A DNA stretch of 64,000 nt, from positions 40,726 to 104,725 of the forward strand of contig JAHHHC010000022.1 of assembly GCA_019359515.1 (NCBI GenBank), read 5' to 3'. The position numbers and the translations under genes were made by a program. The stretch comes from Desmonostoc vinosum HA7617-LM4 (GTDB taxonomy: Bacteria > Cyanobacteriota > Cyanobacteriia > Cyanobacteriales > Nostocaceae). Positions 1-64,000 of this stretch are shown here, in pieces. A model generated the notes under the pieces. That model searched no databases and was not told where the DNA came from. It saw only the letters and a list, made by a program, of their open reading frames with translations. Numbering within the stretch: position 1 is the first letter of the stretch; every line of letters starts with the position of its first letter.

Positions 1-298
1 CGGTAGCGCGGTTGATGGTAACATATTCCCGAATGAGATTGTTATCACCAATTTTTACCCAGGTTGGTTCTCCCATAAATTTGAGATCCTGGGGTTCCAT
101 GCCAATCGCGGCACCTGTAAAAATCTGATTTCGCGATCCAATTTCACAAGGCCCCTCTAGCACTGCATGAGCGCCAATTATAGTTTCAGGGCCAACTTTT
201 ACATTCGCTCCAATCACAGCATAGGCACCGACTTCCACTGTAGGGTGGAGTTCTGAATTAGGATGAACTACAGCAGTGGGATGTATAAGCGTCTTCAA
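1..298 (-). CDS. lpxA: UDP-N-acetylglucosamine acyltransferase LpxA (5' part; runs off the left edge)
   Basis: About 99 N-terminal codons are visible. LpxA adds the first acyl chain to UDP-GlcNAc, the opening step of lipid A synthesis, in the cytoplasm. The reading starts L/M-KTLIHPTAVVHPNSEL and continues with hexapeptide repeats of a left-handed beta-helix, then GMEPQDLKF and REYVTINR, which are typical of LpxA. I chose a TTG start at 298-296: a GGAG lies about 8 nt upstream, and in frame there is a stop codon but no ATG before it. It follows fabZ on the same strand, as in other bacteria with an lpxC-fabZ-lpxA cluster. Family assignment is firm; the start codon is less so. Confidence 0.9.
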   Translation of the reverse strand, partial: MKTLIHPTAVVHPNSELHPTVEVGAYAVIGANVKVGPETIIGAHAVLEGPCEIGSRNQIFTGAAIGMEPQDLKFMGEPTWVKIGDNNLIREYVTINRAT

Positions 299-548
299 GG
301 GTAGAGTCTCCAGAACTGTCTTTAGAAGCCAGTGCCGTTATGCTTCGGTTGCCAAAGTTGAGGCGACTGGCGTTGCTGAGTGTTTAATATTTCGTTATTG
401 AAAGTGTCAGGCCAAGCAAGTCAAGTGTGAAGGAGTCGCAAATCAAGAAACTATAAGATACTAGTGTGGCTTGTTTTTTTACTGTTTGCCTCTCTGAGGT
501 TTCAGTTAGGACACTCCACGGCTGTGTCCACATCACCACAGTCAACTT

Positions 549-1061
549 TTAGGCAATTAGAGAGAACATTAATTCGCCTTCAGCAGCGAGTTGTCCGTCA
601 ACTTCGGCACGCGCTTGCATCTTACCGAAACGACGTTGTTTTACCCATAGCAGTTCCACGCTCATGATGAGCTGATCTCCCGGTACGACTTGACGACGGA
701 AACGGACTTTATCGATACCAGCAAAAACAAATAGTCCGCCTTCAACATCTGACATTTGTGTCAAGACTATGCCCCCAACTTGGGCCATTGCCTCTACAAT
801 TAATACTCCTGGCATCAGCGATCGCCCCGGAAAATGCCCTTGAAATTGAGGCTCATTAAAAGTAACATTTTTAACTCCAACAGCTCTTTTTCCCGGTATA
901 TATTCGGTAATTCGATCTACAAGTAAAAATGGGTAACGATGAGGTAGCAGTTTCTGAATTTCTTCAATTGCGTAAGTTATAGTAGTCTCCTGAACAGCCT
1001 GCTGTGTGGTAGATGCAGGTGTAGTAGTCTCAGTGGAATTGGCTTCTGTAACAATTGACAT
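549..1061 (-). CDS. fabZ: 3-hydroxyacyl-[acyl-carrier-protein] dehydratase FabZ
   Basis: FabZ removes water from (3R)-hydroxyacyl-ACP in type II fatty acid synthesis. The protein has 170 residues. [10 protein letters not shown] (41-50) and the catalytic segment [17 protein letters not shown] are present; the active-site His is H76 and the Glu is E90. The core is of normal length, but there are about 28 extra residues at the N-terminus, rich in Thr and Ser, of unknown role. It lies between lpxC and lpxA on the same strand, fitting co-supply of hydroxyacyl chains for fatty acids and lipid A. The next gene, lpxA, begins about 250 bp further on. Confidence 0.96.
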
Positions 1062-1141
1062 TGGTGTTGTGGTTGATATTAAATCTCGAACTTGAGTGAT
1101 TTAGTGCTGAAACTCCCTATCGTTTTAGATTTTAGAGCTAT

Positions 1142-1975
1142 CTATAGTCCCAAATCTAAAATTTTCTTTGCCAGTTGAATGTGTAAATTATGGCTGGCTT
1201 TGTACGCTAGAAAATGAGCGCTGGGAAATTTGCCTAGTAAACTTAAATCTCCTACTAGATCCAAAATTTTATGACGTACTGGTTCATTTGCAAATCTTAA
1301 TGGTGGATTTAGCCAACCTTCAGAACCACAAACCAGCGCATTATCCAAACTGCCACCTTTGATTAATCCCGATTGCTGTAGATATTCGATTTGATGCAGC
1401 AAGCCAAAGGTACGAGCTGGGGCAATTTCCACAGCAAAGCTGGCAACCGTCGGCGACCAACTGTGCCATTGATTACCAATAGCAGGTACGTCAAAATCGA
1501 TACCGTAGCTAAAACGGGTTTCTGGTGTGGGGAGGGCACAAGCAAAGGCATCATCTTGATAAACCCATATTGGCTGTTGTATGGCTAAGGGAGCTTGGTT
1601 GTTTGAGACTGGTTGTGAAACCAAACCAACTTGAGCGATACTGTCTGCCCAAACTTTGGCCGAACCATCTAAAAGTGGCAATTCTGGGCCATCAATTTCA
1701 ATGCGGGCGTTATCTACACCCATACTTGCAAGGGCTGCCAACAAATGCTCTACCGTGCGAACACAGACCTCACCTTTACCCAACTGAGTTGAGAGAACAG
1801 TTTGATTAACCGCCGCAACCTGTGCTGGAATTATTGGTAAATCTGGTAAATCTACCCGCACAAAATAGCGCCCACTCCCAGATGAAACTGGGAGTATCCG
1901 CACATGGGTATTCACACCGCTATGGAGTCCCACTCCAGTTTGGTTGATTTCCGCCGCTAAAGTGTACTGTTGCAT
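1142..1975 (-). CDS. lpxC: UDP-3-O-acyl-N-acetylglucosamine deacetylase LpxC
   Basis: LpxC is the zinc deacetylase that makes the committed step of lipid A synthesis. The 277-residue protein has the usual length for cyanobacterial LpxC. The motif VEHLLAAL gives E76/H77; [10 protein letters not shown] gives the zinc ligands H235 and D239; and KASHNLH gives the catalytic H262. The ATG at 1975 opens a standard LpxC N-terminus ([15 protein letters not shown]). It is preceded by omp85 about 180 bp upstream and followed by fabZ about 80 bp downstream, all on the minus strand, forming an outer-membrane biogenesis cluster. Confidence 0.97.
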
Positions 1976-2156
1976 AGGCGAAAAATAAATATATTTCAGA
2001 GAGACATCTGCATAAAAATGTAACTAATTCCTTTACCGAAATAGTATTGAGGCAAATGTAAAAATTAGCAAGTCACTGAGGGTCAATGGTCAAGAGTTAA
2101 ATAATTCGTAATTCGTAATTAATCTGTTGACAAATGACCAATGACAAATGACTAAC

Positions 2157-4811
2157 TTAAAACCTTTCGCCAATCCCAAAATTGATTCGGCTATCACCAT
2201 CATCATTGATGCCGTAGTCAATGCGAATTGGCCCCAGTGGTGATTGTACGCGTACACCAAGACCATATCCGTAGCCACTGCCATCTTTATTTAGCAGTTC
2301 AGCTGCTCGTGTACTGGTTCCCAAATCAGTGCCGACATCAAAAAATACTGCGCCACTAACGACAGAGAAAACTGGGAAGCGATACTCAACAGATGCCTGC
2401 AAATATGTACGTCCAGCGCCTAAAGCTCCTTCTTCATAACCCCGGACTGAGTTGCTACCACCTAAAGTAAAGGCTTCGTAGGGAGGCAAGTCACCGAGAA
2501 CGGTTCCCCCTTGCAAATTAAATGCTAATGTTTGTGGGCCTTTGGTAAGACTAATAAAGTTGACGGGCACATATTGGCTGTAGCTACCCCGCAATCTGGT
2601 GAGGAAAATGTTACCTTGTCCTACTGGTACTGACTGATCTACCCCAAAGCGGAGATAAGAACCACTGGTAGGTTGTAGAGGGTTATTACGGAGGTCGCGT
2701 TGTACACCTAGTTGCAGTAGCACTAAATCATCTTGCCCATCTCCAGAAAAGCTCAAAGGAATTGGTTCACTGATGCGGTTTTCAGTATCTTTGTCAAACA
2801 CTGCTCCTTCTTTCCTCAAGTTACCATCAGCATCACGGGTGGAAACTCGTTGATACTGTAACCCGGCGGAAGCTGTCCATTCTGAGCGTTCGTAGGGATT
2901 GCGAGACAAGGGGCGGGTAAAGGTGACACCGCCACCTAGACGCAGAACACGGGGGCGATCGCCTTCTGTACCATCTGATTGAATGGTTCTAATATCGTTA
3001 TCGGGGCCATCAAAAATCAAAGAGATGGAACTGCGTCGGAAAATATTCGCTGTGTAGGAAGTCCGGTATGGATCTCCAGCAATCCAAGGATCTGTAAACC
3101 GCAAGTCAAACAGCAGTTCTCGCTCTCCTACCTGTACTTCTGCCCCTAATTTTTGGTTCCTACCGTTGAGGTTTTGCTGTTGATAGCTAACGGTACCAAA
3201 CAATCCACTGGCAGAACTAATACCAGCCCCAGCGGCAATTGAACCACTGCTGCGTTCAGCCACATTTACTACTACATCTACCTTACTGGGGTCATTACCA
3301 GGGTCAAGGGAGACGTTCACATCTTCAAACAATCCCAGCCCATACACCCGTTGTAGGTCTTTTTGTACTATATTGCGGTTGAATACTTGTCCTGGCTTCA
3401 ATTCCAGTTCCCGCTTGATGATATAATCCTGCGTCCGCCCTCTGATTGGTTGTCCTTTTTCATCTGTCTCTTGTCCTTCCTTGTTACGGAACCGGACGCG
3501 AACATTTTCTACAACCCCTTCTGCTACCTGTAGGGTGACAACTCCATTTTCTGAAACTTTCGGTGCCCCAATCACGTTGGCTAGCACATAACCCTGGTCT
3601 TGGTAGCGCTTGGTTAATTGCTTGATGCCTTCCTGCAAATCACGCAAGTTCAGGATTCTGCCATACTGTTCTTTGAAAACTTCGTCTACTGTATTGGCTG
3701 ATAGTACTGAGGGTACACCTGTTCCTGGGTTGGCTTGTATTTCTACCTTTGTCAAAGTGGGGTTGGGCTGCACAACAAAGCTAACTCTGACGCCTAATGG
3801 TGTATCTTCTGGCACTGCTTGTACATTGGAGAAGAAACCAGTGCTAAAGATAGCGTTAATATCTTCTTGTAGTTGAGAGCGGGTTGTGGTGCGTCCTGGT
3901 TGAGTACGAATAACTCTGTAAACTTGGCTTTCTAGTTCTGGTGAGATTTGCCCAGCTTGATCTCTAATAACAACTTCCGACACCAATACACGGGGTTCAG
4001 TGGCTTCGGGAGTGGGAGTTGGTTGTTGCTGATTTCCTGGAGTTGGGGAAGGTATTTGTTGATTATTTGCAGGTGGATTTCCTGGGTTTGTGGGCAATAC
4101 AGGTGTTGCTGGTGGGTTAGTATTTTGCCCTTCAGGAGTTGGGGAAGGTATTTGTTGATTATTTACAGGCGGATTTCCTGGGTTTGTGGGCAATACAGGT
4201 GTTGCTGGTGGGTTAGTATTTTGCCCTTCAGGAGTTGGGGAAGGTATTTGTTGATTATTTACAGGCGGATTTCCTGGGTTTGTGGGCAATACAGGTGTTG
4301 CTGGTGGGTTAGTATTTTGCCCTTCAGGAGTTGGGGAAGGTATTTGTTGATTATTTACAGGTGGATTTTCTGGGTTTGTGGGCAATACAGGTGTTGCTGG
4401 TGGGTTAGTATTTTGCCCTTCAGGAGTTGGGGAAGGTATTTGCTGTTGAGTTTGTACTGGTGCAACATCTGGAGTTGGAGATGGTTGTGGGGTTTGTGCC
4501 ATTGGTGTCGTAGAAGAGGTTGGCACTTTTACCTCTGATGTTGCTACCGACGCTGAGTTAACTGTTAAAGCTTCAACAGATGGGAACTGGATCTGTTCGG
4601 TTTCTAGAATTCCTGTTGAACTGGCAGGGTGATCTGGGATATCACTAAAATCACTCTCAAGAGTATCTTTTGCTGAGTGTTGATTTGTTTTTTGTGTAGA
4701 AACTTCAGTTGTCTGTTCTAAGCTATTAGGGGTTTGAGCATTTGCACTCAATGAGCCGCTTAAAGGGGCTGCAAGCGCTACTGCTGCCACCAATACTGGA
4801 GATAAACGCAT
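2157..4811 (-). CDS. Omp85/BamA family outer membrane assembly protein
   Basis: This is a beta-barrel assembly protein of the outer membrane. Starting at the ATG at 4811 the protein has 884 residues and a clear signal peptide ending LSANA-QTP; an upstream in-frame ATG at 4853 would place 14 residues before it and lacks a ribosome site. A long low-complexity Ser/Thr/Pro linker follows, with four 32-residue repeats (see repeat entry). Three POTRA-like segments come next (VSEVVIRDQAG..., TKVEIQANPG..., VENVRVRFRN...), then a 16-strand-type barrel with the LGGSNSVRGYEEGALG motif and a terminal Phe (FGIGERF), the usual assembly signal. The gene lies upstream of lpxC-fabZ-lpxA, as in Nostoc. Cyanobacterial Omp85 proteins serve protein insertion; a role for the Pro-rich linker in spanning peptidoglycan is only inference. 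Confidence 0.94.
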   Translation of the reverse strand: MRLSPVLVAAVALAAPLSGSLSANAQTPNSLEQTTEVSTQKTNQHSAKDTLESDFSDIPDHPASSTGILETEQIQFPSVEALTVNSASVATSEVKVPTSSTTPMAQTPQPSPTPDVAPVQTQQQIPSPTPEGQNTNPPATPVLPTNPENPPVNNQQIPSPTPEGQNTNPPATPVLPTNPGNPPVNNQQIPSPTPEGQNTNPPATPVLPTNPGNPPVNNQQIPSPTPEGQNTNPPATPVLPTNPGNPPANNQQIPSPTPGNQQQPTPTPEATEPRVLVSEVVIRDQAGQISPELESQVYRVIRTQPGRTTTRSQLQEDINAIFSTGFFSNVQAVPEDTPLGVRVSFVVQPNPTLTKVEIQANPGTGVPSVLSANTVDEVFKEQYGRILNLRDLQEGIKQLTKRYQDQGYVLANVIGAPKVSENGVVTLQVAEGVVENVRVRFRNKEGQETDEKGQPIRGRTQDYIIKRELELKPGQVFNRNIVQKDLQRVYGLGLFEDVNVSLDPGNDPSKVDVVVNVAERSSGSIAAGAGISSASGLFGTVSYQQQNLNGRNQKLGAEVQVGERELLFDLRFTDPWIAGDPYRTSYTANIFRRSSISLIFDGPDNDIRTIQSDGTEGDRPRVLRLGGGVTFTRPLSRNPYERSEWTASAGLQYQRVSTRDADGNLRKEGAVFDKDTENRISEPIPLSFSGDGQDDLVLLQLGVQRDLRNNPLQPTSGSYLRFGVDQSVPVGQGNIFLTRLRGSYSQYVPVNFISLTKGPQTLAFNLQGGTVLGDLPPYEAFTLGGSNSVRGYEEGALGAGRTYLQASVEYRFPVFSVVSGAVFFDVGTDLGTSTRAAELLNKDGSGYGYGLGVRVQSPLGPIRIDYGINDDGDSRINFGIGERF
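4053..4436 (-). repeat. Four 96-bp tandem repeats inside the omp85 gene
   Basis: Exact spacing of 96 bp separates the copies starting at 4053, 4149, 4245 and 4341. Each codes for 32 residues containing QIPSPTPEGQNTNPPATP and NPGNPPVNN. The copies are nearly identical at the DNA level, so the array is recent or kept uniform by recombination. It lengthens the proline-rich linker between the signal peptide and the first POTRA domain. A partial fifth copy (IPSPTPGNQQQ) and a degenerate copy flank it. Confidence 0.95.
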
Positions 4812-4853
4812 TGTATTTACATTCCTCTTCACAACCACACACAAATTAGTCAT

Positions 4854-5051
4854 TAGTCGTTAATCATTAATCATTAGTCATCCCTTCTCCTGTCGGAGAC
4901 GTCGCACGTAGCTTGCTACCGCGTAGGGGTACGACTACTTCGACTTCGCTCAGGGCAAGTAGTCATTTAGTTATGAACAAAAGACTACTGACAACTGACA
5001 AGCAATAAATAGCAATTCACACGAGTTTAATGTATTTTTGCCCACTTACAC
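4854..5051. repeat. Intergenic Nostoc-type repeats between omp85 and purC
   Basis: The stretch holds TTAATCATTAATCATTAGTC runs and, at about 4881-4932, a copy of a dispersed element containing CTCCTGTC, GTAGCTTGCTACCGCGTA and GGGGTACG. Other copies lie near 9970-10018 and 63031-63084. No gene is seen. Confidence 0.7.
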
Positions 5052-5789
5052 TTAACTGTTACTTTCTACTGCTTTTAGCACTCTTTGTAATACCTCCTGG
5101 TAGGCATTTTCTACATTTCCTAAGTCGCGGCGGAAGCGGTCTTTATCCATGACGCGGCGATCAGAGTCTCCTTCTGCTGTATCCCACAAACGACACGTGT
5201 CGGGGCTAATTTCATCTGCCAAAAGCAACTGCTGTTGTGAGTCCAAACCAAACTCTAGTTTGAAGTCTACTAGGGTAATGCTGCAACGCTGCCAAAAGCC
5301 TTGAAGAAACTCGTTGATTTGCAATGCTAGATGGGTAATTGCGTCTACTTGTTCCACAGTGGCTAGTTCTAGTAAATACAGGCGATCGCGTGTTAGCAAA
5401 GGATCTCCTAATTGATCATTTTTGTAATAAAACTCTACCAAAGGTTGTTTCAAAACGTTACCCAGCGGTAATCCTGTCTGCTGGCACAAACTTCCAGCGG
5501 CAATATTTCTCACTACTACTTCTAACGGCAAAATCTTGACAGCTTTTACCCGCATTTGATTTGGGGCTGGGCTGTCAATAAAGTGAGTTTTAATGCCATG
5601 GGTCTCCAACTGTTGAAATAGCTGGGTGGAAATGCTACAGTTAATCTCTCCTTTTCCTTGGATAGTGCCGCGTTTTTGGGCATTAAATGCGGTGGCATCA
5701 TCTTTGAAATCAGCCAACAGTACTTGCGGATCATCCGTCGTATAGAGAATTTTTGCTTTGCCTTCGTATAACTTGGAATTAACTAACAT
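5052..5789 (-). CDS. purC: Phosphoribosylaminoimidazole-succinocarboxamide synthase PurC
   Basis: PurC joins aspartate to CAIR with ATP in de novo purine synthesis. The protein opens with KLYEGKAKILYTTDDPQVLLADFKD, the SAICAR synthetase nucleotide-binding start, and carries EVVVRNIAAGSLC, and DFKLEFG and LADEISPDTCRLWD further on. From the ATG at 5789 it has 245 residues, a normal length; a TTG at 5813 would add eight residues. It stands between omp85 and a long non-coding gap, on the same strand as omp85. Confidence 0.96.
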   Translation of the reverse strand: MLVNSKLYEGKAKILYTTDDPQVLLADFKDDATAFNAQKRGTIQGKGEINCSISTQLFQQLETHGIKTHFIDSPAPNQMRVKAVKILPLEVVVRNIAAGSLCQQTGLPLGNVLKQPLVEFYYKNDQLGDPLLTRDRLYLLELATVEQVDAITHLALQINEFLQGFWQRCSITLVDFKLEFGLDSQQQLLLADEISPDTCRLWDTAEGDSDRRVMDKDRFRRDLGNVENAYQEVLQRVLKAVESNS

Positions 5790-5888
5790 GGTGGCAGATA
5801 AAGTTTTAGGCAATGGGCAGCTTGTGTCCCTTCGGGCTTAACCATTTTATCTTTAGTTCTCAATCATTGGCCACCAATGAAGATAGTA

Positions 5889-6053
5889 GACTTCTTGCAA
5901 AAATACTTGAACCGTCAGAGACTCAAGTCTCTGCCTAATAGCAAAAGTCCGTTGAAACGGACTAAAAATACTGTTATTAGTCGGTTGAAACCGACTTGAG
6001 TTATCAGCCAGAAAATTTATTTTCTGGCGAGTATCCGACTTATGCAAGAGGTC
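5889..6053. mobile_element. MITE-like element with four hairpins, copy A
   Basis: The 165-bp element is flanked by TA on both sides (5887-5888 and 6054-6055). Its ends are inverted repeats containing TCTTGCA (left GACTTCTTGCA, right TGCAAGAGGTC). Inside are four hairpins in a row: GAGACTCAAGTCTC, AGTCCGTTGAAACGGACT, AGTCGGTTGAAACCGACT, and GCCAGAAAA paired with TTTTCTGGC. The copy at 27744-27917 has the same layout in the opposite orientation with different but still paired stems. No coding capacity is evident. Mobility is inferred from the ends and TA flanks, as in Tc1/IS630-type elements. Confidence 0.7.
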
Positions 6054-6886
6054 TAGTGAAAGAGAACAGGGAACAGGAGAAACTCAGCTACCCACTTTGA
6101 AAGTGGGGTTTCAACCTAGGCTGTTGACTTTGTTGGTTTTTAGGCGATTTTGCGGAAAATTATTCGTGTTCTTTTTTGTTTGTGGAAAAACGGCTGTTCC
6201 AGCCGTTTTTCCACAAAAATAGTCAACACACTTTCTGCATGAACCCTTATGGGCAAAAGAGTACAAAGTTTACAGCCTAGTTTCAACCTATACTCACAGT
6301 ACAAGAATTTTTTTGCGCCAGTTGTGGGCAAGGTTTTAAAGCTTGACTGTTTTCGATCAAGTAAAAAGCACCTTGAGAAGCTGGCGGCTTTGGTCTCTAC
6401 TGATATTTGATTGCTGGCTCTTAGCAAAGAAAATTACAACTGACATCTAACTACTGATAGTAGACAATCGCTTCTGTCATATGATATGACTTGTCCATTC
6501 AGTGCATTTTTTTACTTAATATCAAAATAATTTGATTACATAAAATGTATATACGAACATCTTGTTATTGGCAATTTCATTCGAGGCACATAACAAACTA
6601 AAATTCATAAATTAAGATCAAATAAATTCGCAAGTGGGAGAACAATCAACTATCCTATTTTAATCGCTTTGGTAAAGTCTTTCTTTGTGAAAGCTAAGTG
6701 AAAGAGTTTCTAGCTCTCTGCTCTAAAATCAAGGTGAAAATTAACTGATTACCGCTCAATCTGCGTAAATAAAAATTCAATAACTTTGATTTCTGCGAAT
6801 TTGCGACAGTAGAGATAAGGTAGCTAGTAGTTCAGCTTTAGATATTAAGACAAAAGAGGAGCCAAAATCAATGGAGAAAAATAATA
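6054..6886. other. Long intergenic region without a convincing gene
   Basis: The stretch between the hairpin element and the next gene is A+T-rich. It holds a CCCACTTTGAAAGTGGG hairpin near 6091-6107, the perfect 18-bp palindrome at 6179-6217, and two related blocks with CCTAGGCTGTTGACT and ACAGCCTAGTTTCAACCTA. A 95-codon minus-strand reading (6140-6427) is open but crosses the palindrome and looks non-coding. Otherwise nothing is seen. Confidence 0.6.
6179..6217. repeat. Perfect 18-bp inverted repeat with 3-nt loop
   Basis: The arms TTTGTGGAAAAACGGCTG and CAGCCGTTTTTCCACAAA are exact reverse complements around TTC. The loop is too short and the structure too perfect for chance. It has A/T runs in the stem rather than a free T tract after it, so it could be a terminator read in either direction or the core of a repeat element. 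No adjacent gene ends here. Confidence 0.75.
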
Positions 6887-7147
6887 ATGAACAAAGACGA
6901 ATTTCTCTATCCTCGTGGTCGCTACTATGGTCATGTTAAGCCAGAAAATTTAGTTTTTAATGCAAATCTACAGGAGTTTGCTCAAAAAGTCAGCTATATC
7001 TGCAATTTGGAAACAGGCGGAAAATTACCGCCAGGTGAAGCTTATGAGCAAATAAAATCTCTGTGGAAACAATTAAAACGAACTAAAAAACAATTGAAAA
7101 TTGGTGAAGATCCTTTTCAAGATCCAGGCGAAGAAACAGAAAGCTAA
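6887..7147 (+). CDS. Small conserved cyanobacterial protein (DUF7219-like)
   Basis: The 86-residue protein begins MNKDEFLYPRGRYYG and contains NLVFNANLQEFAQKVSYICNL and LPPGEAYEQIKSLWKQLKR, a pattern I recall from a small cyanobacterial family (DUF7219). It is probably cytosolic, helical and charged at its C-terminus. A GGAG precedes the ATG by about 10 nt. A second ATG at 6871 in another frame, with its own GAGGAG, opens a 22-codon overlapping reading (see findings). Function is unknown. It lies in the opposite direction to, and 44 bp from the end of, cyaB1. Confidence 0.75.
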   Translation: MNKDEFLYPRGRYYGHVKPENLVFNANLQEFAQKVSYICNLETGGKLPPGEAYEQIKSLWKQLKRTKKQLKIGEDPFQDPGEETES

Positions 7148-7191
7148 AAAATTAGCCAAAAATCAAAATTATGACTGCTGACAAGTTTTAA

Positions 7192-9768
7192 TTACTTCGT
7201 AATCATCGTCCAAACACCATCCCATAAATTAGGAGGCGGTGTTTGCTGGTAATTGCGAGCGCGTTCAAGGTGAATATTAACAGCTTGGTCTGTGGGTTGG
7301 ATGCGTTTGGCTGCTTCAAAGCTGCCGATCGCTTGTTGAAAGTTGCGAGCTAAATAAGCTGAGCGTCCAGTATGATAGTGAAACAAGAATTCTTGAGTAT
7401 TGGCATCTAAGGAAGTGCTGCGATCGCCAATCAACTCGTAGATATTTACTGCTTGATATTTACCTTTTACGCGAATTTTATCTAACTGACGTGCCCAAAT
7501 GCGATCGCCGCAAAGTTGATAAGTGTATTCACTGAGTATAATATCGCAATTGTATTCTTTGGTGACACCCTCCAAGCGTGAACTCAAATTTACGCCATCA
7601 CCAATTACGGTATAATCCATACGTTTGCGAGAACCGATATTTCCCGAAACCACTTCTCCAGAACTAATTCCAATGCCAATAGAGATTTGCGGCTGTTCTT
7701 GAATAATTCGCCGCTGGTTAAATTCAGCTAAGCGATATCGCATATCCAACGCTGCCTGTATTGCCCTCCAAGCATGGTTTTCTGTCAGCGGTAGCGGCGC
7801 ACCAAATACCGCCATCAAAGCATCGCCAATAAACTTATCTAAGGTGCCTTCGTAGTTAAATACTGCCTCCACCATGGTTTCAAAATACTGATTGAGCAAA
7901 GTTACCACCTCAGCTGCACCAAGATTTTCTGTCAGTGTGGTGTAACCCCGGATATCAGAAAATAAGATAGTTACTTCTTTACGCTCACCTATCATCAAGG
8001 CATCTTCCCCCAATGCCATCACCTGCTCGGCTACATGGGGCGTCAGATAGCGAGACATAGTGGTTTTCATGCGTTTTTCCTGGCTGATGTCTTCCAAGAC
8101 AACTAAGCCACCTCTTACTCCCCCTTCTGGGTTAGTTAAGGGATTAACAGTTAAATTAATACTGCGTTCTAGTATTTTTACCTCCCCAGCAGTAAGAAAC
8201 TCAGATTGCGGAGTGAGGGGTTGATTCCAAGGAATAAAAATATCAGGGTTATTGCGATCGCGTGCTGCTAGGATTAAATGGTGAGTGTCGCTCAGCACTC
8301 GGCACTCAGCACCCACCACTTGATACAGCCCTACAGTCAAACTTTGCTCTGGTACATAATGTTTGGCTCCAGTCTTAAGACTATCTTCTAACCGCATTTG
8401 CAGGTTTTCAATTGGCACAACCTCCCATACTTGACGACCAATTAAATTTTGTTCCCACAGCAGCTTGTTATTTTTGGTGTTTGCGTCTGCTAATGGACAA
8501 CCCAGTAATTCCAAAGCAGCATCATTAATTGTGACAATTCGACCGATCATATCTGTGGAAATTACAGCATTAGAAAGACTCTGTAAAATGTCTTTTTGAT
8601 ACTGCTTTTCTAACAATACATTTTCAAACAAACGAGCATTTTCTAAAGCGATTCCCGCCTGAATGTTAAAAGCTCGCATAAACTCTTCATCAGAAGCAGT
8701 AAAACTACCTTGTTGTTTATTAATTAACTGAGTTACACCAATCAATTCATTTGCGGAATTAAACACTGGCAAACACAAAATATTCCGAGTCACATACCCC
8801 GTCTTTCTATCGGTAGTTGGATCAAAACGTGGGTCTTTATAAGCATCAGGAATATTCAAAGCCTCACCAGTAGAAGCCACATAACCAGCGATGCCACGGT
8901 TGGCAGGAATGCGAATTTCAAGCAAGTTTGTTTCATCATCTGCTGCTGCTACTTTTGTCCAGAGTTCGCTCATTTCTTTGCGATATAAAAATAGCGTACT
9001 GCGGTCTGCTTGCATCAAAATCCGAGCTTGCTCCATGACTATTTGCAGGGTTGCTTCTAAATCTAGACTTTGGCCCAGTGTCTGAGTTGCCCGCAAAAGA
9101 GCCGTTGCTCCTCTTTGATTACGAGCTGCCACATAGAAAGATTGGCAGGTTTCTAGGATAATTCCAATAGAAGAGGCAAAATCTCGAAAACGCTCCTCAT
9201 CATCATAATTAAACGGAATATCCCCTGCTTTATTCGCCAGTTGTACCACTGCTACAATCTGGTTTTTGCTGCTCACAACTGGCATACATAAAATATTGTG
9301 AATTTTATAGCCCATTTGTTTTTCTAGTTCTGGGCTAAACAGAGGATGACTGGAGGTTTCAGAAATATTTAAATATTCACCTGTACTAGCAACATGACCA
9401 GGAATACCAACTGTAATTGGAGTCCGAATTTCTAAAAATTTTTGTGTGTTATCTTGAGGAACTTTTGACCACAACTGCCCCTTATCATAGTCAACTAAAA
9501 AAATAGCTGTATTTTCTGCTTGGAGAATTTGACCAATTTTAAGTGTGATGGCTTCTAGTACCTTCTCCAACATAGTTTCTAGAGCTTCATTATTGATTAA
9601 ATCAATAGCTCTGAGAAATTGTTGAAACTCAGCAGTAATAAAGTCGAGTAAGCAAACAAATTCGTTAACAGATAAGTCTTTGACGCGACGCAGTAGAGTG
9701 TGAGTACGATTAACTTGCGTAAGTTCAGTTAATGTAGCCAGGACGCTGCCGGGGTTAGGGAGTGTCAT
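7192..9768 (-). CDS. cyaB1: Adenylate cyclase CyaB1 (GAF-GAF-PAS-cyclase-TPR)
   Basis: The 858-residue soluble protein has two GAF domains (about 55-215 and 225-385), a PAS domain (about 395-540), a class III cyclase domain (about 595-770) and a short TPR-like tail. Nostoc CyaB1 has the same order and almost the same length; its tandem GAF domains bind cAMP and activate the cyclase. Metal ligands are D605 (FSDIRGYT) and D649 (FIGDALMAVFG). The purine-specifying residues are K645 (LDKFIGD) and T720 (DYTVIGDG), the unusual Lys/Thr pair known for CyaB1 (K646/T721 there). It should make cAMP from ATP. Start is the ATG at 9768. It is not closely coupled to a neighbour. Confidence 0.95.
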   Translation of the reverse strand: MTLPNPGSVLATLTELTQVNRTHTLLRRVKDLSVNEFVCLLDFITAEFQQFLRAIDLINNEALETMLEKVLEAITLKIGQILQAENTAIFLVDYDKGQLWSKVPQDNTQKFLEIRTPITVGIPGHVASTGEYLNISETSSHPLFSPELEKQMGYKIHNILCMPVVSSKNQIVAVVQLANKAGDIPFNYDDEERFRDFASSIGIILETCQSFYVAARNQRGATALLRATQTLGQSLDLEATLQIVMEQARILMQADRSTLFLYRKEMSELWTKVAAADDETNLLEIRIPANRGIAGYVASTGEALNIPDAYKDPRFDPTTDRKTGYVTRNILCLPVFNSANELIGVTQLINKQQGSFTASDEEFMRAFNIQAGIALENARLFENVLLEKQYQKDILQSLSNAVISTDMIGRIVTINDAALELLGCPLADANTKNNKLLWEQNLIGRQVWEVVPIENLQMRLEDSLKTGAKHYVPEQSLTVGLYQVVGAECRVLSDTHHLILAARDRNNPDIFIPWNQPLTPQSEFLTAGEVKILERSINLTVNPLTNPEGGVRGGLVVLEDISQEKRMKTTMSRYLTPHVAEQVMALGEDALMIGERKEVTILFSDIRGYTTLTENLGAAEVVTLLNQYFETMVEAVFNYEGTLDKFIGDALMAVFGAPLPLTENHAWRAIQAALDMRYRLAEFNQRRIIQEQPQISIGIGISSGEVVSGNIGSRKRMDYTVIGDGVNLSSRLEGVTKEYNCDIILSEYTYQLCGDRIWARQLDKIRVKGKYQAVNIYELIGDRSTSLDANTQEFLFHYHTGRSAYLARNFQQAIGSFEAAKRIQPTDQAVNIHLERARNYQQTPPPNLWDGVWTMITK

Positions 9769-10123
9769 CGAATCTGGGGGCTAGGGACTGGGGACTGGCT
9801 CTTATGGGTAGGTTTTTTAGATTTCGCGTTTTGGTTGACGCGGAGACGGGGAGACGCGGGGACGCGGAGAAAGATTTCGGAGCGGAAAAATAGGCTTTTT
9901 CAAACTGAATATGAAAAACCTACCCTTGAAAGCTGGGGACTGGGGGGGATGAGGGAGATGCACTTCGACTTCTCCTGTCAAAGACGCTCTTGCTAGCTTG
10001 CTTCTCCATAGGGGTACGCTCAGTGACTGGAGGATAAGGGGACGAGGGAGTGAGGGAGGTAGTGAGAAAATTTCTCCGCGTCTCCGCGTCCCCGCGTCTC
10101 CGCGTCTCAATTCCCCAGTACCC
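9769..10123. repeat. GC-rich intergenic repeats between cyaB1 and sqdX
   Basis: The 355-bp stretch contains GGGGACTGG units, blocks of GACGCGG/GAGACGCGGGGACGC, a copy of the dispersed CTCCTGTCAAAGACGC...GGGGTACG element (9970-10018), and the inverse CTCCGCGTCCCCGCGTC block near 10071-10105. The two GC-rich blocks are complementary and could fold into a long hairpin. Open frames here on both strands are compositional artefacts. Confidence 0.75.
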
Positions 10124-11269
10124 CTATTCCCCAACTTTCAATTTTGTCCGATATTCCGAAAATACCACCTTTTTGTAATAATCTTGTAGCTGCTGTGTGG
10201 CAGATGCCCATCCCCAATTTTCTGCTTCGCGACGAGCGTTTTGACGGATAATATCTCGTTGTTGTTGCTGTTGTAAAAGGCGAGTTGTAGCTGCTATGGC
10301 TTCTTGAATATCTGCTGTTGGTTCAAAAAGATACCCATTTACTCCATCTGTAACGATATCGGGAATTCCCCCTGAACGAGCTGCTACCACTGGACAACCA
10401 GCTGCCATCGCTTCTAAAAGTACTAAGCCTAGTGTTTCTGTGCGGGAAGGAAAGATAAAAGCATCTGCACTGGCAAAAGCTGAGGCTAACTCTTTACCAA
10501 TTAGATAACCAACAAAGTTGGTGTTAGTTTCGGCAAAGTGTTTTTCTAGTGCTTGGCGGTGGGGGCCATCCCCAACTAAGGCTAGTCTGGCTTCAGGAAT
10601 TGCCTCTAGGATTGGTTTGATGCGCTCAATTTCCTTTTCGGCAGAAAGACGCCCAACATAAAGCAACAATGGACTCTCTGGATGATTTTGCGATAAACGC
10701 GATCGCATTTCCCAATTTGCTAATTCTGGATGAAATAATTCAGTATCCACCCCACGTTGCCATAAGTCCACCCGCTCAATACCGTGTGCTGTCAGTTCCT
10801 CCATCATTGCCGTAGAGGTACATAGATTCAATAGTGCTTGATTGTGAGCGCCTTTAAGTAATTCCCACAAAAATCCTTCTAACATCCCTAAACCGTAATG
10901 TTGGAGATACTGAGGCAAATGTGTATGATAAGAAGCCACCAGAGGAATTTTGAGTGTTTTACTATAAAAAATTCCAGCTAATCCTAAAACTGCTGGATTC
11001 ACAACATGAATAACATCTGGTTGAAACTCTTCTAAAACATAGCCAATTGCTGGACGGGGTAAGGCAAGTTTTAACTCTGGATACAGAGGTAAGGGCAACC
11101 CAGAAACGCCGTATACTCTAGCTCCTTTATATTCAGTAATTCCACCATCAGGAGAAATCACTAATACTTGGTCTCCATTGCGTTGTAGATGGTCAACAGT
11201 TTGGCTCAGGCGAGTGACAATACCATCAACCTTGGGTAAAAAAGTTTCGGTGAATAGAGCAATTCTCAT
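10124..11269 (-). CDS. sqdX: Sulfoquinovosyltransferase SqdX (GT4)
   Basis: SqdX transfers sulfoquinovose from UDP-sulfoquinovose to diacylglycerol, giving the thylakoid sulfolipid SQDG. The 381-residue protein has the GT-B/GT4 pattern: N-terminal MRIALFTETFLPKVDGIV, ASYHTHLPQYLQHYG, LLYVGRLSAEKEIERI, and the donor-site segment FIFPSRTETLGLVLLEAMAAG. Length and sequence style fit cyanobacterial SqdX rather than a general mannosyltransferase. The UDP-sulfoquinovose synthase gene sqdB lies on the same strand upstream, but a GNAT gene and a pseudogene sit between them. Confidence 0.92.
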   Translation of the reverse strand: MRIALFTETFLPKVDGIVTRLSQTVDHLQRNGDQVLVISPDGGITEYKGARVYGVSGLPLPLYPELKLALPRPAIGYVLEEFQPDVIHVVNPAVLGLAGIFYSKTLKIPLVASYHTHLPQYLQHYGLGMLEGFLWELLKGAHNQALLNLCTSTAMMEELTAHGIERVDLWQRGVDTELFHPELANWEMRSRLSQNHPESPLLLYVGRLSAEKEIERIKPILEAIPEARLALVGDGPHRQALEKHFAETNTNFVGYLIGKELASAFASADAFIFPSRTETLGLVLLEAMAAGCPVVAARSGGIPDIVTDGVNGYLFEPTADIQEAIAATTRLLQQQQQRDIIRQNARREAENWGWASATQQLQDYYKKVVFSEYRTKLKVGE

Positions 11270-11366
11270 AAAAAACTATTCAGTCCAAGCAGATAATCCC
11301 AGCTTTTGTTGCGTTTCGGTCTCAAAGACAGAGTAAACTATCTTCCGTGATGTAATCAATTCCGTT

Positions 11367-11828
11367 ATGGAATTCTCTATTCAAGAAATCACTAATCGCA
11401 AAAGCGAAATCGCCGAGGGCATTTTGCGCTTGCTGCCTGATTGGTTCGGTATTGAGTCAGCGATTGTTGAGTACTGTCATAACGTTAACCAACTTCCTCT
11501 ATTCGCTGCTGTGACTCAAACAGACGCAGTTGTAGGATTCCTGTCACTTAAGGAACACAATGAGTTTGCTGGAGAGATTTACGTTATGGGTGTTGCCCTA
11601 GAATATCATCGTCACGGCATTGGCAAGGCTCTTGTTAAATACTCAGTCGAGTACTGTCGCAATAGAGGGCTAGAATTTCTGCATGTGAAAACCCTGGGAG
11701 AGTCGCGCCGTAATTCTTTGTTTGATCGCACTAGAAAATTCTATCTTCAGGTAGGATTTCGACCTCTTGAAGAATTTACAAGCATCTATTCTGGCAATCC
11801 CTGTCTAATTATGGTTATGGCGCTCTAA
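11367..11828 (+). CDS. GNAT family N-acetyltransferase
   Basis: The 153-residue protein has the GNAT fold pattern: VVGFLSLKEHNEFAGEIYVMGVALEYHRHGIGKALV includes beta-4 and the acetyl-CoA-binding motif A (RHGIGKALV, Q/R-x-x-G-x-G/A type), and the C-terminal end KFYLQVGFRPLEEF fits motif B. The acceptor is unknown. It is transcribed against its neighbours sqdX and sqdB and lies between them. The gene stop abuts a decayed DUF4291 sequence on the other strand, which suggests the insertion carried more than one gene. Confidence 0.85.
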   Translation: MEFSIQEITNRKSEIAEGILRLLPDWFGIESAIVEYCHNVNQLPLFAAVTQTDAVVGFLSLKEHNEFAGEIYVMGVALEYHRHGIGKALVKYSVEYCRNRGLEFLHVKTLGESRRNSLFDRTRKFYLQVGFRPLEEFTSIYSGNPCLIMVMAL

Positions 11829-12034
11829 AAAGGAAGTTAGGTTTGGATTCAACTCATGCGGTCAAAACTGAACCCATCACCAAAGTAACTGTTGGTGGCG
11901 GCGAAGTTACCAATAGCTGGACGATATGCTTGATAAACAACAATTTAGCGATCGTCATATTGTGCTAAAATATGACGACCAATTTTCGACCAGCGACTTA
12001 CTTGAGTCAAATAGGGTTCTTTTTGCAGCTGCAC
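11829..12034 (-). pseudogene. DUF4291 family fragment with internal stops
   Basis: Read on the minus strand from about 12034, the sequence gives LQKEPYLTQVSRWSKIGR, HILAQYDDR, stop, IVVYQAYRPAIGNFAA and FSFDRMS. This matches the N-terminal part of DUF4291 proteins as I know them (YQAYxPxIxxxA, then RMSWIKPNFLWMMYR). After RMS a TGA replaces the Trp codon, IQT follows, and a one-base insertion then breaks the frame. Only about 70 of roughly 190 codons remain. It is a dead remnant directly behind the GNAT gene and downstream of sqdB. Assignment is by recalled family pattern. Confidence 0.75.
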
Positions 12035-12046
12035 GCCAGGTTTACC

Positions 12047-13213
<1,167 letters not shown>

Positions 13214-13343
13214 TTACTCGCTGATAGCTAAATCTATCAGGTTTGTGTCCCCTCTCAATCATTATTCTGTTGGAGATAGGTAATAAAGGAGCAGGGGAAG
13301 CAGGGGAAGCAGGGGGAGAGAAAGATTCTTAAGTTGTGAATCT

Positions 13344-13877
13344 TCAAGACTTCAGAATGCGATACTGCTGGGCTATGTAATAAAAAAATCGGTAATAATC
13401 CTGAAATTCTTGGCTCTCGCTTCGCCCTTGCCAATAATAATTTACTTGACCTTGAGTTAGTGTCAGTGTCATCGAAGCTAATTTTTGATTAATTTCTACA
13501 ACTAACACTCCAGAAATTCCTTGAGCAGTCTGAAAGTTAGAATTTTTATTTGTCCTAGTTTTTGGATCTTGAATAATCGACTCTAGTAGCTGCTTACTTG
13601 CCCACCCTCGAATTTCTACAGATTTGTTTTGCGGTGAAACAAACACAATACCATCATTATTTTCTGGTGCTTTCAGCGAAGACCAGTTACTAGGATATGG
13701 AAACTCAAAGCCATAGCGGGAATTGTTATAAGTTTTCCATGTAATATTTTTTACGTCAAAATCAGATGTAGCGCAACCAAATAACATTAAAAACAAAACA
13801 AAAGTACTACTAAAGCAGAAAACAAAGGTATAGATTATTTTTTTTAAATTCAAATACTTACTTACAGCAAGAGTCAT
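13344..13877 (-). CDS. Putative lipoprotein of unknown function
   Basis: From the ATG at 13877 (GGTG about 6 nt upstream) the product has 177 residues. It has a charged N-region, a hydrophobic stretch and a lipobox LFGC with the lipidated Cys at 35. The mature part has the pattern YGFEFPYPSNWSSL...GIVFVSPQ, like the PsbP/DUF1795-type fold of cyanobacterial lipoproteins, but it is too diverged for me to name it. An alternative start lies at 13901. It is downstream of and divergent from the RHH gene, and about 140 bp upstream of sqdB on the same strand. Confidence 0.75.
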   Translation of the reverse strand: MTLAVSKYLNLKKIIYTFVFCFSSTFVLFLMLFGCATSDFDVKNITWKTYNNSRYGFEFPYPSNWSSLKAPENNDGIVFVSPQNKSVEIRGWASKQLLESIIQDPKTRTNKNSNFQTAQGISGVLVVEINQKLASMTLTLTQGQVNYYWQGRSESQEFQDYYRFFYYIAQQYRILKS

Positions 13878-14100
13878 TTCTACACCTTTTGCCAAAGGCA
13901 CTAATTACAGTACCAGTACCATACATTCATTTGCCAGCACTATTTTTAAGCTAAACCTCCATGGGCAATAGCGCACAACAATGATATGAAAATACCTCTT
14001 CTCCCACTCCCCATTTTAATGTAACAATATGTAACGAAAAAGCTGTCAAAACGTTTTACCATCTTGACAACAATCAAGAGAGTCGATAACGTGATATACA

Positions 14101-14110
14101 TACCCGGGTA
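14101..14110. promoter_or_regulatory. TACCCGGGTA palindrome upstream of the RHH gene
   Basis: A perfect 10-bp palindrome lies 18 bp before the ATG of the ribbon-helix-helix gene, after a TTGACA-like box at about 14071. RHH repressors bind short palindromes, so this may be an autoregulatory operator. This is inference from position only. Confidence 0.35.
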
Positions 14111-14128
14111 AGACCGTTAAAGAGTTAT

Positions 14129-14476
14129 ATGCAAGCTAAGCAAAAGGTTACTTTGTATCTATCGCCAGAACTGCACAGGAGGCTGAAAATTCGTTCAGCA
14201 GTTGACTCCACGCACATGTCGGAACTTGCCGAACGCGCACTCGTTTTTTATCTGTCCAATTCAGAGCTAGTTGACGAAATAGAAGCTTCTTCTTACGGGC
14301 GAACCCATAGAGTTTATTCCTGTCCAAATTGTGAAAGCTCAGTAGTTTTACGTGATGGGGAATTAGTTGCATTGGGTAATCAACCAGGGGTGATTGGACA
14401 CGATCATCTTCCTATTGATGAGATGGAACAAGATGAAACCCATCCTAAGGGTGAAGAAGAATTAGTTCCTTGTTAG
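14129..14476 (+). CDS. Ribbon-helix-helix protein with a CPNC tail
   Basis: The 115-residue protein begins KQKVTLYLSPELHRRLKIRSAVDSTHMSELAERALVFYL, an RHH/CopG-type DNA-binding domain (about 3-45): beta strand KVTLYLS, two helices. Behind it comes a conserved tail with one SCPNCESS motif (a possible half zinc site) and an acidic C-terminus. It lies about 90 bp upstream of the ycf46-type ATPase on the same strand, an arrangement that suggests a shared operon. It may act as a repressor or antitoxin-like protein; no toxin gene is next to it. Confidence 0.75.
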   Translation: MQAKQKVTLYLSPELHRRLKIRSAVDSTHMSELAERALVFYLSNSELVDEIEASSYGRTHRVYSCPNCESSVVLRDGELVALGNQPGVIGHDHLPIDEMEQDETHPKGEEELVPC

Positions 14477-14568
14477 ATAAGAATTATGAATGGGTAATTC
14501 ATAATCCGGTTGTTATTACCGAGAGCAATGTCTGTACTGTCTCTATAAGGTCTCAAGTAGGTTGATGT

Positions 14569-16080
14569 ATGAAAGAAGAGCTCAATATTTTAATTCAAGC
14601 TCAATACCCTCTAATCTACCTTGTGACCTCCGAGGAAGAGCGGGCTGAGCAGGCAATCTCCACAACCGCCCAACTGTTGAAGCCGCAACGCCGAGTGTAC
14701 GTTTGGACAGTAACCCACGGTATTGTGGAGTATGGTCAACCCCGGAATGTCACTCAACATAACACCGTTTCACCAGAGGCGGCAATTGAGTGGATCATCC
14801 GGCAGAGAGAGCCTGGTATATTTATTCTTAAAGATTTACATCCATTTATTGATGCACCTGCAACTACCAGATCGTTACGCGATGCGATCGCTAGTTTCAA
14901 GGGTATGCAGAAGAACATCATATTGATGTCACCTATGCAGCAAGTACCCATTGAGCTAGAAAAGGAAGTTGTAGTTCTAGATTTTAAATTACCAGACATG
15001 GTTGAGTTGAACAAAGTTTTAACTCACCACATAGATCAGAATCGTGGGCGGCGGCTCACCACAGAGGCCAGAGAAAAGCTTCTAAGAGCAGCTTTAGGTT
15101 TAACTAAGGATGAAGCCGAGAAAGTATACCGCAAAGCACAGGTAACTACAGGACGCCTGACAGAAGATGAAGTAGACATAGTTTTATCTGAGAAAAAGCA
15201 ACTCATCCGGCGTAATGGTATCTTAGAATACATCGAAGAAGATGAAACCATTGATGCTGTAGGTGGCTTAGAGGAACTCAAGAAATGGCTCAAGCAACGC
15301 TCTAACGCTTTTACAGAGAGAGCCAGAGAGTATGGTTTACCTCAACCAAAAGGGATGTTGATTCTCGGTGTTCCAGGTTGTGGTAAGTCGCTGATAGCCA
15401 AAACTACATCTCGCCTGTGGGGTTTACCACTGTTGCGCCTAGACATGGGGCGAGTTTATGATGGCTCCATGGTGGGACGAAGTGAAGCAAATCTGCGTAA
15501 CGCCTTAAAAACAGCAGAATCTATTTCTCCAGCGATTCTATTCATCGATGAATTAGATAAGTCGTTTGCTGGTAGTGCTGGTTCATCCGACTCTGATGGC
15601 GGTACATCGAGTAGAATCTTCGGTTCTTTCCTCACCTGGATGCAAGATAAGAAATCTCCAGTGTTTGTCATGGCAACAGCTAACCGAGTAGAGCGTTTGC
15701 CTGGAGAGTTTTTGAGGAAAGGTCGCTTTGATGAGATTTTCTTTGTAGACCTACCCACACCAGAAGAGAGACAGGATATCTTTAAGATTCACCTGACCAA
15801 GCGCCGTGAAGACATCACTCGATTTGACCTTGAGCAACTAGCTAAGATGTCTGATGGTTTTTCTGGAGCAGAAATTGAACAAGCGATCGTTGCGGCGATG
15901 TACGAAGCTTTCGCCCAAGATCGGGAGTTCACACAACTAGATATTATTGCTGCGCTAAAAGCGACTTTGCCGCTGTCTCGGACAATGCAAGAACAAGTAA
16001 CGGCCCTCAGAGACTGGGCCAGACAGCGAGCTAGACCCGCAGCATCTTCCATTGCTGAATATCAGCGAATGGAGTTTTAA
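14569..16080 (+). CDS. ycf46: AAA+ ATPase of the Ycf46 family
   Basis: The 503-residue protein has an N-terminal ATPase-like domain without a clear P-loop (about 1-230) and a C-terminal AAA+ domain: Walker A GVPGCGKS at 267-274, Walker B LFIDELDK at about 324-331, and sensor/arginine regions MATANRVERLPGEFLRKGRFDEIF. The opening LNILIQAQYPLIYLVTSEEERAEQ is typical of Ycf46, a protein encoded in some algal plastids and in cyanobacteria; it has been linked to use of CO2 at low supply in Synechocystis. It lies between the RHH gene and ycf35. Confidence 0.9.
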   Translation: MKEELNILIQAQYPLIYLVTSEEERAEQAISTTAQLLKPQRRVYVWTVTHGIVEYGQPRNVTQHNTVSPEAAIEWIIRQREPGIFILKDLHPFIDAPATTRSLRDAIASFKGMQKNIILMSPMQQVPIELEKEVVVLDFKLPDMVELNKVLTHHIDQNRGRRLTTEAREKLLRAALGLTKDEAEKVYRKAQVTTGRLTEDEVDIVLSEKKQLIRRNGILEYIEEDETIDAVGGLEELKKWLKQRSNAFTERAREYGLPQPKGMLILGVPGCGKSLIAKTTSRLWGLPLLRLDMGRVYDGSMVGRSEANLRNALKTAESISPAILFIDELDKSFAGSAGSSDSDGGTSSRIFGSFLTWMQDKKSPVFVMATANRVERLPGEFLRKGRFDEIFFVDLPTPEERQDIFKIHLTKRREDITRFDLEQLAKMSDGFSGAEIEQAIVAAMYEAFAQDREFTQLDIIAALKATLPLSRTMQEQVTALRDWARQRARPAASSIAEYQRMEF

Positions 16081-16168
16081 AAGCTTTCCCTTGCTAACCC
16101 AGGGGGAAAGGCTAGCTTTGTCAGCTAGCAGTTATGAAAAAAGCCGCCTCAACTTATAGGTGCGGCTT
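16081..16168. other. Chain of hairpins between ycf46 and ycf35
   Basis: Three inverted repeats follow the ycf46 stop: AGCTTTCCC with GGGAAAGGCT, GCTAGC with GCTAGC, and AAGCCGC with GCGGCTT (16141-16168). The last lacks a T tract on the plus strand, so it is not a classic terminator for ycf46. It may be a processing site or a 5' leader structure for ycf35. Confidence 0.5.
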
Positions 16169-16222
16169 CGCCCAAAACAAACCGTTGTCGTTTTTCTCAC
16201 TCTCTCATTGGAGGAAACCCAA

Positions 16223-16573
16223 ATGTCTCATTTTAGCACTCTGCGTACCAAGATCACCGATGCTGAAATCCTCAAGGCTTCCCTGCGCGACTTGGGTATC
16301 AGCGTGAAGACTGAAGCTGATGTTCGTGGCTACAACGGTCAGCGCGTTCGTTCTGACATCGTTGCCGTGTTAGATGGCGAATACGATCTAGGTTGGTCTC
16401 GCAACAGCGATGGTTCTTTTGACCTCATCGCTGACCTGTGGGGCGTTGCTAAAAAGCACAACCAAACCGAGTTGATCAACTCCATCAATCAAAAGTATGC
16501 CGTTAACAAGACCTTGGCTGAAGTAAAACAGCGCGGTCTACAAAACGCCAATGTGAAGTTGGTATTGCAATAA
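16223..16573 (+). CDS. ycf35: Ycf35 (DUF1257) protein
   Basis: The 116-residue protein MSHFSTLRTKITDAEILKASL... matches Ycf35/DUF1257, a family kept in red-algal plastids and cyanobacteria; its function is not known. I chose the ATG at 16223 because GGAGGAAAC lies 7-8 nt before it; an upstream in-frame ATG would add 21 residues not normal for the family. The segments ADVRGYNGQRVRSDIVAV and DLGWSRNSDGSFDLIADLWGV are well kept. It follows ycf46 on the same strand after a hairpin-rich spacer and is closed by two terminators. Confidence 0.92.
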   Translation: MSHFSTLRTKITDAEILKASLRDLGISVKTEADVRGYNGQRVRSDIVAVLDGEYDLGWSRNSDGSFDLIADLWGVAKKHNQTELINSINQKYAVNKTLAEVKQRGLQNANVKLVLQ

Positions 16574-16619
16574 CAATTTCTCTGCGCGTTCCCAAAGCTG
16601 CACGGGTTAACTAGGCATT

Positions 16620-16639
16620 AGCGGTTAGCCCGCTTTTTT
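16620..16639 (+). terminator. Terminator-like hairpin after ycf35
   Basis: AGCGG, loop TTAGC, CCGCT, then TTTTT. The five-pair stem followed by a T run fits a weak intrinsic terminator 45 bp behind the stop. Confidence 0.55.
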
Positions 16640-16642
16640 ATC

Positions 16643-16674
16643 GGGACTGAGATTTATTTCTCAGTCCCTATTTT
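16643..16674 (+). terminator. Second terminator-like hairpin after ycf35
   Basis: GGGACTGAGA pairs with TCTCAGTCCC around ATTTATT and is followed by TATTTT. The 10-bp stem is strong and makes this the likely main end of the ycf46-ycf35 unit. Confidence 0.7.
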
Positions 16675-16931
16675 AATGGTTTATGATCCATTTTGTCCAA
16701 AACGCAGAATCACTCATTTCCTACCTAGAAGATAAATTGATCTGAGTACAAGTGTGTAATAAGGACTTTTAAGAAAAGCCACTACGTTGAGTGAAGCTGT
16801 CAAACGTGGTTTGATTGAACCCTTAAGCCAGTGAGCCAGATTTCTGAGGAAGTTCGCGCAATGTTGGAGATGTTAAAAAACGTTTTGGATGGAGCTAGCT
16901 GTTTATTCTATTACAGTAGGTAGATTATTCC
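16675..16931 (+). other. Gap with a possible small-gene remnant
   Basis: Between about 16770 and 16920 the plus strand reads KATTLSEAVKRGLIEPLS in one frame and then VSQISEEVRAMLEMLKNV in another. This looks like one small protein broken by a frameshift, but I do not recognise a family. The rest holds nothing identifiable. Confidence 0.3.
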
Positions 16932-17537
16932 TTACCAAATTTGACTTAAGTCTAAAATAAACCCAAGTAGTAACGCTTCACCGCTCAGTGTTTTCGGATT
17001 ATTTAATTCCTCAACCGCTGTATTAGGACGATAAATAAAAACTTTACGTTGTTTTCTATCAATTAACCAACCAAGTTGTGTCCCATTATTAATATACTCT
17101 TGCATCTTATCTTGCAAAACTCGCAAACTATCACTCTCAGAACGCAGTTCAATGACAAATTCCGGGCAAATTGGTGCAAATTTTTTTCGTAGTTCTGATG
17201 GTATTGCTTCCCAGCGTGTACGTTTTATCCATGCCGCATCTGGAGACTTAACAGCGCCATTAGGTAAAGTAAATCCACCACTGGAACCAAACCCCACCCC
17301 TGTACCATCTTGCTGTGTCCATGCCCATAACTGACCAATTAAATTAAAATTATGCTCATCAGTTTCTGCACCAGTAGGGGACATAATCTCTAATTCTCCA
17401 GCAGCGTTACGTTCAATACGAAAATCGCGGTTTAGCTGACAAAACTCGTAAAATTGATCGTTTGTCATGGCGATCGCAGGTTGCAGTTGCAAGACAATTG
17501 GTACAATCTCTGTGACTAGGGGTAAGTTTGTAGTCAT
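16932..17537 (-). CDS. Uma2 family (DUF820) putative restriction-endonuclease-fold protein
   Basis: From the ATG at 17537 the protein has 201 residues; a GTG at 17558 would add seven. It carries the DUF820/Uma2 pattern found in many copies per cyanobacterial genome: MTNDQFYEFCQLN, RIERNAAGELEIMSPTG, SPDAAWI and PEFVIELRSESDSLRVLQDKM. SPDAAW and FVIELRSESD carry the Asp and the E-x-x-x-(S/D) residues of the PD-(D/E)XK-like site. The function of the family is not settled; nuclease activity is inferred from the fold. It stands alone between terminators of ycf35 and the divergent cyanovirin-like gene. Confidence 0.85.
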   Translation of the reverse strand: MTTNLPLVTEIVPIVLQLQPAIAMTNDQFYEFCQLNRDFRIERNAAGELEIMSPTGAETDEHNFNLIGQLWAWTQQDGTGVGFGSSGGFTLPNGAVKSPDAAWIKRTRWEAIPSELRKKFAPICPEFVIELRSESDSLRVLQDKMQEYINNGTQLGWLIDRKQRKVFIYRPNTAVEELNNPKTLSGEALLLGFILDLSQIW

Positions 17538-17755
17538 GATAGTTTTTAGGGACTTCACCTGTTTTTAGGATATATCTTCGCAAGAATATTGGAAAATTAA
17601 GCAACTGTGGGTCTGTTTTCCCAGATGGAGAAGTTAAGCGCGATCGCAATCCGCCATAGTTAAAAACTATTAATTTTAAGTATAGAAAAAAACACTAAAT
17701 CTTAAGATAATCCTCGATTATTTTCATAAATCCTCTACTTAAGGAGAGATCACAA

Positions 17756-18142
17756 ATGCTGAAAATTTGTATTGCTTTTCTTTGCACTATCTTTCTGACT
17801 TTTAACCTAGTCATTGGTAACGCCTGGGCAGTAGGTCAATTTTCTCAGACCTGTGAGAACATTAATATCAACGGTTCAATCTTAACGGCCGATTGCGAGA
17901 AAGCTAATGGACGTACGTATTCTGCAACTTCCATCGATCTAAATCCACATATTGCCAATATTGATGGAACTTTAAGCTGGGACGGAGAGCAATTCGCTTT
18001 AACTTGCGATAATATTGGTCTGGCTGCTACTAACAGACTTCGTGCTGAGTGCGAGAAAGCTGATGGACAAACTTATATAGGCTCATACCTCAATCTTGAT
18101 GAGCATATTGCCAATTCTAATGGAACTCTTAAGTACGAATAA
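17756..18142 (+). CDS. Secreted cyanovirin-N homologue (CVNH lectin)
   Basis: The 128-residue precursor has a signal peptide cut after NAWA (about residue 25), leaving 103 residues, against 101 in cyanovirin-N of Nostoc ellipsosporum. The mature chain begins VGQFSQTC and ends NLDEHIANSNGTLKYE, very close to cyanovirin-N (LGKFSQTC and DDHIANIDGTLKYE as I recall). The four disulfide cysteines are in place (C33, C47, C84, C99), and the two tandem CVNH repeats are visible. Known members bind high-mannose glycans. AAGGAGAGATC precedes the ATG. Export to the periplasm or outside is expected; the natural target is unknown. Confidence 0.93.
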   Translation: MLKICIAFLCTIFLTFNLVIGNAWAVGQFSQTCENININGSILTADCEKANGRTYSATSIDLNPHIANIDGTLSWDGEQFALTCDNIGLAATNRLRAECEKADGQTYIGSYLNLDEHIANSNGTLKYE

Positions 18143-18252
18143 TACAGCTATTACAGCTAACGTCAGGTAGGTTAGGACATAAACTAAACAGAAAACCCAG
18201 ACACCAAGAGACTTTCAAGCCTGTTCCCTGCTATAAACAATGCCAAAATTTT

Positions 18253-18276
18253 AGGGGTGGTTACAAAACCACCCCT
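18253..18276. terminator. Bidirectional terminator between the CVNH gene and ndhD
   Basis: AGGGGTGGTT, loop ACAA, AACCACCCCT: a perfect 10-bp stem in the middle of the convergent spacer. It can serve both genes. Confidence 0.75.
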
Positions 18277-18329
18277 CTATTCCCCTCATATTTAAAATTT
18301 ACTTACACTACACTTCTTAAGAAGTATAT

Positions 18330-19943
18330 TTACTCAGCAATATTAACTAAACTTTCAACTTCGGAAGTCGCCAATGTTGGGGCTGTAAAAATTCGTGAGT
18401 ACAGACTTGATGGTTGTTGATGAGCAACAACTGGTAGAACTTGACGAGCATGGGTTGCTACTTCTGTTGCTTTCACATCATAAGTCTGTGTTGCTAACTT
18501 AGGATATAAACCGATACTGATAATTGGAATTAGCAGACAAGCGGTGATAAATAACTCGCGGGGTTTGACATCTGAGATTACGGCATCCAAATGTAACTCT
18601 TCACTTTGCTGTCCGTAGAATACTTGACGGAGCATTGAAAGTAAATAAATCGGAGTCAGAATCACACCCACTGCTGATAGCAGTACGACTACAATCTTGA
18701 AACTAGAACTGTAAACATCGCTGGTGGCGATACCGAGAAACACCATCAATTCGCCAGCAAAACCACTCATACCAGGTAAGGCGAGAGAAGCCATTGCACC
18801 TGCGGTAAATAGCGCGAAGGTTTTGGGCATTACTTTTGCCATGCCGCCCATTTTATCCATCGCCAAGGTGTGGGTACGTTCGTATGTGACGCCAGATAGG
18901 AAGAACAAGCTAGCAGCAATCAAACCGTGGGAAACCATCTGCAAAACTGCACCACTGACACCGAGTTCTGTGTAGGAGGCTAAACCAATCAGCACAAATC
19001 CCATGTGGGCAATGGAAGAGTAGGCCAAGCGCCGCTTGAGGTTGGTTTGAGCAAAGGCGCAACACGCACCGTAGACTATATTTACTACACCCAAAATTGC
19101 CAATACTGGGGCAAAAGTCACATGGGCGTTGGGCAACATTTCAATGTTGAAGCGGATGAGGGCATAACCACCCATTTTTAGTAAAACACCAGCCAATATC
19201 ATTGAACCGGGTGCTGATGCTTCACCATGGGCATCAGGCAACCAAGTATGTAGAGGGAAAATTGGCAGCTTTACTCCGAAGGCAATCAAGAAACCTGCGT
19301 AAACTAACAATTCAAAAGCTTTAGGATATTGCTTCATTCCCAGAGTCGCCATGTCGAAGGTGACGGTATCTCCAGAGAATGCCATTGCTAAACCCGCAAC
19401 CAAGATAAATATTGATGCGGCGGCGGTGTAAAGAATAAACTTAGTCGCTGCATATTGACGTTTTGGCCCTCCCCAAATAGAAATCAGCAGGTAAACCGGC
19501 ACTAACTCGATTTCCCACATTAGGAAGAACAACAGTAAATCTTGAGCGACAAATACGCCAAGCTGGGCACTGTACATCGCTAACATCAAACCATAAAACA
19601 ATCGCGGCTTGGTGGTAACTTTCCAAGCCGCGAAGATTGCGAGAGTATTAATCAAACCTGTCAGAAGTACCAGGGGCATCGACAGACCATCAACCCCTAC
19701 TGACCAATTCAAACCCAACTGCGGTACCCAAGGATAACTTTCTACAAGTTGGAGTGTTGAATTCTGGAAATCATAATGATACCAAAAGGCATAAATCATT
19801 AATGCAAAGTCGGCGATCGCAATTCCCAAACTATACCAGCGGACGGTTCTACCTTCTTTATCGGGAATTATAGGGATGGCTAAGGCAGCCACCAAGGGCA
19901 ATAAAATTATGGCTGTTAGCCAAGGAAATTCCATAAAATTCAT
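18330..19943 (-). CDS. ndhD: NAD(P)H-quinone oxidoreductase subunit 4 (NdhD1 type)
   Basis: This is a proton-pumping membrane subunit of the photosynthetic NDH-1 complex in thylakoid membranes, used in cyclic electron flow and respiration. The protein has 537 residues from the ATG at 19943 (a TTG at 19955 would add four) and about 14 membrane segments. Family marks include [18 protein letters not shown] with the conserved Glu, the ion-channel Lys region [21 protein letters not shown], and [14 protein letters not shown]. It resembles NdhD1/D2 (respiratory type) rather than the CO2-uptake NdhD3/D4. No ndhF is next to it. Confidence 0.95.
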
Positions 19944-20252
19944 CACTTCTGACAATCGTTTTTTGTTTTCGCTTTTGATTACATTATATTAAGCAATTCA
20001 TAGTTTTGTAAATTTTATTGACCTCCGAATAATTAAATTTTGGGGTTTTTTTGAGCATATGTACTCACAAAAGTCTAGGTTGTGAGCATTGATAAGTATT
20101 TATTCTGATCATTTACCGTTGCAATGCTATTCTAAATGTAAAGTTTTGCAACGTCAACAATCAATAGTAGTTCCAGCCAATGTGATCAAAACAGCGATCG
20201 CACAAGCATATGTGAATTGCCGCGATCGCCGATTGCAGGTATGACTGAACTG
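19944..20252. other. Intergenic region upstream of ndhD
   Basis: The 309 bp between ndhD and the coiled-coil gene are A+T-rich with two HIP1-type GCGATCGC sites near 20195 and 20223. The ndhD promoter must lie here, but I cannot point to a clear -10/-35 pair. No gene is seen. Confidence 0.4.
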
Positions 20253-20762
20253 CTAAACAATCCGGTTGACAATCGTCCAAACTTCCCCATCTGAACGGAC
20301 GTGGGGGACGGAAATTGTCTTGAACCCGGTGATGAAAGGTTTGTAGTACACTTGCCAATAAATGGGACTTAGTTGATCAGCACAAGTTTTTAGCTGGCGG
20401 ATTTCTGTTGCTAGTTCTCCTGCCAGTTGATTAATGCGTTGGGCATGAACTTGAGCTACTTTTTTCACTTCTTCTAGCTGTTGCTGTTGGGTGAGTTGTT
20501 TTGATTCAACCTGCCAACGAGTTAATTGAGCTTGTTTATGATTTAGCTGTATTTTTAATGCGGCGATCGCATCATCTATACCTTTAAGTTCAGCAAATAA
20601 CTGGGGATTTTCTCTGGCTTGGCGACGGTAGGTCTCAACCATTGCTAGAGGTGAATCATTCTCGCCAGATTCTACATCATTAATAGTGAGGGTAGCGCGT
20701 TCTTGCTGGAGAACTTGAATTTGAGATTGAAGTGCTGTGATTTCTGCTTGAATTTGATCCAT
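20253..20762 (-). CDS. Conserved coiled-coil protein of unknown function
   Basis: The 169-residue protein is mostly helical: IQAEITALQSQIQVLQQER at the start and a long Gln/Glu/Lys-rich coiled coil to about residue 125, then a conserved globular end YWQVYYKPFITGFKTISVPHVRSDGEVWTIVNRIV. I do not recognise a named family; the end pattern looks conserved in cyanobacteria. It starts 5 bp after the stop of thrB on the same strand, so the two are probably co-transcribed. Its link to threonine synthesis may be only positional. Confidence 0.75.
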   Translation of the reverse strand: MDQIQAEITALQSQIQVLQQERATLTINDVESGENDSPLAMVETYRRQARENPQLFAELKGIDDAIAALKIQLNHKQAQLTRWQVESKQLTQQQQLEEVKKVAQVHAQRINQLAGELATEIRQLKTCADQLSPIYWQVYYKPFITGFKTISVPHVRSDGEVWTIVNRIV

Positions 20763-20767
20763 AATCT

Positions 20768-21694
20768 CTATCCCTCGTGAACGCTGCTAGTTGCACCTTG
20801 GGTATCTAAAGCAAGCGATCGCACAACGTTCGTAATTCCTTCTCCTTGCCAAGCATTTTCCATTGCGGCCTCCACGGCTGTTGAGTGGGCTGCATCTGCT
20901 AAAGCTAGCAGTGTCGGCCCCGCACCACTAATCACCATGCCATAAGCACCAGCAGTCACAGCTGCTATGTTGACAGCATCGTAACCAGGAATCAAATTTT
21001 TACGATAAGGTTGATGCAACTTATCTTGCAAGGCTGCCTTTAACCATTCTCCTTTGGCAGTTTCCAACCCACGTAACAATAACCCTAGATGCGCCGTGTT
21101 GAAAATTGCATCTGCACGACTCACTTCATTTGGCAGAACACTCCGCGCCTCTTGGGTGGAAAGCTCAAAATTAGGAATAGCAACTATCGGCACAACATCG
21201 TCGTGCCAAGGAACGTCACAAATTTCCCAACCTGTGCCACTAGTAGCAGCCAGACGACAACCTCCTAGCAAGGCTGGAACGACATTATCAGGATGCCCTT
21301 CGATAGCGATCGCTAACTCCATTAGTTGCAACTCATTTAAAGGCGCACCTGCCAGTTGATTAGCCGCAATCAACCCACCAACAATTGCCGTCGCTGAACT
21401 ACCCAAACCTCTAGATAACGGTACACCCAACTGAATTTTTATTTTTACTGATGGCGGCATTTGTTCTAAATGTTCATAAAATTTGATAAATGCCTGATAT
21501 AGCAGATTACTCTCATTAGTTGGTACTTGTTGAGCTTCTGTACCCGTAACATTAATAATTAATCTATTCTCTTCGGTGCGAGTAAACTTGAACTCGTTGT
21601 ATAGCGTTAAAGCTGCACCAATGCAGTCAAAGCCAGGCCCCAAATTAGCAGTTGTGGCAGGAACAGTTACAGTGACATCAGAAATAACAGACAT
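20768..21694 (-). CDS. thrB: Homoserine kinase ThrB
   Basis: ThrB phosphorylates homoserine in threonine synthesis. The 308-residue GHMP kinase has the opening VTVPATTANLGPGFDCIGAAL, the ATP-binding motif VPLSRGLGSSATAIVGG, and the C-terminal GHMP motif AYGMVISGAGPTLLAL. Length and motifs are normal. The ATG at 21694 is preceded by no strong ribosome site. It is followed directly by the coiled-coil gene. Confidence 0.97.
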   Translation of the reverse strand: MSVISDVTVTVPATTANLGPGFDCIGAALTLYNEFKFTRTEENRLIINVTGTEAQQVPTNESNLLYQAFIKFYEHLEQMPPSVKIKIQLGVPLSRGLGSSATAIVGGLIAANQLAGAPLNELQLMELAIAIEGHPDNVVPALLGGCRLAATSGTGWEICDVPWHDDVVPIVAIPNFELSTQEARSVLPNEVSRADAIFNTAHLGLLLRGLETAKGEWLKAALQDKLHQPYRKNLIPGYDAVNIAAVTAGAYGMVISGAGPTLLALADAAHSTAVEAAMENAWQGEGITNVVRSLALDTQGATSSVHEG

Positions 21695-21773
21695 TTGTCA
21701 ATACTCACTAATTAATCAATTAGCATCCCATGTCGTGCTAATTCGTAATTCGTAATTCGTAATTCGTAATTAA

Positions 21774-22043
21774 GGCGTTGCATAATTGCGGGATGATTTA
21801 TCGGGCTACGCCCCGCTACGCTAACACGCAGAGGCAAGGCAGCGCGTTGCGGAGCGAGTGTGGTCTTGGGGAGCCACCCCCGTGGGCGGGTTTCCCGACT
21901 TGAGGGGAGTGGCGTGGTTTCCCCCATGAACAACTCGCGTCGGGGTTCCCCCCGTTGTAGCGACTGCCGCGCACCAGACGCAGAGAGAATAAAGAGTTTG
22001 AGATTTCAATCCATCATATTTCATCCTATGATTCAGCAACGCC
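21774..22043. mobile_element. 270-bp MITE-like element with 8-bp target duplication
   Basis: The element begins GGCGTTGCATAATTGCGGGA and ends with the inverse of GGCGTTGCTGAATCATAGGA; 20 of the first 28 end positions agree. It is flanked by the exact direct repeat GTAATTAA at 21766-21773 and 22044-22051, as expected of a target-site duplication. The interior is GC-rich and contains a copy (21868-21896, minus) of a repeat also found at 49083-49111 and inside the histidine kinase gene at 51693-51721. It has no transposase, so it would be moved by an enzyme in trans. Confidence 0.75.
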
Positions 22044-22051
22044 GTAATTAA

Positions 22052-22318
22052 AATACATTAGCCGATTGCTGAACAATACATATATGCAATGCTATGGTGA
22101 GCGCTCACTAGCTAAATTCATCTGAATTTAGCTGTTTATTGTTATGTCTAAGATAATAGGATATAATTTAAGAATCTACTTCTGTCTTAAAGAAGCGTAC
22201 AAGAATTTTGCAATAAAAATAGCATTAGTAATTTGAGTGGCGATCGCTAGCTGTTAGCCATAAAATAAGGCTTTGCTGTAAAATTAAATATGAACACTCA
22301 AAGCTTACAGGCATTTTC
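22052..22318. other. Divergent spacer before the DUF72 gene, with palindromes
   Basis: GTGAGCGCTCAC (22097-22108) is a perfect palindrome, and AGCTAAATTC pairs with GAATTTAGCT at 22110-22133 to form a hairpin next to it. They may be a regulatory site or a terminator. The remainder shows nothing recognisable apart from a HIP1 site. Confidence 0.45.
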
Positions 22319-23173
22319 ATGACCTTTTTCATTGGTTGTGCAGTTTGGGCGTATAAAGGCTGGGTGGGTGAACTTTATCCACTAGGCACTCGTACTACCG
22401 AGTTTTTACATCTTTATAGCCGTCGCTTAACCACTGTGGAAGGTAATACCACCTTTTATGCTGTACCTAACCAAGAAACTGTTACCCGTTGGGCAACCGA
22501 AACACCTCCTGGCTTTGAATTTTGTCTGAAATTACCTAGAGATATCACCCATCAAGGCTTACTGCAACCACATATCCCTGCTGCTTTAAAATTTCTTGCA
22601 GGGATGCGACTTTTAAATCAGCGTCTGGGGCCGATTTTTGCTCAATTACCACCCAGTTATGCACCTGCTTTGCTTGACGATTTGACAACTTTTTTGTCAG
22701 CTTGGCCACGCCAAGACGCACCTCTAGCACTAGAAGTCAGGCATCCAGACTGGTTTAAGGAACCTCATGCTAGCAATTTGACAGCACTTTTAGAAAAGCT
22801 CGGCGTAGGAAGAGTGCTTTTAGACTCGCGTCCGATTTACACTGGAGATGATGATCCGCAACTACAATCGGAACGGCGCAAACCCAAATTACCGTTACAA
22901 TTGAGCGTGACAGCTCCTTTTAGCCTGATTAGGTTTATCTCGCATCCTACTTTAGCAGTGAATCAGCCCTTGATGGCAGAGTGGGTCAAGCAGATTCAGC
23001 AATGGTTGCAAGCGGGAGTGCGAATTTATTTCTTTGTCCATTGTCCAATAGAAATGCGATCGCCAAGCACAGCCTTTTACTTCCAACAGCTATTAGAACA
23101 GAGTGGTGTAGCAGTTCCACCACTGCCAGGGAATAACCTTAAGCATCCCCCCAATCAACTCAGTTTGTGGTAA
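22319..23173 (+). CDS. DUF72 (YecE-like) family protein
   Basis: The 284-residue protein has the DUF72 pattern, a TIM-barrel family: IGCAVWAYKGWVGELYP, the VEGNTTFYAVPNQETVTRWA segment, FEFCLKLPRDITH, ALEVRHPDWF and a C-terminal YFFVHCPIEMRSPSTAFYFQQLL. The enzymatic function of the family is unknown. Length is normal for cyanobacterial members. It is monocistronic as far as can be seen. Confidence 0.9.
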   Translation: MTFFIGCAVWAYKGWVGELYPLGTRTTEFLHLYSRRLTTVEGNTTFYAVPNQETVTRWATETPPGFEFCLKLPRDITHQGLLQPHIPAALKFLAGMRLLNQRLGPIFAQLPPSYAPALLDDLTTFLSAWPRQDAPLALEVRHPDWFKEPHASNLTALLEKLGVGRVLLDSRPIYTGDDDPQLQSERRKPKLPLQLSVTAPFSLIRFISHPTLAVNQPLMAEWVKQIQQWLQAGVRIYFFVHCPIEMRSPSTAFYFQQLLEQSGVAVPPLPGNNLKHPPNQLSLW

Positions 23174-23412
23174 GCAAACTGTTTCTTCCCATCCTTTTTG
23201 GACTTTCGCCAGATATTTCATATTTAATAATTTCAAAAAGAGCGATAATTATCATTACAGTACTTTTCTGTTACTTAATATTCTCTCACCTCTAAAAAAG
23301 AAATAATACTCTTCATTACTAAATAGCGATGAAGATACAGAAATGTATTGATTTTGAGTGTGTACATGATTCAGGCAATTTTTTGAGAGCAGTTACACCA
23401 AAGGAGGTTGAG

Positions 23413-23853
23413 ATGAGTCGTCTTCTTTATGAAAGCTCAGTCTCATACAAAGGATATCTGATCATTCCTTTTGTTTTTGGCAAAGCGGATAATTACGAAA
23501 TCTATTCGTATAAATTATTGTCCGCAATGGGACAGAAAAGCCAATTTCACAAGGCAGAAAATCCAGCAGAAATCTATGGCAGTAGCCCTAGTAATATCAT
23601 TGATATTGCTAAAGAGCATATTGACAAATATGCAGATTTCGTCATTGAAGGAGATAATTTTAAGTCTCGCTATATTTACCACAATAACTTGATTGTCGTC
23701 TTTCAAGAAAATGGTAAATATTTTTACGATCATTACCCACCGGAATTATTGAATAATATTGCTGCACCCAAATTATTCAAGTCCGAGTATGAATGTTTAA
23801 ATTGGATCAAGCAGGGACTTGATAAGCGACATACTTGGCAAAGAGCGAAATAA
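23413..23853 (+). CDS. Hypothetical protein
   Basis: I chose the ATG at 23413 because AAAGGAGG lies ideally in front of it; the frame is open further upstream to 23329. The 146-residue protein is rich in Tyr, Lys and Asn and has no signal peptide or membrane segment. LYESSVSYKGYLIIPFVFGKADNYEIYSYKLLS and CLNWIKQGLDKRHTWQRAK could be the ends of a small mixed alpha/beta domain. I do not recognise the family. The ribosome site and codon pattern support a real gene. Confidence 0.65.
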   Translation: MSRLLYESSVSYKGYLIIPFVFGKADNYEIYSYKLLSAMGQKSQFHKAENPAEIYGSSPSNIIDIAKEHIDKYADFVIEGDNFKSRYIYHNNLIVVFQENGKYFYDHYPPELLNNIAAPKLFKSEYECLNWIKQGLDKRHTWQRAK

Positions 23854-23983
23854 GTGATGTCTTGGCTGTTTATCGTAGAGGTAATTTAGGAATTGCCTCT
23901 ACAATTTCACAAAGAAACGCTATTAGGTAGATTTTTTAGCGCTAAAGTGCTGACTACCAACTGTTTTTATGTTCAGCTAAAGA

Positions 23984-25771
23984 TTAAGACTTGGGCTTAT
24001 AAGTAGAAGCAACATGTAACTCTTTTAATTGCTTAGCATCCACTAGCGAAGGTGCATCTGTTAACAAACAACGCGCCTGTTGTGTCTTTGGAAAAGCAAT
24101 TACATCTCGAATCGATTCTTCTTTAGCTAGCAACATTACCAAGCGATCTAAACCATAGGCGATACCGCCATGAGGTGGTGTACCATATTCAAATGCTTCT
24201 AAGAGAAAACCAAATTTATTTTGGGCTTCTTCAGGAGAAAAACCGATCGCTTCAAACACCTGCTGTTGAATTTCCCGCTGATAAATCCGCAGACTGCCGC
24301 CGCCAACCTCTACACCGTTAAATACTAAGTCATAAGCTTGGGCACGTGCTGTCTTTAAATCACTCAAGTCATCAGGATGCGGTGCAGTAAAGGGGTGGTG
24401 TAGTGCTTCTAGACGTTTTTCGTCAGCATTCCACTCAAACATGGGGAATTCTGTAATCCATAGTAAGTTGATTTTATCTGGATCAATTAATCCAAACTCT
24501 TTAGCGATCGCTTGCCGTAATCTATCTAAGGTTTTATTAACAGTAACAGCGTCACCAGCCCCAAACAACAATAGATGACCAGCTTTTGCACCTGTACGGC
24601 TGAAAATTTCCTGTTTTTGTTCCTCTGTTAAGTTGTCTTTAATTGCACCGATAGTATCGATTTCACCATCATCCCTGACTCGGATATAAGCTAAACCTTT
24701 GGCACCAGCTTCGCTAGCTTCTTTGAATAAGTCACCGCCTGGTTTGATGCGGACATTAGAAATAGCTTCGTTACCGTTAGGAATGGGCAGAATTTTGACA
24801 ATACCACCATTAGCAACAGCATCTCGAAAGACCTTAAAACCAGAGTCTTTTAAGATATCTGAAACATTCACCAATTCTAGACCATAACGAGTATCTGGTT
24901 TATCACTACCGTAGCGTTCCATGCCCTCAGCATAGGTGAGACGAGGGAAAGGATGTTGTAATTCAATGCCTTTAACCGTTTTGAAGATATGACAGACTAA
25001 CTTTTCGTTCAGCTCAATAATTTCTTCTTCAGACATGAAACTCATTTCCATGTCCAACTGGGTAAATTCTGGTTGTCTGTCAGCTCGTAAATCTTCGTCT
25101 CGGAAGCAACGAGCAATCTGATAATATCTATCTAAGCCCGATACCATCAGTATTTGTTTAAATAGCTGGGGTGATTGGGGTAAAGCAAACCATTCCCCAG
25201 GATTAGCGCGACTGGGTAAAACATAGTCCCGCGCCCCTTCTGGGGTAGAACGAGTCAGTATTGGGGTTTCAACTTCGACAAAACCTTCGATATCTTCTAA
25301 GTAGCGGCGCATGGCTTTGACGATTTGATGACGCAACTGCAAATTACGCATCATGCGATCGCGTCGTAAATCCAAGTAACGATACTTCAGCCGCAAGTCT
25401 TCCCGCACAGTTTCGGTGTCAGCCGTGGAAACTTGGAAAGGTAACTGCTTACGGACAGCATTTAGCAGCACAATCTGATCGGCGTAAATCTCTACCTCGC
25501 CTGTGGGGATGCGGGTATTAAGAGATTCTTCAGGACGTTGTGTGACTCTACCGACGATCTCGACAACGTACTCATTGCGTAAAGCGTTTGCCTGTTCATA
25601 GGAATCTGGGGTGCGTTGGGGATCGCTGACAATTTGAACAACTCCAAAGCGATCGCGCAAGTCTAAAAATATCACACCTCCATGATCGCGGCGACGGTCT
25701 ACCCATCCGTGTAAAGTGACAGTTTCTCCAATATGTTCTTTTCGGAGTTCGCCGCAATAGTGAGTTCGCAT
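23984..25771 (-). CDS. aspS: Aspartyl-tRNA synthetase AspS
   Basis: AspS charges tRNA with aspartate. The 595-residue protein has the bacterial-type layout: an N-terminal OB-fold anticodon-binding domain ([24 protein letters not shown]), class II motif 2 [24 protein letters not shown], a GAD insert domain in the middle (about 290-420) and motif 3 [13 protein letters not shown]. Whether it is discriminating or also charges tRNA-Asn cannot be told from the sequence. Start is the ATG at 25771 ([10 protein letters not shown]). Confidence 0.97.
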
Positions 25772-26023
25772 AGGTATTAATTCTTTATTCCGGGGCTAGA
25801 TTGGCAAGTAAATGTCAAAGCTTTCCCATTATCTAGCATCAATAGTATCTAATTGCAGAAAAGATAACACAATCTCCTACCAACTCTCAATAAAGCCCAA
25901 AGAGCCAGAGTTGAGATGCTCTCTAGCAAACTTAGTGAATCATTAATTATAATCTAAATCCGGTAAGCTAAAGTATGCAATTGCGATACCATCCTTATAA
26001 TGTAAACCAAATAACAAAAGCTT

Positions 26024-26377
26024 ATGGAGCCAGACTCATTGCAAACCGAGGTAATTTTGACGCATCCGCGTCAATGCCTCGGCAGAGTGCATCTTGATTG
26101 GACGCCCCAACCGGGGAACTACCTTGATTTTGAAGGAAAAACTTACGCAGTTTTAGAGCGCCGCCACAGATACCAATTTAAAGCAGGGCGCTACCGTTTA
26201 CATAATATTGCTATTTATGTACAGTCTGCCAAACGACCAGCAGAAAAAAGTTTAGTAGCAGGACGCTGGGTGGTTGGCGATGCTACATGCAGCTATAACG
26301 CTCATTCCGAAATCATTCGTTGTGCAGTCAACCCAGAAGGCCCTTGCGAGTCTTGCCGTTTTTATGAGAAATCATGA
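26024..26377 (+). CDS. DUF6464-type cyanobacterial protein
   Basis: The 117-residue protein has the pattern of a small cyanobacterial family (DUF6464 in my recollection): PGNYLDFEGKTYAVLERRHRYQFKAGRYRLHNIAIYVQ, and a conserved C-terminal CAVNPEGPCESCRFYE. The Cys pairs (CAVNPEGPC, CESC) could bind a metal. No membrane segment is present. It converges on fmt across a block of low-complexity repeats. Its function is unknown. Confidence 0.75.
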   Translation: MEPDSLQTEVILTHPRQCLGRVHLDWTPQPGNYLDFEGKTYAVLERRHRYQFKAGRYRLHNIAIYVQSAKRPAEKSLVAGRWVVGDATCSYNAHSEIIRCAVNPEGPCESCRFYEKS

Positions 26378-26477
26378 AATGGGGAATGGGGAATGGGGAA
26401 TTGGGAATTGTCATTGATTATTCTCCGCGTCCCCGCGTCCCCGCGTCCTCGCGTCTCCCTCATCTCCCTCATCTCCC
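26378..26477. repeat. Low-complexity repeats between two convergent genes
   Basis: The spacer holds GGGGAAT units, CGCGTCCC units and CATCTCCCT nonamers. An open plus-strand frame through it is a compositional artefact. Confidence 0.7.
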
Positions 26478-27482
26478 TCATTCCCCAGCACCAAACACCT
26501 CTCCTACAGCCAAGCGTGTACCGTTAACAAAGTCCCATCCCGATTGGGGACGTTTACCAGCTAGCTGAACCTCTCGCAACAGCAGCAAGCCATCTCCAGT
26601 TTGGGCGATCGCTCCAATTCCTTTGACAATGCTTACCACTTCTCCAGGACTACCTGATATATTTGACAAATCGGGTAATTTATGTATGAGTTTTTGTAAT
26701 TCTGGTGGTATCTCGTGACTATCAGCAAAACTTAGGGGGAAAGTAGCTGTGATTTTTAGCGGTTGATCGCGGAAGGTAGCTGTGCAGTTTGGATAAAAGC
26801 CTCTGATTTGATTGTGTAGTTGAATAGCACTCTTTGACCAATCTAATTCATAATCCTGTTTTTGAATCAAGGGTGCATAAGTTGCTGCTGAATTATCTTG
26901 GGGAATGGCGATAATTTCTTGATGTTCCAGTTTCAGTAGAGTTTCTATCAACAAGTCTGCACCGATTTTTGCTAGTATTTCGGCTAAATCTTGAGTATTC
27001 TCTAGTAATCCAATGGCAGTAGTGGCTTTTAGTAGCATTGCGCCTGTATCCATCCCTACATCCATCAACATTGTTGTGATCCCTGTTTCTTTCTCTCCAT
27101 TAAACAGGCACCACTGAATCGGGGCTGCTCCCCGGTATTTCGGTAAAATCGAACCATGCACGTTGATACAGCTTAACTTTGGCATGTTCAAGATTTTTGA
27201 TGATAAAATCTGTCCATAAGCGACAACAACAAATACATCTGCATTTAATTGTTGCAGTTGACTTAAAGTTTTAGTATCTTTTTTGACTCTTTCCGGTTGC
27301 CATATAGGCAAATTATGAATAGTGGCGATCGCTTTTACTGGTGAAGGGGTAAGTTTATTTCCACGTTCCCGGCGTTTATCTGGTTGGGTAACAACTCCCA
27401 AAACCTCAAATTCTGAGTGATTTAGCAGTTTTTCTAAAGTAGGAACAGCAAACTCAGGAGTACCAAAGAATACGATTTTCAT
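26478..27482 (-). CDS. fmt: Methionyl-tRNA formyltransferase Fmt
   Basis: Fmt formylates initiator Met-tRNA using 10-formyl-tetrahydrofolate. The 334-residue protein has the formyltransferase start [20 protein letters not shown], the catalytic region [19 protein letters not shown] (conserved Asn-His) and [17 protein letters not shown], then a C-terminal OB-fold domain ending [17 protein letters not shown]. Length is normal. It begins at the ATG at 27482. Confidence 0.97.
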
Positions 27483-28128
27483 TAGTCATTAGTTAATGTT
27501 GAATGTAGCAATACTTCACCAAAAAAAGAGTATGAAGCGATAGGGTGTTCCGTAGTAAAGTCATTGTCTCTTACAACGACAATCCAAAAACCATTCTCCA
27601 GCCCATGCTCGATATCTTATCACCACTACAATCCCTATTAAGTAACTACGCATAAATATTTAGACATTTTGCCATACGACGAAAATCGCCTATAGGACTC
27701 ATATTTGATTTGGTGAAAAAACTCCGTATACCTTCTTACCTTAGATCTTGCACCTGCCCAATCTCCCGCCAGAGAATAAATTCTCGCTCTTATTAGGTCA
27801 AGTCCACTTAAGTGGACTAAAATCTCTGCTTTTTGTGAGATTTAGTCCTCTTGAGAGGACTTTTGCTATTAGCCATAGGTTAGAAACCTATGGGGGTTTT
27901 TGGGACTGGTGCAAGATATCAGTTACCCTACTCTTCACTCCCTACTCCCTGCCTACGCAAATAACTTCATGAATCAAGTCAGATTCCTATAGTTATATAA
28001 GTTTCGTAGTAAGGACTTTATTCCTCGAATATGAAAGCATTAAAGTACTTACTACCAACTATTAAAACTTTGGTGATAAACCAATAAGTAGGTGGACACA
28101 ATTTAGTCCTTCTACTTAGAAGGGCTAG
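27483..28128. other. Repeat-containing region between fmt and the EPS operon
   Basis: The 646 bp hold the four-hairpin element (27744-27917) and A+T-rich flanks. A plus-strand frame of 74 codons through the element is not a gene. Nothing else is seen. Confidence 0.6.
27744..27917. mobile_element. MITE-like element with four hairpins, copy B
   Basis: The ends are inverted repeats with ATCTTGCACC (left) and GGTGCAAGAT (right). Inside, in order, lie GAGAATAAATTCTC, AGTCCACTTAAGTGGACT, AGTCCTCTTGAGAGGACT, and CATAGGTT paired with AACCTATG. Read in reverse, copy A (5889-6053) has the same order and the same linkers (GCCAGA, TTTTGCTATTAG), but different stem bases. Compensating changes point to selection on pairing or to a shared folded form. 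Confidence 0.7.
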
Positions 28129-29556
28129 CTAGTAAGCACCCGACTTTTGCAGAACAACCTTTACAGTTTTCAGCACAATATTTAAATCTAACCAAAGCGA
28201 CCAATTTTCGATGTAGGCGATGTCTAATTTCACTCCATCTTCAAAGCTATCAATATCAGAACGGCCAGAAACTTGCCATAATCCTGTGATACCCGGTAAA
28301 ACTTCTTGCCGAATAAAGTGAGTTGTTTGAAATCTTTCTACATCTCTGATAGGAAGAGGACGAGGCCCGACCAAACTCATTTCTCCAACTAAAACATTAA
28401 ACAATTGTGGCAATTCATCTAAACTATAAAGGCGTAAAAACTTGCCAATTCGTGTAATGCGAGGATCGTTTTTAAGCTTGAACAAAACACCGTCTTTCAT
28501 CTCATTTTTTGCTTCTAGGGCTGTTTGTAGCTTTTCTGCATTTGTCACCATTGTTCGGAATTTCCATATCTTAAATTGCTTGCAATGCAGTCCGATTCGG
28601 CTTTGTCTGAAAAATACTGGGCCTGGAGAATCTAACTTAATCAGCAGAGCAATTAATAGAAGAATAGGAGACAGTGAAAATATCAAAATAATTGCACAAA
28701 AAAGGTCGAAGTATCGCTTTAATAAAAAACTGCTACCCGCGATAATTGGTGCTGGAATTGTTAAACAGGGTACTTCACCAATTATCCATAATATAGACTT
28801 AGGCGGGAGAACTTCTTTTTCTGTTGGCAGAATCCGGAGGGTAATTCCAGCGCTCAAAAAGTGCCAGGAAATATATAGACGATTCTTAATTGCATTCCAA
28901 GATACAAAAACCTCAACGATACCTCTTTTGTGCAGAAACTCTAGAGTTTTTTCTCGGTTATCTCTATCCAGAGAACTAGCTTCTGTGACTCCGACAATGT
29001 TATAACAATTCTCTTTTTCAATTAACTTGATGTTACTTACTTGATCTTCTGTGTCTGCGATCAGAAAAACTGGATAACGAATTACTCCTACTCTCCGCAG
29101 TCTTTTAGTAGCAATATCAAATATCAAGCGAGTAGTACAGATGAAGACTACAGACAGTAACCAAAATAGCAGAAAAATCGAGCGCGAAACATAGCGTTCA
29201 GGTTCATAGAGAAACGCTATTAGTAAGAGAAAAAGTTCTGATAGAGAAACCGCTTTGATCAGGTGGGTATAGTTACGACGATGAGTACCTGCATTATATA
29301 ATCCTTGAGCTGCTATGATGCTGATTTCAACTACAAGAATTAGCAGTAAAAAAGATGATTTTTCCGTCCAAGGTGATTTTAGTGGAGTTCCATAAAATAC
29401 TGCTAATTTCCATGCCAAAGTTAGAGCGATCGCATCTAGCAAAATAAGTGTTAATACTCGCAGAAATCTTGTAGCGAATCCTCTTTGTATCCTTGTACCT
29501 CTAGACGATCTTAAATCTGGCTTGAAACTTACTAATGGTATAAACTTTGATATCAT
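28129..29556 (-). CDS. Polyprenyl glycosylphosphotransferase (initiating sugar transferase)
   Basis: This 475-residue membrane protein should transfer the first sugar phosphate to undecaprenyl phosphate. Four to five N-terminal membrane segments (about 20-140) and a CoA-binding-like middle domain precede the catalytic C-terminal region: KRYFDLFCAIILIF, SPGPVFFRQSRIG, FKIWKFRTMVTNAEK, LRLYSLDELPQLFNVLVGEMSLVGPRP and GITGLWQVSGRSD, all typical of the WbaP/WcaJ group. It is the last gene of the exopolysaccharide operon on the minus strand. The sugar (glucose or galactose) cannot be read from the sequence. Confidence 0.94.
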   Translation of the reverse strand: MISKFIPLVSFKPDLRSSRGTRIQRGFATRFLRVLTLILLDAIALTLAWKLAVFYGTPLKSPWTEKSSFLLLILVVEISIIAAQGLYNAGTHRRNYTHLIKAVSLSELFLLLIAFLYEPERYVSRSIFLLFWLLSVVFICTTRLIFDIATKRLRRVGVIRYPVFLIADTEDQVSNIKLIEKENCYNIVGVTEASSLDRDNREKTLEFLHKRGIVEVFVSWNAIKNRLYISWHFLSAGITLRILPTEKEVLPPKSILWIIGEVPCLTIPAPIIAGSSFLLKRYFDLFCAIILIFSLSPILLLIALLIKLDSPGPVFFRQSRIGLHCKQFKIWKFRTMVTNAEKLQTALEAKNEMKDGVLFKLKNDPRITRIGKFLRLYSLDELPQLFNVLVGEMSLVGPRPLPIRDVERFQTTHFIRQEVLPGITGLWQVSGRSDIDSFEDGVKLDIAYIENWSLWLDLNIVLKTVKVVLQKSGAY

Positions 29557-29873
29557 GACTCTGATTTCCCCTGTTTGTAGAATATTTGCTGAATTATTTT
29601 TGTAGTAAATAATTCAATCAAAGAACAACAAAACTAAGCTTTTATGCATTTAAATTGCACATTCACTTTTCACATGGCAGAATTTTTATCAAGATAATCC
29701 TCTGCAAAATTTGATTTTTTACTCAAAATTAAAGTCCGCTAATATCGACTGAAAGCAAAATTTTAGTCGGTATTAACAGACTTCGGTTAATCAAAAAACT
29801 TTAGTAAAAGAGACTGGGTATTGGGTATTAGGTATTAGATATTTTTCCTAGTCCCCAGTCCCTAGTCCCCCCT
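29557..29873. other. Spacer inside the EPS cluster
   Basis: The 317 bp are A+T-rich with a GGTATTGGGTATTAGGTATT run and CCCCAGTCCCTAGTCC units near the end of the upstream gene. The spacer could hold a secondary promoter for the last gene; no gene is seen. Confidence 0.4.
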
Positions 29874-31091
29874 TCACAAATTACTATATGCGTCTAATAA
29901 TTTAGGTGCTTGATGTCGCCACTCCAGCATTTCTTGCATCCTACGTTTACCTTCTGCTCCCATTTGTTGGCGAAGTTCAGATGCATCAAGAAGTTTAATA
30001 ATCAAATGGGCAAATTCTATCTCATCATTCGGCTTTGCATATAGAGATGCTTCTTCTGCGGAGCGTCTTCCTTCTCTCAGGTCAAACTGAACAATGGGTT
30101 TTCCTAGTGCCATGTACTCTAAGATTTTATTCATGGTGCAGTTTTCGTTGTAAGCAGATCTTGGGGATGGCTCTACACACACATCACAACTGGAAAGACG
30201 CTCTAAAAGCTCTTTACCTGTCTTAAATCCAGTGAATTCTACAAACTCTGTGACTTCAAGCTTTTCAGATAAGGCTTTGAGCTTTTCAAAAGCTGGGCCG
30301 CCACCAATTAGCATGAAATGAATGTCTTGGTGGTTCTTTTCCCAAACAAGGTAGCGTACAATTCGCAGCAAATAGTCGATTCCTTCAGGTTCCCCCATCA
30401 CTCCCATGTAACCTACCAAGTATTTTCTACCTCTGCGATAACTTGGGTTGGGAGGCATTGCACAAAAGCGTGAAAGGTCAGGCGCACTCCTCACGACAAA
30501 GACTTTCTTTGCTTTTTTCTTTCCTCTAGTTAGGGCTATTTTTTTGTGCGACTCGTTTGTAGCAATTGCTATGTCTGCTGTAGCGTAGGTTAAGCGTTCA
30601 ACGAGACTTAAACCATAGTAAAAAATATCTCGTTGTCCGTACTTAGCTATGTACATTTCAGGGCTTAAGTCGTGGTGGTCAAAAATTACTCTGACGCGAT
30701 GTAACAACTTAAACCATCCTGCTGTTAAGAAGAGTAGGTCTGGAGGATTGCAAATATGAATCACATCAAACCCTTGCTCTCGCCAGACTCTATGAGCTAA
30801 GCGAAACTGCCAATAAACAGCCCAGCTATATTCTCGGAGATAGCCAATAACCGAGCTTTTTTCAGGTGGAAGAGGATGACGATAAATATGAATCCCTTCG
30901 ATTACTTCATAATCCTTTTCAAACCCATTACCTTTCGGAGAAATTGTCGAGACCTGATACCCTGCTTTTTGTAAGGTAGTAGCTTCCATCCAGACTCGTC
31001 TATCAAAAGGCACAGGCAGATTTTCTACAATGATCAGCACCTTATCAACTACAGCCATAGAATTTGAAGTTTTTGAAGTTATTGATTGCAT
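29874..31091 (-). CDS. Glycosyltransferase family 4 (EPS cluster)
   Basis: The protein begins KVLIIVENLPVPFDRRVWMEATTLQKAGYQVSTISPKG and has YLVGYMGVMGEPEGIDYLLRIV, GGGPAFEKLKAL and YNENCTMNKILEYMALGKPIVQFDLREGR, a GT-B/GT4 pattern with the E-x7-E-like donor site. It should add a sugar to a lipid-linked repeat unit on the cytoplasmic face. I give the ATG at 31091 (405 residues); an ATG at 31058 and a TTG at 31136 are alternatives and no good ribosome site decides. It is separated by a few bases from the acyltransferase gene upstream if the TTG is used. Confidence 0.88.
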   Translation of the reverse strand: MQSITSKTSNSMAVVDKVLIIVENLPVPFDRRVWMEATTLQKAGYQVSTISPKGNGFEKDYEVIEGIHIYRHPLPPEKSSVIGYLREYSWAVYWQFRLAHRVWREQGFDVIHICNPPDLLFLTAGWFKLLHRVRVIFDHHDLSPEMYIAKYGQRDIFYYGLSLVERLTYATADIAIATNESHKKIALTRGKKKAKKVFVVRSAPDLSRFCAMPPNPSYRRGRKYLVGYMGVMGEPEGIDYLLRIVRYLVWEKNHQDIHFMLIGGGPAFEKLKALSEKLEVTEFVEFTGFKTGKELLERLSSCDVCVEPSPRSAYNENCTMNKILEYMALGKPIVQFDLREGRRSAEEASLYAKPNDEIEFAHLIIKLLDASELRQQMGAEGKRRMQEMLEWRHQAPKLLDAYSNL

Positions 31092-31138
31092 GAATTTTAA
31101 TTGAGGAAATTTAAGTTTTTGATTGGTTAGTAGCAAGA

Positions 31139-32242
31139 TTAGCGAACAAGTGCTTTGAGTCCAATCCTATCAATGAATATAGATAAGCCTAACGAAATAG
31201 TAAGTAATGCTATCCAAGATATTATCTTTAACATCAGAACCTCTGGGAAGTTAAATACAGTTTCACTCAAGAAGCGATCGCTAATAGCAAGACATATTTG
31301 ATAAAGGATACCGTTGATGCAAAAAATACCTAAACTATAAGTTGAGAACATTGTAATCAATCTCTTGATTAATGAAAAAACTTGATTCTCTTGAATAGAT
31401 GCACAGCAGAAAAACATCACAAATACACTGAGAATACAAGAAATTGTTATATAATCAAAAGGCGGTATTTCACCTTGCAATCTCTGAAAAACCCAACGAT
31501 ATTCTAAAATTTGAATACAACAGTATAGTACTAATAATAATCCTTTAATTTTAACAGATATTTGATTAGATAACTTGACAACTGACGACCAGTTTTTACA
31601 AAAGTAAAATCCCAAAGCTATATATACAAACCAGTAAATGAATAAAGGTCTGTCGATTGTTCTCAAAACTGAGATAATCTGATCATGATATAAACTAGTA
31701 GATGGAAAAGCGTATATGTATAAAAAAATCAAAATTTGAAGTAACACTGTTAATAACAAATTTCGTGGTTTATTAAATAAGTTACGTAAGCAAATGAAAA
31801 TGATGAATAATTGGAGAAGAGCTATTAAGTAATAAGCACCTTCAAAAATTCTTCCTTTAAAAGTAACAGCTATTAGTTCATTGACAGAGTTTTTATTTAT
31901 CAGCTTGAGAAATAATGCTATGGAAAACCAAAATATAGTAGGAGTTAAAAGACGAGTTAAACGCTTTTGAACGGTAAGTAAAATAGATTTTTGAGGCTTA
32001 GCTAACCCTTTTTCTAAAAGAAAAAAAGAAATTGTAAATAAGACTGGAACACAAAACTTTAATGGAGAAAAGATTATATCTAACAGTTGTGTCGATGATG
32101 CATATGTTGTCTTTGGTACAATGAGTGAATGAAAGGAGACAACTGCAATAATACTCACAGCCTTGAGAATATCCAGTGGTAATAATCTGCCTGTTGTTTG
32201 ATTACTTGGCAACAACGATGAATCAACTATCACATTTTTCAT
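31139..32242 (-). CDS. Acyltransferase family 3 membrane protein (EPS cluster)
   Basis: From the ATG at 32242 the protein has 367 residues (a TTG at 32260 would add six). It has about ten membrane segments. The start PLDILKAVSIIAVVSFHSLIVPKT fits the acyl_transf_3 pattern with the catalytic-site His; the usual nearby Arg is not clear. Such proteins O-acetylate or O-succinylate polysaccharide units. It is unusually A+T-rich and rich in Ile, Leu and Phe compared with its neighbours. It sits between the flippase and a glycosyltransferase. Confidence 0.82.
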   Translation of the reverse strand: MKNVIVDSSLLPSNQTTGRLLPLDILKAVSIIAVVSFHSLIVPKTTYASSTQLLDIIFSPLKFCVPVLFTISFFLLEKGLAKPQKSILLTVQKRLTRLLTPTIFWFSIALFLKLINKNSVNELIAVTFKGRIFEGAYYLIALLQLFIIFICLRNLFNKPRNLLLTVLLQILIFLYIYAFPSTSLYHDQIISVLRTIDRPLFIYWFVYIALGFYFCKNWSSVVKLSNQISVKIKGLLLVLYCCIQILEYRWVFQRLQGEIPPFDYITISCILSVFVMFFCCASIQENQVFSLIKRLITMFSTYSLGIFCINGILYQICLAISDRFLSETVFNFPEVLMLKIISWIALLTISLGLSIFIDRIGLKALVR

Positions 32243-32349
32243 GTTTAATAATATTGACAATATAATTAAATAATTCGTAATTCGTAATTCAGTATTTCAA
32301 AAATACTTTGTCTTAATCTCAGTATTTCACAAACATACATACAGATTTT

Positions 32350-33804
32350 TCAGGAGATTTTTGCTCTGTTATGCTTTAAGGCAAGTTGAGAAATATCTAC
32401 AAGCATTTTGGGAATACGACCTTTAGAAAACACAGTTAGAGATGTTACATAAATAAAAATCAAAATTACTGATTGGGTATAAATTAAATATTCAGGAAGA
32501 GGTAGAGCATAAACGAGTATTAGCGCAATACTGATTGTGATGGTCGGCAATAATATTGGTCTAATTAAAACTTTTATTTGCCAATTAGCAGCATGACAAG
32601 TTGCTAGCCAGTACCAAACTGTTGCGCCTATACCCATTACCAATACAACAGCGATCGCAACTCCTTGAGTCCCTCCTAAATATGCCCCAAGAAAATATGA
32701 ACTTACAGAAACTGGTACTAACGCCCAATCAATAGTGGCAACTGTTAGAGATTTGTCTAAAGCAAGTAGGGAAGTTCCCAGGATGGACATGAAGCCTCTT
32801 GCATAAGCAAAAATCAGTACAATCTGAAAGAGTCTGACGGCTTCCACCCAATCTGAACCGTATAGAAGCGGAATCAACCAAGGTGCAATCACTACTGCTA
32901 CACCATAGATTGGTGCAGAAAGCACTGCATACAGCTCTAATGCTCGACAAAGAAAAGCTTTCTTGCCTTCTAAATCTTGCTGAGATAGAACGGAAAATAT
33001 TACTCGGTTAACTTGAGATAGAGCATATACTGGCGTCATTGCCAGTTGGTAAGCCAAATTATAATATCCGAGTGCTTTTGAACCCAGTAATCTACCAATA
33101 ATCAGGTTGTCTCCGTTGGTATTTAGCTGAACAGCAAATCTACTGCTAACAACTCCGGCAATAAATTTTCTCACTTCACTTACAGCAAGTGGATCTAGTC
33201 GGAAAATGTAGGTAAAGCTATATTTACTGAGCGAACGCTTGAGTAAACTATCTACTAACCCCATCGCTACCTCTCCAGCAGCAAAAGACCAAACTCCCAT
33301 ACCTCCAATAGCACAAAGGGTGGCGCTTGCAACTCGTGCAAAAGTGGCAACACCATCACAAATAGCAAGTTCTCTAAATTTCATTTGCCGTTGCAATACG
33401 GCAGTATGGGAACCTGCGCCAGCACCAATTAAAAATATGGCAGATGAACAGGCAGTTAAGGGAAATACTAGTGGTTCACTAAAAAAATAAGATAGGGGTA
33501 TACCTGCAATTGCTTGGATGAAAAATAAACCGATGGAGATATTGATACCCAAACTATAGACAGTGTTGACTATTTTTTTGTCATCTAAACCTCTTTGTAC
33601 CAGAACTTGAGCGATCGCTACATCTCTAAAAAGAAGCGAGAAATTACTCAAAATCAAGACCATTGCCCAAATACCAAAGTCTTGAGGCGATAGTAAACGA
33701 GCCAAAATGACTTGAGAAATTAACTGAGCGATCTTGCCAACAGCAAAGCTCACAGTCATCCACAGACTGGCTTTAAAAATCTTTGTTGAGTTGACTTGAG
33801 TCAT
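32350..33804 (-). CDS. Wzx-type polysaccharide flippase (lipopolysaccharide biosynthesis protein)
   Basis: The 484-residue protein has 12-14 membrane segments and the pattern of the polysaccharide transport (MOP/PST) family: KASLWMTVSFAVGKIAQLISQVILARLLSPQDFGIWAM at the start, then GYYNLAYQLAMTPVYALSQVNRVIFSVLSQQ. It is expected to flip the lipid-linked repeat unit across the membrane. With wzc and wzy in the same operon it completes a Wzx/Wzy pathway. Confidence 0.92.
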   Translation of the reverse strand: MTQVNSTKIFKASLWMTVSFAVGKIAQLISQVILARLLSPQDFGIWAMVLILSNFSLLFRDVAIAQVLVQRGLDDKKIVNTVYSLGINISIGLFFIQAIAGIPLSYFFSEPLVFPLTACSSAIFLIGAGAGSHTAVLQRQMKFRELAICDGVATFARVASATLCAIGGMGVWSFAAGEVAMGLVDSLLKRSLSKYSFTYIFRLDPLAVSEVRKFIAGVVSSRFAVQLNTNGDNLIIGRLLGSKALGYYNLAYQLAMTPVYALSQVNRVIFSVLSQQDLEGKKAFLCRALELYAVLSAPIYGVAVVIAPWLIPLLYGSDWVEAVRLFQIVLIFAYARGFMSILGTSLLALDKSLTVATIDWALVPVSVSSYFLGAYLGGTQGVAIAVVLVMGIGATVWYWLATCHAANWQIKVLIRPILLPTITISIALILVYALPLPEYLIYTQSVILIFIYVTSLTVFSKGRIPKMLVDISQLALKHNRAKIS

Positions 33805-33906
33805 AAATAAAATTACAGCGGTTCAGGATATCCCAAGATATTAATGTCTACTTGCTATGCTCAAGAAATCGACTCATCGAAGAAGAAAATAGGGAAATTT
33901 CCATAA

Positions 33907-34653
33907 TTAAATGGCAAGGCTGGAACTATCAGTAGCTTTGTAAGCAACCAATCCTATATTTAAGAAGTAAGTACCTGGTAAAACAGGTTGAAAGAGTTTG
34001 CTAGCAATAAAAACACCTACATTCATTACCGAGCGTAAAATAGCAAATAAAACTCTGACAATAAAAAAGGTATTTTTATTAGGTCTCCAGATATTTCCCC
34101 AAACTGTAGCTATCACCTCAAGCTCGTTACCGTTTAAACTCAGGATATCTGGGGGTTTTAAACCCAACTTTGGAAACCAATACTCTATATAAAAAGGAGT
34201 TATTCGTGAGAAGTCATAGGGAATTTCATGTAATGGATAAGCAAAAGGAGTTGTGATTAAAATTGCACCAGATGGTTTGAGTAATCTTGATAGTTCTTGA
34301 AGTGCTTTTTGTGGCTCAAAAGAGTGTTCTAAAACCTCTGTACAGACAATAACATCAAAACTCCCTTCGGGAAGAGGAATTGAAGATATATCTGCTAAAA
34401 TATCTACTGTTTCTTTGGCATTCTGAATCACATCTATGCCAACATACTCTCCTCCGCACGAATCAATCAGATGACGCAATGGTTGTTCGCCACAACCAAT
34501 ATCCCCTACTCGCATCCCAGGCTTGATAATTTGTTGAATCTGAGTATGGATAAAATGTTTGAGGTGAAGTAATACAAAAAAATCTGGATGATGAATAGGA
34601 GTTCTCAAAATATCTCTGCGCTTAATGAGTTTTCTTTCTTCAAAATTTTTCAC
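33907..34653 (-). CDS. SAM-dependent methyltransferase (EPS cluster)
   Basis: The 248-residue protein has methyltransferase motif I RVGDIGCGEQPLRHL, the acidic-strand YVGIDV, DVIVCTEVLEHSFEPQKALQELSRLLKPSG (motif post-I/II) and ILITTPFAYPLHEIPYDFSR. The start is a GTG at 34653 with AAGGAT about 10 nt upstream. A sugar or sugar-lipid substrate is inferred from the cluster. A C-terminal hydrophobic stretch (VRVLFAILRSVMNVGVFIASKLF) may touch the membrane. Confidence 0.85.
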   Translation of the reverse strand: MKNFEERKLIKRRDILRTPIHHPDFFVLLHLKHFIHTQIQQIIKPGMRVGDIGCGEQPLRHLIDSCGGEYVGIDVIQNAKETVDILADISSIPLPEGSFDVIVCTEVLEHSFEPQKALQELSRLLKPSGAILITTPFAYPLHEIPYDFSRITPFYIEYWFPKLGLKPPDILSLNGNELEVIATVWGNIWRPNKNTFFIVRVLFAILRSVMNVGVFIASKLFQPVLPGTYFLNIGLVAYKATDSSSLAI

Positions 34654-34673
34654 AGTATTTTATCCTTATATTG

Positions 34674-35810
34674 TTATCCTACTACTGAGTCATAGATGGC
34701 TTCCAATTTATCAGTCTGCTTGTGAATATCAAAGTTTTCGCAAATCCACTCTCTTCCTTGTTTTCCTAAACTTTTACCCAAAGCGCGATCGCCCAGCAAA
34801 ATATCTAGTTTTTCAGCTAAAGATTGATCATCTTTTTCTGCTACTAAAAAGCCCGTTTCTTGATCACGAACTGCATCAGGAATAGCGCTGTGCCAAGTAG
34901 AAACTATAGGTATACCACAAGCCGCAGCCTCTAATATTACCAGAGGCAAGCCTTCGCTATCACCATTACTTGATGTTTGGCTAGGTAGAGAAAATATTTC
35001 TGCATCACGCATTAACTTTTGAATAACTTCGTAAGGCTGCGCTCCTAAAAAATGAACTCTATCAGTAATCCCAAGTTTGGTAGATAAAGCTTGGAGTTCT
35101 AAAGTCATAGAGCCAGTTCCAACTTGAATAAGCGAAACATCGGGATGTTTTCTAGCAATCCGAGCAAAGGCTTTTAATAAAGTATCTATACCTTTTTTTT
35201 GAGTATGTCTACCCACGCAAAAAATATAACGCTCGTTTGGTTTTTCTGTAGCAGGAGTAAATTTTTCTGTATCTATCCCACTATGTTGCTGAATTATTTT
35301 ATTGACAGGATAACCTTTTTCAATCAACTTTTTATGAAGAAAACTGGAAAAAGCAATGAATACTGATGCTTTTTGTTTTAATTCTTCTTCATGTAGCAGA
35401 AATTGATAAATTGATGGGTTGCCAGAGCGCCACATGTCTTGACGAGAAACTGTAATGTCATAACCATAAAATGTCACAACAAAAGGAATATTTAATTTAT
35501 CTGCCAATCTCATCGCATAAATACCATCCGGGCCAAAATGCCCATGGATTAAAGATAATTTTTTCAGCACACTAACTTCTGGAAATAAATGAGGAGAAGC
35601 AGTTAAGATATGAATTGCTTGCTTCATCCCCAAAAAATCATTTTGATTGATAGCAACCTTTTGAAAAGGTATTTCTTGTAAGAGATTGCAGGAAATAAAT
35701 ATAGGATGATATCTTTGGAGATTGTGTGCTTGTTCTGTAATAAAAGTTTCTGAAATGCGAGGATAAACCTTTCGATACATCCCAATCTCTTTCATATGCT
35801 TACTAGGCAT
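34674..35810 (-). CDS. Glycosyltransferase family 4 (EPS cluster)
   Basis: The 378-residue protein has the GT4 layout: YPRISETFITEQAHNLQRYHPIF at the N-terminus, HGHFGPDGIYAMRLADKLNIPFVVTFYGYDI, YIFCVGRHTQKKGIDTLLKAF, SLPSQTSSNGDSEGLPLVILEAAACGIPIVST. The start at 35810 has AGGGAA at a suitable distance; internal ATGs at codons 6 and 11 are alternatives. It is spaced about 20 bp from the methyltransferase gene downstream. Confidence 0.9.
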   Translation of the reverse strand: MPSKHMKEIGMYRKVYPRISETFITEQAHNLQRYHPIFISCNLLQEIPFQKVAINQNDFLGMKQAIHILTASPHLFPEVSVLKKLSLIHGHFGPDGIYAMRLADKLNIPFVVTFYGYDITVSRQDMWRSGNPSIYQFLLHEEELKQKASVFIAFSSFLHKKLIEKGYPVNKIIQQHSGIDTEKFTPATEKPNERYIFCVGRHTQKKGIDTLLKAFARIARKHPDVSLIQVGTGSMTLELQALSTKLGITDRVHFLGAQPYEVIQKLMRDAEIFSLPSQTSSNGDSEGLPLVILEAAACGIPIVSTWHSAIPDAVRDQETGFLVAEKDDQSLAEKLDILLGDRALGKSLGKQGREWICENFDIHKQTDKLEAIYDSVVG

Positions 35811-35870
35811 AAATGATTCCCTGTAGTTTGTATTAATAAAATTCCTTTCTAGTTGAATTTTAAATAAAGC

Positions 35871-37016
35871 TTATACAGCTATATCTGTTAACTCAATTAA
35901 TTTGCGTGTGTATGTTTGTACGTTACAAAAGTTTTCAACCCAACTGATTCCTTTAGCAATCAGCTTGGGAGTATTGGGGTCATGAGCAACCCGAACTATT
36001 GCTTCTGCTGCTGCGACTGGATCGTTTGGTTCAACCATCCATTCAGGTGCAAAGTGACTGAGAATTTCGCCAATACCTCCAGTTCGACTACCAATCACTG
36101 GAACACCACAGGCGATCGCTTCTACAACAGTACGTCCAAATGGTTCTCTAGGAGCCAGTGTAACTACGACATCTGCATGTTTGTAGTAGTCTTCAATAGC
36201 AAAAGTAGAAGGCAAAACGCAAAAACGATCTGCGACACCTGCCTGTTTTGCACTTTCTAACAATTCTTGAGTATAGATTTTCCCAGGAGATTTATCTTCC
36301 CCAATGACCACACTGTAGTAAAAGTGACCGTTTGCTTTCAAATGTGCCAGTATTGGAATCAGAATACGCAAATTTTTATCATTGATCACTCCTGGCTGAG
36401 TAATTCGTGAGGCAGTTAGAATTAACTTTGCTGGCGATTTTAGAATTAGTTCTAACGGCGTCGGAATACTAAATGAAACTTGATTATTAAAACGTTTTGT
36501 ATCAACTGGTTGATACATAATACCTCTAATTTTGGGTATGAGGCGACGAATGTGTATTGCAGTAAATTCAGAATTACAAATAGCTTGGGGAGCAATAATC
36601 GTAAAACTTAGCTTTCTTAGTAAGAATCCCAAATAATTATAAGAAAGTGCTAAGTCATGACAAAAATGATAAATGCTGCGACCACTCCAACGAAGTGTAG
36701 GGGCAGCCATTAAAAGGGTTGGTAATAAAACACGTTCAACGCAGTTATCCAATAATAACGGATAGTCTTTTGGTTGCTGATTTACCCATTGCAGTGCTTG
36801 TTTTAAATATTCAGCCTTGCTTGGAGCTGGAATCAGTTGTAAGTAAGCCCCTAACCCTAATGTTTGCAAATATTTCTCCATTGTGGAGTTAGCATGTACT
36901 AAAACACAAAATGCTTCAGTACCATATTGCTCAAAACCTTTAATTAATAAAGATAGAGTCACTAGCGTTCCTCCAAGGACATCACATGTTCCCGGCAAGA
37001 TTATAAGTTTACGCAT
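35871..37016 (-). CDS. Glycosyltransferase family 4 (EPS cluster)
   Basis: From the ATG at 37016 the protein has 381 residues and starts MRKLIILPGTCDVLGGTLVTLSLLIKGFEQYG, a normal GT4 opening; the longer frame to 37079 lies inside the previous gene. Donor-site segment: VVTLAPREPFGRTVVEAIACGVPVIGSRTGG. The ATG overlaps the stop of the upstream polymerase gene by 8 bp (ATGCGTAA), indicating translational coupling. Confidence 0.9.
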   Translation of the reverse strand: MRKLIILPGTCDVLGGTLVTLSLLIKGFEQYGTEAFCVLVHANSTMEKYLQTLGLGAYLQLIPAPSKAEYLKQALQWVNQQPKDYPLLLDNCVERVLLPTLLMAAPTLRWSGRSIYHFCHDLALSYNYLGFLLRKLSFTIIAPQAICNSEFTAIHIRRLIPKIRGIMYQPVDTKRFNNQVSFSIPTPLELILKSPAKLILTASRITQPGVINDKNLRILIPILAHLKANGHFYYSVVIGEDKSPGKIYTQELLESAKQAGVADRFCVLPSTFAIEDYYKHADVVVTLAPREPFGRTVVEAIACGVPVIGSRTGGIGEILSHFAPEWMVEPNDPVAAAEAIVRVAHDPNTPKLIAKGISWVENFCNVQTYTRKLIELTDIAV

Positions 37017-38355
37017 ACTTAGTGGTCTGTCCCATTCCCTGTTTTCTTTCATTCCATAGCATTGCACATAGCAAAACAATAAATATTTCCGGTGTTTGAA
37101 ACTCTGTTACTAAGGAAGCTAAACTTAAATAAAGCAATATGAGAAAACAACAAAGTGGTCTACCTTCTTGTGTTTGATAGAGGTGAGCAGCAAAAGATAT
37201 AAAAAATGTCATAAAAAACAAAGTTCCTATTAACCCAGATTTATATAATAAAGTTCCTAAAATAAAACTTTCAGTACCAATTCTTGTAAATTTATATATT
37301 GGTTCTACAGGAGATCCATTTATTCCATGTCCTAAAAGAGGTTCTTCCACAAACTTTTCCCACGTTCGCTGGTAAATTAAATTTCTACTTGCTGTAGAAT
37401 CTTTGCGGAAGTTACTAGTAGCTTCAATAGTATTAGAATATGTATCAGTAATGAAATCTGTTACGGACGGTAGCGACAGTGTAGTGAAGCTTGTGAGGGC
37501 AAATAAAGCCAAGATAAATGCAATTCCTCTAGTTTTGCTTATTTTGATTAGAGAGCGTACAAATAGTACTATTAGTAAAGCTAACCAAGCATTACGTGTT
37601 TGACAAATCAGTATGAGAAAAGCACATACTGAAAATATGGGTAAAGTCCACCACCGCTGTTTAATATCTAGGACAATCAGACCAGCAAAGCCAATCGCAA
37701 AAGAAGAAACTGTAGGATGTGGAAAGAAAAATGTGTAACGGACTAATCCAGCAAATTTATGAGTCAAATAGTATGGAACTAAATAGTTGCTAACACTACT
37801 TAATTCATTTGGATCATACACTCCTTTATCTGTCAGCATCGCAAACAAGTTTCTGGGTGGAATCAAAAAAGGTTCTGATAGCACAAAATGAAAAAATAGC
37901 CACCATACAATCATCAAACAGATGATGCTTGAGAAAGCCCAAGCTACTGTTTGGAGTCGAATGCGAATGCTATGGCTTTGGACATACCAAAGCAATAACC
38001 CACAGCAACCCCATGCTAAAAATGGATTAAGTAACTCTCTAGGTGCAATTACTGGGGAGTTGTAGACATAAGTCCATGCTCTATAGAAAGCAAATGTAAT
38101 AACTGAAATGACCTCTAAAGTGGGACGTGATAAGCGTATTTTCTTGTAAAAATATAGCTCGTATAGAGCGATACTAACTACCCAAAACATGGGTATGAGA
38201 GTCCAGCCAATAAACCACCAGAGGGGGATCAAAATAATTCCCCAGCAAACTACTCTCTCTGCTGGAGTTAAGACCTGCCAATGCAGCCAAATCCCGTTAA
38301 AGAGCCTATCTTTATCTGAGTATAAAGTTGTGTGTAAAGATACGTATCGTCTCAT
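37009..38355 (-). CDS. Wzy-like O-antigen polymerase/ligase
   Basis: The 448-residue membrane protein has about 11 segments and a large periplasmic loop containing RKDSTASRNLIYQRTWEKFVEEPLLGHGINGSPVEP, the Wzy_C/O-antigen ligase pattern (RN-x-Y, P-x-x-G-x-G). It should polymerise lipid-linked repeat units in the periplasm. Its ATG overlaps the stop codon of the wzc-like gene (TAATG), and its own end overlaps the next glycosyltransferase start. Confidence 0.9.
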   Translation of the reverse strand: MRRYVSLHTTLYSDKDRLFNGIWLHWQVLTPAERVVCWGIILIPLWWFIGWTLIPMFWVVSIALYELYFYKKIRLSRPTLEVISVITFAFYRAWTYVYNSPVIAPRELLNPFLAWGCCGLLLWYVQSHSIRIRLQTVAWAFSSIICLMIVWWLFFHFVLSEPFLIPPRNLFAMLTDKGVYDPNELSSVSNYLVPYYLTHKFAGLVRYTFFFPHPTVSSFAIGFAGLIVLDIKQRWWTLPIFSVCAFLILICQTRNAWLALLIVLFVRSLIKISKTRGIAFILALFALTSFTTLSLPSVTDFITDTYSNTIEATSNFRKDSTASRNLIYQRTWEKFVEEPLLGHGINGSPVEPIYKFTRIGTESFILGTLLYKSGLIGTLFFMTFFISFAAHLYQTQEGRPLCCFLILLYLSLASLVTEFQTPEIFIVLLCAMLWNERKQGMGQTTKYA

Positions 38356-40385
38356 TACTTGATGGGAAGATTTTCTTGTTTGTATACGTATCTATCAGTC
38401 CGTGGTTCGACACCATTGATCACCAAACCGATAATGTGAGCGTTGTGTCGCATCAGTTGCTCTAGAGTTTCTTGTACCATGTAGCGATCGCTTACTTCTA
38501 ACCGAACTACCAACAACACGTTAGTTACGGCTTTAGCCATCAAAGCTGTTTCACTAGTGGAACTCACTGGAGCGCTATCAACAATAACGTAATCATAGTT
38601 ACCAGCAGTTTGAATAGCATTAAGATGCTTTTCAAATCCTCCACGGGCGATAAATTTTACCTCTTTGTGGTTTGCTTGAGGTATTGCTGGTAATATATCC
38701 AATCCTGGACTAATCTGTAATGGTTTCACCGATGTATCTGTTTGCGATCGCACAGTATAGCCAAAATCCCGGCTCAGCTTAGCCTTACGGAAATCACCAT
38801 CCACTATTAGCACACGAAATCCCAGCAATACTAAAGCTTTAGCCAACTCCAGAGTTACTTTTGTTTTCCCTTCTCCTGGAGTAGAACTAGTCACCATCAG
38901 GCGCTGATTTTCCAACTCCATCAAGCTAATGGTGGAAGCCAGCCATTGAAAAGGTATTTCTGTTTCGGTAAATTTCAAATTGGAAGATTTGAAAATCGGA
39001 ATCCTCCCCAATATAGGAAGTTGAATATCTTGCAAATCCTTTTGTTTGAGTCGTGAATTGCGAGACTCCAAAAAATAAATAAGGGCAAGGCTACCAAATA
39101 TTGAAGCTAAAACACCACCAATAAACATCAAAGATCTTTTAGGACTTGTCGGTTTAAAATCAACAGTTGGTTGATCTAGAACTTGTACATTTGGATAAGC
39201 ATCAAAAGCACTGATTTTGGACTGCTCTAGTTGAGCAAAAATTCCTTTGTAGACTCCTTCTGCGAAATCGTATTTCCGCTGTAGATCCGATAGTTGAGCT
39301 TGTTGGTTAGAAATTGCTCTGAGTTCAGTTTCAAACTTCTGTATTTGATTTTGAATTATTGTTGCTTGCTTTTGCAGCGCTTGACTCTCACTACTAACCT
39401 GGACTAAATCTACAATTAAGTCCATGGTGGCTTCCTTAAAGTTATTACCACCAAAACTAGTATCTAAACCTTCAGCCTTTGTCACCACGATAACAAGTTG
39501 TCTATTAAGTGCAGTTACAAGTTCTTGGCGTTTTTGCAATAAGGATATGAGATTGGGGTGTTTTTCAGTAAATACTCCTCTGCTGAGAGCAATATCAGAG
39601 TTGACTTCACTTAGCTTCTGTCGCAATACTTGGTATTCTTTATTTTGTGCCAAACGCAAAGAATTCATTGCCAATTGGGGAGTTAAGCGCAATTTTTGAC
39701 TTAACTCTGTAGAACGAGTTGCTCTTGCTTGTGCTTCAGCAACTACCTGCGCTTGTGTTGTTCTCAATGTCTTGATGGCTTCTACCAGATTTGTAGTTTG
39801 CTCCTCACTACTGACAAGCCCCGTAGCTTGCTTAAAATCTGCCAGTCTATTCTTTGCTAACAGTAAGTTCTCTTCAGCTTGTTTGATCTGGGGTTGGTTG
39901 AACTGCTGCCGAGACAATGCTGTACCTTGGCGCAATTTATTCAACCGGGTTTGATAACTGTTAATTAGGCTTTCTGCTCTATGCTGAGCGAGTTCTGGTA
40001 GGGAAGCTGTAACTTTTAGTTGAATAGTTGTAGACAGATCAACAGGCTTGACTTTAAATAATTTTTTGTAACTCTCTAGACTACGATACTTGTCCTTTTC
40101 TGGGTCAGACAACCATACGGGACGAATGACATCATCACTAGTGATAATAGAGGTTTGAACATTTAACGGGTTGAGTTCGTTAGTAAAGGAAATACCTTGG
40201 TCTTTAAGTTGTCCTAAAGTTCCTAAACTTGCATCTAAGTTAGTTGTGGTATCTGGCAAAATCAGCTGAGCAGCAGATGTCCAAGTCCGGGGAAATATTC
40301 TGTCTATTAAAACTATTAAAATCCAAATTACAATATTTAGACTTAAAAGATAAAACCAGTACTTCTTGAGAATTGGGGCTGCCAT
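38355..40385 (-). CDS. Wzc-like chain-length determinant / tyrosine-autokinase-type ATPase
   Basis: The 676-residue protein joins a Wzz domain (first membrane segment about 10-25, second at about 425-445, long coiled coil between) to a cytoplasmic ATPase. Walker A is TPGEGKT near 502-508, Walker A' VLIVDGDFRK about 30 residues further, and Walker B YVIVDSAP. It controls chain length and export of the polysaccharide. The tail ends RTDRYVYKQENLPIK with only two tyrosines, whereas classic BY-kinases carry a cluster. It overlaps wzy at its stop codon. Confidence 0.92.
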   Translation of the reverse strand: MAAPILKKYWFYLLSLNIVIWILIVLIDRIFPRTWTSAAQLILPDTTTNLDASLGTLGQLKDQGISFTNELNPLNVQTSIITSDDVIRPVWLSDPEKDKYRSLESYKKLFKVKPVDLSTTIQLKVTASLPELAQHRAESLINSYQTRLNKLRQGTALSRQQFNQPQIKQAEENLLLAKNRLADFKQATGLVSSEEQTTNLVEAIKTLRTTQAQVVAEAQARATRSTELSQKLRLTPQLAMNSLRLAQNKEYQVLRQKLSEVNSDIALSRGVFTEKHPNLISLLQKRQELVTALNRQLVIVVTKAEGLDTSFGGNNFKEATMDLIVDLVQVSSESQALQKQATIIQNQIQKFETELRAISNQQAQLSDLQRKYDFAEGVYKGIFAQLEQSKISAFDAYPNVQVLDQPTVDFKPTSPKRSLMFIGGVLASIFGSLALIYFLESRNSRLKQKDLQDIQLPILGRIPIFKSSNLKFTETEIPFQWLASTISLMELENQRLMVTSSTPGEGKTKVTLELAKALVLLGFRVLIVDGDFRKAKLSRDFGYTVRSQTDTSVKPLQISPGLDILPAIPQANHKEVKFIARGGFEKHLNAIQTAGNYDYVIVDSAPVSSTSETALMAKAVTNVLLVVRLEVSDRYMVQETLEQLMRHNAHIIGLVINGVEPRTDRYVYKQENLPIK

Positions 40386-40444
40386 TACAGATCCGCACCT
40401 TAGTTTTTATGAGTGTAGAAAAAAGAAATCGCTACCTAACTTAA

Positions 40445-40912
40445 TCACTCAACTCTCAAACGAAAATCTTTGCTGCTCTTGTCACTAATCATCCGAGCAT
40501 GTCTGCGAGTAAATTCCCCTACAGAAGGATTTCCTTGCGGGTGAGTTACTCCACTGGCTTGTTGCCAAATTTGTCTAGATGCTACACACATTTCATAAGT
40601 GGAAATCTCTCTTCCAGAAGATTTACTAATAGATTTTTTAACGTGATACCACTTTGTTTCCTTGCATTGGTCACACCAGAAAGCCTCCAACCATTCACCC
40701 TCTAAAGGGACTGCTGTTTTAGTGGCTACTAAAATCAGTGCATTGCGTCGCGCTATTCCCTTTTGTCGGAGTTGTTCGGTCTGATCGGCATACAATGCAT
40801 ACTTTTGACTCATACTATACAGATTACATCTATGAATTGGACAATAAATAGCCCGTCGCCTTGAGCGTTTCCGATTTTTGTGACACTGATTCTGCAATTC
40901 GCCCTCACTCAT
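40445..40912 (-). CDS. Zinc-ribbon-like conserved protein leading the EPS operon
   Basis: The 155-residue protein is basic and begins with an Arg/Lys-rich stretch. It has two Cys pairs, CPIHRC (C24/C29, with H27) and CDQC (C80/C83), spaced like a four-Cys zinc site. No membrane segment is present. It is the first gene of the minus-strand polysaccharide operon, 59 bp upstream of the wzc-like gene, so it may regulate it. I do not recognise a named family; the pattern looks cyanobacterial. Confidence 0.75.
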   Translation of the reverse strand: MSEGELQNQCHKNRKRSRRRAIYCPIHRCNLYSMSQKYALYADQTEQLRQKGIARRNALILVATKTAVPLEGEWLEAFWCDQCKETKWYHVKKSISKSSGREISTYEMCVASRQIWQQASGVTHPQGNPSVGEFTRRHARMISDKSSKDFRLRVE

Positions 40913-41925
40913 CTAGATAAAACATAGATATAAATAAGGTTACGTCGGAGTGACTGAGGTCACAAAGACCATCAAAGCCTAACTCCTAACACTAAGTTAT
41001 GGATAATTCAGCTAAAAGCATGATAGTAACTGTATTTATAAGGAATGTATCTAAAGATAGATTAAAAGTCAACTAACTCTAATTAGATTTTTTTGCTTTT
41101 TTTAGTATTCAACACAGACATAGTTTCATTACTAAAATCTGGCATAATGTCAAAAATATAACTAAACTAAAATAAATTTAGTGCTGAGTATTCAGTAAAA
41201 TCAAACACAAACCTATTTGAGCAATAAAGCTTTAAGGGCTGTTTGTGCAATCTAATCCCGCTGAGATAGATGAGGCAATTAGGTTAATAAAGTCATAAGG
41301 TTAGCAATTCGAGAAATAATGAGCCAGTGGTAAATCTCAAGTAAAGTACTTTGATCGAAACGATATAAGCCAAAACGATGTTTTTTGTTTTAAATCCTTA
41401 AATTAATTCAATTAACCGTATTTTTCAGTTTTTTTACTATTAAAATATACTTAACAATAATTTGCTGCTTTTACCTGATGTTTTAAGCTAATTTTTTCCA
41501 CTTTCCACCCAATTCACAGTACTTAATCACCAGTCCCTTTTACTGTTTGCACTTTAGCATCAAGCAAAAGTCTTATGCCATATCTAAATTCTTAAATATG
41601 TAGTATTACGTTATAAATAGTTATATTAATAACTTCACTGTACAGAAAATTTATTACAGAATTTAATATTTTTTATACTTTAGTATTTATTACCTAAGTG
41701 TTTACTCGTAAATACCCTAGATATAGGATATATATATTTATTTATGTATAGGCCTATAATTACCGCTTTTAGACGCAAGCTAACGAATAGAAGAATGCCT
41801 CTTTCCCTACTCCCTATGTTTCTGGAGAGATAAGTGAGATTTTTGATAAAATTTAAGAATATAGCAAAAGTCATCCTTGAGCAGTTGCGATCGCTTTTAA
41901 AAGCCAAGCCTTGTAATACAAAAAT
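40913..41925. other. 1-kb A+T-rich intergenic region upstream of the EPS operon
   Basis: It separates the operon's first gene from ruvC. It has GTGACTGAGGTCAC (a 5-bp inverted repeat near 40951) close to the operon start and many A/T runs. The 75-codon minus-strand frame at 41680-41907 is open but has low-complexity Ile/Tyr content and no ribosome site; I reject it as a gene. A long untranslated leader or lost genes are possible. Confidence 0.5.
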
Positions 41926-42417
41926 TCAAATTTGAAACCAAGCAGTCAAAGCCACAGCCAAAGCATCTGCGGCATCATCTGGCTGAGGAATCTCATCTAA
42001 GTTCAATTCTCGTGCTACTGCTTCTTGCACTTCATGCTTATCAGCATTACCGTATCCAGTCAGGGCTTGTTTGATTTGGGCAGGGGTGAACTCCACATAT
42101 GGGAGACGACGCTGGGCTAACACCAAAACGACTACACCCCGCGCTTGCGCCACGAGAATAGTACTTGCCATCCGATAAAAGAATAACTTTTCGATCGCAA
42201 CTAAATCTGGTTGTAACTCTTCGATGACGGCGTGTAAATCGTCAAACAAGGTACACAACCGTTGTCCCATTTCAGTTTTTGCAGGTGTAGTGATTACTCC
42301 AAAATCCAGCATATCCACTGTTGTATCTTGTACCTTAGCTGAAATTTGATTGCAGGCAATTGCCCCAAATCCTAAAGTTGCTAGTCCAGGGTCTAATCCC
42401 AAAATTCGCTTTTTCAT
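41926..42417 (-). CDS. ruvC: Holliday junction resolvase RuvC
   Basis: RuvC cuts Holliday junctions in recombination repair. The 163-residue protein has the four catalytic acidic residues: D9 in [14 protein letters not shown]75 in VAIEKLFF, and D148/D151 in [28 protein letters not shown] is the usual conserved segment. The start at 42417 ([11 protein letters not shown]) is clear. Confidence 0.97.
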
Positions 42418-42790
42418 TAAATTTACTGAGAAAGAGGTTAAAGTATGGGGGTGTTAAATTAATTCGTAATGACGCGACGCTCCTGCGTCGCTAACGCTTC
42501 GCTATCGAGGACTCGCTACCGCTGCGCTAACGTAATTTGTAATTCGTAATGACGCGACGCTCCTGTGTCGCTCTAAGCGAAGCTATGCCGCAGGCTTTAC
42601 GCTGACGCTCGTACTTCGCTAACGCTATCGAGGACTCGCTACCGCTGAAGCTCGTACCGACGCTCGATGACTCGCTCTAAGCGAAGCTATGCCGCAGGCT
42701 TTACGCTACGTTATCGCTACCGCTGACGCTCGAGGACTCGCTACCGCTGACGCTCGAGGACTCGCTACCGCTAACGCTAACGCTAACGTA
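42418..42790. repeat. Array of short iterated repeats (ACTCGCTACCGCTGACGCTCG type)
   Basis: The stretch upstream of the yvcK gene contains two copies of AATTCGTAATGACGCGACGCTCCTG, two of CTCTAAGCGAAGCTATGCCGCAGGCTTTACGCT, and several overlapping units of GAGGACTCGCTACCGCTGACGCTC ending in CTAACGCTAACGCTAACG. A frame through it (ATADARGLATADARGLATANANAN) is an artefact of the repeat. Similar words occur at about 59610-59660. Confidence 0.8.
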
Positions 42791-42793
42791 ATT

Positions 42794-42831
42794 AAGTTTT
42801 GTAATGGGGATTTGACCCCAACACAAAACTT
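42794..42831. repeat. Interrupted hairpin behind the repeat array
   Basis: AAGTTTTGT pairs with ACAAAACTT; inside, AAT and AAC face each other as an internal loop and GGGG pairs with CCCC around ATTTGA. The symmetric form suggests an RNA or DNA fold. It lies about 180 bp before yvcK. Confidence 0.6.
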
Positions 42832-43009
42832 GTCGGTTATGGAACCGGGGGACTTAAACCCACGAAACTCGTTAAGAATACTGGCAACTTTAACGATTTA
42901 CTCTCAGTCCAAGGTAATTGAAAAATATAATAGTTCCACGCTTGGTGCTTAAATCAGGTGGTGTACATTTTCTGTTAAACATTTTTTGTAGCACTGCTCC
43001 AAATCAGGT

Positions 43010-44380
43010 ATGTCAATCGGTTTTCTCAGACAAGCCCTCAAAGCCCTGCAAAAGCAGTCGCACAGTCGCACTTCTTATCGAGTAAACCAGTGGTTTAAGT
43101 GGTTATCCCCTGGACTATCGATTAAACGCTGGTTGTTGATTAGTGTTGGAGGTGTACTGCTGGCGAGTCTGGGGTTGGCTATTTGGATTAAGCTAACCCC
43201 GATCTTTTGGATGTTGGAGTTACTTAAGAGTTTCCTGGGAGTAATCACCAATATTTTACCCAACTATATCAGTGGCCCTTTAGTGCTGCTTTGCGGCTTA
43301 TTATTGCTACTTTGGGGACAAACTCGCACTGTCGGCTCAATCACTAAGGTGCTGAGACCAGAAGGTGAAGAGGAACTCATTGATGTTTTATTAGCCCATC
43401 GTCGATTATACCGAGGGCCAAAAATAGTAGTAATTGGTGGTGGCACAGGACTTTCTACCTTACTCAGAGGACTGAAAACTTACAGTGCCAATATTACTGC
43501 AATTGTGACTGTAGCTGATGATGGCGGGTCTTCTGGGCGATTGCGCCAGGAATTTGGCGTGCTACCACCAGGAGATATTCGCAATTGTTTAGCAGCCCTA
43601 GCGGATGAAGAAAAGTTATTAACAGAATTATTTCAGTACCGCTTTCGGGCTGGAGATGGGTTGAGCGGTCACAGTTTTGGTAATTTATTTTTAACCGCAA
43701 TGAGTGACATTACTGGAGATTTGGAACGGGCTGTTGCAGCTAGTTCTAAAGTACTAGCGGTAAGAGGACAAGTACTACCAGCAACTCTCAGTGATGTTCG
43801 CCTCTGGGCAGAATTGGACGATGGTCGCCGCATTGAAGGTGAGTCTAGCATTCCGAAGGCAGGGGGTAAAATTGTCCAGATTGGTTGCATTCCGGCAAAT
43901 CCTCCAGCCTTACCAGCAGCGATTAAGGCGATTAAAGAAGCTGATTACATTATCATTGGCCCAGGTAGTCTTTACACCAGCCTCATCCCTAATTTATTAG
44001 TACCACAAATTGCCGATGCGATCGCTCAAACCAAAGCCCCGCGTATCTATGTCTGCAATATCATGACTCAACCAGGAGAAACTCAAGCATACACCGTTGC
44101 TGACCACATTCGAGCGATTGATGCTGCTTGTGGGCAAAGACGGCTATTTGATGCTGTGCTGGTACACAAAAAATCCCCCTCTGAACAATCACTTATCCGC
44201 TATGCCCAACAAAATTCTCATCCCGTGTTTCTAGACAGAGAAGCCGTCACCCAACTAGGGCGGCGGGTTGTTCCAGCGAATGTTTTATATGAAGATGAAA
44301 CGGGTTTTGTCCGTCATAACCCGCAAAAACTAGCACGGGTACTGTTGCGCTGGTACGGTGGAACTCATCATGGAAGGTGA
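43010..44380 (+). CDS. yvcK: YvcK/CofD-like family protein with membrane anchor
   Basis: The 456-residue protein has two N-terminal membrane segments (about 38-60 and 80-105), then a YvcK domain: [61 protein letters not shown] and [18 protein letters not shown]. YvcK proteins bind UDP-GlcNAc and influence cell shape and wall or gluconeogenic growth in Bacillus. The N-terminal membrane part is found in cyanobacterial members. It precedes tsaE on the same strand by 55 bp. Confidence 0.92.
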
Positions 44381-44435
44381 AGGTTTGTCATTTGTCAGTT
44401 GTCGTTAGTCACTAAAGACCAATGACCAAATTATT

Positions 44436-44888
44436 ATGAAAATTTTTCTTGCAGATGCACAGGCAACTCAACGTTTGGGTATTACTCTTGGTAAATACTT
44501 AACAAGTAGTAGTGTAATTTTACTAAAAGGTGATTTGGGTACTGGTAAAACTACTTTAGTTCAAGGTATTGGTAAAGGTTTAGGAATAACTGAATCAATT
44601 GTTAGCCCTACTTTTACACTCATCAATGAGTACACTGAAGGACGTTTGCCTCTGTATCATTTAGATTTATATCGCCTAGAACCACAAGAAGTGGCTAGTT
44701 TGAATTTAGAAACTTATTGGGAAGGTATGGAAGTCACACCGGGAATTGTGGCAATTGAATGGGCAGAACGAATGCCATACAAGCCAGATAGTTATTTGAG
44801 TGTGCATTTGACCTATGGGCATGACGGCGATCGCCAAGCTGAAATTACACCATATAATTGTATTATTCACCCAGCGATCGCTGGGTGA
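44436..44888 (+). CDS. tsaE: tRNA threonylcarbamoyladenosine ATPase TsaE
   Basis: TsaE is the small ATPase of the t6A tRNA modification complex. The 150-residue protein has the P-loop LKGDLGTGKTTLVQGI (about 29-44), SPTFTLINEYTEGRLPLYHLDLYRL and the GIVAIEWAERMP motif, all normal. The last codons (HPAIAG) lie inside a 32-bp perfect palindrome centred on a HIP1 site, which also holds the stop codon. It follows yvcK on the same strand. Confidence 0.96.
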   Translation: MKIFLADAQATQRLGITLGKYLTSSSVILLKGDLGTGKTTLVQGIGKGLGITESIVSPTFTLINEYTEGRLPLYHLDLYRLEPQEVASLNLETYWEGMEVTPGIVAIEWAERMPYKPDSYLSVHLTYGHDGDRQAEITPYNCIIHPAIAG

Positions 44889-44893
44889 ATAAT
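44862..44893. terminator. 32-bp perfect palindrome overlapping the tsaE stop codon
   Basis: Two 16-bp arms (ATTATTCACCCAGCGA and TCGCTGGGTGAATAAT) meet at GCGATCGC without a loop. It could fold as a terminator hairpin; the T-run is missing. The 3' end of the coding region is made of it. Confidence 0.6.
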
Positions 44894-45479
44894 TAATCGC
44901 CATCGCTATGGATATTATCTGAAAATTCCTGCAAATAGTCGCGGGGGAATTTTACACTTACCCTATCTGCCACTACCACGTTCAGTACAGTCGATTACTA
45001 ACATTTTTCTCTCGATTTTTTAGAAAATAAACGGTTTTTTGATATCAGATATATTCTGATTAGTTTTTACTAGCTTTTTTTCGTTAAAAACCTGATTTAA
45101 TTTGTTGTAATCAACTCAATTTGATAAGATATAAAATGCTCGTAGTTATGCTTTAGCGCTAAATAAACTCTAAAATCTATCGCAAATTTTAGTTTTGCCA
45201 CGCGCACGCATGTAACACACCAATATAGTTAGTTCTAGTGCGTTAAGAACATTAGTTTTCAAGCATCTTACATTTGATATTTTGTGAGGTTGAGTTACTT
45301 CTGTGATTAGTTCTGGTAAAAATATTCCATAACTAATCAAACTTTTTGAGCAGTGAAAGCTAGTACAGAAAAGTTAAACAAAAATCAATTTTTGGATAAA
45401 TTGTCTAACTTATCCTTGTATTCAGTATTCCCAAAAATTAGTTAATATCTATACATAAGTACTACTGAAAAAGTTAGGA
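44894..45479. other. Intergenic region between tsaE and pyrC
   Basis: The 586 bp between the converging ends are A+T-rich with T-runs and no clear open frame, repeat or tRNA-like fold. Confidence 0.5.
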
Positions 45480-46802
45480 CTACTGCAAAAAAGTTAAAGC
45501 TTGACCTCGCACTTCAGTATTTACCTGCCCGTTGTGATAAACAATCTGACCGCCGACGATGGTTGTTACGGGCCATCCTGTGAGATTCCAGCCTTCAAAA
45601 GGACTCCAACGACACTTGGTTAACAGTTCCTCGCGCCGGACTGGACGATATGTATCTAAATCTACAAGCACTAAGTCAGCATCGTAACCAGGTGCGATCG
45701 CCCCTTTGTTGGGGATACCATAAGCTACAGCTACAGCCTTAGACATCCAATGAGCAACTTGAGCAATAGTACACTTGCTCTGTATCGCTGCTGTTAACAT
45801 CAAAGGCAGAGAAGTTTCTACTCCAGGCATCCCGGAGGGACTATTGGGGTATTCTTGGGCTTTTTCCGCTAAGGTGTGGGGTGCGTGATCTGTGGCGATG
45901 AAATCAATCACACCATCGCGCAAAGCCTGCCATAGGACTTCGTTATCGTGAGGCGATCGCAACGGTGGATTCATCTGTGCCAGAGTACCAATTTTCTCAT
46001 AAGCGTCGGTATTTAACAACAGATGCTGTGGTGTTACCTCTGCTGTTACCCAACTAGGTTTATGCTGACGCAGCAAATCCGCTTCTTGTGCTGTTGACAT
46101 GTGCAGAATATGCAGACGACGTTGATATTTTTGAGAAAGTTTCAATGCTAGTTGCGTTGCTAGCATTGCAGCTTGATTATCTTGAATTTGGGAATGAATT
46201 GCTGGATCGTGAATACCAGCAAATTCTTGCCGACGTTGATTGATTCTGGCTTGGTCTTCGGCATGAACTGCAATTAAGCGTTTACCCTTGGCAAATATTG
46301 CCTCTAATGCTGCATCTTGATCGACCAGCAACTGACCATGCATCGACCCCATAAAAATTTTAATTCCTGGTGTCGGCTTTGCCGAAAGTAAATCTGGGAG
46401 ATTTTCTGTTGTGGCTCCAATAAAAAAGCCATAATTAACCAAGCACTTGTGGGAGGCACGTTGTAGCTTGTCATCTAAAGTTTGCTGCGTAGTTGTGAGG
46501 GGGCGCGTGTTGGGCATTTCTAAAAAGGAAGTAACTCCTCCTTTGGCGCAAGCACAACTAGCTGTGAATAAATCTTCCTTATGTTCTAATCCTGGTTCGC
46601 GGAAGTGTACCTGAGGATCAATAACTCCTGGCAACAAAGTTAAACCTTGGGCGTCAATTTCTGTGGTTGGTGTAATCTGGGAAATTTCCGGGGCAACTTC
46701 CACTATTTGGCGATCGCGCGTTTGCACATTCCCCATTATCCATTCACCATTAGGTAGAATAATGCGAGCGTTGCGAATCAGTAAACTTATTGGGGAGGAC
46801 AT
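45480..46802 (-). CDS. pyrC: Dihydroorotase PyrC
   Basis: PyrC closes the dihydroorotate ring in pyrimidine synthesis. From the ATG at 46802 (MSSPISLLIRNARIILPNG) the protein has 440 residues; the frame is open to 46877 but the added residues do not fit. The amidohydrolase marks are GVIDPQVHFREPGLEHKED (metal His pair), KIFMGSMHG (active-site Lys), HAED, LHILHMSTA, and FIATDHAPHTLAEKA. These fit the type I (class PyrC/AllB-like) form. No pyr partner is adjacent. Confidence 0.94.
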   Translation of the reverse strand: MSSPISLLIRNARIILPNGEWIMGNVQTRDRQIVEVAPEISQITPTTEIDAQGLTLLPGVIDPQVHFREPGLEHKEDLFTASCACAKGGVTSFLEMPNTRPLTTTQQTLDDKLQRASHKCLVNYGFFIGATTENLPDLLSAKPTPGIKIFMGSMHGQLLVDQDAALEAIFAKGKRLIAVHAEDQARINQRRQEFAGIHDPAIHSQIQDNQAAMLATQLALKLSQKYQRRLHILHMSTAQEADLLRQHKPSWVTAEVTPQHLLLNTDAYEKIGTLAQMNPPLRSPHDNEVLWQALRDGVIDFIATDHAPHTLAEKAQEYPNSPSGMPGVETSLPLMLTAAIQSKCTIAQVAHWMSKAVAVAYGIPNKGAIAPGYDADLVLVDLDTYRPVRREELLTKCRWSPFEGWNLTGWPVTTIVGGQIVYHNGQVNTEVRGQALTFLQ

Positions 46803-47224
46803 AAAATTCAGAAATTCCAAATTCCAGAATGAGAAAATCCAATCTTGGCAAGGATTATAGTCATTTACCCAGTGCAAATCAAAGCCAGAGCCGTATTGTT
46901 TAACAAATCACTATTGTTTTAGGTTAAACTTGGTTGCGCTCTTGATAGCCGATTTTTACCAGATACTAACAAAGGTTTATTTTCAATTATGAACAACCCT
47001 GCCGAGATCCTCTTATGACTAAGAAATTAGAGTTCTACCGTTAATATTATATAGATATAGTCTCTAGCTTAAAAATAGAGGCTAGGGATGAGGAAAATGT
47101 GGTTCGACTCCGCTCACCAACTGGGAGATGAGGGAGACGCGGAGAATAATCAATGACAATTCCCCATTTCCAATTTCCCATTCCCCATTAATTACCTACA
47201 TTTTTCTTTTACTTAAATAGTTTC
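46803..47224. repeat. Spacer before lepB with dispersed repeats
   Basis: The divergent spacer between pyrC and lepB holds GGTTCGACTCCGCTCACCAACTGGG (47102-47126) and GATGAGGGAGACGCGGAG units, members of the same families as near 63130 and 9850. ATTCCCCATTTCC runs end it. Promoters of both genes must lie here; none is clear. Confidence 0.6.
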
Positions 47225-47872
47225 ATGCAAAATCAAGTGTCTGATAACAACTCTGGCCAACAACCTGATAATTCCTGGATCGCAGAGCTAGGTAGAACAA
47301 TAGTACTAAGCATTGTTCTCGCTTTGGGAATTCGTACCTTTGTCGCTGAAGCACGCTGGATTCCTTCGGGTTCGATGGAACCGACACTGCATGGTACGCC
47401 TGATCAGTGGGAAGCAGACAAAATTATTGTCGATAAATTGAAGTATAAATTCTCAGAACCGCAGCGAGGCGATATTGTAGTTTTTTCACCAACAAAAGAA
47501 CTACAAAGAGAAAAATATGAAGATGCTTTTATTAAGCGTGTAATTGGTTTGCCTGGGGACAAAGTAGAACTCAGAAACGGCAAAGTTTATATCAATAATA
47601 AATCTCTACAGGAAGAAAATTACTTATCTACCAAACGGCGTACAGACATTGATGTTTGCAAATCAGCACCACTATCGGCTTTTTTGTCGAAGCCCCAAAC
47701 TATCCCATCTAACTCATATTTAGTGCTAGGTGACAACCGCGAGAATAGCTACGATAGCCGTTGCTGGGGTGTTGTTCCCCGTGGGAATATCATAGGTCGT
47801 GCTGTGGTAAGATTTTGGCCCATAGAACGTATAGGAGGAATCAACAAATCGCCACTTTACCCTCAAAACTAG
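47225..47872 (+). CDS. lepB: Signal peptidase I LepB
   Basis: LepB cuts Sec and Tat signal peptides at the membrane. The 215-residue protein has one N-terminal membrane segment (about 23-40), the catalytic Ser50 in IPSGSMEPTL, Lys104 in AFIKRVIGLPGDKVEL, and the conserved GDNRENSYDSRCWGVVPRGNIIG. Length is normal for cyanobacterial LepB. It is probably transcribed alone. Confidence 0.97.
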   Translation: MQNQVSDNNSGQQPDNSWIAELGRTIVLSIVLALGIRTFVAEARWIPSGSMEPTLHGTPDQWEADKIIVDKLKYKFSEPQRGDIVVFSPTKELQREKYEDAFIKRVIGLPGDKVELRNGKVYINNKSLQEENYLSTKRRTDIDVCKSAPLSAFLSKPQTIPSNSYLVLGDNRENSYDSRCWGVVPRGNIIGRAVVRFWPIERIGGINKSPLYPQN

Positions 47873-48061
47873 GGGTACTGGGGAATAGGGGTATCTAAAC
47901 AGGGTAAGTTTTTGATATTTTACGTTTTGTGCCGAATTCCATACTTCGGCTTTCGGCTACCTCAGTACCTCAGTACCTAATCACTACTCCCCAGTTCCTT
48001 TTTCAGTACTTGGCACGGGCTCGCTAATAGCACTCAGCACTGAGTAAGGTAGAGTGGAACT

Positions 48062-48853
48062 ATGATTCCTCATCTAGCTAAAATCTTACTGTATCCAATT
48101 AAGTCACTGGATAGTGTAGAAGTTGAGAATGTAGCAGTTCTTGCCAGTGGCGCACTACAGCATGACCGTGAGTTTGCTATTTTTGACGAGCAAGATGGGT
48201 TTGTTAATAGTAAGCGCAATGCTAAAGTGCATTTGTTGCGATCGCAATTTACACTTGTGAATAGAACTGTCTCACTACAAATTCCAGGCAGTAACTCCAC
48301 ACAAGTTTTTCATCTAGATTGCGATCGGCAAGCGCTACAAGCTACTTTAAGTGATTTTTTTGGGTTTGCTGCCACATTGCGACAAAACCCTCTAATGGGC
48401 TTTCCTGACGATACAAATTCACCCGGCCCAACAATAATTAGCACAGCAACATTAACAGCAGTCGCTGCTTGGTTTCCGGGTTTGAGTGTCGAGGAAATGC
48501 GTCGTCGGATACGTGCCAACATTGAAATTGATGGTGTACCGGCATTTTGGGAAGACCAATTATTTAGTGAACAAGGTGATTTTGTCTCCTTTCGAGTGGG
48601 AGATGTGCATTTTTTGGGGGTGAATCCATGTCAGCGTTGTATAGTTCCAACACGGGATTCCCTTTCAGCAGAAGTTTATCCAAACTTTCAAAAAATATTT
48701 GTCAAACAGCGACAACTGACTTTACCTCAAGGGGTAGCTTCATCCCGTTTTAATCATTTTTACAAGTTGAGTGTCAATACACAATTACCAACATCAGAGG
48801 CTGGAAAGATTTTACAAATCGGCAACGAAATTGAGATAAATTCGATGTTATAG
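48062..48853 (+). CDS. MOSC domain protein (MOSC_N plus MOSC)
   Basis: The 263-residue protein has a MOSC N-terminal beta-barrel (LAKILLYPIKSLDSVEVENVAVLASGALQHDREFAIFDEQDGFVNSKRN) and a C-terminal MOSC domain with the conserved Cys in GVNPCQRCIVPTRDS. Such proteins bind molybdenum cofactor or carry sulfur, for example YcbX or mARC. Its substrate is not known. The gene lies between lepB and a repeat-rich spacer. Confidence 0.9.
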   Translation: MIPHLAKILLYPIKSLDSVEVENVAVLASGALQHDREFAIFDEQDGFVNSKRNAKVHLLRSQFTLVNRTVSLQIPGSNSTQVFHLDCDRQALQATLSDFFGFAATLRQNPLMGFPDDTNSPGPTIISTATLTAVAAWFPGLSVEEMRRRIRANIEIDGVPAFWEDQLFSEQGDFVSFRVGDVHFLGVNPCQRCIVPTRDSLSAEVYPNFQKIFVKQRQLTLPQGVASSRFNHFYKLSVNTQLPTSEAGKILQIGNEIEINSML

Positions 48854-49287
48854 CAATCGGCTTTCATTTGTGAATTGAGCTACGTAGTGAATTGTTTCAG
48901 CTATTCTAGTGCATTAGATTTAATCAGCGTAGATTGGTTGAACGAAGTAAAACCCAACATAGATCTCGGTGTTGGTTTACCCTGCGGAAGCCGCCCTCCA
49001 GGCGTCTACGTTCCTCAAACGCCACTTCACTCAAGTCGAGCCAGCCGCTTGCGGGGGTTCCCCCCGTTGTGCGAACTGTCGTGGGAAACCCGCCCACGTG
49101 AGTGGCTCCCCAACCTACAAAATTTATTGCATCATTTTAGCTGAAATAGTCAAGTAGGTAAGGAACACACTTCGGCTACGCTCAGTGTATCGCTAAGAAT
49201 TAATAATTATTATTGGTAGACCTTAACATTTGGGTATAGCTAATAATAGCAAACATCCTCTTAGCATTGGGGAAGAATCAAACAACA
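48854..49287. repeat. Repeat-rich spacer before the hybrid kinase
   Basis: AACCCAACA pairs with TGTTGGTTT around 48954-48976. At 49083-49111 there is a 29-bp copy of the palindromic repeat (GGGAAACCCGCC...GTGGCTCCCC) that also occurs in the element at 21868-21896 and inside the kinase gene at 51693-51721. A GGGGTTCCCCCC motif lies near 49054. Open frames here are artefacts. Confidence 0.75.
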
Positions 49288-52200
49288 ATGTTATCCAAAC
49301 TGAAGCCTGTCAAATCTCTCAATCGCTTAGTTGGCAGAGTTTATGCCAAAATGCCCCTGAGCTATGTTCTTATTGTGCCTTCCATATTACAAATTTGCGG
49401 GGCCGTAGGACTTGTGGGGTATCTTTCGGTTCAGAATGGACAAAAAGCAGTAAAAGAGCTTGCTGTTCAGTTAGAAAATAAAATTTGCGATCGCATTGAA
49501 CAGCATCTCAATACTTACTTAACAACACCAAAGCAAATTAATCAAATTAATATAGATGCAATTAAGCTAAATTTACTTAACCTTGCTGATTTTCAGACTA
49601 CTGGAAATTACTTTTGGAAACAGATGCAAGTTTTTCAGGTTGGTTATAATAACTTTGCCAACTCTCAAGGTGAATTTATAGGTGTTGAACGTTTAGATGA
49701 TGGCAAGCTTTTAATTAATGAAGTTACTGAAAAAAATGGCATCGGTAAACTTTATGTTTATAATACAGACGACCATGGGAATCGTCGTCAACTACAGTCA
49801 GTCAAAAATTACGATCCTCGTTTAGAAGCGTGGTATGTAGATGCAGTCAAATTCGGTAAACCAGTTTGGAGTCAAATTTATCAATGGGAAGATAAACCAG
49901 AAATTTTATCTATATCTTCCAGTTATCCTCTTTATGATGATGCCAACCGACTAATTGGAGTGATTGGCGTTGATTTAATATTATCACAAATTAGCAATTT
50001 TCTCGCCGATTTAAATGCTGATCAGTTTGGCAAAACTTTTATTTTAGAGCGTTCCGGGCTAATGGTAGCTACTTCTACCAATAAACCACAATATACAGTA
50101 ATTAATGGTCAAGTAAAACGCCTATCAGGATTAGATAGTCAAGATGCTTTAGTTCAAATCACAACGCAAAATTTGATTAAAAACTTTGGCAGTCTTGGAT
50201 TTATTGCGGGAAAACAACAATTAAGCTTTACCAATGCTGGTGTACGTTATTTTGTGCAAGTAGACAATTGGCAAGACAAGCTAGGGCTTGATTGGTTAAT
50301 TGTGGTGGTGATTCCCGAAGACAGTTTTATGGAGCAAATTAACGCAAACATCCATACCACCATTATGCTTTGTATAGCTGCCTTTTTTATGGCTATACAA
50401 GTTAGTATTTTGACTGCTCGTTGGGTAATTAAGCCGATTCAGCAATTAAACAAATCAGCCAAAAAAATTGCTCAAGGTACATGGGAGCAAACAACAGAAA
50501 TTCAACGCTCAGATGAACTAGGAGAATTAGCTAAGTCATTTAAAACTATGGCAAAGCAACTGCAAGCATCTTTTAATGCTTTAAAAGCCAAAAATGCTGA
50601 AATGAAAGTTCTCAATGAGGAGCTTTCTGCTAAGCAGAGTCAACTGACACAATTTTTAGAAGCTATCCCAGCGGGTGTATTTGTTATAGATCATCAAGGT
50701 AAACCTTATTATACAAATCAAAGCGGGCAAGAAATTCTTGGTCAAGGAATAGTAGTTGGAGTGACTGGTGAGCAATTGTCACAGGTATATCAAGTTTATC
50801 TTGCAGGAACTGAGCAACTATACCACAGCGATCGCTTGCCAATTTTGAGAGCATTACAAGGGGAATGTGTGAGAGTTGATGATATGGAAATTCACCGATT
50901 TGATAAAATCATTCCCATAGAAGTTTTTGCTAAGCCTATCTATGATCAATCGGGTAATATTACTTTTGCGATCGCGATATTTTTTGATATTACCCAACGT
51001 CAACAAACCAAAAAAGTATTGTCAAAATATAATCGCATTTTAGAGGCTCAAGTAGAAAAGCGCACCAAAGAATACTCAGAAGTAATTGAGCAATTACAAA
51101 ATGCTCAAAAAGAACTAATTCAATCACAAAAAATCGCTGCTCAAGGACAACTAATAGCTGAGCAAGCTAATCGTGCTAAAAGCGAATTCCTGGCCAATAT
51201 GAGTCACGAATTGCGTACTCCACTCAATGCTATTCTCGGTTTTACTCAAGTCATGAGCCGAGACTATTCTTTATCCAGTGAAAATCAAGAAAACTTAGCA
51301 ATCATTAATCGTGCTGGTGAGCATCTGCTTAACCTAATCAACGACATTTTGGAAATGTCCAAAATTGAAGCTGGAAAAATTACTTTAAATCTCAGTAACT
51401 TTGATTTAATTCATCTATTAAAAAACCTAGAAGGAATGCTGCGGTTGCGTGCTGCATCCAAAAACTTACAACTGGTGTTTGAATACCCATCAAATATTCC
51501 TCGATACATAAATACTGATGAAAGTAAATTACACCAAGTTTTGCTCAACCTCTTAGGTAATGCGATCAAATTTACTAATGCAGGGAAGGTAATGTTGCGT
51601 GTGAGACTGGAAACTGGACAAAAAGATGCGGGGACGCGGGGATACAGTGAGTCCAGTGCTGCGGGAGGGTTTCCAACGCCAGTCGCTCATGGAGGAAACC
51701 CGCTCACGAGGGTGGCTCCCCAAAACCGCGCTGGCTCCTTTGCAGGCAACTGGCGAACCCGTAAGGGGGACGCCAGGAGTAAAATTTTCTCCGTGTCCTC
51801 TTCCCAGTCCCTAATTTTCGAGATTCAAGACACTGGTGCAGGTATTGCCTCACAAGAAATCGATTTGCTATTTGAAGCTTTTGAACAAACTGAAACTGGG
51901 AAAAAAGCACAACAGGGAACAGGACTCGGTTTAGCAATTAGTCGTAAATACGTACAACTCATGGGAGGAGATATCAGCGTCAGCAGTAATCCTGGCATGG
52001 GTAGTACATTTGTTTTTGATATTCAAGTTGGTTTAGCTGAATCTAACGAAATCAAGATCAACCAAAGCAAATGTCAAACTTTTGGTTTAGCCTCTACTCA
52101 AGGTAAATACCGTATTTTGGTAGTTGACGATGTAACAGAAAGTCGCTTACTAATAGTAAAAATTCTGACATCTATAGGTTTTGAAGTTAATGAAGCTACA

Positions 52201-52797
52201 AATGGTACGGAAGCGATCGCTCATTGGGAATCTTGGCAACCACACCTGATATTTATGGATATGCGAATGCCAATCATGGACGGCTACGAAGCCACAAGAA
52301 TCATCAAAGCAAGGGAGATCGATATTAAGAAGATGCTTCCCCATACCCCTCATCCCCTCCATCTCCCCAATGCCAATACTATTATAATTGCCCTCACAGC
52401 TAGCGCCTTTGAAGAAGAACGTCAGAAAATTTTGTCACTCGGCTGTGATGATTTTATTCGCAAGCCCTTTACACAAGACGTATTATTGGAAAAACTAAGT
52501 GAATATCTAGGTGTAAAATATATCAACTCCATAGAAGTTGCCAATACAGCAGTCGTTGACCAAAAAATACAGACGTTTGACAATGAGGGTGAACTTTCAA
52601 GACTGTTATCGCAGATGTCACCCGAATGGTTGGATAAAATTCACTACGCCGCAGCCAGCTGTAGCGATGACCTGATTTTAGAGTTGCTTGAGCAAATTTC
52701 ACCAGATAGCGAGCAAATTTTTCAAGTATTCAAAGATTTAGCAAACAACTACCAGTTTGAAAAAATCATGGAATTGACAAGAACAAACGGAGAATGA
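49288..52797 (+). CDS. Hybrid sensor histidine kinase (Cache-HAMP-PAS-HK-REC)
   Basis: From the ATG at 49288 the protein has 1169 residues. Order: first membrane segment (about 23-45), extracytoplasmic dCache sensor (about 60-340), second membrane segment (about 350-375), HAMP, PAS (about 455-570), coiled coil, HisKA with H640 in ANMSHELRTPLNAILGF, HATPase_c (N box LLGNAIKFTNAG, G1 DTGAGI, G2 GTGLGLAI) and a receiver with phospho-acceptor D991 (IFMDMRMPIMDGYEA). The C-terminal 100 residues have an alpha-helical conserved pattern (MSPEWLDKIHYAAASCSDDLILELLEQI). Two low-complexity inserts sit inside: about 63 residues in the ATPase domain and a Pro/His-rich loop in the receiver (KMLPHTPHPLHLPNA). 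The stop overlaps the next start (ATGA). Confidence 0.93.
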   Translation: MLSKLKPVKSLNRLVGRVYAKMPLSYVLIVPSILQICGAVGLVGYLSVQNGQKAVKELAVQLENKICDRIEQHLNTYLTTPKQINQINIDAIKLNLLNLADFQTTGNYFWKQMQVFQVGYNNFANSQGEFIGVERLDDGKLLINEVTEKNGIGKLYVYNTDDHGNRRQLQSVKNYDPRLEAWYVDAVKFGKPVWSQIYQWEDKPEILSISSSYPLYDDANRLIGVIGVDLILSQISNFLADLNADQFGKTFILERSGLMVATSTNKPQYTVINGQVKRLSGLDSQDALVQITTQNLIKNFGSLGFIAGKQQLSFTNAGVRYFVQVDNWQDKLGLDWLIVVVIPEDSFMEQINANIHTTIMLCIAAFFMAIQVSILTARWVIKPIQQLNKSAKKIAQGTWEQTTEIQRSDELGELAKSFKTMAKQLQASFNALKAKNAEMKVLNEELSAKQSQLTQFLEAIPAGVFVIDHQGKPYYTNQSGQEILGQGIVVGVTGEQLSQVYQVYLAGTEQLYHSDRLPILRALQGECVRVDDMEIHRFDKIIPIEVFAKPIYDQSGNITFAIAIFFDITQRQQTKKVLSKYNRILEAQVEKRTKEYSEVIEQLQNAQKELIQSQKIAAQGQLIAEQANRAKSEFLANMSHELRTPLNAILGFTQVMSRDYSLSSENQENLAIINRAGEHLLNLINDILEMSKIEAGKITLNLSNFDLIHLLKNLEGMLRLRAASKNLQLVFEYPSNIPRYINTDESKLHQVLLNLLGNAIKFTNAGKVMLRVRLETGQKDAGTRGYSESSAAGGFPTPVAHGGNPLTRVAPQNRAGSFAGNWRTRKGDARSKIFSVSSSQSLIFEIQDTGAGIASQEIDLLFEAFEQTETGKKAQQGTGLGLAISRKYVQLMGGDISVSSNPGMGSTFVFDIQVGLAESNEIKINQSKCQTFGLASTQGKYRILVVDDVTESRLLIVKILTSIGFEVNEATNGTEAIAHWESWQPHLIFMDMRMPIMDGYEATRIIKAREIDIKKMLPHTPHPLHLPNANTIIIALTASAFEEERQKILSLGCDDFIRKPFTQDVLLEKLSEYLGVKYINSIEVANTAVVDQKIQTFDNEGELSRLLSQMSPEWLDKIHYAAASCSDDLILELLEQISPDSEQIFQVFKDLANNYQFEKIMELTRTNGE
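51620..51810 (+). repeat. In-frame intergenic-type repeat inside the kinase ATPase domain
   Basis: The DNA between the codons for VRLE and LIFEIQDTG has GATGCGGGGACGCGGGGA, the 29-bp palindromic repeat unit (51693-51721) and GTCCTCTTCCCAGTCCC. It adds about 63 residues between the N box and the G1 box with no stop. The same words form intergenic repeats elsewhere in the window. Confidence 0.85.
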
Positions 52798-54629
52798 ACT
52801 ACCAGCGGTTAGATCCTGATAAAAAAGATATTTTGATTGTTGATGATCTGGCTGACAATCTGCGAGTTTTATCCTCGCTGTTGACAAGAGAAGGATACAA
52901 AGTTCGCAAAGCTTTAAACTGGCAAATGGCATTAATAGCTTGTCAAACAGTATTACCTGATTTAATTTTACTTGATATTATGATGCCAGAGATTGATGGT
53001 TATGAGGTGTGCAAAAGATTTAAATCTTGGGATTTAACTGCTGACATCCCAGTAATTTTTATTAGTGCTTTAGATGATGTCTTCGATAAAGTCAAAGCTT
53101 TTAAAATCGGTGGTGTTGACTACATTACTAAACCTTTTGAGGTGCAAGAAGTTTTAGCGCGTGTGCAAAATCAACTAGCTTTAAGGGCAGCACAACAAGA
53201 AATATTAAATCTCAATATAGAACTAGAACAAAGAGTAAAACAGCGGACTGGGGAGTTAGAAAAAACTCTGCAAAAACTCCAAAGTGAAATTATTTCCCGT
53301 CAACAGCTGCAAAAAAAGTTACTAGATATAGCGCTACATGATTCTCTAACAGGTTTACCGAATCGCGCTCTATTTATCAGACGATTAGAAAAAGCTTTAA
53401 ATCATGCTAAGCAAGAATATAATTATCAGTTTGCGGTGCTATTTCTAGATTGCGATCGCTTCAAAGTTATTAATGACTCTCTGGGGCATCTCGTAGGAGA
53501 TGAATTATTGATTGCGATCGCTCATCGTCTGCAAACATGTTTAATATCTGGTCAGACTTTAGCACGATTAGGCGGCGATGAATTTGCAATTCTCTTAGAA
53601 AACATCACAAATATCAATTTGGCCATCCAAGTTGCCGAAAGGATTTTACAACAGCTAACACTAACTTTTAAACTTACTAGATATGAAGTATTTATGAATG
53701 CCAGTATTGGAATTAGTTGGGGTAATAAAGATTATGATCGACCAGAATATTTATTGCGAGACGCCGATACAGCCATGTATCGTGCTAAAGCTTTAGGTAG
53801 AGCTAGATATCATGTTTTTGATCCAGCAATGTATCAGGAAGCTCTTCAACTTTTAGACTTAGAAAACGACCTGAGACGAGCTGTAGAACGACAAGAATTC
53901 CTTGTTTACTATCAACCGATAATTTCCCTCAGTACTGGCAGAATTTCTGGATTTGAAGCCCTGCTACGCTGGCAACATCCCAGCCGCGGCTTAGTTTCTC
54001 CCACAGAGTTTATTTCTGTTGCGGAAGAAACGGGTTTAATTAATACAATCAATATCTGGGTATTACAGTCAGCTTGTCATCAACTGAGAGTTTTACAGCG
54101 TCATTCACTGATATCACAATCCCTAACTATCAGTGTTAATTTGAGTGCGCGATTGTTTTTACAACCAAATTTGGTAGCACAAATTGATCAAATTATTAAT
54201 GAAACTAAAATCAACGCCGCCAACTTGGAGCTAGAAATTACAGAAAGTGTAATTATGGAAAATATTAATACTGTGAGTTCAATTCTTCAGCAACTAAGGC
54301 AACGCCAAATAAAATTAGTGATGGACGACTTCGGCACAGGTTACTCATCTTTAAGTTATCTACATAATTTTCCTCTAAATGCACTCAAAATTGATAAATC
54401 ATTTGTCAAACGTATGCAAGAAAACCAAAATAATATGGGGTTAGTACCTGCAATGATTAGTATTGCTGATTCAATGGGGATGGCCACAATCGCAGAAGGC
54501 GTTGAAACACAAGAACAGTTAGTTCAACTGAGAAGTTTAAACTGTAATTTTGCTCAAGGATATCTTTTTTCTCAACCCCTAGAACCAAAATTAGCTCTTG
54601 AGATGCTGACCACAACACCTCAATGGTAA
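52794..54629 (+). CDS. Response regulator with GGDEF and EAL domains
   Basis: The 611-residue protein has a receiver (phospho-acceptor D61 in LLDIMMPEIDGYEV), a coiled-coil linker (about 130-180), a GGDEF domain with an intact LGGDEFAIL (260-264) and an EAL domain with an intact EALLRW (388-390) and DDFGTGYSSLSYL. Both cyclic-di-GMP synthesis and breakdown are therefore possible; which dominates cannot be told. Its ATG overlaps the stop of the hybrid kinase, so the two are translationally coupled and likely partners. Confidence 0.96.
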   Translation: MNYQRLDPDKKDILIVDDLADNLRVLSSLLTREGYKVRKALNWQMALIACQTVLPDLILLDIMMPEIDGYEVCKRFKSWDLTADIPVIFISALDDVFDKVKAFKIGGVDYITKPFEVQEVLARVQNQLALRAAQQEILNLNIELEQRVKQRTGELEKTLQKLQSEIISRQQLQKKLLDIALHDSLTGLPNRALFIRRLEKALNHAKQEYNYQFAVLFLDCDRFKVINDSLGHLVGDELLIAIAHRLQTCLISGQTLARLGGDEFAILLENITNINLAIQVAERILQQLTLTFKLTRYEVFMNASIGISWGNKDYDRPEYLLRDADTAMYRAKALGRARYHVFDPAMYQEALQLLDLENDLRRAVERQEFLVYYQPIISLSTGRISGFEALLRWQHPSRGLVSPTEFISVAEETGLINTINIWVLQSACHQLRVLQRHSLISQSLTISVNLSARLFLQPNLVAQIDQIINETKINAANLELEITESVIMENINTVSSILQQLRQRQIKLVMDDFGTGYSSLSYLHNFPLNALKIDKSFVKRMQENQNNMGLVPAMISIADSMGMATIAEGVETQEQLVQLRSLNCNFAQGYLFSQPLEPKLALEMLTTTPQW

Positions 54630-54712
54630 ATTATAAGAATGCTTCATTAGCATAACAGATAATTCTAAAATGATAGAAAATTAGTTAATATTAATATATA
54701 TAAAATTGCCAA

Positions 54713-56044
54713 ATGCATTTAGAAGCAAATAATCAATATAAAGGTAATATTTTGGTGGTCGATGATACCCCAGATAATTTACGTTTGCTATCAGCTATGT
54801 TGACAGCTCAAGGTTTTGAAGTTCGCAAAGCCCTAAACGGTAAAATGGCATTAACTGCATGTCAAATAGTTTTACCAGATGTGATTTTATTGGATATAAA
54901 TATGCCTGGTATGGATGGCTATGAGGTATGTCAACAGCTAAAAGCTGACGAGAAAACATTTGAGATTCCAGTCATTTTTATTAGTGCCCTTGATGATGTT
55001 TTAGATAAAGTTAAAGCTTTTGATGTTGGTGGAGTTGATTATATTACAAAACCTTTTCATGGGGCAGAAGTTGTATTACGAATCGAAAATCAAATTAATT
55101 TGCGATCGCTACAAATTAAACTACAAGAAAAGAATTTATTGTTACAAAAAGCACTTGATAATTTAAAAGCTGCTCAAGTACAACAAATTCAAAACGAAAA
55201 AATGGTAGCATTGGGGCAATTAGTAGCTGGAATCGCACATGAAATTAATAACCCCGTCAGTTTTATTTATGGCAACATATTATACGCTAATCGATATCTG
55301 CAAGATTTAGTTAATCTGATTGATAACTATCAAAAAGAATATCCAAAACCAACATCCAAAATTCAGAAAATTATTGAAGATATAGATCTGAATTTTGTAA
55401 TTAACGACCTGCCAAACATGATGGATGCAATGTATAGAGGAGCCAATCGAATTCGTGAGATTGTGGTAGCACTACAAAACTTCTCTCGAATTGATGAAGC
55501 CGGAATGAAGCAGGTAAATATCCATGAAGGTATTGATAATAGTTTGCTGATGTTACAACATCGACTCAAGGAAACAGCAAATCGTCCAGTTATTGTTGTA
55601 GTTAAAGAATATGGCAATTTACCGTTAGTAACCTGTTATGCCAGTGAGCTGAATCAGGTATTTATGCATTTATTGAGTAATGCTATTGATGCATTAGATA
55701 AGGGAATAGGCACTCAGGAGTGGGAAGCGATTAATCACAAAAAAACTGACGATCAACAACTGATAACCGAGCCGCAGATTCGGATTCATACAGGAGTAAC
55801 AAACTCTGGTACTGTAAAGATAACGATCAAAGATAACGGCCCTGGTGTAGATGAGGTGTTGCGATCGCGTTTATTTGACCCATTTTTCACCACAAAATCT
55901 GTAGGCCAAGGTACCGGACTAGGATTAGCAATTAGCTATCAAATTATCGTACAGAAACACCAAGGACAAATTATTTGCACCTCATCCCCAGGCACAGGTG
56001 CAGAATTTGTGATTGAAATTCCCATCAAGCAACACTCCCCCTAA
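54713..56044 (+). CDS. Response regulator-histidine kinase (REC-HisKA-HATPase)
   Basis: The 443-residue soluble protein has an N-terminal receiver with D61 (ILLDINMPGMDGYEV), a short coiled coil, an H-box GIAHEINNPVSFIYGN with H176, and HATPase_c with NAIDALDKG and GTGLGLAISYQI. Receiver-first kinases of this kind act in relays: the receiver can control the kinase. The gene follows the GGDEF-EAL gene by about 80 bp on the same strand, and both receivers are very similar (FISALDDVxDKVKAFxxGGVDYITKPF), suggesting duplication. Confidence 0.94.
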   Translation: MHLEANNQYKGNILVVDDTPDNLRLLSAMLTAQGFEVRKALNGKMALTACQIVLPDVILLDINMPGMDGYEVCQQLKADEKTFEIPVIFISALDDVLDKVKAFDVGGVDYITKPFHGAEVVLRIENQINLRSLQIKLQEKNLLLQKALDNLKAAQVQQIQNEKMVALGQLVAGIAHEINNPVSFIYGNILYANRYLQDLVNLIDNYQKEYPKPTSKIQKIIEDIDLNFVINDLPNMMDAMYRGANRIREIVVALQNFSRIDEAGMKQVNIHEGIDNSLLMLQHRLKETANRPVIVVVKEYGNLPLVTCYASELNQVFMHLLSNAIDALDKGIGTQEWEAINHKKTDDQQLITEPQIRIHTGVTNSGTVKITIKDNGPGVDEVLRSRLFDPFFTTKSVGQGTGLGLAISYQIIVQKHQGQIICTSSPGTGAEFVIEIPIKQHSP

Positions 56045-56181
56045 GGGGGATAAAAGTTAAAACCTTTACGCTACAAAAGAGCTTTTAATTTACATCAGGC
56101 ATAATTTCCCATTCCCAAACAGGAACCTCTATAATTATCTGGGTTTATCTACTGTTAAAAATCCACAACCCTGCTAAAAGT

Positions 56182-57723
56182 ATGACAGAAGCTACCCTTC
56201 CCGCTTTAATTGAGCAAATGTTGCAGCCTAAATTTTATCCCCACGCAGTCACAGAACCCATTCAACTGATACAAACCCACGTTTCTTATGTGCTGCTGAC
56301 TGGAGAATACGCCTATAAACTCAAAAAACCCGTGAATTTTGGTTTTTTGGACTTCTCTACACTAGAGAAGCGGCAACATTTCTGTAATGAAGAGTTACGT
56401 TTGAATCAGCGGGGAGCAGGCGAACTGTATTTAGAAGTGTTACCAGTGACTCAAGTAGGAGAACAACACCATCTAGGAGCAACTGGGGAAGTTGTAGAAT
56501 ACGCGCTGAAGATGCGTCAGTTTCCTCAAGAGTCGCTGTTGAGTGAACTTTTTGAACAAGGCAAACTAGATGAGTCATATCTAGAAGAGTTGGGACGGGT
56601 AGTGGCTCAATACCATGCTGAAGCCTATACGGATGATTACATTCGTAGTTTTGGTGAAGTGCTAAAAGTGCGTGCCGCATTTGATGAAAACTATGAGCAA
56701 ACGCAAAAGTACATCGGCGGCCCTCAGACACAGGAACAGTTTGCACAAACAAAGCAATATACAGATAACTTTTTTGCAGAACATCGAGAATTATTTACCA
56801 GCAGAATTCAAAATCATTACATTCGTGAATGTCACGGAGATTTACACCTGAGAAATATTGCTCTGTGGCATGACAAAATTATGCTGTTCGATTGCATTGA
56901 GTTTAACGAACCGTTTCGCTTTGTCGATGTCATGTATGATGTGGCGTTCACGGTGATGGATTTAGAAGCACGGCAACGCCAAGACTTAGGTAATGCGTTT
57001 TTGAATGCCTATATAGAACAAACAGGAGACTGGGAAGGCTTACAAGTCCTGCCTTTGTATTTAAGCCGTCAAGCTTACGTTAGAGCAAAAGTAACTTCAT
57101 TTTTGCTAGATGATCCAAGTGTACCCGTGGCGGTAAAGCAAGAGGCGACAAAAACTGCCGCAGACTACTACACCCAAGCGTGGGAGTATACTAAACCAAA
57201 TCTTGGGCAACTGATTCTGATGTCAGGGTTGTCGGGTTCTGGTAAAAGTACTACAGCTCGGTATTTAGCTCGTCAATTGGGAGCGATTCAAATTCGCTCG
57301 GATGCTGTGCGGAAACATTTAGGAGGAGTACCCCTGTGGGAGAAAGGTGGCGATGATTTATATCGTCCTGAAATGACACAAAAAACTTACACACGGTTGC
57401 TAGCGCTGGGAATTATATTGGCTAATCAAGGTTTTACAGTAATTTTGGATGCTAAATATGATCAGCAACAGTGGCGACAAGAAGCAATCGCCCAAGCCCA
57501 AAAACACAAACTTCCTCTTCAGATTATTCAATGCACAGCACCACTAGAAGTTTTGCAAGAACGCCTCGCCAAACGTGTTGGTGATATTGCTGATGCCACC
57601 GCCGATTTACTCACCTCACAACAAAAGCAAGCTGAACCCTTTACTGAAGCAGAACAACCCTACGTCAAAATTTTAGACACCACTCAATCACAACAAGCGC
57701 AACTAAAACAAATAATTGGCTAA
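56182..57723 (+). CDS. Aminoglycoside-phosphotransferase-like / P-loop kinase fusion
   Basis: The 513-residue protein joins two domains. The N-terminal half is kinase-like (YKLKKPVNFGFLDFSTLEKRQHFC, then CHGDLHLRNIALW and LFDCIEFNEPFR, the HGDxxxxN and DxxxxN-type catalytic pieces). The C-terminal half is a nucleoside-kinase-type P-loop (GLSGSGKSTTARYLARQL at about 349-366) with IQIRSDAVRKHL. The substrate is unknown; resistance to antibiotics should not be assumed. The arrangement occurs in many proteobacteria and cyanobacteria. It is probably transcribed alone. Confidence 0.9.
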   Translation: MTEATLPALIEQMLQPKFYPHAVTEPIQLIQTHVSYVLLTGEYAYKLKKPVNFGFLDFSTLEKRQHFCNEELRLNQRGAGELYLEVLPVTQVGEQHHLGATGEVVEYALKMRQFPQESLLSELFEQGKLDESYLEELGRVVAQYHAEAYTDDYIRSFGEVLKVRAAFDENYEQTQKYIGGPQTQEQFAQTKQYTDNFFAEHRELFTSRIQNHYIRECHGDLHLRNIALWHDKIMLFDCIEFNEPFRFVDVMYDVAFTVMDLEARQRQDLGNAFLNAYIEQTGDWEGLQVLPLYLSRQAYVRAKVTSFLLDDPSVPVAVKQEATKTAADYYTQAWEYTKPNLGQLILMSGLSGSGKSTTARYLARQLGAIQIRSDAVRKHLGGVPLWEKGGDDLYRPEMTQKTYTRLLALGIILANQGFTVILDAKYDQQQWRQEAIAQAQKHKLPLQIIQCTAPLEVLQERLAKRVGDIADATADLLTSQQKQAEPFTEAEQPYVKILDTTQSQQAQLKQIIG

Positions 57724-57744
57724 TAGCCTTTTTGCTAAAAAAAA

Positions 57745-57781
57745 ATTCGTAATTTATAATTGCAATTTATAAATTACGAAT
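57745..57781. repeat. 15-bp inverted repeat downstream of the fusion gene
   Basis: ATTCGTAATTTATAA and TTATAAATTACGAAT are exact inverse copies separated by a 7-nt loop. The left arm is preceded by an A-run. It uses the common AATTCGTAATT word and may act as a terminator. Confidence 0.55.
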
Positions 57782-57837
57782 TACGAATTGCTGAGCGGAG
57801 TTGAAACAAATCGAAGCATTACAAATTATTTCAATTT

Positions 57838-58338
57838 ATGACACAAAAAAATAACGGCTTTTTAAATATTCCTCCAGACTTTTTTTCTCAACTCTTATTT
57901 GGGGCATTTTTAACAGCCATCCTATCAATGACAGGTTCGCCACCCGCCCTGAGTATATTTTTAGGAATTATCGGGGGTTTTACTTTAGGTTGGATCACAA
58001 GTTCCAGCAAAAATAGCCCCCAGCCTCCGACTGTAGCCTCTTCTGATGGTGTCGATGCTGGATTGAAATATTGGTTATTTTTCATGCTTGGCTTTGTGTT
58101 CTTGGGTTATCCAGCACCTATGAGTATTTTGCTAGGTGGAATAGCCGCTTTTGGTGGAGGTTGGATTACTGCTTGGTGGGGTAGTAAAGAAGAAACTAAA
58201 ACTCAGTTGCAAGTTGAAGAGTCAGAATCTGAGGGAGTTGAACCAACCAATCAAAGACCAACCAAACACCAGAGAAGACCCACCCGTCGTTATCGTCGCG
58301 CTCCCGGAAGTTTCAATTTTAGGTTTTGGCAAAGGTAG
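57838..58338 (+). CDS. Small membrane protein with an internal duplication
   Basis: The 166-residue protein has two similar hydrophobic halves: FLTAILSMTGSPPALSIFLGIIGGFTLGWIT and FFMLGFVFLGYPAPMSILLGGIAAFGGGWIT. Each has two membrane spans around a (G/Y)-x-P turn and ends GWIT. A Glu-rich then Arg-rich tail follows (TKHQRRPTRRYRRAPGSF). The function is unknown. It lies in front of the tandem repeats and the YdcF gene. Confidence 0.75.
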   Translation: MTQKNNGFLNIPPDFFSQLLFGAFLTAILSMTGSPPALSIFLGIIGGFTLGWITSSSKNSPQPPTVASSDGVDAGLKYWLFFMLGFVFLGYPAPMSILLGGIAAFGGGWITAWWGSKEETKTQLQVEESESEGVEPTNQRPTKHQRRPTRRYRRAPGSFNFRFWQR

Positions 58339-58502
58339 AGGACTGGGGACTGGGGACTGGGGACTGGGGACTGGGGACTGGGGACTGGGGACTGGGGACT
58401 GGGTAATTATCTTTCTCCCTCATCTCCCTCATCTCCCTCATCTCCCTCATCTCCCTCATCTCCCCTACTCCCTACTCCCTACTCCCCACTCCCCACTCCC
58501 CC
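58339..58502. repeat. Heptamer and nonamer tandem repeats
   Basis: About eight ACTGGGG heptamers run from 58341 to about 58402, then CTCCCTCAT nonamers (about five) to 58460, and CTACTCC/CCCCACT heptamers to 58501. These resemble the short tandemly repeated sequences known from heterocystous cyanobacteria. The array ends directly at the ATG of the next gene. Confidence 0.9.
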
Positions 58503-59294
58503 ATGTTTCTATACCTATCTAAACTACTACCACTGTTTTTTTATCCATTGGGACTAGCTTGTATGAGTCTAGTAGTGGCATTGGTGATGTTGTGGAAACG
58601 GCCACGCGTCGCAGCGATCGCTATTACTTTATCACTAACGCTACTGCTAGTTTGCAGCAATGCTTGGGTTGCTAAGTCACTGGTGCGATCGCTAGAATGG
58701 CAAAATATTCCACCCGCAACAGTGCCAAGTGCAGAAGCAATTGTAGTTTTGGGTGGTGCAACTAAATCAGCTTTTCCCCCTAGACCAACGGTTGATTTAA
58801 GTGAACAAGGCGATCGCATAATTTACGCAGCACAACTCTATCGCCAGAAAAAAGCTAACTTCATTATTCTTAGTGGTGGTCGCATCGATTGGCGCGGTAG
58901 TGGTTCTCCAGAGTCGGCAGATATGGCAAATATCCTCACTTCTATTGGTATTCCTGCTGAGGCAATTATTCAAGAACCTGACTCTCTCAACACTTATCAA
59001 AATGCCGTCAATGTCCGCAAAATTCTAGAGTCTCGTGGGATTAAACAGGTATTATTAATAACTTCGGCAATGCACATGCCGCGATCGCTCAAAATTTTCC
59101 AACGTCAAGGAATTAATGTTATTCCTGCACCTACTGATTTTCTGGTCAGTGAGGGTGAAATAGCTGAGCTTAGTAGTTCTCCTAAAGCCGCTATACTAAA
59201 TTTATTACCAGATACTGATAATTTGCATCAATTCACTAATGCTTTAAAAGAATATATTGGCGGCTTTGTATATCGCTTACGTGGTTGGCTGTAA
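58503..59294 (+). CDS. YdcF/ElyC family (DUF218) membrane protein
   Basis: The 263-residue protein has two N-terminal membrane segments (about 5-25 and 38-58) and a DUF218 domain: AEAIVVLGGATKSAFPPRP, FIILSGGRIDWRGSGSPESADMANIL, EPDSLNTYQNAVNVRKIL and VLLITSAMHMPRSLKIFQRQG. ElyC of E. coli, a family member, affects peptidoglycan and undecaprenyl recycling; whether this holds here is unknown. The start codon abuts a tandem repeat array, so there is no ordinary ribosome site in front of it. Confidence 0.92.
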   Translation: MFLYLSKLLPLFFYPLGLACMSLVVALVMLWKRPRVAAIAITLSLTLLLVCSNAWVAKSLVRSLEWQNIPPATVPSAEAIVVLGGATKSAFPPRPTVDLSEQGDRIIYAAQLYRQKKANFIILSGGRIDWRGSGSPESADMANILTSIGIPAEAIIQEPDSLNTYQNAVNVRKILESRGIKQVLLITSAMHMPRSLKIFQRQGINVIPAPTDFLVSEGEIAELSSSPKAAILNLLPDTDNLHQFTNALKEYIGGFVYRLRGWL

Positions 59295-59297
59295 ACA

Positions 59298-59519
59298 ATG
59301 TCTCAAAATTTACATTATATTTTACCATTTCTGCGGCCCGAAGTTGAAGAAACCTTTGCTGCTTATCAAACAACTCACCAGTTTTATCAGGAAGTTCAAA
59401 CACGCTCAGAGCATCAGCGTTATTGTGAATGGTATAACGAAACAGCAGAACGCAATCGTCAAGACTTAAAAAAAATGCGCGGCGAATTAAATATTATGCG
59501 ATGGTTTCGCCGCAGATGA
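59298..59519 (+). CDS. Small conserved hypothetical protein
   Basis: The 73-residue protein (MSQNLHYILPFLRPEVEETFAAYQ...RWFRRR) lies 3 bp behind the YdcF gene and is likely co-transcribed. It is charged, helical and without signals. I do not recognise a family but the tight spacing and balanced codon use support a real gene; an overlapping plus-strand frame at 59257-59469 is a shadow. Confidence 0.6.
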   Translation: MSQNLHYILPFLRPEVEETFAAYQTTHQFYQEVQTRSEHQRYCEWYNETAERNRQDLKKMRGELNIMRWFRRR

Positions 59520-59845
59520 GTAATTTCATGTCCGCCTCAAGACTGATCATGTTGGCTGATATCATGTCCGGCTAATCACTTATCATAAAAATTTCTCCCT
59601 TCCCCCTTCGGGTGACGCTCGCAAGCTCGCTAACGCTGCGCTAACGCAGTCGCCTGCGGAGGGAAACCCTCCTTTACTCGCTGTCTCACCGCGTCTCCCT
59701 ATCTCCGCGTCAGCCAAATCGTAAGTCTTTAAACGGACATGATATGACATGGAGACGCAGGAGTTTTTGATATCTTAAAAAAGAATGCAACAGATGCAAA
59801 CTTTTAAACCCACGCTTAATCTAATTTCGGAATTTTGAATTGGTA
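59520..59845. other. Spacer with an inverted-end element
   Basis: The gap between the small gene and ftrV is taken up mainly by the element at 59559-59745; nothing else is recognised. Confidence 0.55.
59559..59745. mobile_element. MITE-like element with ATATCATGTCCG ends
   Basis: ATATCATGTCCG at 59559-59570 and its inverse at 59734-59745 bound 187 bp. The interior is a GC-rich repeat (GACGCTCGCAAGCTCGCTAACGCTGCGCTAACGCAG) like that near 42.5 kb, then CCGCGTCTCCCTATCTCCGCG. A partial extra copy of CATGTCCGCCT stands at about 59527. No target duplication is clear. Confidence 0.55.
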
Positions 59846-60118
59846 TTAGATAATTTCTAACTCATTATCACGTAAGTGTGCTTTAAATTTTTTACTAAAC
59901 TGGACTAAAATTGGCAAATTAGCGCTCACAGGTCTATTTTCCCATTGAGTGACAATAGCTACAACATCACCCTCTGTGCCTTTGATATCAAAAGCCTGAC
60001 CGCGATGCTCAGGATGATGGTAAACTACTACCGATTCTTTAATACGGACGCGATCGCCAACTTTCATATCCACATTTACACCTAACTTTTGCTTTTCCAC
60101 AAGTATCTCCACAGCCAT
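59846..60118 (-). CDS. ftrV: Ferredoxin-thioredoxin reductase variable subunit FtrV
   Basis: FtrV is the variable chain of the FTR complex, which passes electrons from photosystem I ferredoxin to thioredoxin. The C-terminal 73 residues (MKVGDRVRIKESVVVYHHPEHRGQAFDIKGTEGDVVAIV...KKFKAHLRDNELEII) match known FtrV of similar length. The first 17 residues from the ATG at 60118 are an extension; the start may really be the ATG at 60067. The catalytic subunit ftrC is not in the window. Confidence 0.92.
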   Translation of the reverse strand: MAVEILVEKQKLGVNVDMKVGDRVRIKESVVVYHHPEHRGQAFDIKGTEGDVVAIVTQWENRPVSANLPILVQFSKKFKAHLRDNELEII

Positions 60119-60669
60119 TGCTCACTGAAGTTGCTTTTTTGAAAAATAGACTGATGTAGCAGTCACGTTGAAGCACCTACGATACCAACAAAGCCAGCCT
60201 GAGAAGGCTTTGTTAAGCTTGTTCAGCAACATTACAGTCCCTTGGTACTTTGGCAAGTGGTCTAGTTCCTTTATTTTCAGTTGATTTGACATGTTCCCAA
60301 AGTTACATAAACTCTCGTAGCGAGTTGACAACAACTAGGGATAACCCAGAAGGTTCTGAGTTAGTATATCGACAAGTTATGTGGAAGAATTGTGCTTTTT
60401 CTCTTCCCTAATCGCAAACAAGCAATTTTTCCGAGCGATATTGTAGTCGTTCGGCTGTTTAGTGGAGATTAAAATCCGCACCAAATTCGCCTCCTCAATG
60501 CACTTGTTCACTCCCATGGGTGTCTCAGAGGCGCTATTGTCGAGGATGGCAAGCAGGCAAGGAAAAACTCGCTTTGCTTTTGCTATGCGCTTTAATGCCA
60601 CCATTAATCTTACAACAAATAGATCTTCTGTTCCTACAGACTCAGCTATTGGCAATTCCCTATCACCTA
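60119..60669. other. Intergenic region without a clear gene
   Basis: Short frames are open on both strands (minus 60122-60334 and 60377-60721; plus 60462-60746), but none has a good start, ribosome site or recognisable domain. The minus frame at 60377-60721 runs into the phosphatase gene. Possibly remnants of a lost gene or element; TAGCCTGAGAAGGCT-like hairpins are present near 60195. Confidence 0.45.
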
Positions 60670-62601
60670 TCAATGACGGTGTGGACACAGTTGTTGCATT
60701 CTTTGGGGAAGTTGCCGACACATCTGCTGAAATCCTTGTGGATTAAATTCTCGCCAAGCCAATAATCCCAAACCCGTACCACCTATAAGCAAAACTAATA
60801 TTCCAGTCAACGTTACCAAAGGTTTACTCCGACTTGGTTTTTTAATTGGTTTTTTAATTACTGCTGGTTCTGGGGTTGGTTCCTCTGTGATATCTAAATC
60901 CAGCAGCAGTGGAGAATTTTCTACTGTGATGTGTTCTTCTATTTGTGGTTCTGTTTGCGGTTCTACTTCTGGAATCTCGACTGACGGTAGCGGAGTCATC
61001 ACAGGTACTGAGTATTCTGGGGAAACACGGCAATAAGTTAGAACAATTGATGTGTTATCGTGACCATTTTTTTGGTTTGCGAGATGAATCCATTCATGGA
61101 CAGCATCTTCAACTGTAATTTGACCTGTTAAAACCGGGATGGCAAGATCTGGCCAATAATTTTCTATGAAGTTATTGTCACTTAAGCCATCAGAACATAA
61201 CAGCAGTAAGCCATCTTCTTCTAAAATAAATCTTTGAATCAAAAATCTTAATGATTCAGCATCTTTGATACCCAAAGCTTGTGTCAAAGCATTAGCATCC
61301 GGGCGCAATAGTGCTTTTTGATACAAATTTCGCCCTGAGCGGACTTCCCGTGTGACGACATCATCATCTACTGTGAGTAACTGACAGTAGTGGCGAGTCA
61401 TCCAATAGGCGCGGCTATCGCCAACATTAGCTAAGTAAAGTTCATGAGCATTATTTGTCTGCACTCGCTGCGGTATTTGCACAGCCATGACAAGAGTTGT
61501 AGCCATGCGTTCTCTACCTTGGCGTTTTTGCTCGTTATTGCGGACGCAAATCATGTTATTTGCGACTCGCAAGCTAGCTATTAGTTGTTCTTGCAATAAT
61601 GCCGATGGTGTAACTTCTGTTTGTGTTGCTACTTCCATTAATAGGGCGCGGAGTTGCAATTTTAAAGACTGCACTGCCAACTGACTAGCAACCTCACCAC
61701 CCTCATGTCCACCAATGCCATCGCAAACAATCGCTAAATGTGGAAGTAAAACATCATCTAACTCATTGGTAGTAGCAGGATAGCAAGTATCTTCATTTTG
61801 CGATCGCACTGTGCCAGTGTCACTAGCTCCAGCCACCTTGAGAGTTAATGGCAATTCTGCGGCAGCTGATAGCAACAGAGCATTGAGTTGAGTGGCGATC
61901 GCCTCCAACTCTACCTCAGTTTCACACATCTGTTGCACTATATTTCGTAAACTTTGAGCGACTGATGCCTTTGCAGACATTACCCAAGGTTGCCAACACT
62001 GTCCTAACTTGTGTAGAGACACGCAATCGCGCGTTTGTTCCAATTCCAGCAGTCGTACACACCAGCCTTGCACTCGTAAATTATTTGGCATCAACAAACT
62101 TTGGGACACCGACAATTCTGATAAAGGCTTCCAAAGTTGGAGAATTTGCCACAGCCAATAAACTTGTCGTACCGCCGTTGCTTGTTCCCAAGCTTCAATA
62201 ATTGTTGGGTAGATATGTCCTGTTTCATCTATTGGCACATTTTCTAGTAAGAGGATATCATTCCCACCTTCATCAAGGACATGAGCAAATCCATATGGTT
62301 GAGGCAAATGTAACCGTTCTTGATATAGCTGTAGGTAAGGAATAACCTCTTTTGGTAATTCTTCTAGTATATCTGGTAACAAACCTGGTTGGGTATCCAG
62401 CCAAACTCGGCGTGAAATTACCTCATATCTATTTGCTACTTTAATACCCAATTTCACCTGATCAACCAATGAGCCAGTAGCCCAGATATAGCGGTAAACT
62501 ATGGGAGTCTGACAACTGATACAAATACGGTTGCCCATAGAATTAATGGGATGATTACAACCTGGATTTACGCAATAAATTATTCGCTCAGTAGAAATCA
62601 T
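60670..62601 (-). CDS. PP2C-type protein phosphatase with zinc ribbon and C-terminal membrane anchor
   Basis: The 643-residue protein starts with a zinc-ribbon (C10, C15, C27, C30) and a long variable region to about 255. The PP2C domain (about 260-510) has SDTGTVRSQNED, VCDGIGGHEGG, YLANVGDSRAYWM, LLLCSDGLSDN and GHDNTSIVL, including all the expected metal-binding Asp residues. A Pro/Glu-rich linker and one membrane span (LVTLTGILVLLIGGTGLGLLAW) close the chain. It should dephosphorylate Ser/Thr residues in partnership with Pkn2-type kinases, whose genes are not near. Confidence 0.93.
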   Translation of the reverse strand: MISTERIIYCVNPGCNHPINSMGNRICISCQTPIVYRYIWATGSLVDQVKLGIKVANRYEVISRRVWLDTQPGLLPDILEELPKEVIPYLQLYQERLHLPQPYGFAHVLDEGGNDILLLENVPIDETGHIYPTIIEAWEQATAVRQVYWLWQILQLWKPLSELSVSQSLLMPNNLRVQGWCVRLLELEQTRDCVSLHKLGQCWQPWVMSAKASVAQSLRNIVQQMCETEVELEAIATQLNALLLSAAAELPLTLKVAGASDTGTVRSQNEDTCYPATTNELDDVLLPHLAIVCDGIGGHEGGEVASQLAVQSLKLQLRALLMEVATQTEVTPSALLQEQLIASLRVANNMICVRNNEQKRQGRERMATTLVMAVQIPQRVQTNNAHELYLANVGDSRAYWMTRHYCQLLTVDDDVVTREVRSGRNLYQKALLRPDANALTQALGIKDAESLRFLIQRFILEEDGLLLLCSDGLSDNNFIENYWPDLAIPVLTGQITVEDAVHEWIHLANQKNGHDNTSIVLTYCRVSPEYSVPVMTPLPSVEIPEVEPQTEPQIEEHITVENSPLLLDLDITEEPTPEPAVIKKPIKKPSRSKPLVTLTGILVLLIGGTGLGLLAWREFNPQGFQQMCRQLPQRMQQLCPHRH

Positions 62602-63307
62602 GAAGGTATAAATTCAAGGGACAAATCAACTTTTAAAAGGGAATAGAGAACAGGCAACAGGGAACACTTCAGCCACCTCAGTGCATTGCAGGGAAATCCA
62701 CAGAATTCAAATTAGAAAGCCAGCGCATTCTTATCGCCCTGCGTTGGAAAGCAACTGGCATAGATTTGAACAAAAACGTATTTTTTCTTAGTACTACGGA
62801 TCTCGCAAAAAATAAAAATATTTTTTTCATAAACCAGTATTTGGGCGGGGTTTTTACTGTTCCCTTTTCCTTGCCTAAAGGGCTTGATGAATTTCAGTTA
62901 AATTTAGCTGTCAAAGTCTTGAGAGCTAGAATAGACTGGATTTGTGTACACCCGGCTACACCTTGTTACTGAAATTTATCAAAAATTCAAGAAACTGGGG
63001 ACTGGGGACTAGAGGGGATGTGGTTCGACTTCTCCTGTCAAAGACACTACGCGTAGCTTGCTACCGCGTAGGAGTACAGGGGTACGCGGTAGTTGAATCT
63101 CGACTTCGCTCGATTACCGCAAAGCCGAAACTCACCAACCGGGGGATGAGGGAAAAATTTCTCCGCGTCCCCGCGTTCCATTCCCCGTGGGCTGAGCGAA
63201 ATTTCTCCGCGTCCCCGCGTCCCCATTCCCCGTGGGCTGAGCGAAGTCAAAGTCCACTCCCCATTCTCCAGTATTTAAGTAGTAAATGTAGTGTCTAGGA
63301 TGGCGCT
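62602..63307. repeat. Repeat-rich spacer before the NfeD gene
   Basis: The 706 bp hold A+T-rich sequence to about 62960, then GGGGACTGG units, a copy of the CTCCTGTCAAAGACACTACGCGTAGCTTGCTACC...GGGGTACG element (63031-63084), AAACTCACCAAC, and two identical units of CTCCGCGTCCCCGCGT followed by CCATTCCCCGTGGGCTGAGCGAA near 63160-63240. No gene is accepted. Confidence 0.7.
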
Positions 63308-63754
63308 ATGCCAAGTTATACATTAATCTGGCTCATGGCTGGAGCAATTCTATGTTTAATGGAACTGTTCTTACCATCAGCTTTTGTAGCGTTCATGATG
63401 GGAATCAGTGCTTTTATCGTAGCGCTGCTGTCGAAAGTGGGTTTGGGAAGTTTATGGTTGCAAGTAGCAGTTTGGCTGTTACTTTCGACATTGCTAATTG
63501 TATTTTCCCGGCGATTTTTGCAACCACCACGACGACGCAAGTCAAAAATTCAGGATGCAAGCACCGCTGAAACCTTAACAGAAATTCCTGCAGGAAAAAC
63601 AGGGCGGGTAATATATGAGGGGAATTCTTGGCAAGCTAGATGTGATGATGACAAACTCAGCGTAGCACCTCATCACAGAGTTTATGTAGTCAGGAGAGAA
63701 GGTACTACCTTGATTGTGATACCAGAAAATCTGGTCATGGGGAGTAGGGAATAG
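63308..63754 (+). CDS. NfeD family membrane protein (short form)
   Basis: The 148-residue protein has three membrane spans in the first 70 residues (LIWLMAGAILCLMELFLPSAFVAFMMGISAFIVALLS, SLWLQVAVWLLLSTLLIVFSRRFL) and a C-terminal OB-fold-like NfeD domain (AETLTEIPAGKTGRVIYEGNSWQARCDDDKLSVAPHHRVYVVRREGTTLIVIPEN). Such proteins usually pair with a SPFH/stomatin protein encoded next to them; a partner could lie beyond the right edge. Confidence 0.9.
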   Translation: MPSYTLIWLMAGAILCLMELFLPSAFVAFMMGISAFIVALLSKVGLGSLWLQVAVWLLLSTLLIVFSRRFLQPPRRRKSKIQDASTAETLTEIPAGKTGRVIYEGNSWQARCDDDKLSVAPHHRVYVVRREGTTLIVIPENLVMGSRE

Positions 63755-64000
63755 GGGTACTGGGGAGTGGGGAGTGGGGAGTGGGGAGTGGAGACTGGGG
63801 AATTGTCATTTGTTATTGATTATTCTCCGTGTCCCCGCGTCCCCCTTATCCCCCGGTTGGTGAGTTTCGGCTACGTTCCAACTACCGCGAAGTCGAACCT
63901 CATCCCCCTTATCCCCCTCATCCCCCTCATCTCCCTCATCCCCCTCATCCCCCTCATCCCCCTCATCTCCCTCATCTCCCTCATCCCCCCACTCCCCACT
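63755..64000. repeat. Low-complexity repeats at the right edge
   Basis: GGGGAGTGG units are followed by CCGCGTCCCCC and by CCCCCTCAT nonamers in a long run. A GGTTGGTGAGTTTCGGCTACGTTCCAACTACCGCGAAG block lies at about 63854-63890. No gene is seen up to the edge. Confidence 0.8.

Follow-up and report, generated by a model that had tools for sequence, protein, structure and literature searches.

A four-hairpin core carried by cyanobacterial MITEs with IS5-, IS4- and IS701-like ends, a possible reusable structural passenger

Copy A, one of two related elements in the 64,000-nt stretch of Desmonostoc vinosum HA7617-LM4 DNA analyzed here (referred to as the window), represents a 167-bp MITE with inverted ends and a target duplication matching those of the IS5 family. 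The four-hairpin core harbored between these ends has also been found on IS4- and IS701-like ends, so copy A would, on balance, appear to carry a reusable structural passenger. The predicted reason for its retention is the folded shape of the core, and the passenger would act, or be maintained, at the level of DNA. More tentatively, it can be envisaged as a folded DNA module common among cyanobacteria, a passenger independent of any particular transposase, which rides on IS5-, IS4-, IS701-type and other ends. Strand switching within hairpins would diversify its stems, and the module would be retained since its fold aids the carrier. The features of both elements are collected in Table 1.

Table 1. 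Elements, target duplications, ends and hairpins in the window (position 1 is the first letter of the window)
Feature	Position	Strand	Basis and remarks
Copy A, complete IS5-type MITE with four-hairpin core	5888..6054	+	167 bp; exact ends and length
Left target duplication AGT of copy A	5885..5887	.	flank comparison
Right target duplication AGT of copy A	6055..6057	.	flank comparison
Left inverted end of copy A, AGACTTCTTGCA	5888..5899	+	12 bp; same end type on longer transposase-bearing elements
Right inverted end of copy A, TGCAAGAGGTCT	6043..6054	+	12 bp
Four-hairpin core, copy A	5911..6031	+	covariance model R1, 120 bits; copy A is among the 6 model-building sequences
Hairpin 1, copy A	5916..5933	+	fold
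Hairpin 2, copy A	5946..5963	+	fold; inverted centre in 4/73 copies
Hairpin 3, copy A	5979..5996	+	fold; inverted centre in 21/73 copies
Hairpin 4, copy A	6007..6028	+	fold; inverted centre in 9/73 copies
Copy B, complete MITE with IS701-like ends and the same kind of core	27740..27922	-	183 bp
Target duplication GTAA of copy B	27736..27739	.	flank comparison
Target duplication GTAA of copy B	27923..27926	.	flank comparison
Four-hairpin core, copy B	27765..27896	-	covariance model R1, 114.9 bits; copy B is among the 6 model-building sequences

The first-pass annotation of this DNA had reported two copies in opposite orientation, sharing TCTTGCA ends, the linker TTTTGCTATTAG and the order of the four hairpins. 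Inspection of the sequence confirmed both the places and the orientation, and all of the shared traits are indeed present in copies A and B; the linker occurs once per strand within the window. At the same time, the common motif TCTTGCA conceals two distinct inverted ends, AGACTTCTTGCA in copy A and CTGATATCTTGCACC in copy B. Both copies are far more stably folded than their shuffled versions (z of -8.5 as RNA and -7.2 as DNA for copy A, -8.0 and -7.6, respectively, for copy B). When the window was scanned with the covariance model, copies A and B scored 120 and 115 bits, and the next-best places 22 and 12 bits. The former of these two weak matches (29700-29812, E 0.002) is possibly a decayed copy.

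The draft assembly of the home genome comprises 94 contigs (7.2 Mb) and could affect hairpins; the copy totals given for this genome are lower bounds. A search with copy A returned at least 40 near-full matches with 96-100% identity, and at least 80 complete type A copies were recovered overall (73 of 167 bp, 6 of 166 bp and one of 173 bp). Identical 3-bp flanks were recorded in 74 of the 80 copies, in 66 of these as ANT; flanks identical over 4 bp or more were seen in none. A 1-bp duplication, considered for type A as well, was dropped as position counts displayed A-N-T on both sides. Of 13 incomplete matches from the type A search, two are truncated A copies (L336, L380), the rest representing type B, type C or other sequences. 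Unoccupied sites were sought among the retrieved loci and in the window using flanks joined minus one duplication as queries (80 A copies and one B-type element). Eighteen of the 81 joined flanks matched an unoccupied paralogous place across the junction, the alignment being ungapped in seven cases (e.g., 98.8% over 83 bp), although some of these matches are repetitive sequence. Copy A represents a young MITE.

The partners of the type A ends were found in relatives, where three elements, 902, 929 and 923 bp long, have such ends, each flanked by a duplicated ATT. The 923-bp element encodes an intact IS5-family transposase of 277 residues (NCBIfam IS5_4, 175 bits at a cut-off of 140; Pfam DDE_Tnp_4), and in the 902- and 929-bp elements the transposase reading frame is in pieces. 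Presumably, the 3-bp ANT duplication suits the ISL2 subgroup of IS5. In the home genome, no autonomous partner with A ends was found, and none of the ORFs adjoining five unpaired A ends looked transposase-like by eye. The home genome yielded four DUF4096 matches; of the three examined, two possess other ends and no ends were found for the third. Two further pairs of A ends in one locus (L437) enclose no recognizable transposase and lack a duplication. In one relative (G009), many contigs stop ca. 114-130 bp inside an element with A-type ends (L414-L419, L421), as if an active multicopy IS broke the assembly.

Collectively, copy A displays the 3-bp ANT duplication of an IS5-family MITE together with the other hallmarks of a MITE: inverted ends bordered by duplications, numerous copies along with unoccupied sites, and the ends of an autonomous IS. 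The earlier suggestion of a mobile element has hence been borne out by the at least 80 complete copies, their target duplications, the paralogous empty sites and the autonomous partners in relatives.

The ends and the interiors of these elements do not form a fixed combination. At the loci L076-L102 of the home genome, A-type ends (AGACYTCTTGCA) are found on MITEs of 57-363 bp whose interiors are of many unrelated kinds. Since interiors differ under the same ends, it is probably the ends, not the core, that define the transposase requirement; families of ends and families of interiors appear to reassort. An element of B type (L042) has a right end, TGCAAGATGTCT, which is half way to an A end and comes without a matching duplication. 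TCTTGCA is common to the A ends (5888-5899) and the B ends (27908-27922) in spite of their respective IS5- and IS701-like partners; this overlap could make a switch between end types easier.

Type B ends point to another kind of transposon. Identical 4-bp duplications border 11 of the 13 complete type B copies in the home genome, and IS701 is known to make duplications of 4 bp. One relative (G002) harbors a 1388-bp IS with B-type ends and 4-bp duplications in four of its five copies, another (G065) a 1467-bp IS with such ends and no exact duplication. The transposases of both are nearest to IS701, albeit below the curated cut-off (best scores of 52.8 and 50.5 against 170 bits), so they are referred to here as IS701-like.

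Type C MITEs, mostly of ca. 205 bp with the ends CATTGGTGTCAACTTAA, contain the core as well and occur in the home genome and in several relatives. Among 50 of them, the duplication was exact over 9-10 bp in 18 and had one mismatch over this length in 10; two had shorter exact duplications (8 and 6 bp), and in 20 none was detected. Seven IS of 1454-1458 bp with C ends were found in G002 (the 9-bp duplication being exact in one, with one mismatch in three and absent from three), and the protein encoded by one copy belongs to the IS4 family of transposases (185 bits against a cut-off of 115). No autonomous C partner was detected in the home genome by an exact 17-mer search, and C ends located 2117 bp apart in G005 (L407) enclose no recognizable transposase. 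Model R1 did not detect the core, at E 0.01, in any of the A, B or C partner loci examined. A, B and C represent three end types carrying one four-hairpin core, with ends matching at least three kinds of transposon.

Further end types were suggested by a scan for ends plus duplications, which was positive in 28 of 153 core elements vs. 5 of 459 with exchanged right flanks; in a few of the 28 positives (e.g., L276, L172, L299), the pair detected is the outer stem of the core or a C end in shifted position. In the other 125 of the 153, this strict scan found nothing. Three Nostoc loci (strains CHAB 5715 and 5836) feature CAGGGCTATTTCATTCT ends with duplications of 9-10 bp. Two single cases are suggestive, namely GGGAGCATCCCAAAT ends with an 8-bp duplication in Fischerella sp. 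PCC 9431 and GCTACCGTGTACAC ends with a 9-bp duplication in the relative G003. A compact core with two inner hairpins apparently fused and a C-type end nearby was encountered in an Oscillatoriales MAG (L164, ca. 6380-6472).

The core itself is a unit followed by its inverted copy: CCCGCC, a hairpin, GGCTAATAGCNNA and another hairpin, then a spacer (13 to 32 bp in 85 elements) and the same arrangement inverted. It is closed by outer CCCG/CGGG and inner CTAATAGC/GCTATTAG pairs. The loops conform to TNNA in 327 of 340 cases (85 elements, one strand each), with TNAA prevailing among the loops of the left half and TTNA among those of the right. An inverted partner lies within 250 bp of 87 of the 108 units from 80 loci in named genomes; of the other 21 units, eight were inspected, and some of them look solitary, some being decayed pairs.

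The covariance model R1 was built from six representatives (types A, B and C plus one further group) and comprises 42 pairs. At E 1e-8, it matched 56 of the 80 genomes in the set of relatives and 40 of the 244 genomes representing the phylum, both sets including the home genome; many of the positive genomes hold tens of copies. When 84,980 species genomes were scanned with a pattern, at least 106 stretches were found, and all 80 of the matches listed belong to cyanobacteria from several orders; R1 recovers 74 of these 80 loci at E 1e-5. Eight pattern matches in viral contigs were taken as chance, none of them matching R1 at E 0.01. Plasmids and phages gave no blastn match to copy A. Rfam 15 had no match in the window at the gathering score, the best sub-threshold hit attaining 25.7 against 50 bits.

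The first-pass annotation had also ascribed the complementarity of the stems to selection for folded structure. Alignment A2 comprised 150 of 209 matches, with both strands of many elements; the per-element counts keep 85 elements, one strand each. Covariation of the stems is strong: in 135 distinct rows, which include both strands of many elements and are hence not independent, the alignment being fitted to structure, 97.2% of the cells are paired, as compared to 79.2% in shuffled and 27-45% in slid controls. Two-sided changes affect 30 of the 42 pairs and 969 cells vs. 279 after shuffling.

The picture is different in closely related copies. The 73 type A copies of 167 bp, on which the counts of loops and stems are based, contain 19 one-sided stem changes and no two-sided ones; therefore, instant templated repair is not seen in these youngest copies. 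Stem sites of type A also vary less than non-hairpin sites (19/4964 vs. 59/6643, Fisher p 0.0008). Fourteen type C copies within 26 differences of the consensus exhibit 15 two-sided and 26 one-sided stem cells, with one partly divergent copy accounting for three of the 15; in hairpin 4, a block of three pairs differs as a unit in four of the 14, without intermediates. In part, stems thus do drift uncompensated in young copies (one- to two-sided changes of 19:0 in A and 26:15 in C), a pattern that the annotation had named as evidence against its reading, whereas across species the two-sided changes dominate.

Another trait of the hairpins is the inversion of their centres, scored when the centre was the exact reverse complement of the commonest centre dinucleotide. 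There are 34 inverted centres in the 73 A copies (21 in hairpin 3, 4 in hairpin 2, 9 in hairpin 4 and none in hairpin 1) as compared to five other centre changes, 34 not being a number of events because inversions can be shared by descent. All four combinations of the orientation of hairpins 3 and 4 are present, so either the inversions recurred or recombination reshuffled them. The 14 C copies show 11 inversions and 10 other centre changes, nine of the latter in hairpin 2. Wobble-type mismatches make up just 36 of 2550 hairpin cells (GT 27, AC 9), other mismatches numbering 50; in structural RNAs, GU pairs are usually far more numerous. Since loops invert and wobble-type mismatches are rare, the covariation need not mean a transcribed RNA. 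The claim of selection on the folded structure therefore stands as regards the strong covariation of the stems; as regards its cause, templating or selection at the DNA level fits these observations as well as selection on RNA does.

Under the passenger reading, copy A would be moved in trans by an IS5-family transposase, which would need the short ends alone, the same ends being found around MITEs with other interiors. When single-stranded, either strand of the core could fold into four short DNA hairpins. The arms of a hairpin could then template each other, and the strand switching would invert loops and could change both arms at once. The weakest step of this scheme concerns the retention of the core across end types, for which the folded DNA would have to help the MITE to persist or move under any transposase. 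Several observations speak against the passenger reading: the one-sided stem changes of the youngest copies, the gene context given below, which is much alike for MITEs combining the same ends with another interior, the 10 centre changes of type C that are not inversions, the 125 core elements negative in the strict scan, and the exact duplication around just one of the seven C partners. In addition, the loop polarity (TNAA on the left, TTNA on the right) is kept across the family while random flipping alone would erase it; therefore, selection, or a rarity of flips over long times, is needed. The excess of GT over AC mismatches in the four hairpins (27 vs. 9) fits RNA too, though it cannot be read since the strand was chosen by a score favoring GU.

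Alternatively, the core could work as RNA. Transcripts reading through the element would then contain four hairpins stabilizing or ending the message, or recruiting an RNA-binding protein, so the insertions would be less harmful and the core would be kept. The strong covariation and the near-universal TNNA loops with their polarity are in favor of this scenario, as is the finding that 3' ends constitute 52 of the 77 gene ends neighboring the core. However, the context is similar around MITEs that combine these ends with other interiors (24 of 37 neighboring ends are 3' ends). By gene arrangement, 18 of 39 core-bearing A copies are situated between convergent, 15 between tandem and 5 between divergent genes, with one unclassified; for 20 same-end MITEs with other interiors, the figures are 8, 7, 2 and 3, respectively. 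No core-specific placement bias was seen in this comparison; the core hence gives no sign of a terminator-like role of its own. Moreover, a unit with its inverted copy folds alike on both strands, which is unusual for an RNA gene, the wobble-type mismatches are few, and no Rfam family reaches its gathering score. A role as RNA is accordingly considered unlikely, though not negligible. Still less likely is that the core is a pure by-product without function, its stems arising and being renewed only by template switching during replication and its ends gained as abundant MITEs happened to nest and recombine. Such an origin would agree with the frequent loop inversions in several combinations, with the three-pair block changing together in type C and with template switching as a source of hairpins and loop inversions, as stated in PMC8794818. 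It is at odds with the conservation of linkers and loop polarity across many species although loops flip, and with the recurrence of the same core on several end types.

The remaining two readings concern the mode of movement. In a REPIN-like system, an inverted pair of tagged hairpins would be moved by a Y1 (RAYT-like) transposase, the terminal inverted repeats being secondary. The organization of the core into inverted pairs of tag-plus-hairpin units with a short spacer, and the proximity of an inverted partner to most of the units, resemble such a system, but the target duplications of 3, 4 and 9 bp and the matching DDE insertion sequences make it very improbable. Neither GTAG nor CGTC is present at the foot of the hairpins, the conserved tag in the alignments being CTAATAGC, and the conserved linker contains no GTAG tag. 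The assignment to Tc1/IS630-type MITEs, initially inferred from TA flanks, can practically be abandoned and is refuted for copies A and B. TA does literally flank 5889-6053 on both sides; nevertheless, it is not the duplicated unit, which is AGT, because the A and the T are split between the 12-bp inverted end and the 3-bp duplication. TA was not found as the duplicated unit of either A or B copies: the former have 3-bp ANT duplications (74 of 80 copies sharing 3 bp) and an IS5-family partner, the latter 4-bp duplications and an IS701-like partner.

A MITE is commonly regarded as the shrunken version of a single insertion sequence; Nezha is a cyanobacterial MITE. Copy A is akin to IS5-derived MITEs in its short inverted ends, 3-bp ANT-type duplication, lack of coding capacity and ends common to longer elements with an IS5 transposase. 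It departs from them in its interior, which is not a deletion remnant of an IS (the partners examined contain no core) but a structured core shared across transposase families. Abundant miniature elements have been documented in cyanobacteria, e.g., 147 MITEs with predicted secondary structure in Anabaena sp. 90 (PMC3542288) and the Nezha elements cited in PMC3733652 and PMC10969869. In this abundance they resemble the core-bearing MITEs; the descriptions consulted mention neither covarying stems nor a core common to several end types. Cyanobacterial REPs have been described as well (GTAG-12, -15 and -16 repeats; PMC3733652). As far as these accounts go, REP/REPIN sequences share with the core the tagged hairpins, often in inverted pairs, and the high copy number, and the core differs by having CTAATAGC as its tag and two hairpins in each unit, by its DDE-type ends and by the duplication of its target sites. 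Template switching yields loop inversion and concerted stem change, according to PMC8794818; both phenomena are shared with the core, but the loop inversion described there is rare and occurs in rRNA, whereas in the core it frequently distinguishes mobile-element copies that are otherwise nearly identical. Overall, the portions of the open literature on cyanobacterial repeats and MITEs consulted (PMC3733652, PMC3542288, PMC4390886, PMC10969869) deal with MITEs and REPs and mention no structured core shared between transposase families.

Since one folded interior is common to elements with the ends of different transposase families, it is the interior, not the ends, that represents the conserved part. 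The many natural copies combine stem covariation with frequent loop inversion, making the choice between RNA selection and DNA strand switching testable. This combination also calls for caution in the discovery of RNAs based on covariation.

A second repeat is situated immediately to the right of copy A (window ca. 6116-6240). Its ends read AGGCTGT..ACTTTGT, and it contains an inner AACGGCTGTTCCAGCCGTT hairpin. At the loci L048/L050, a copy of this repeat breaks a B-type core, with an apparent duplication of ca. 10 bp.
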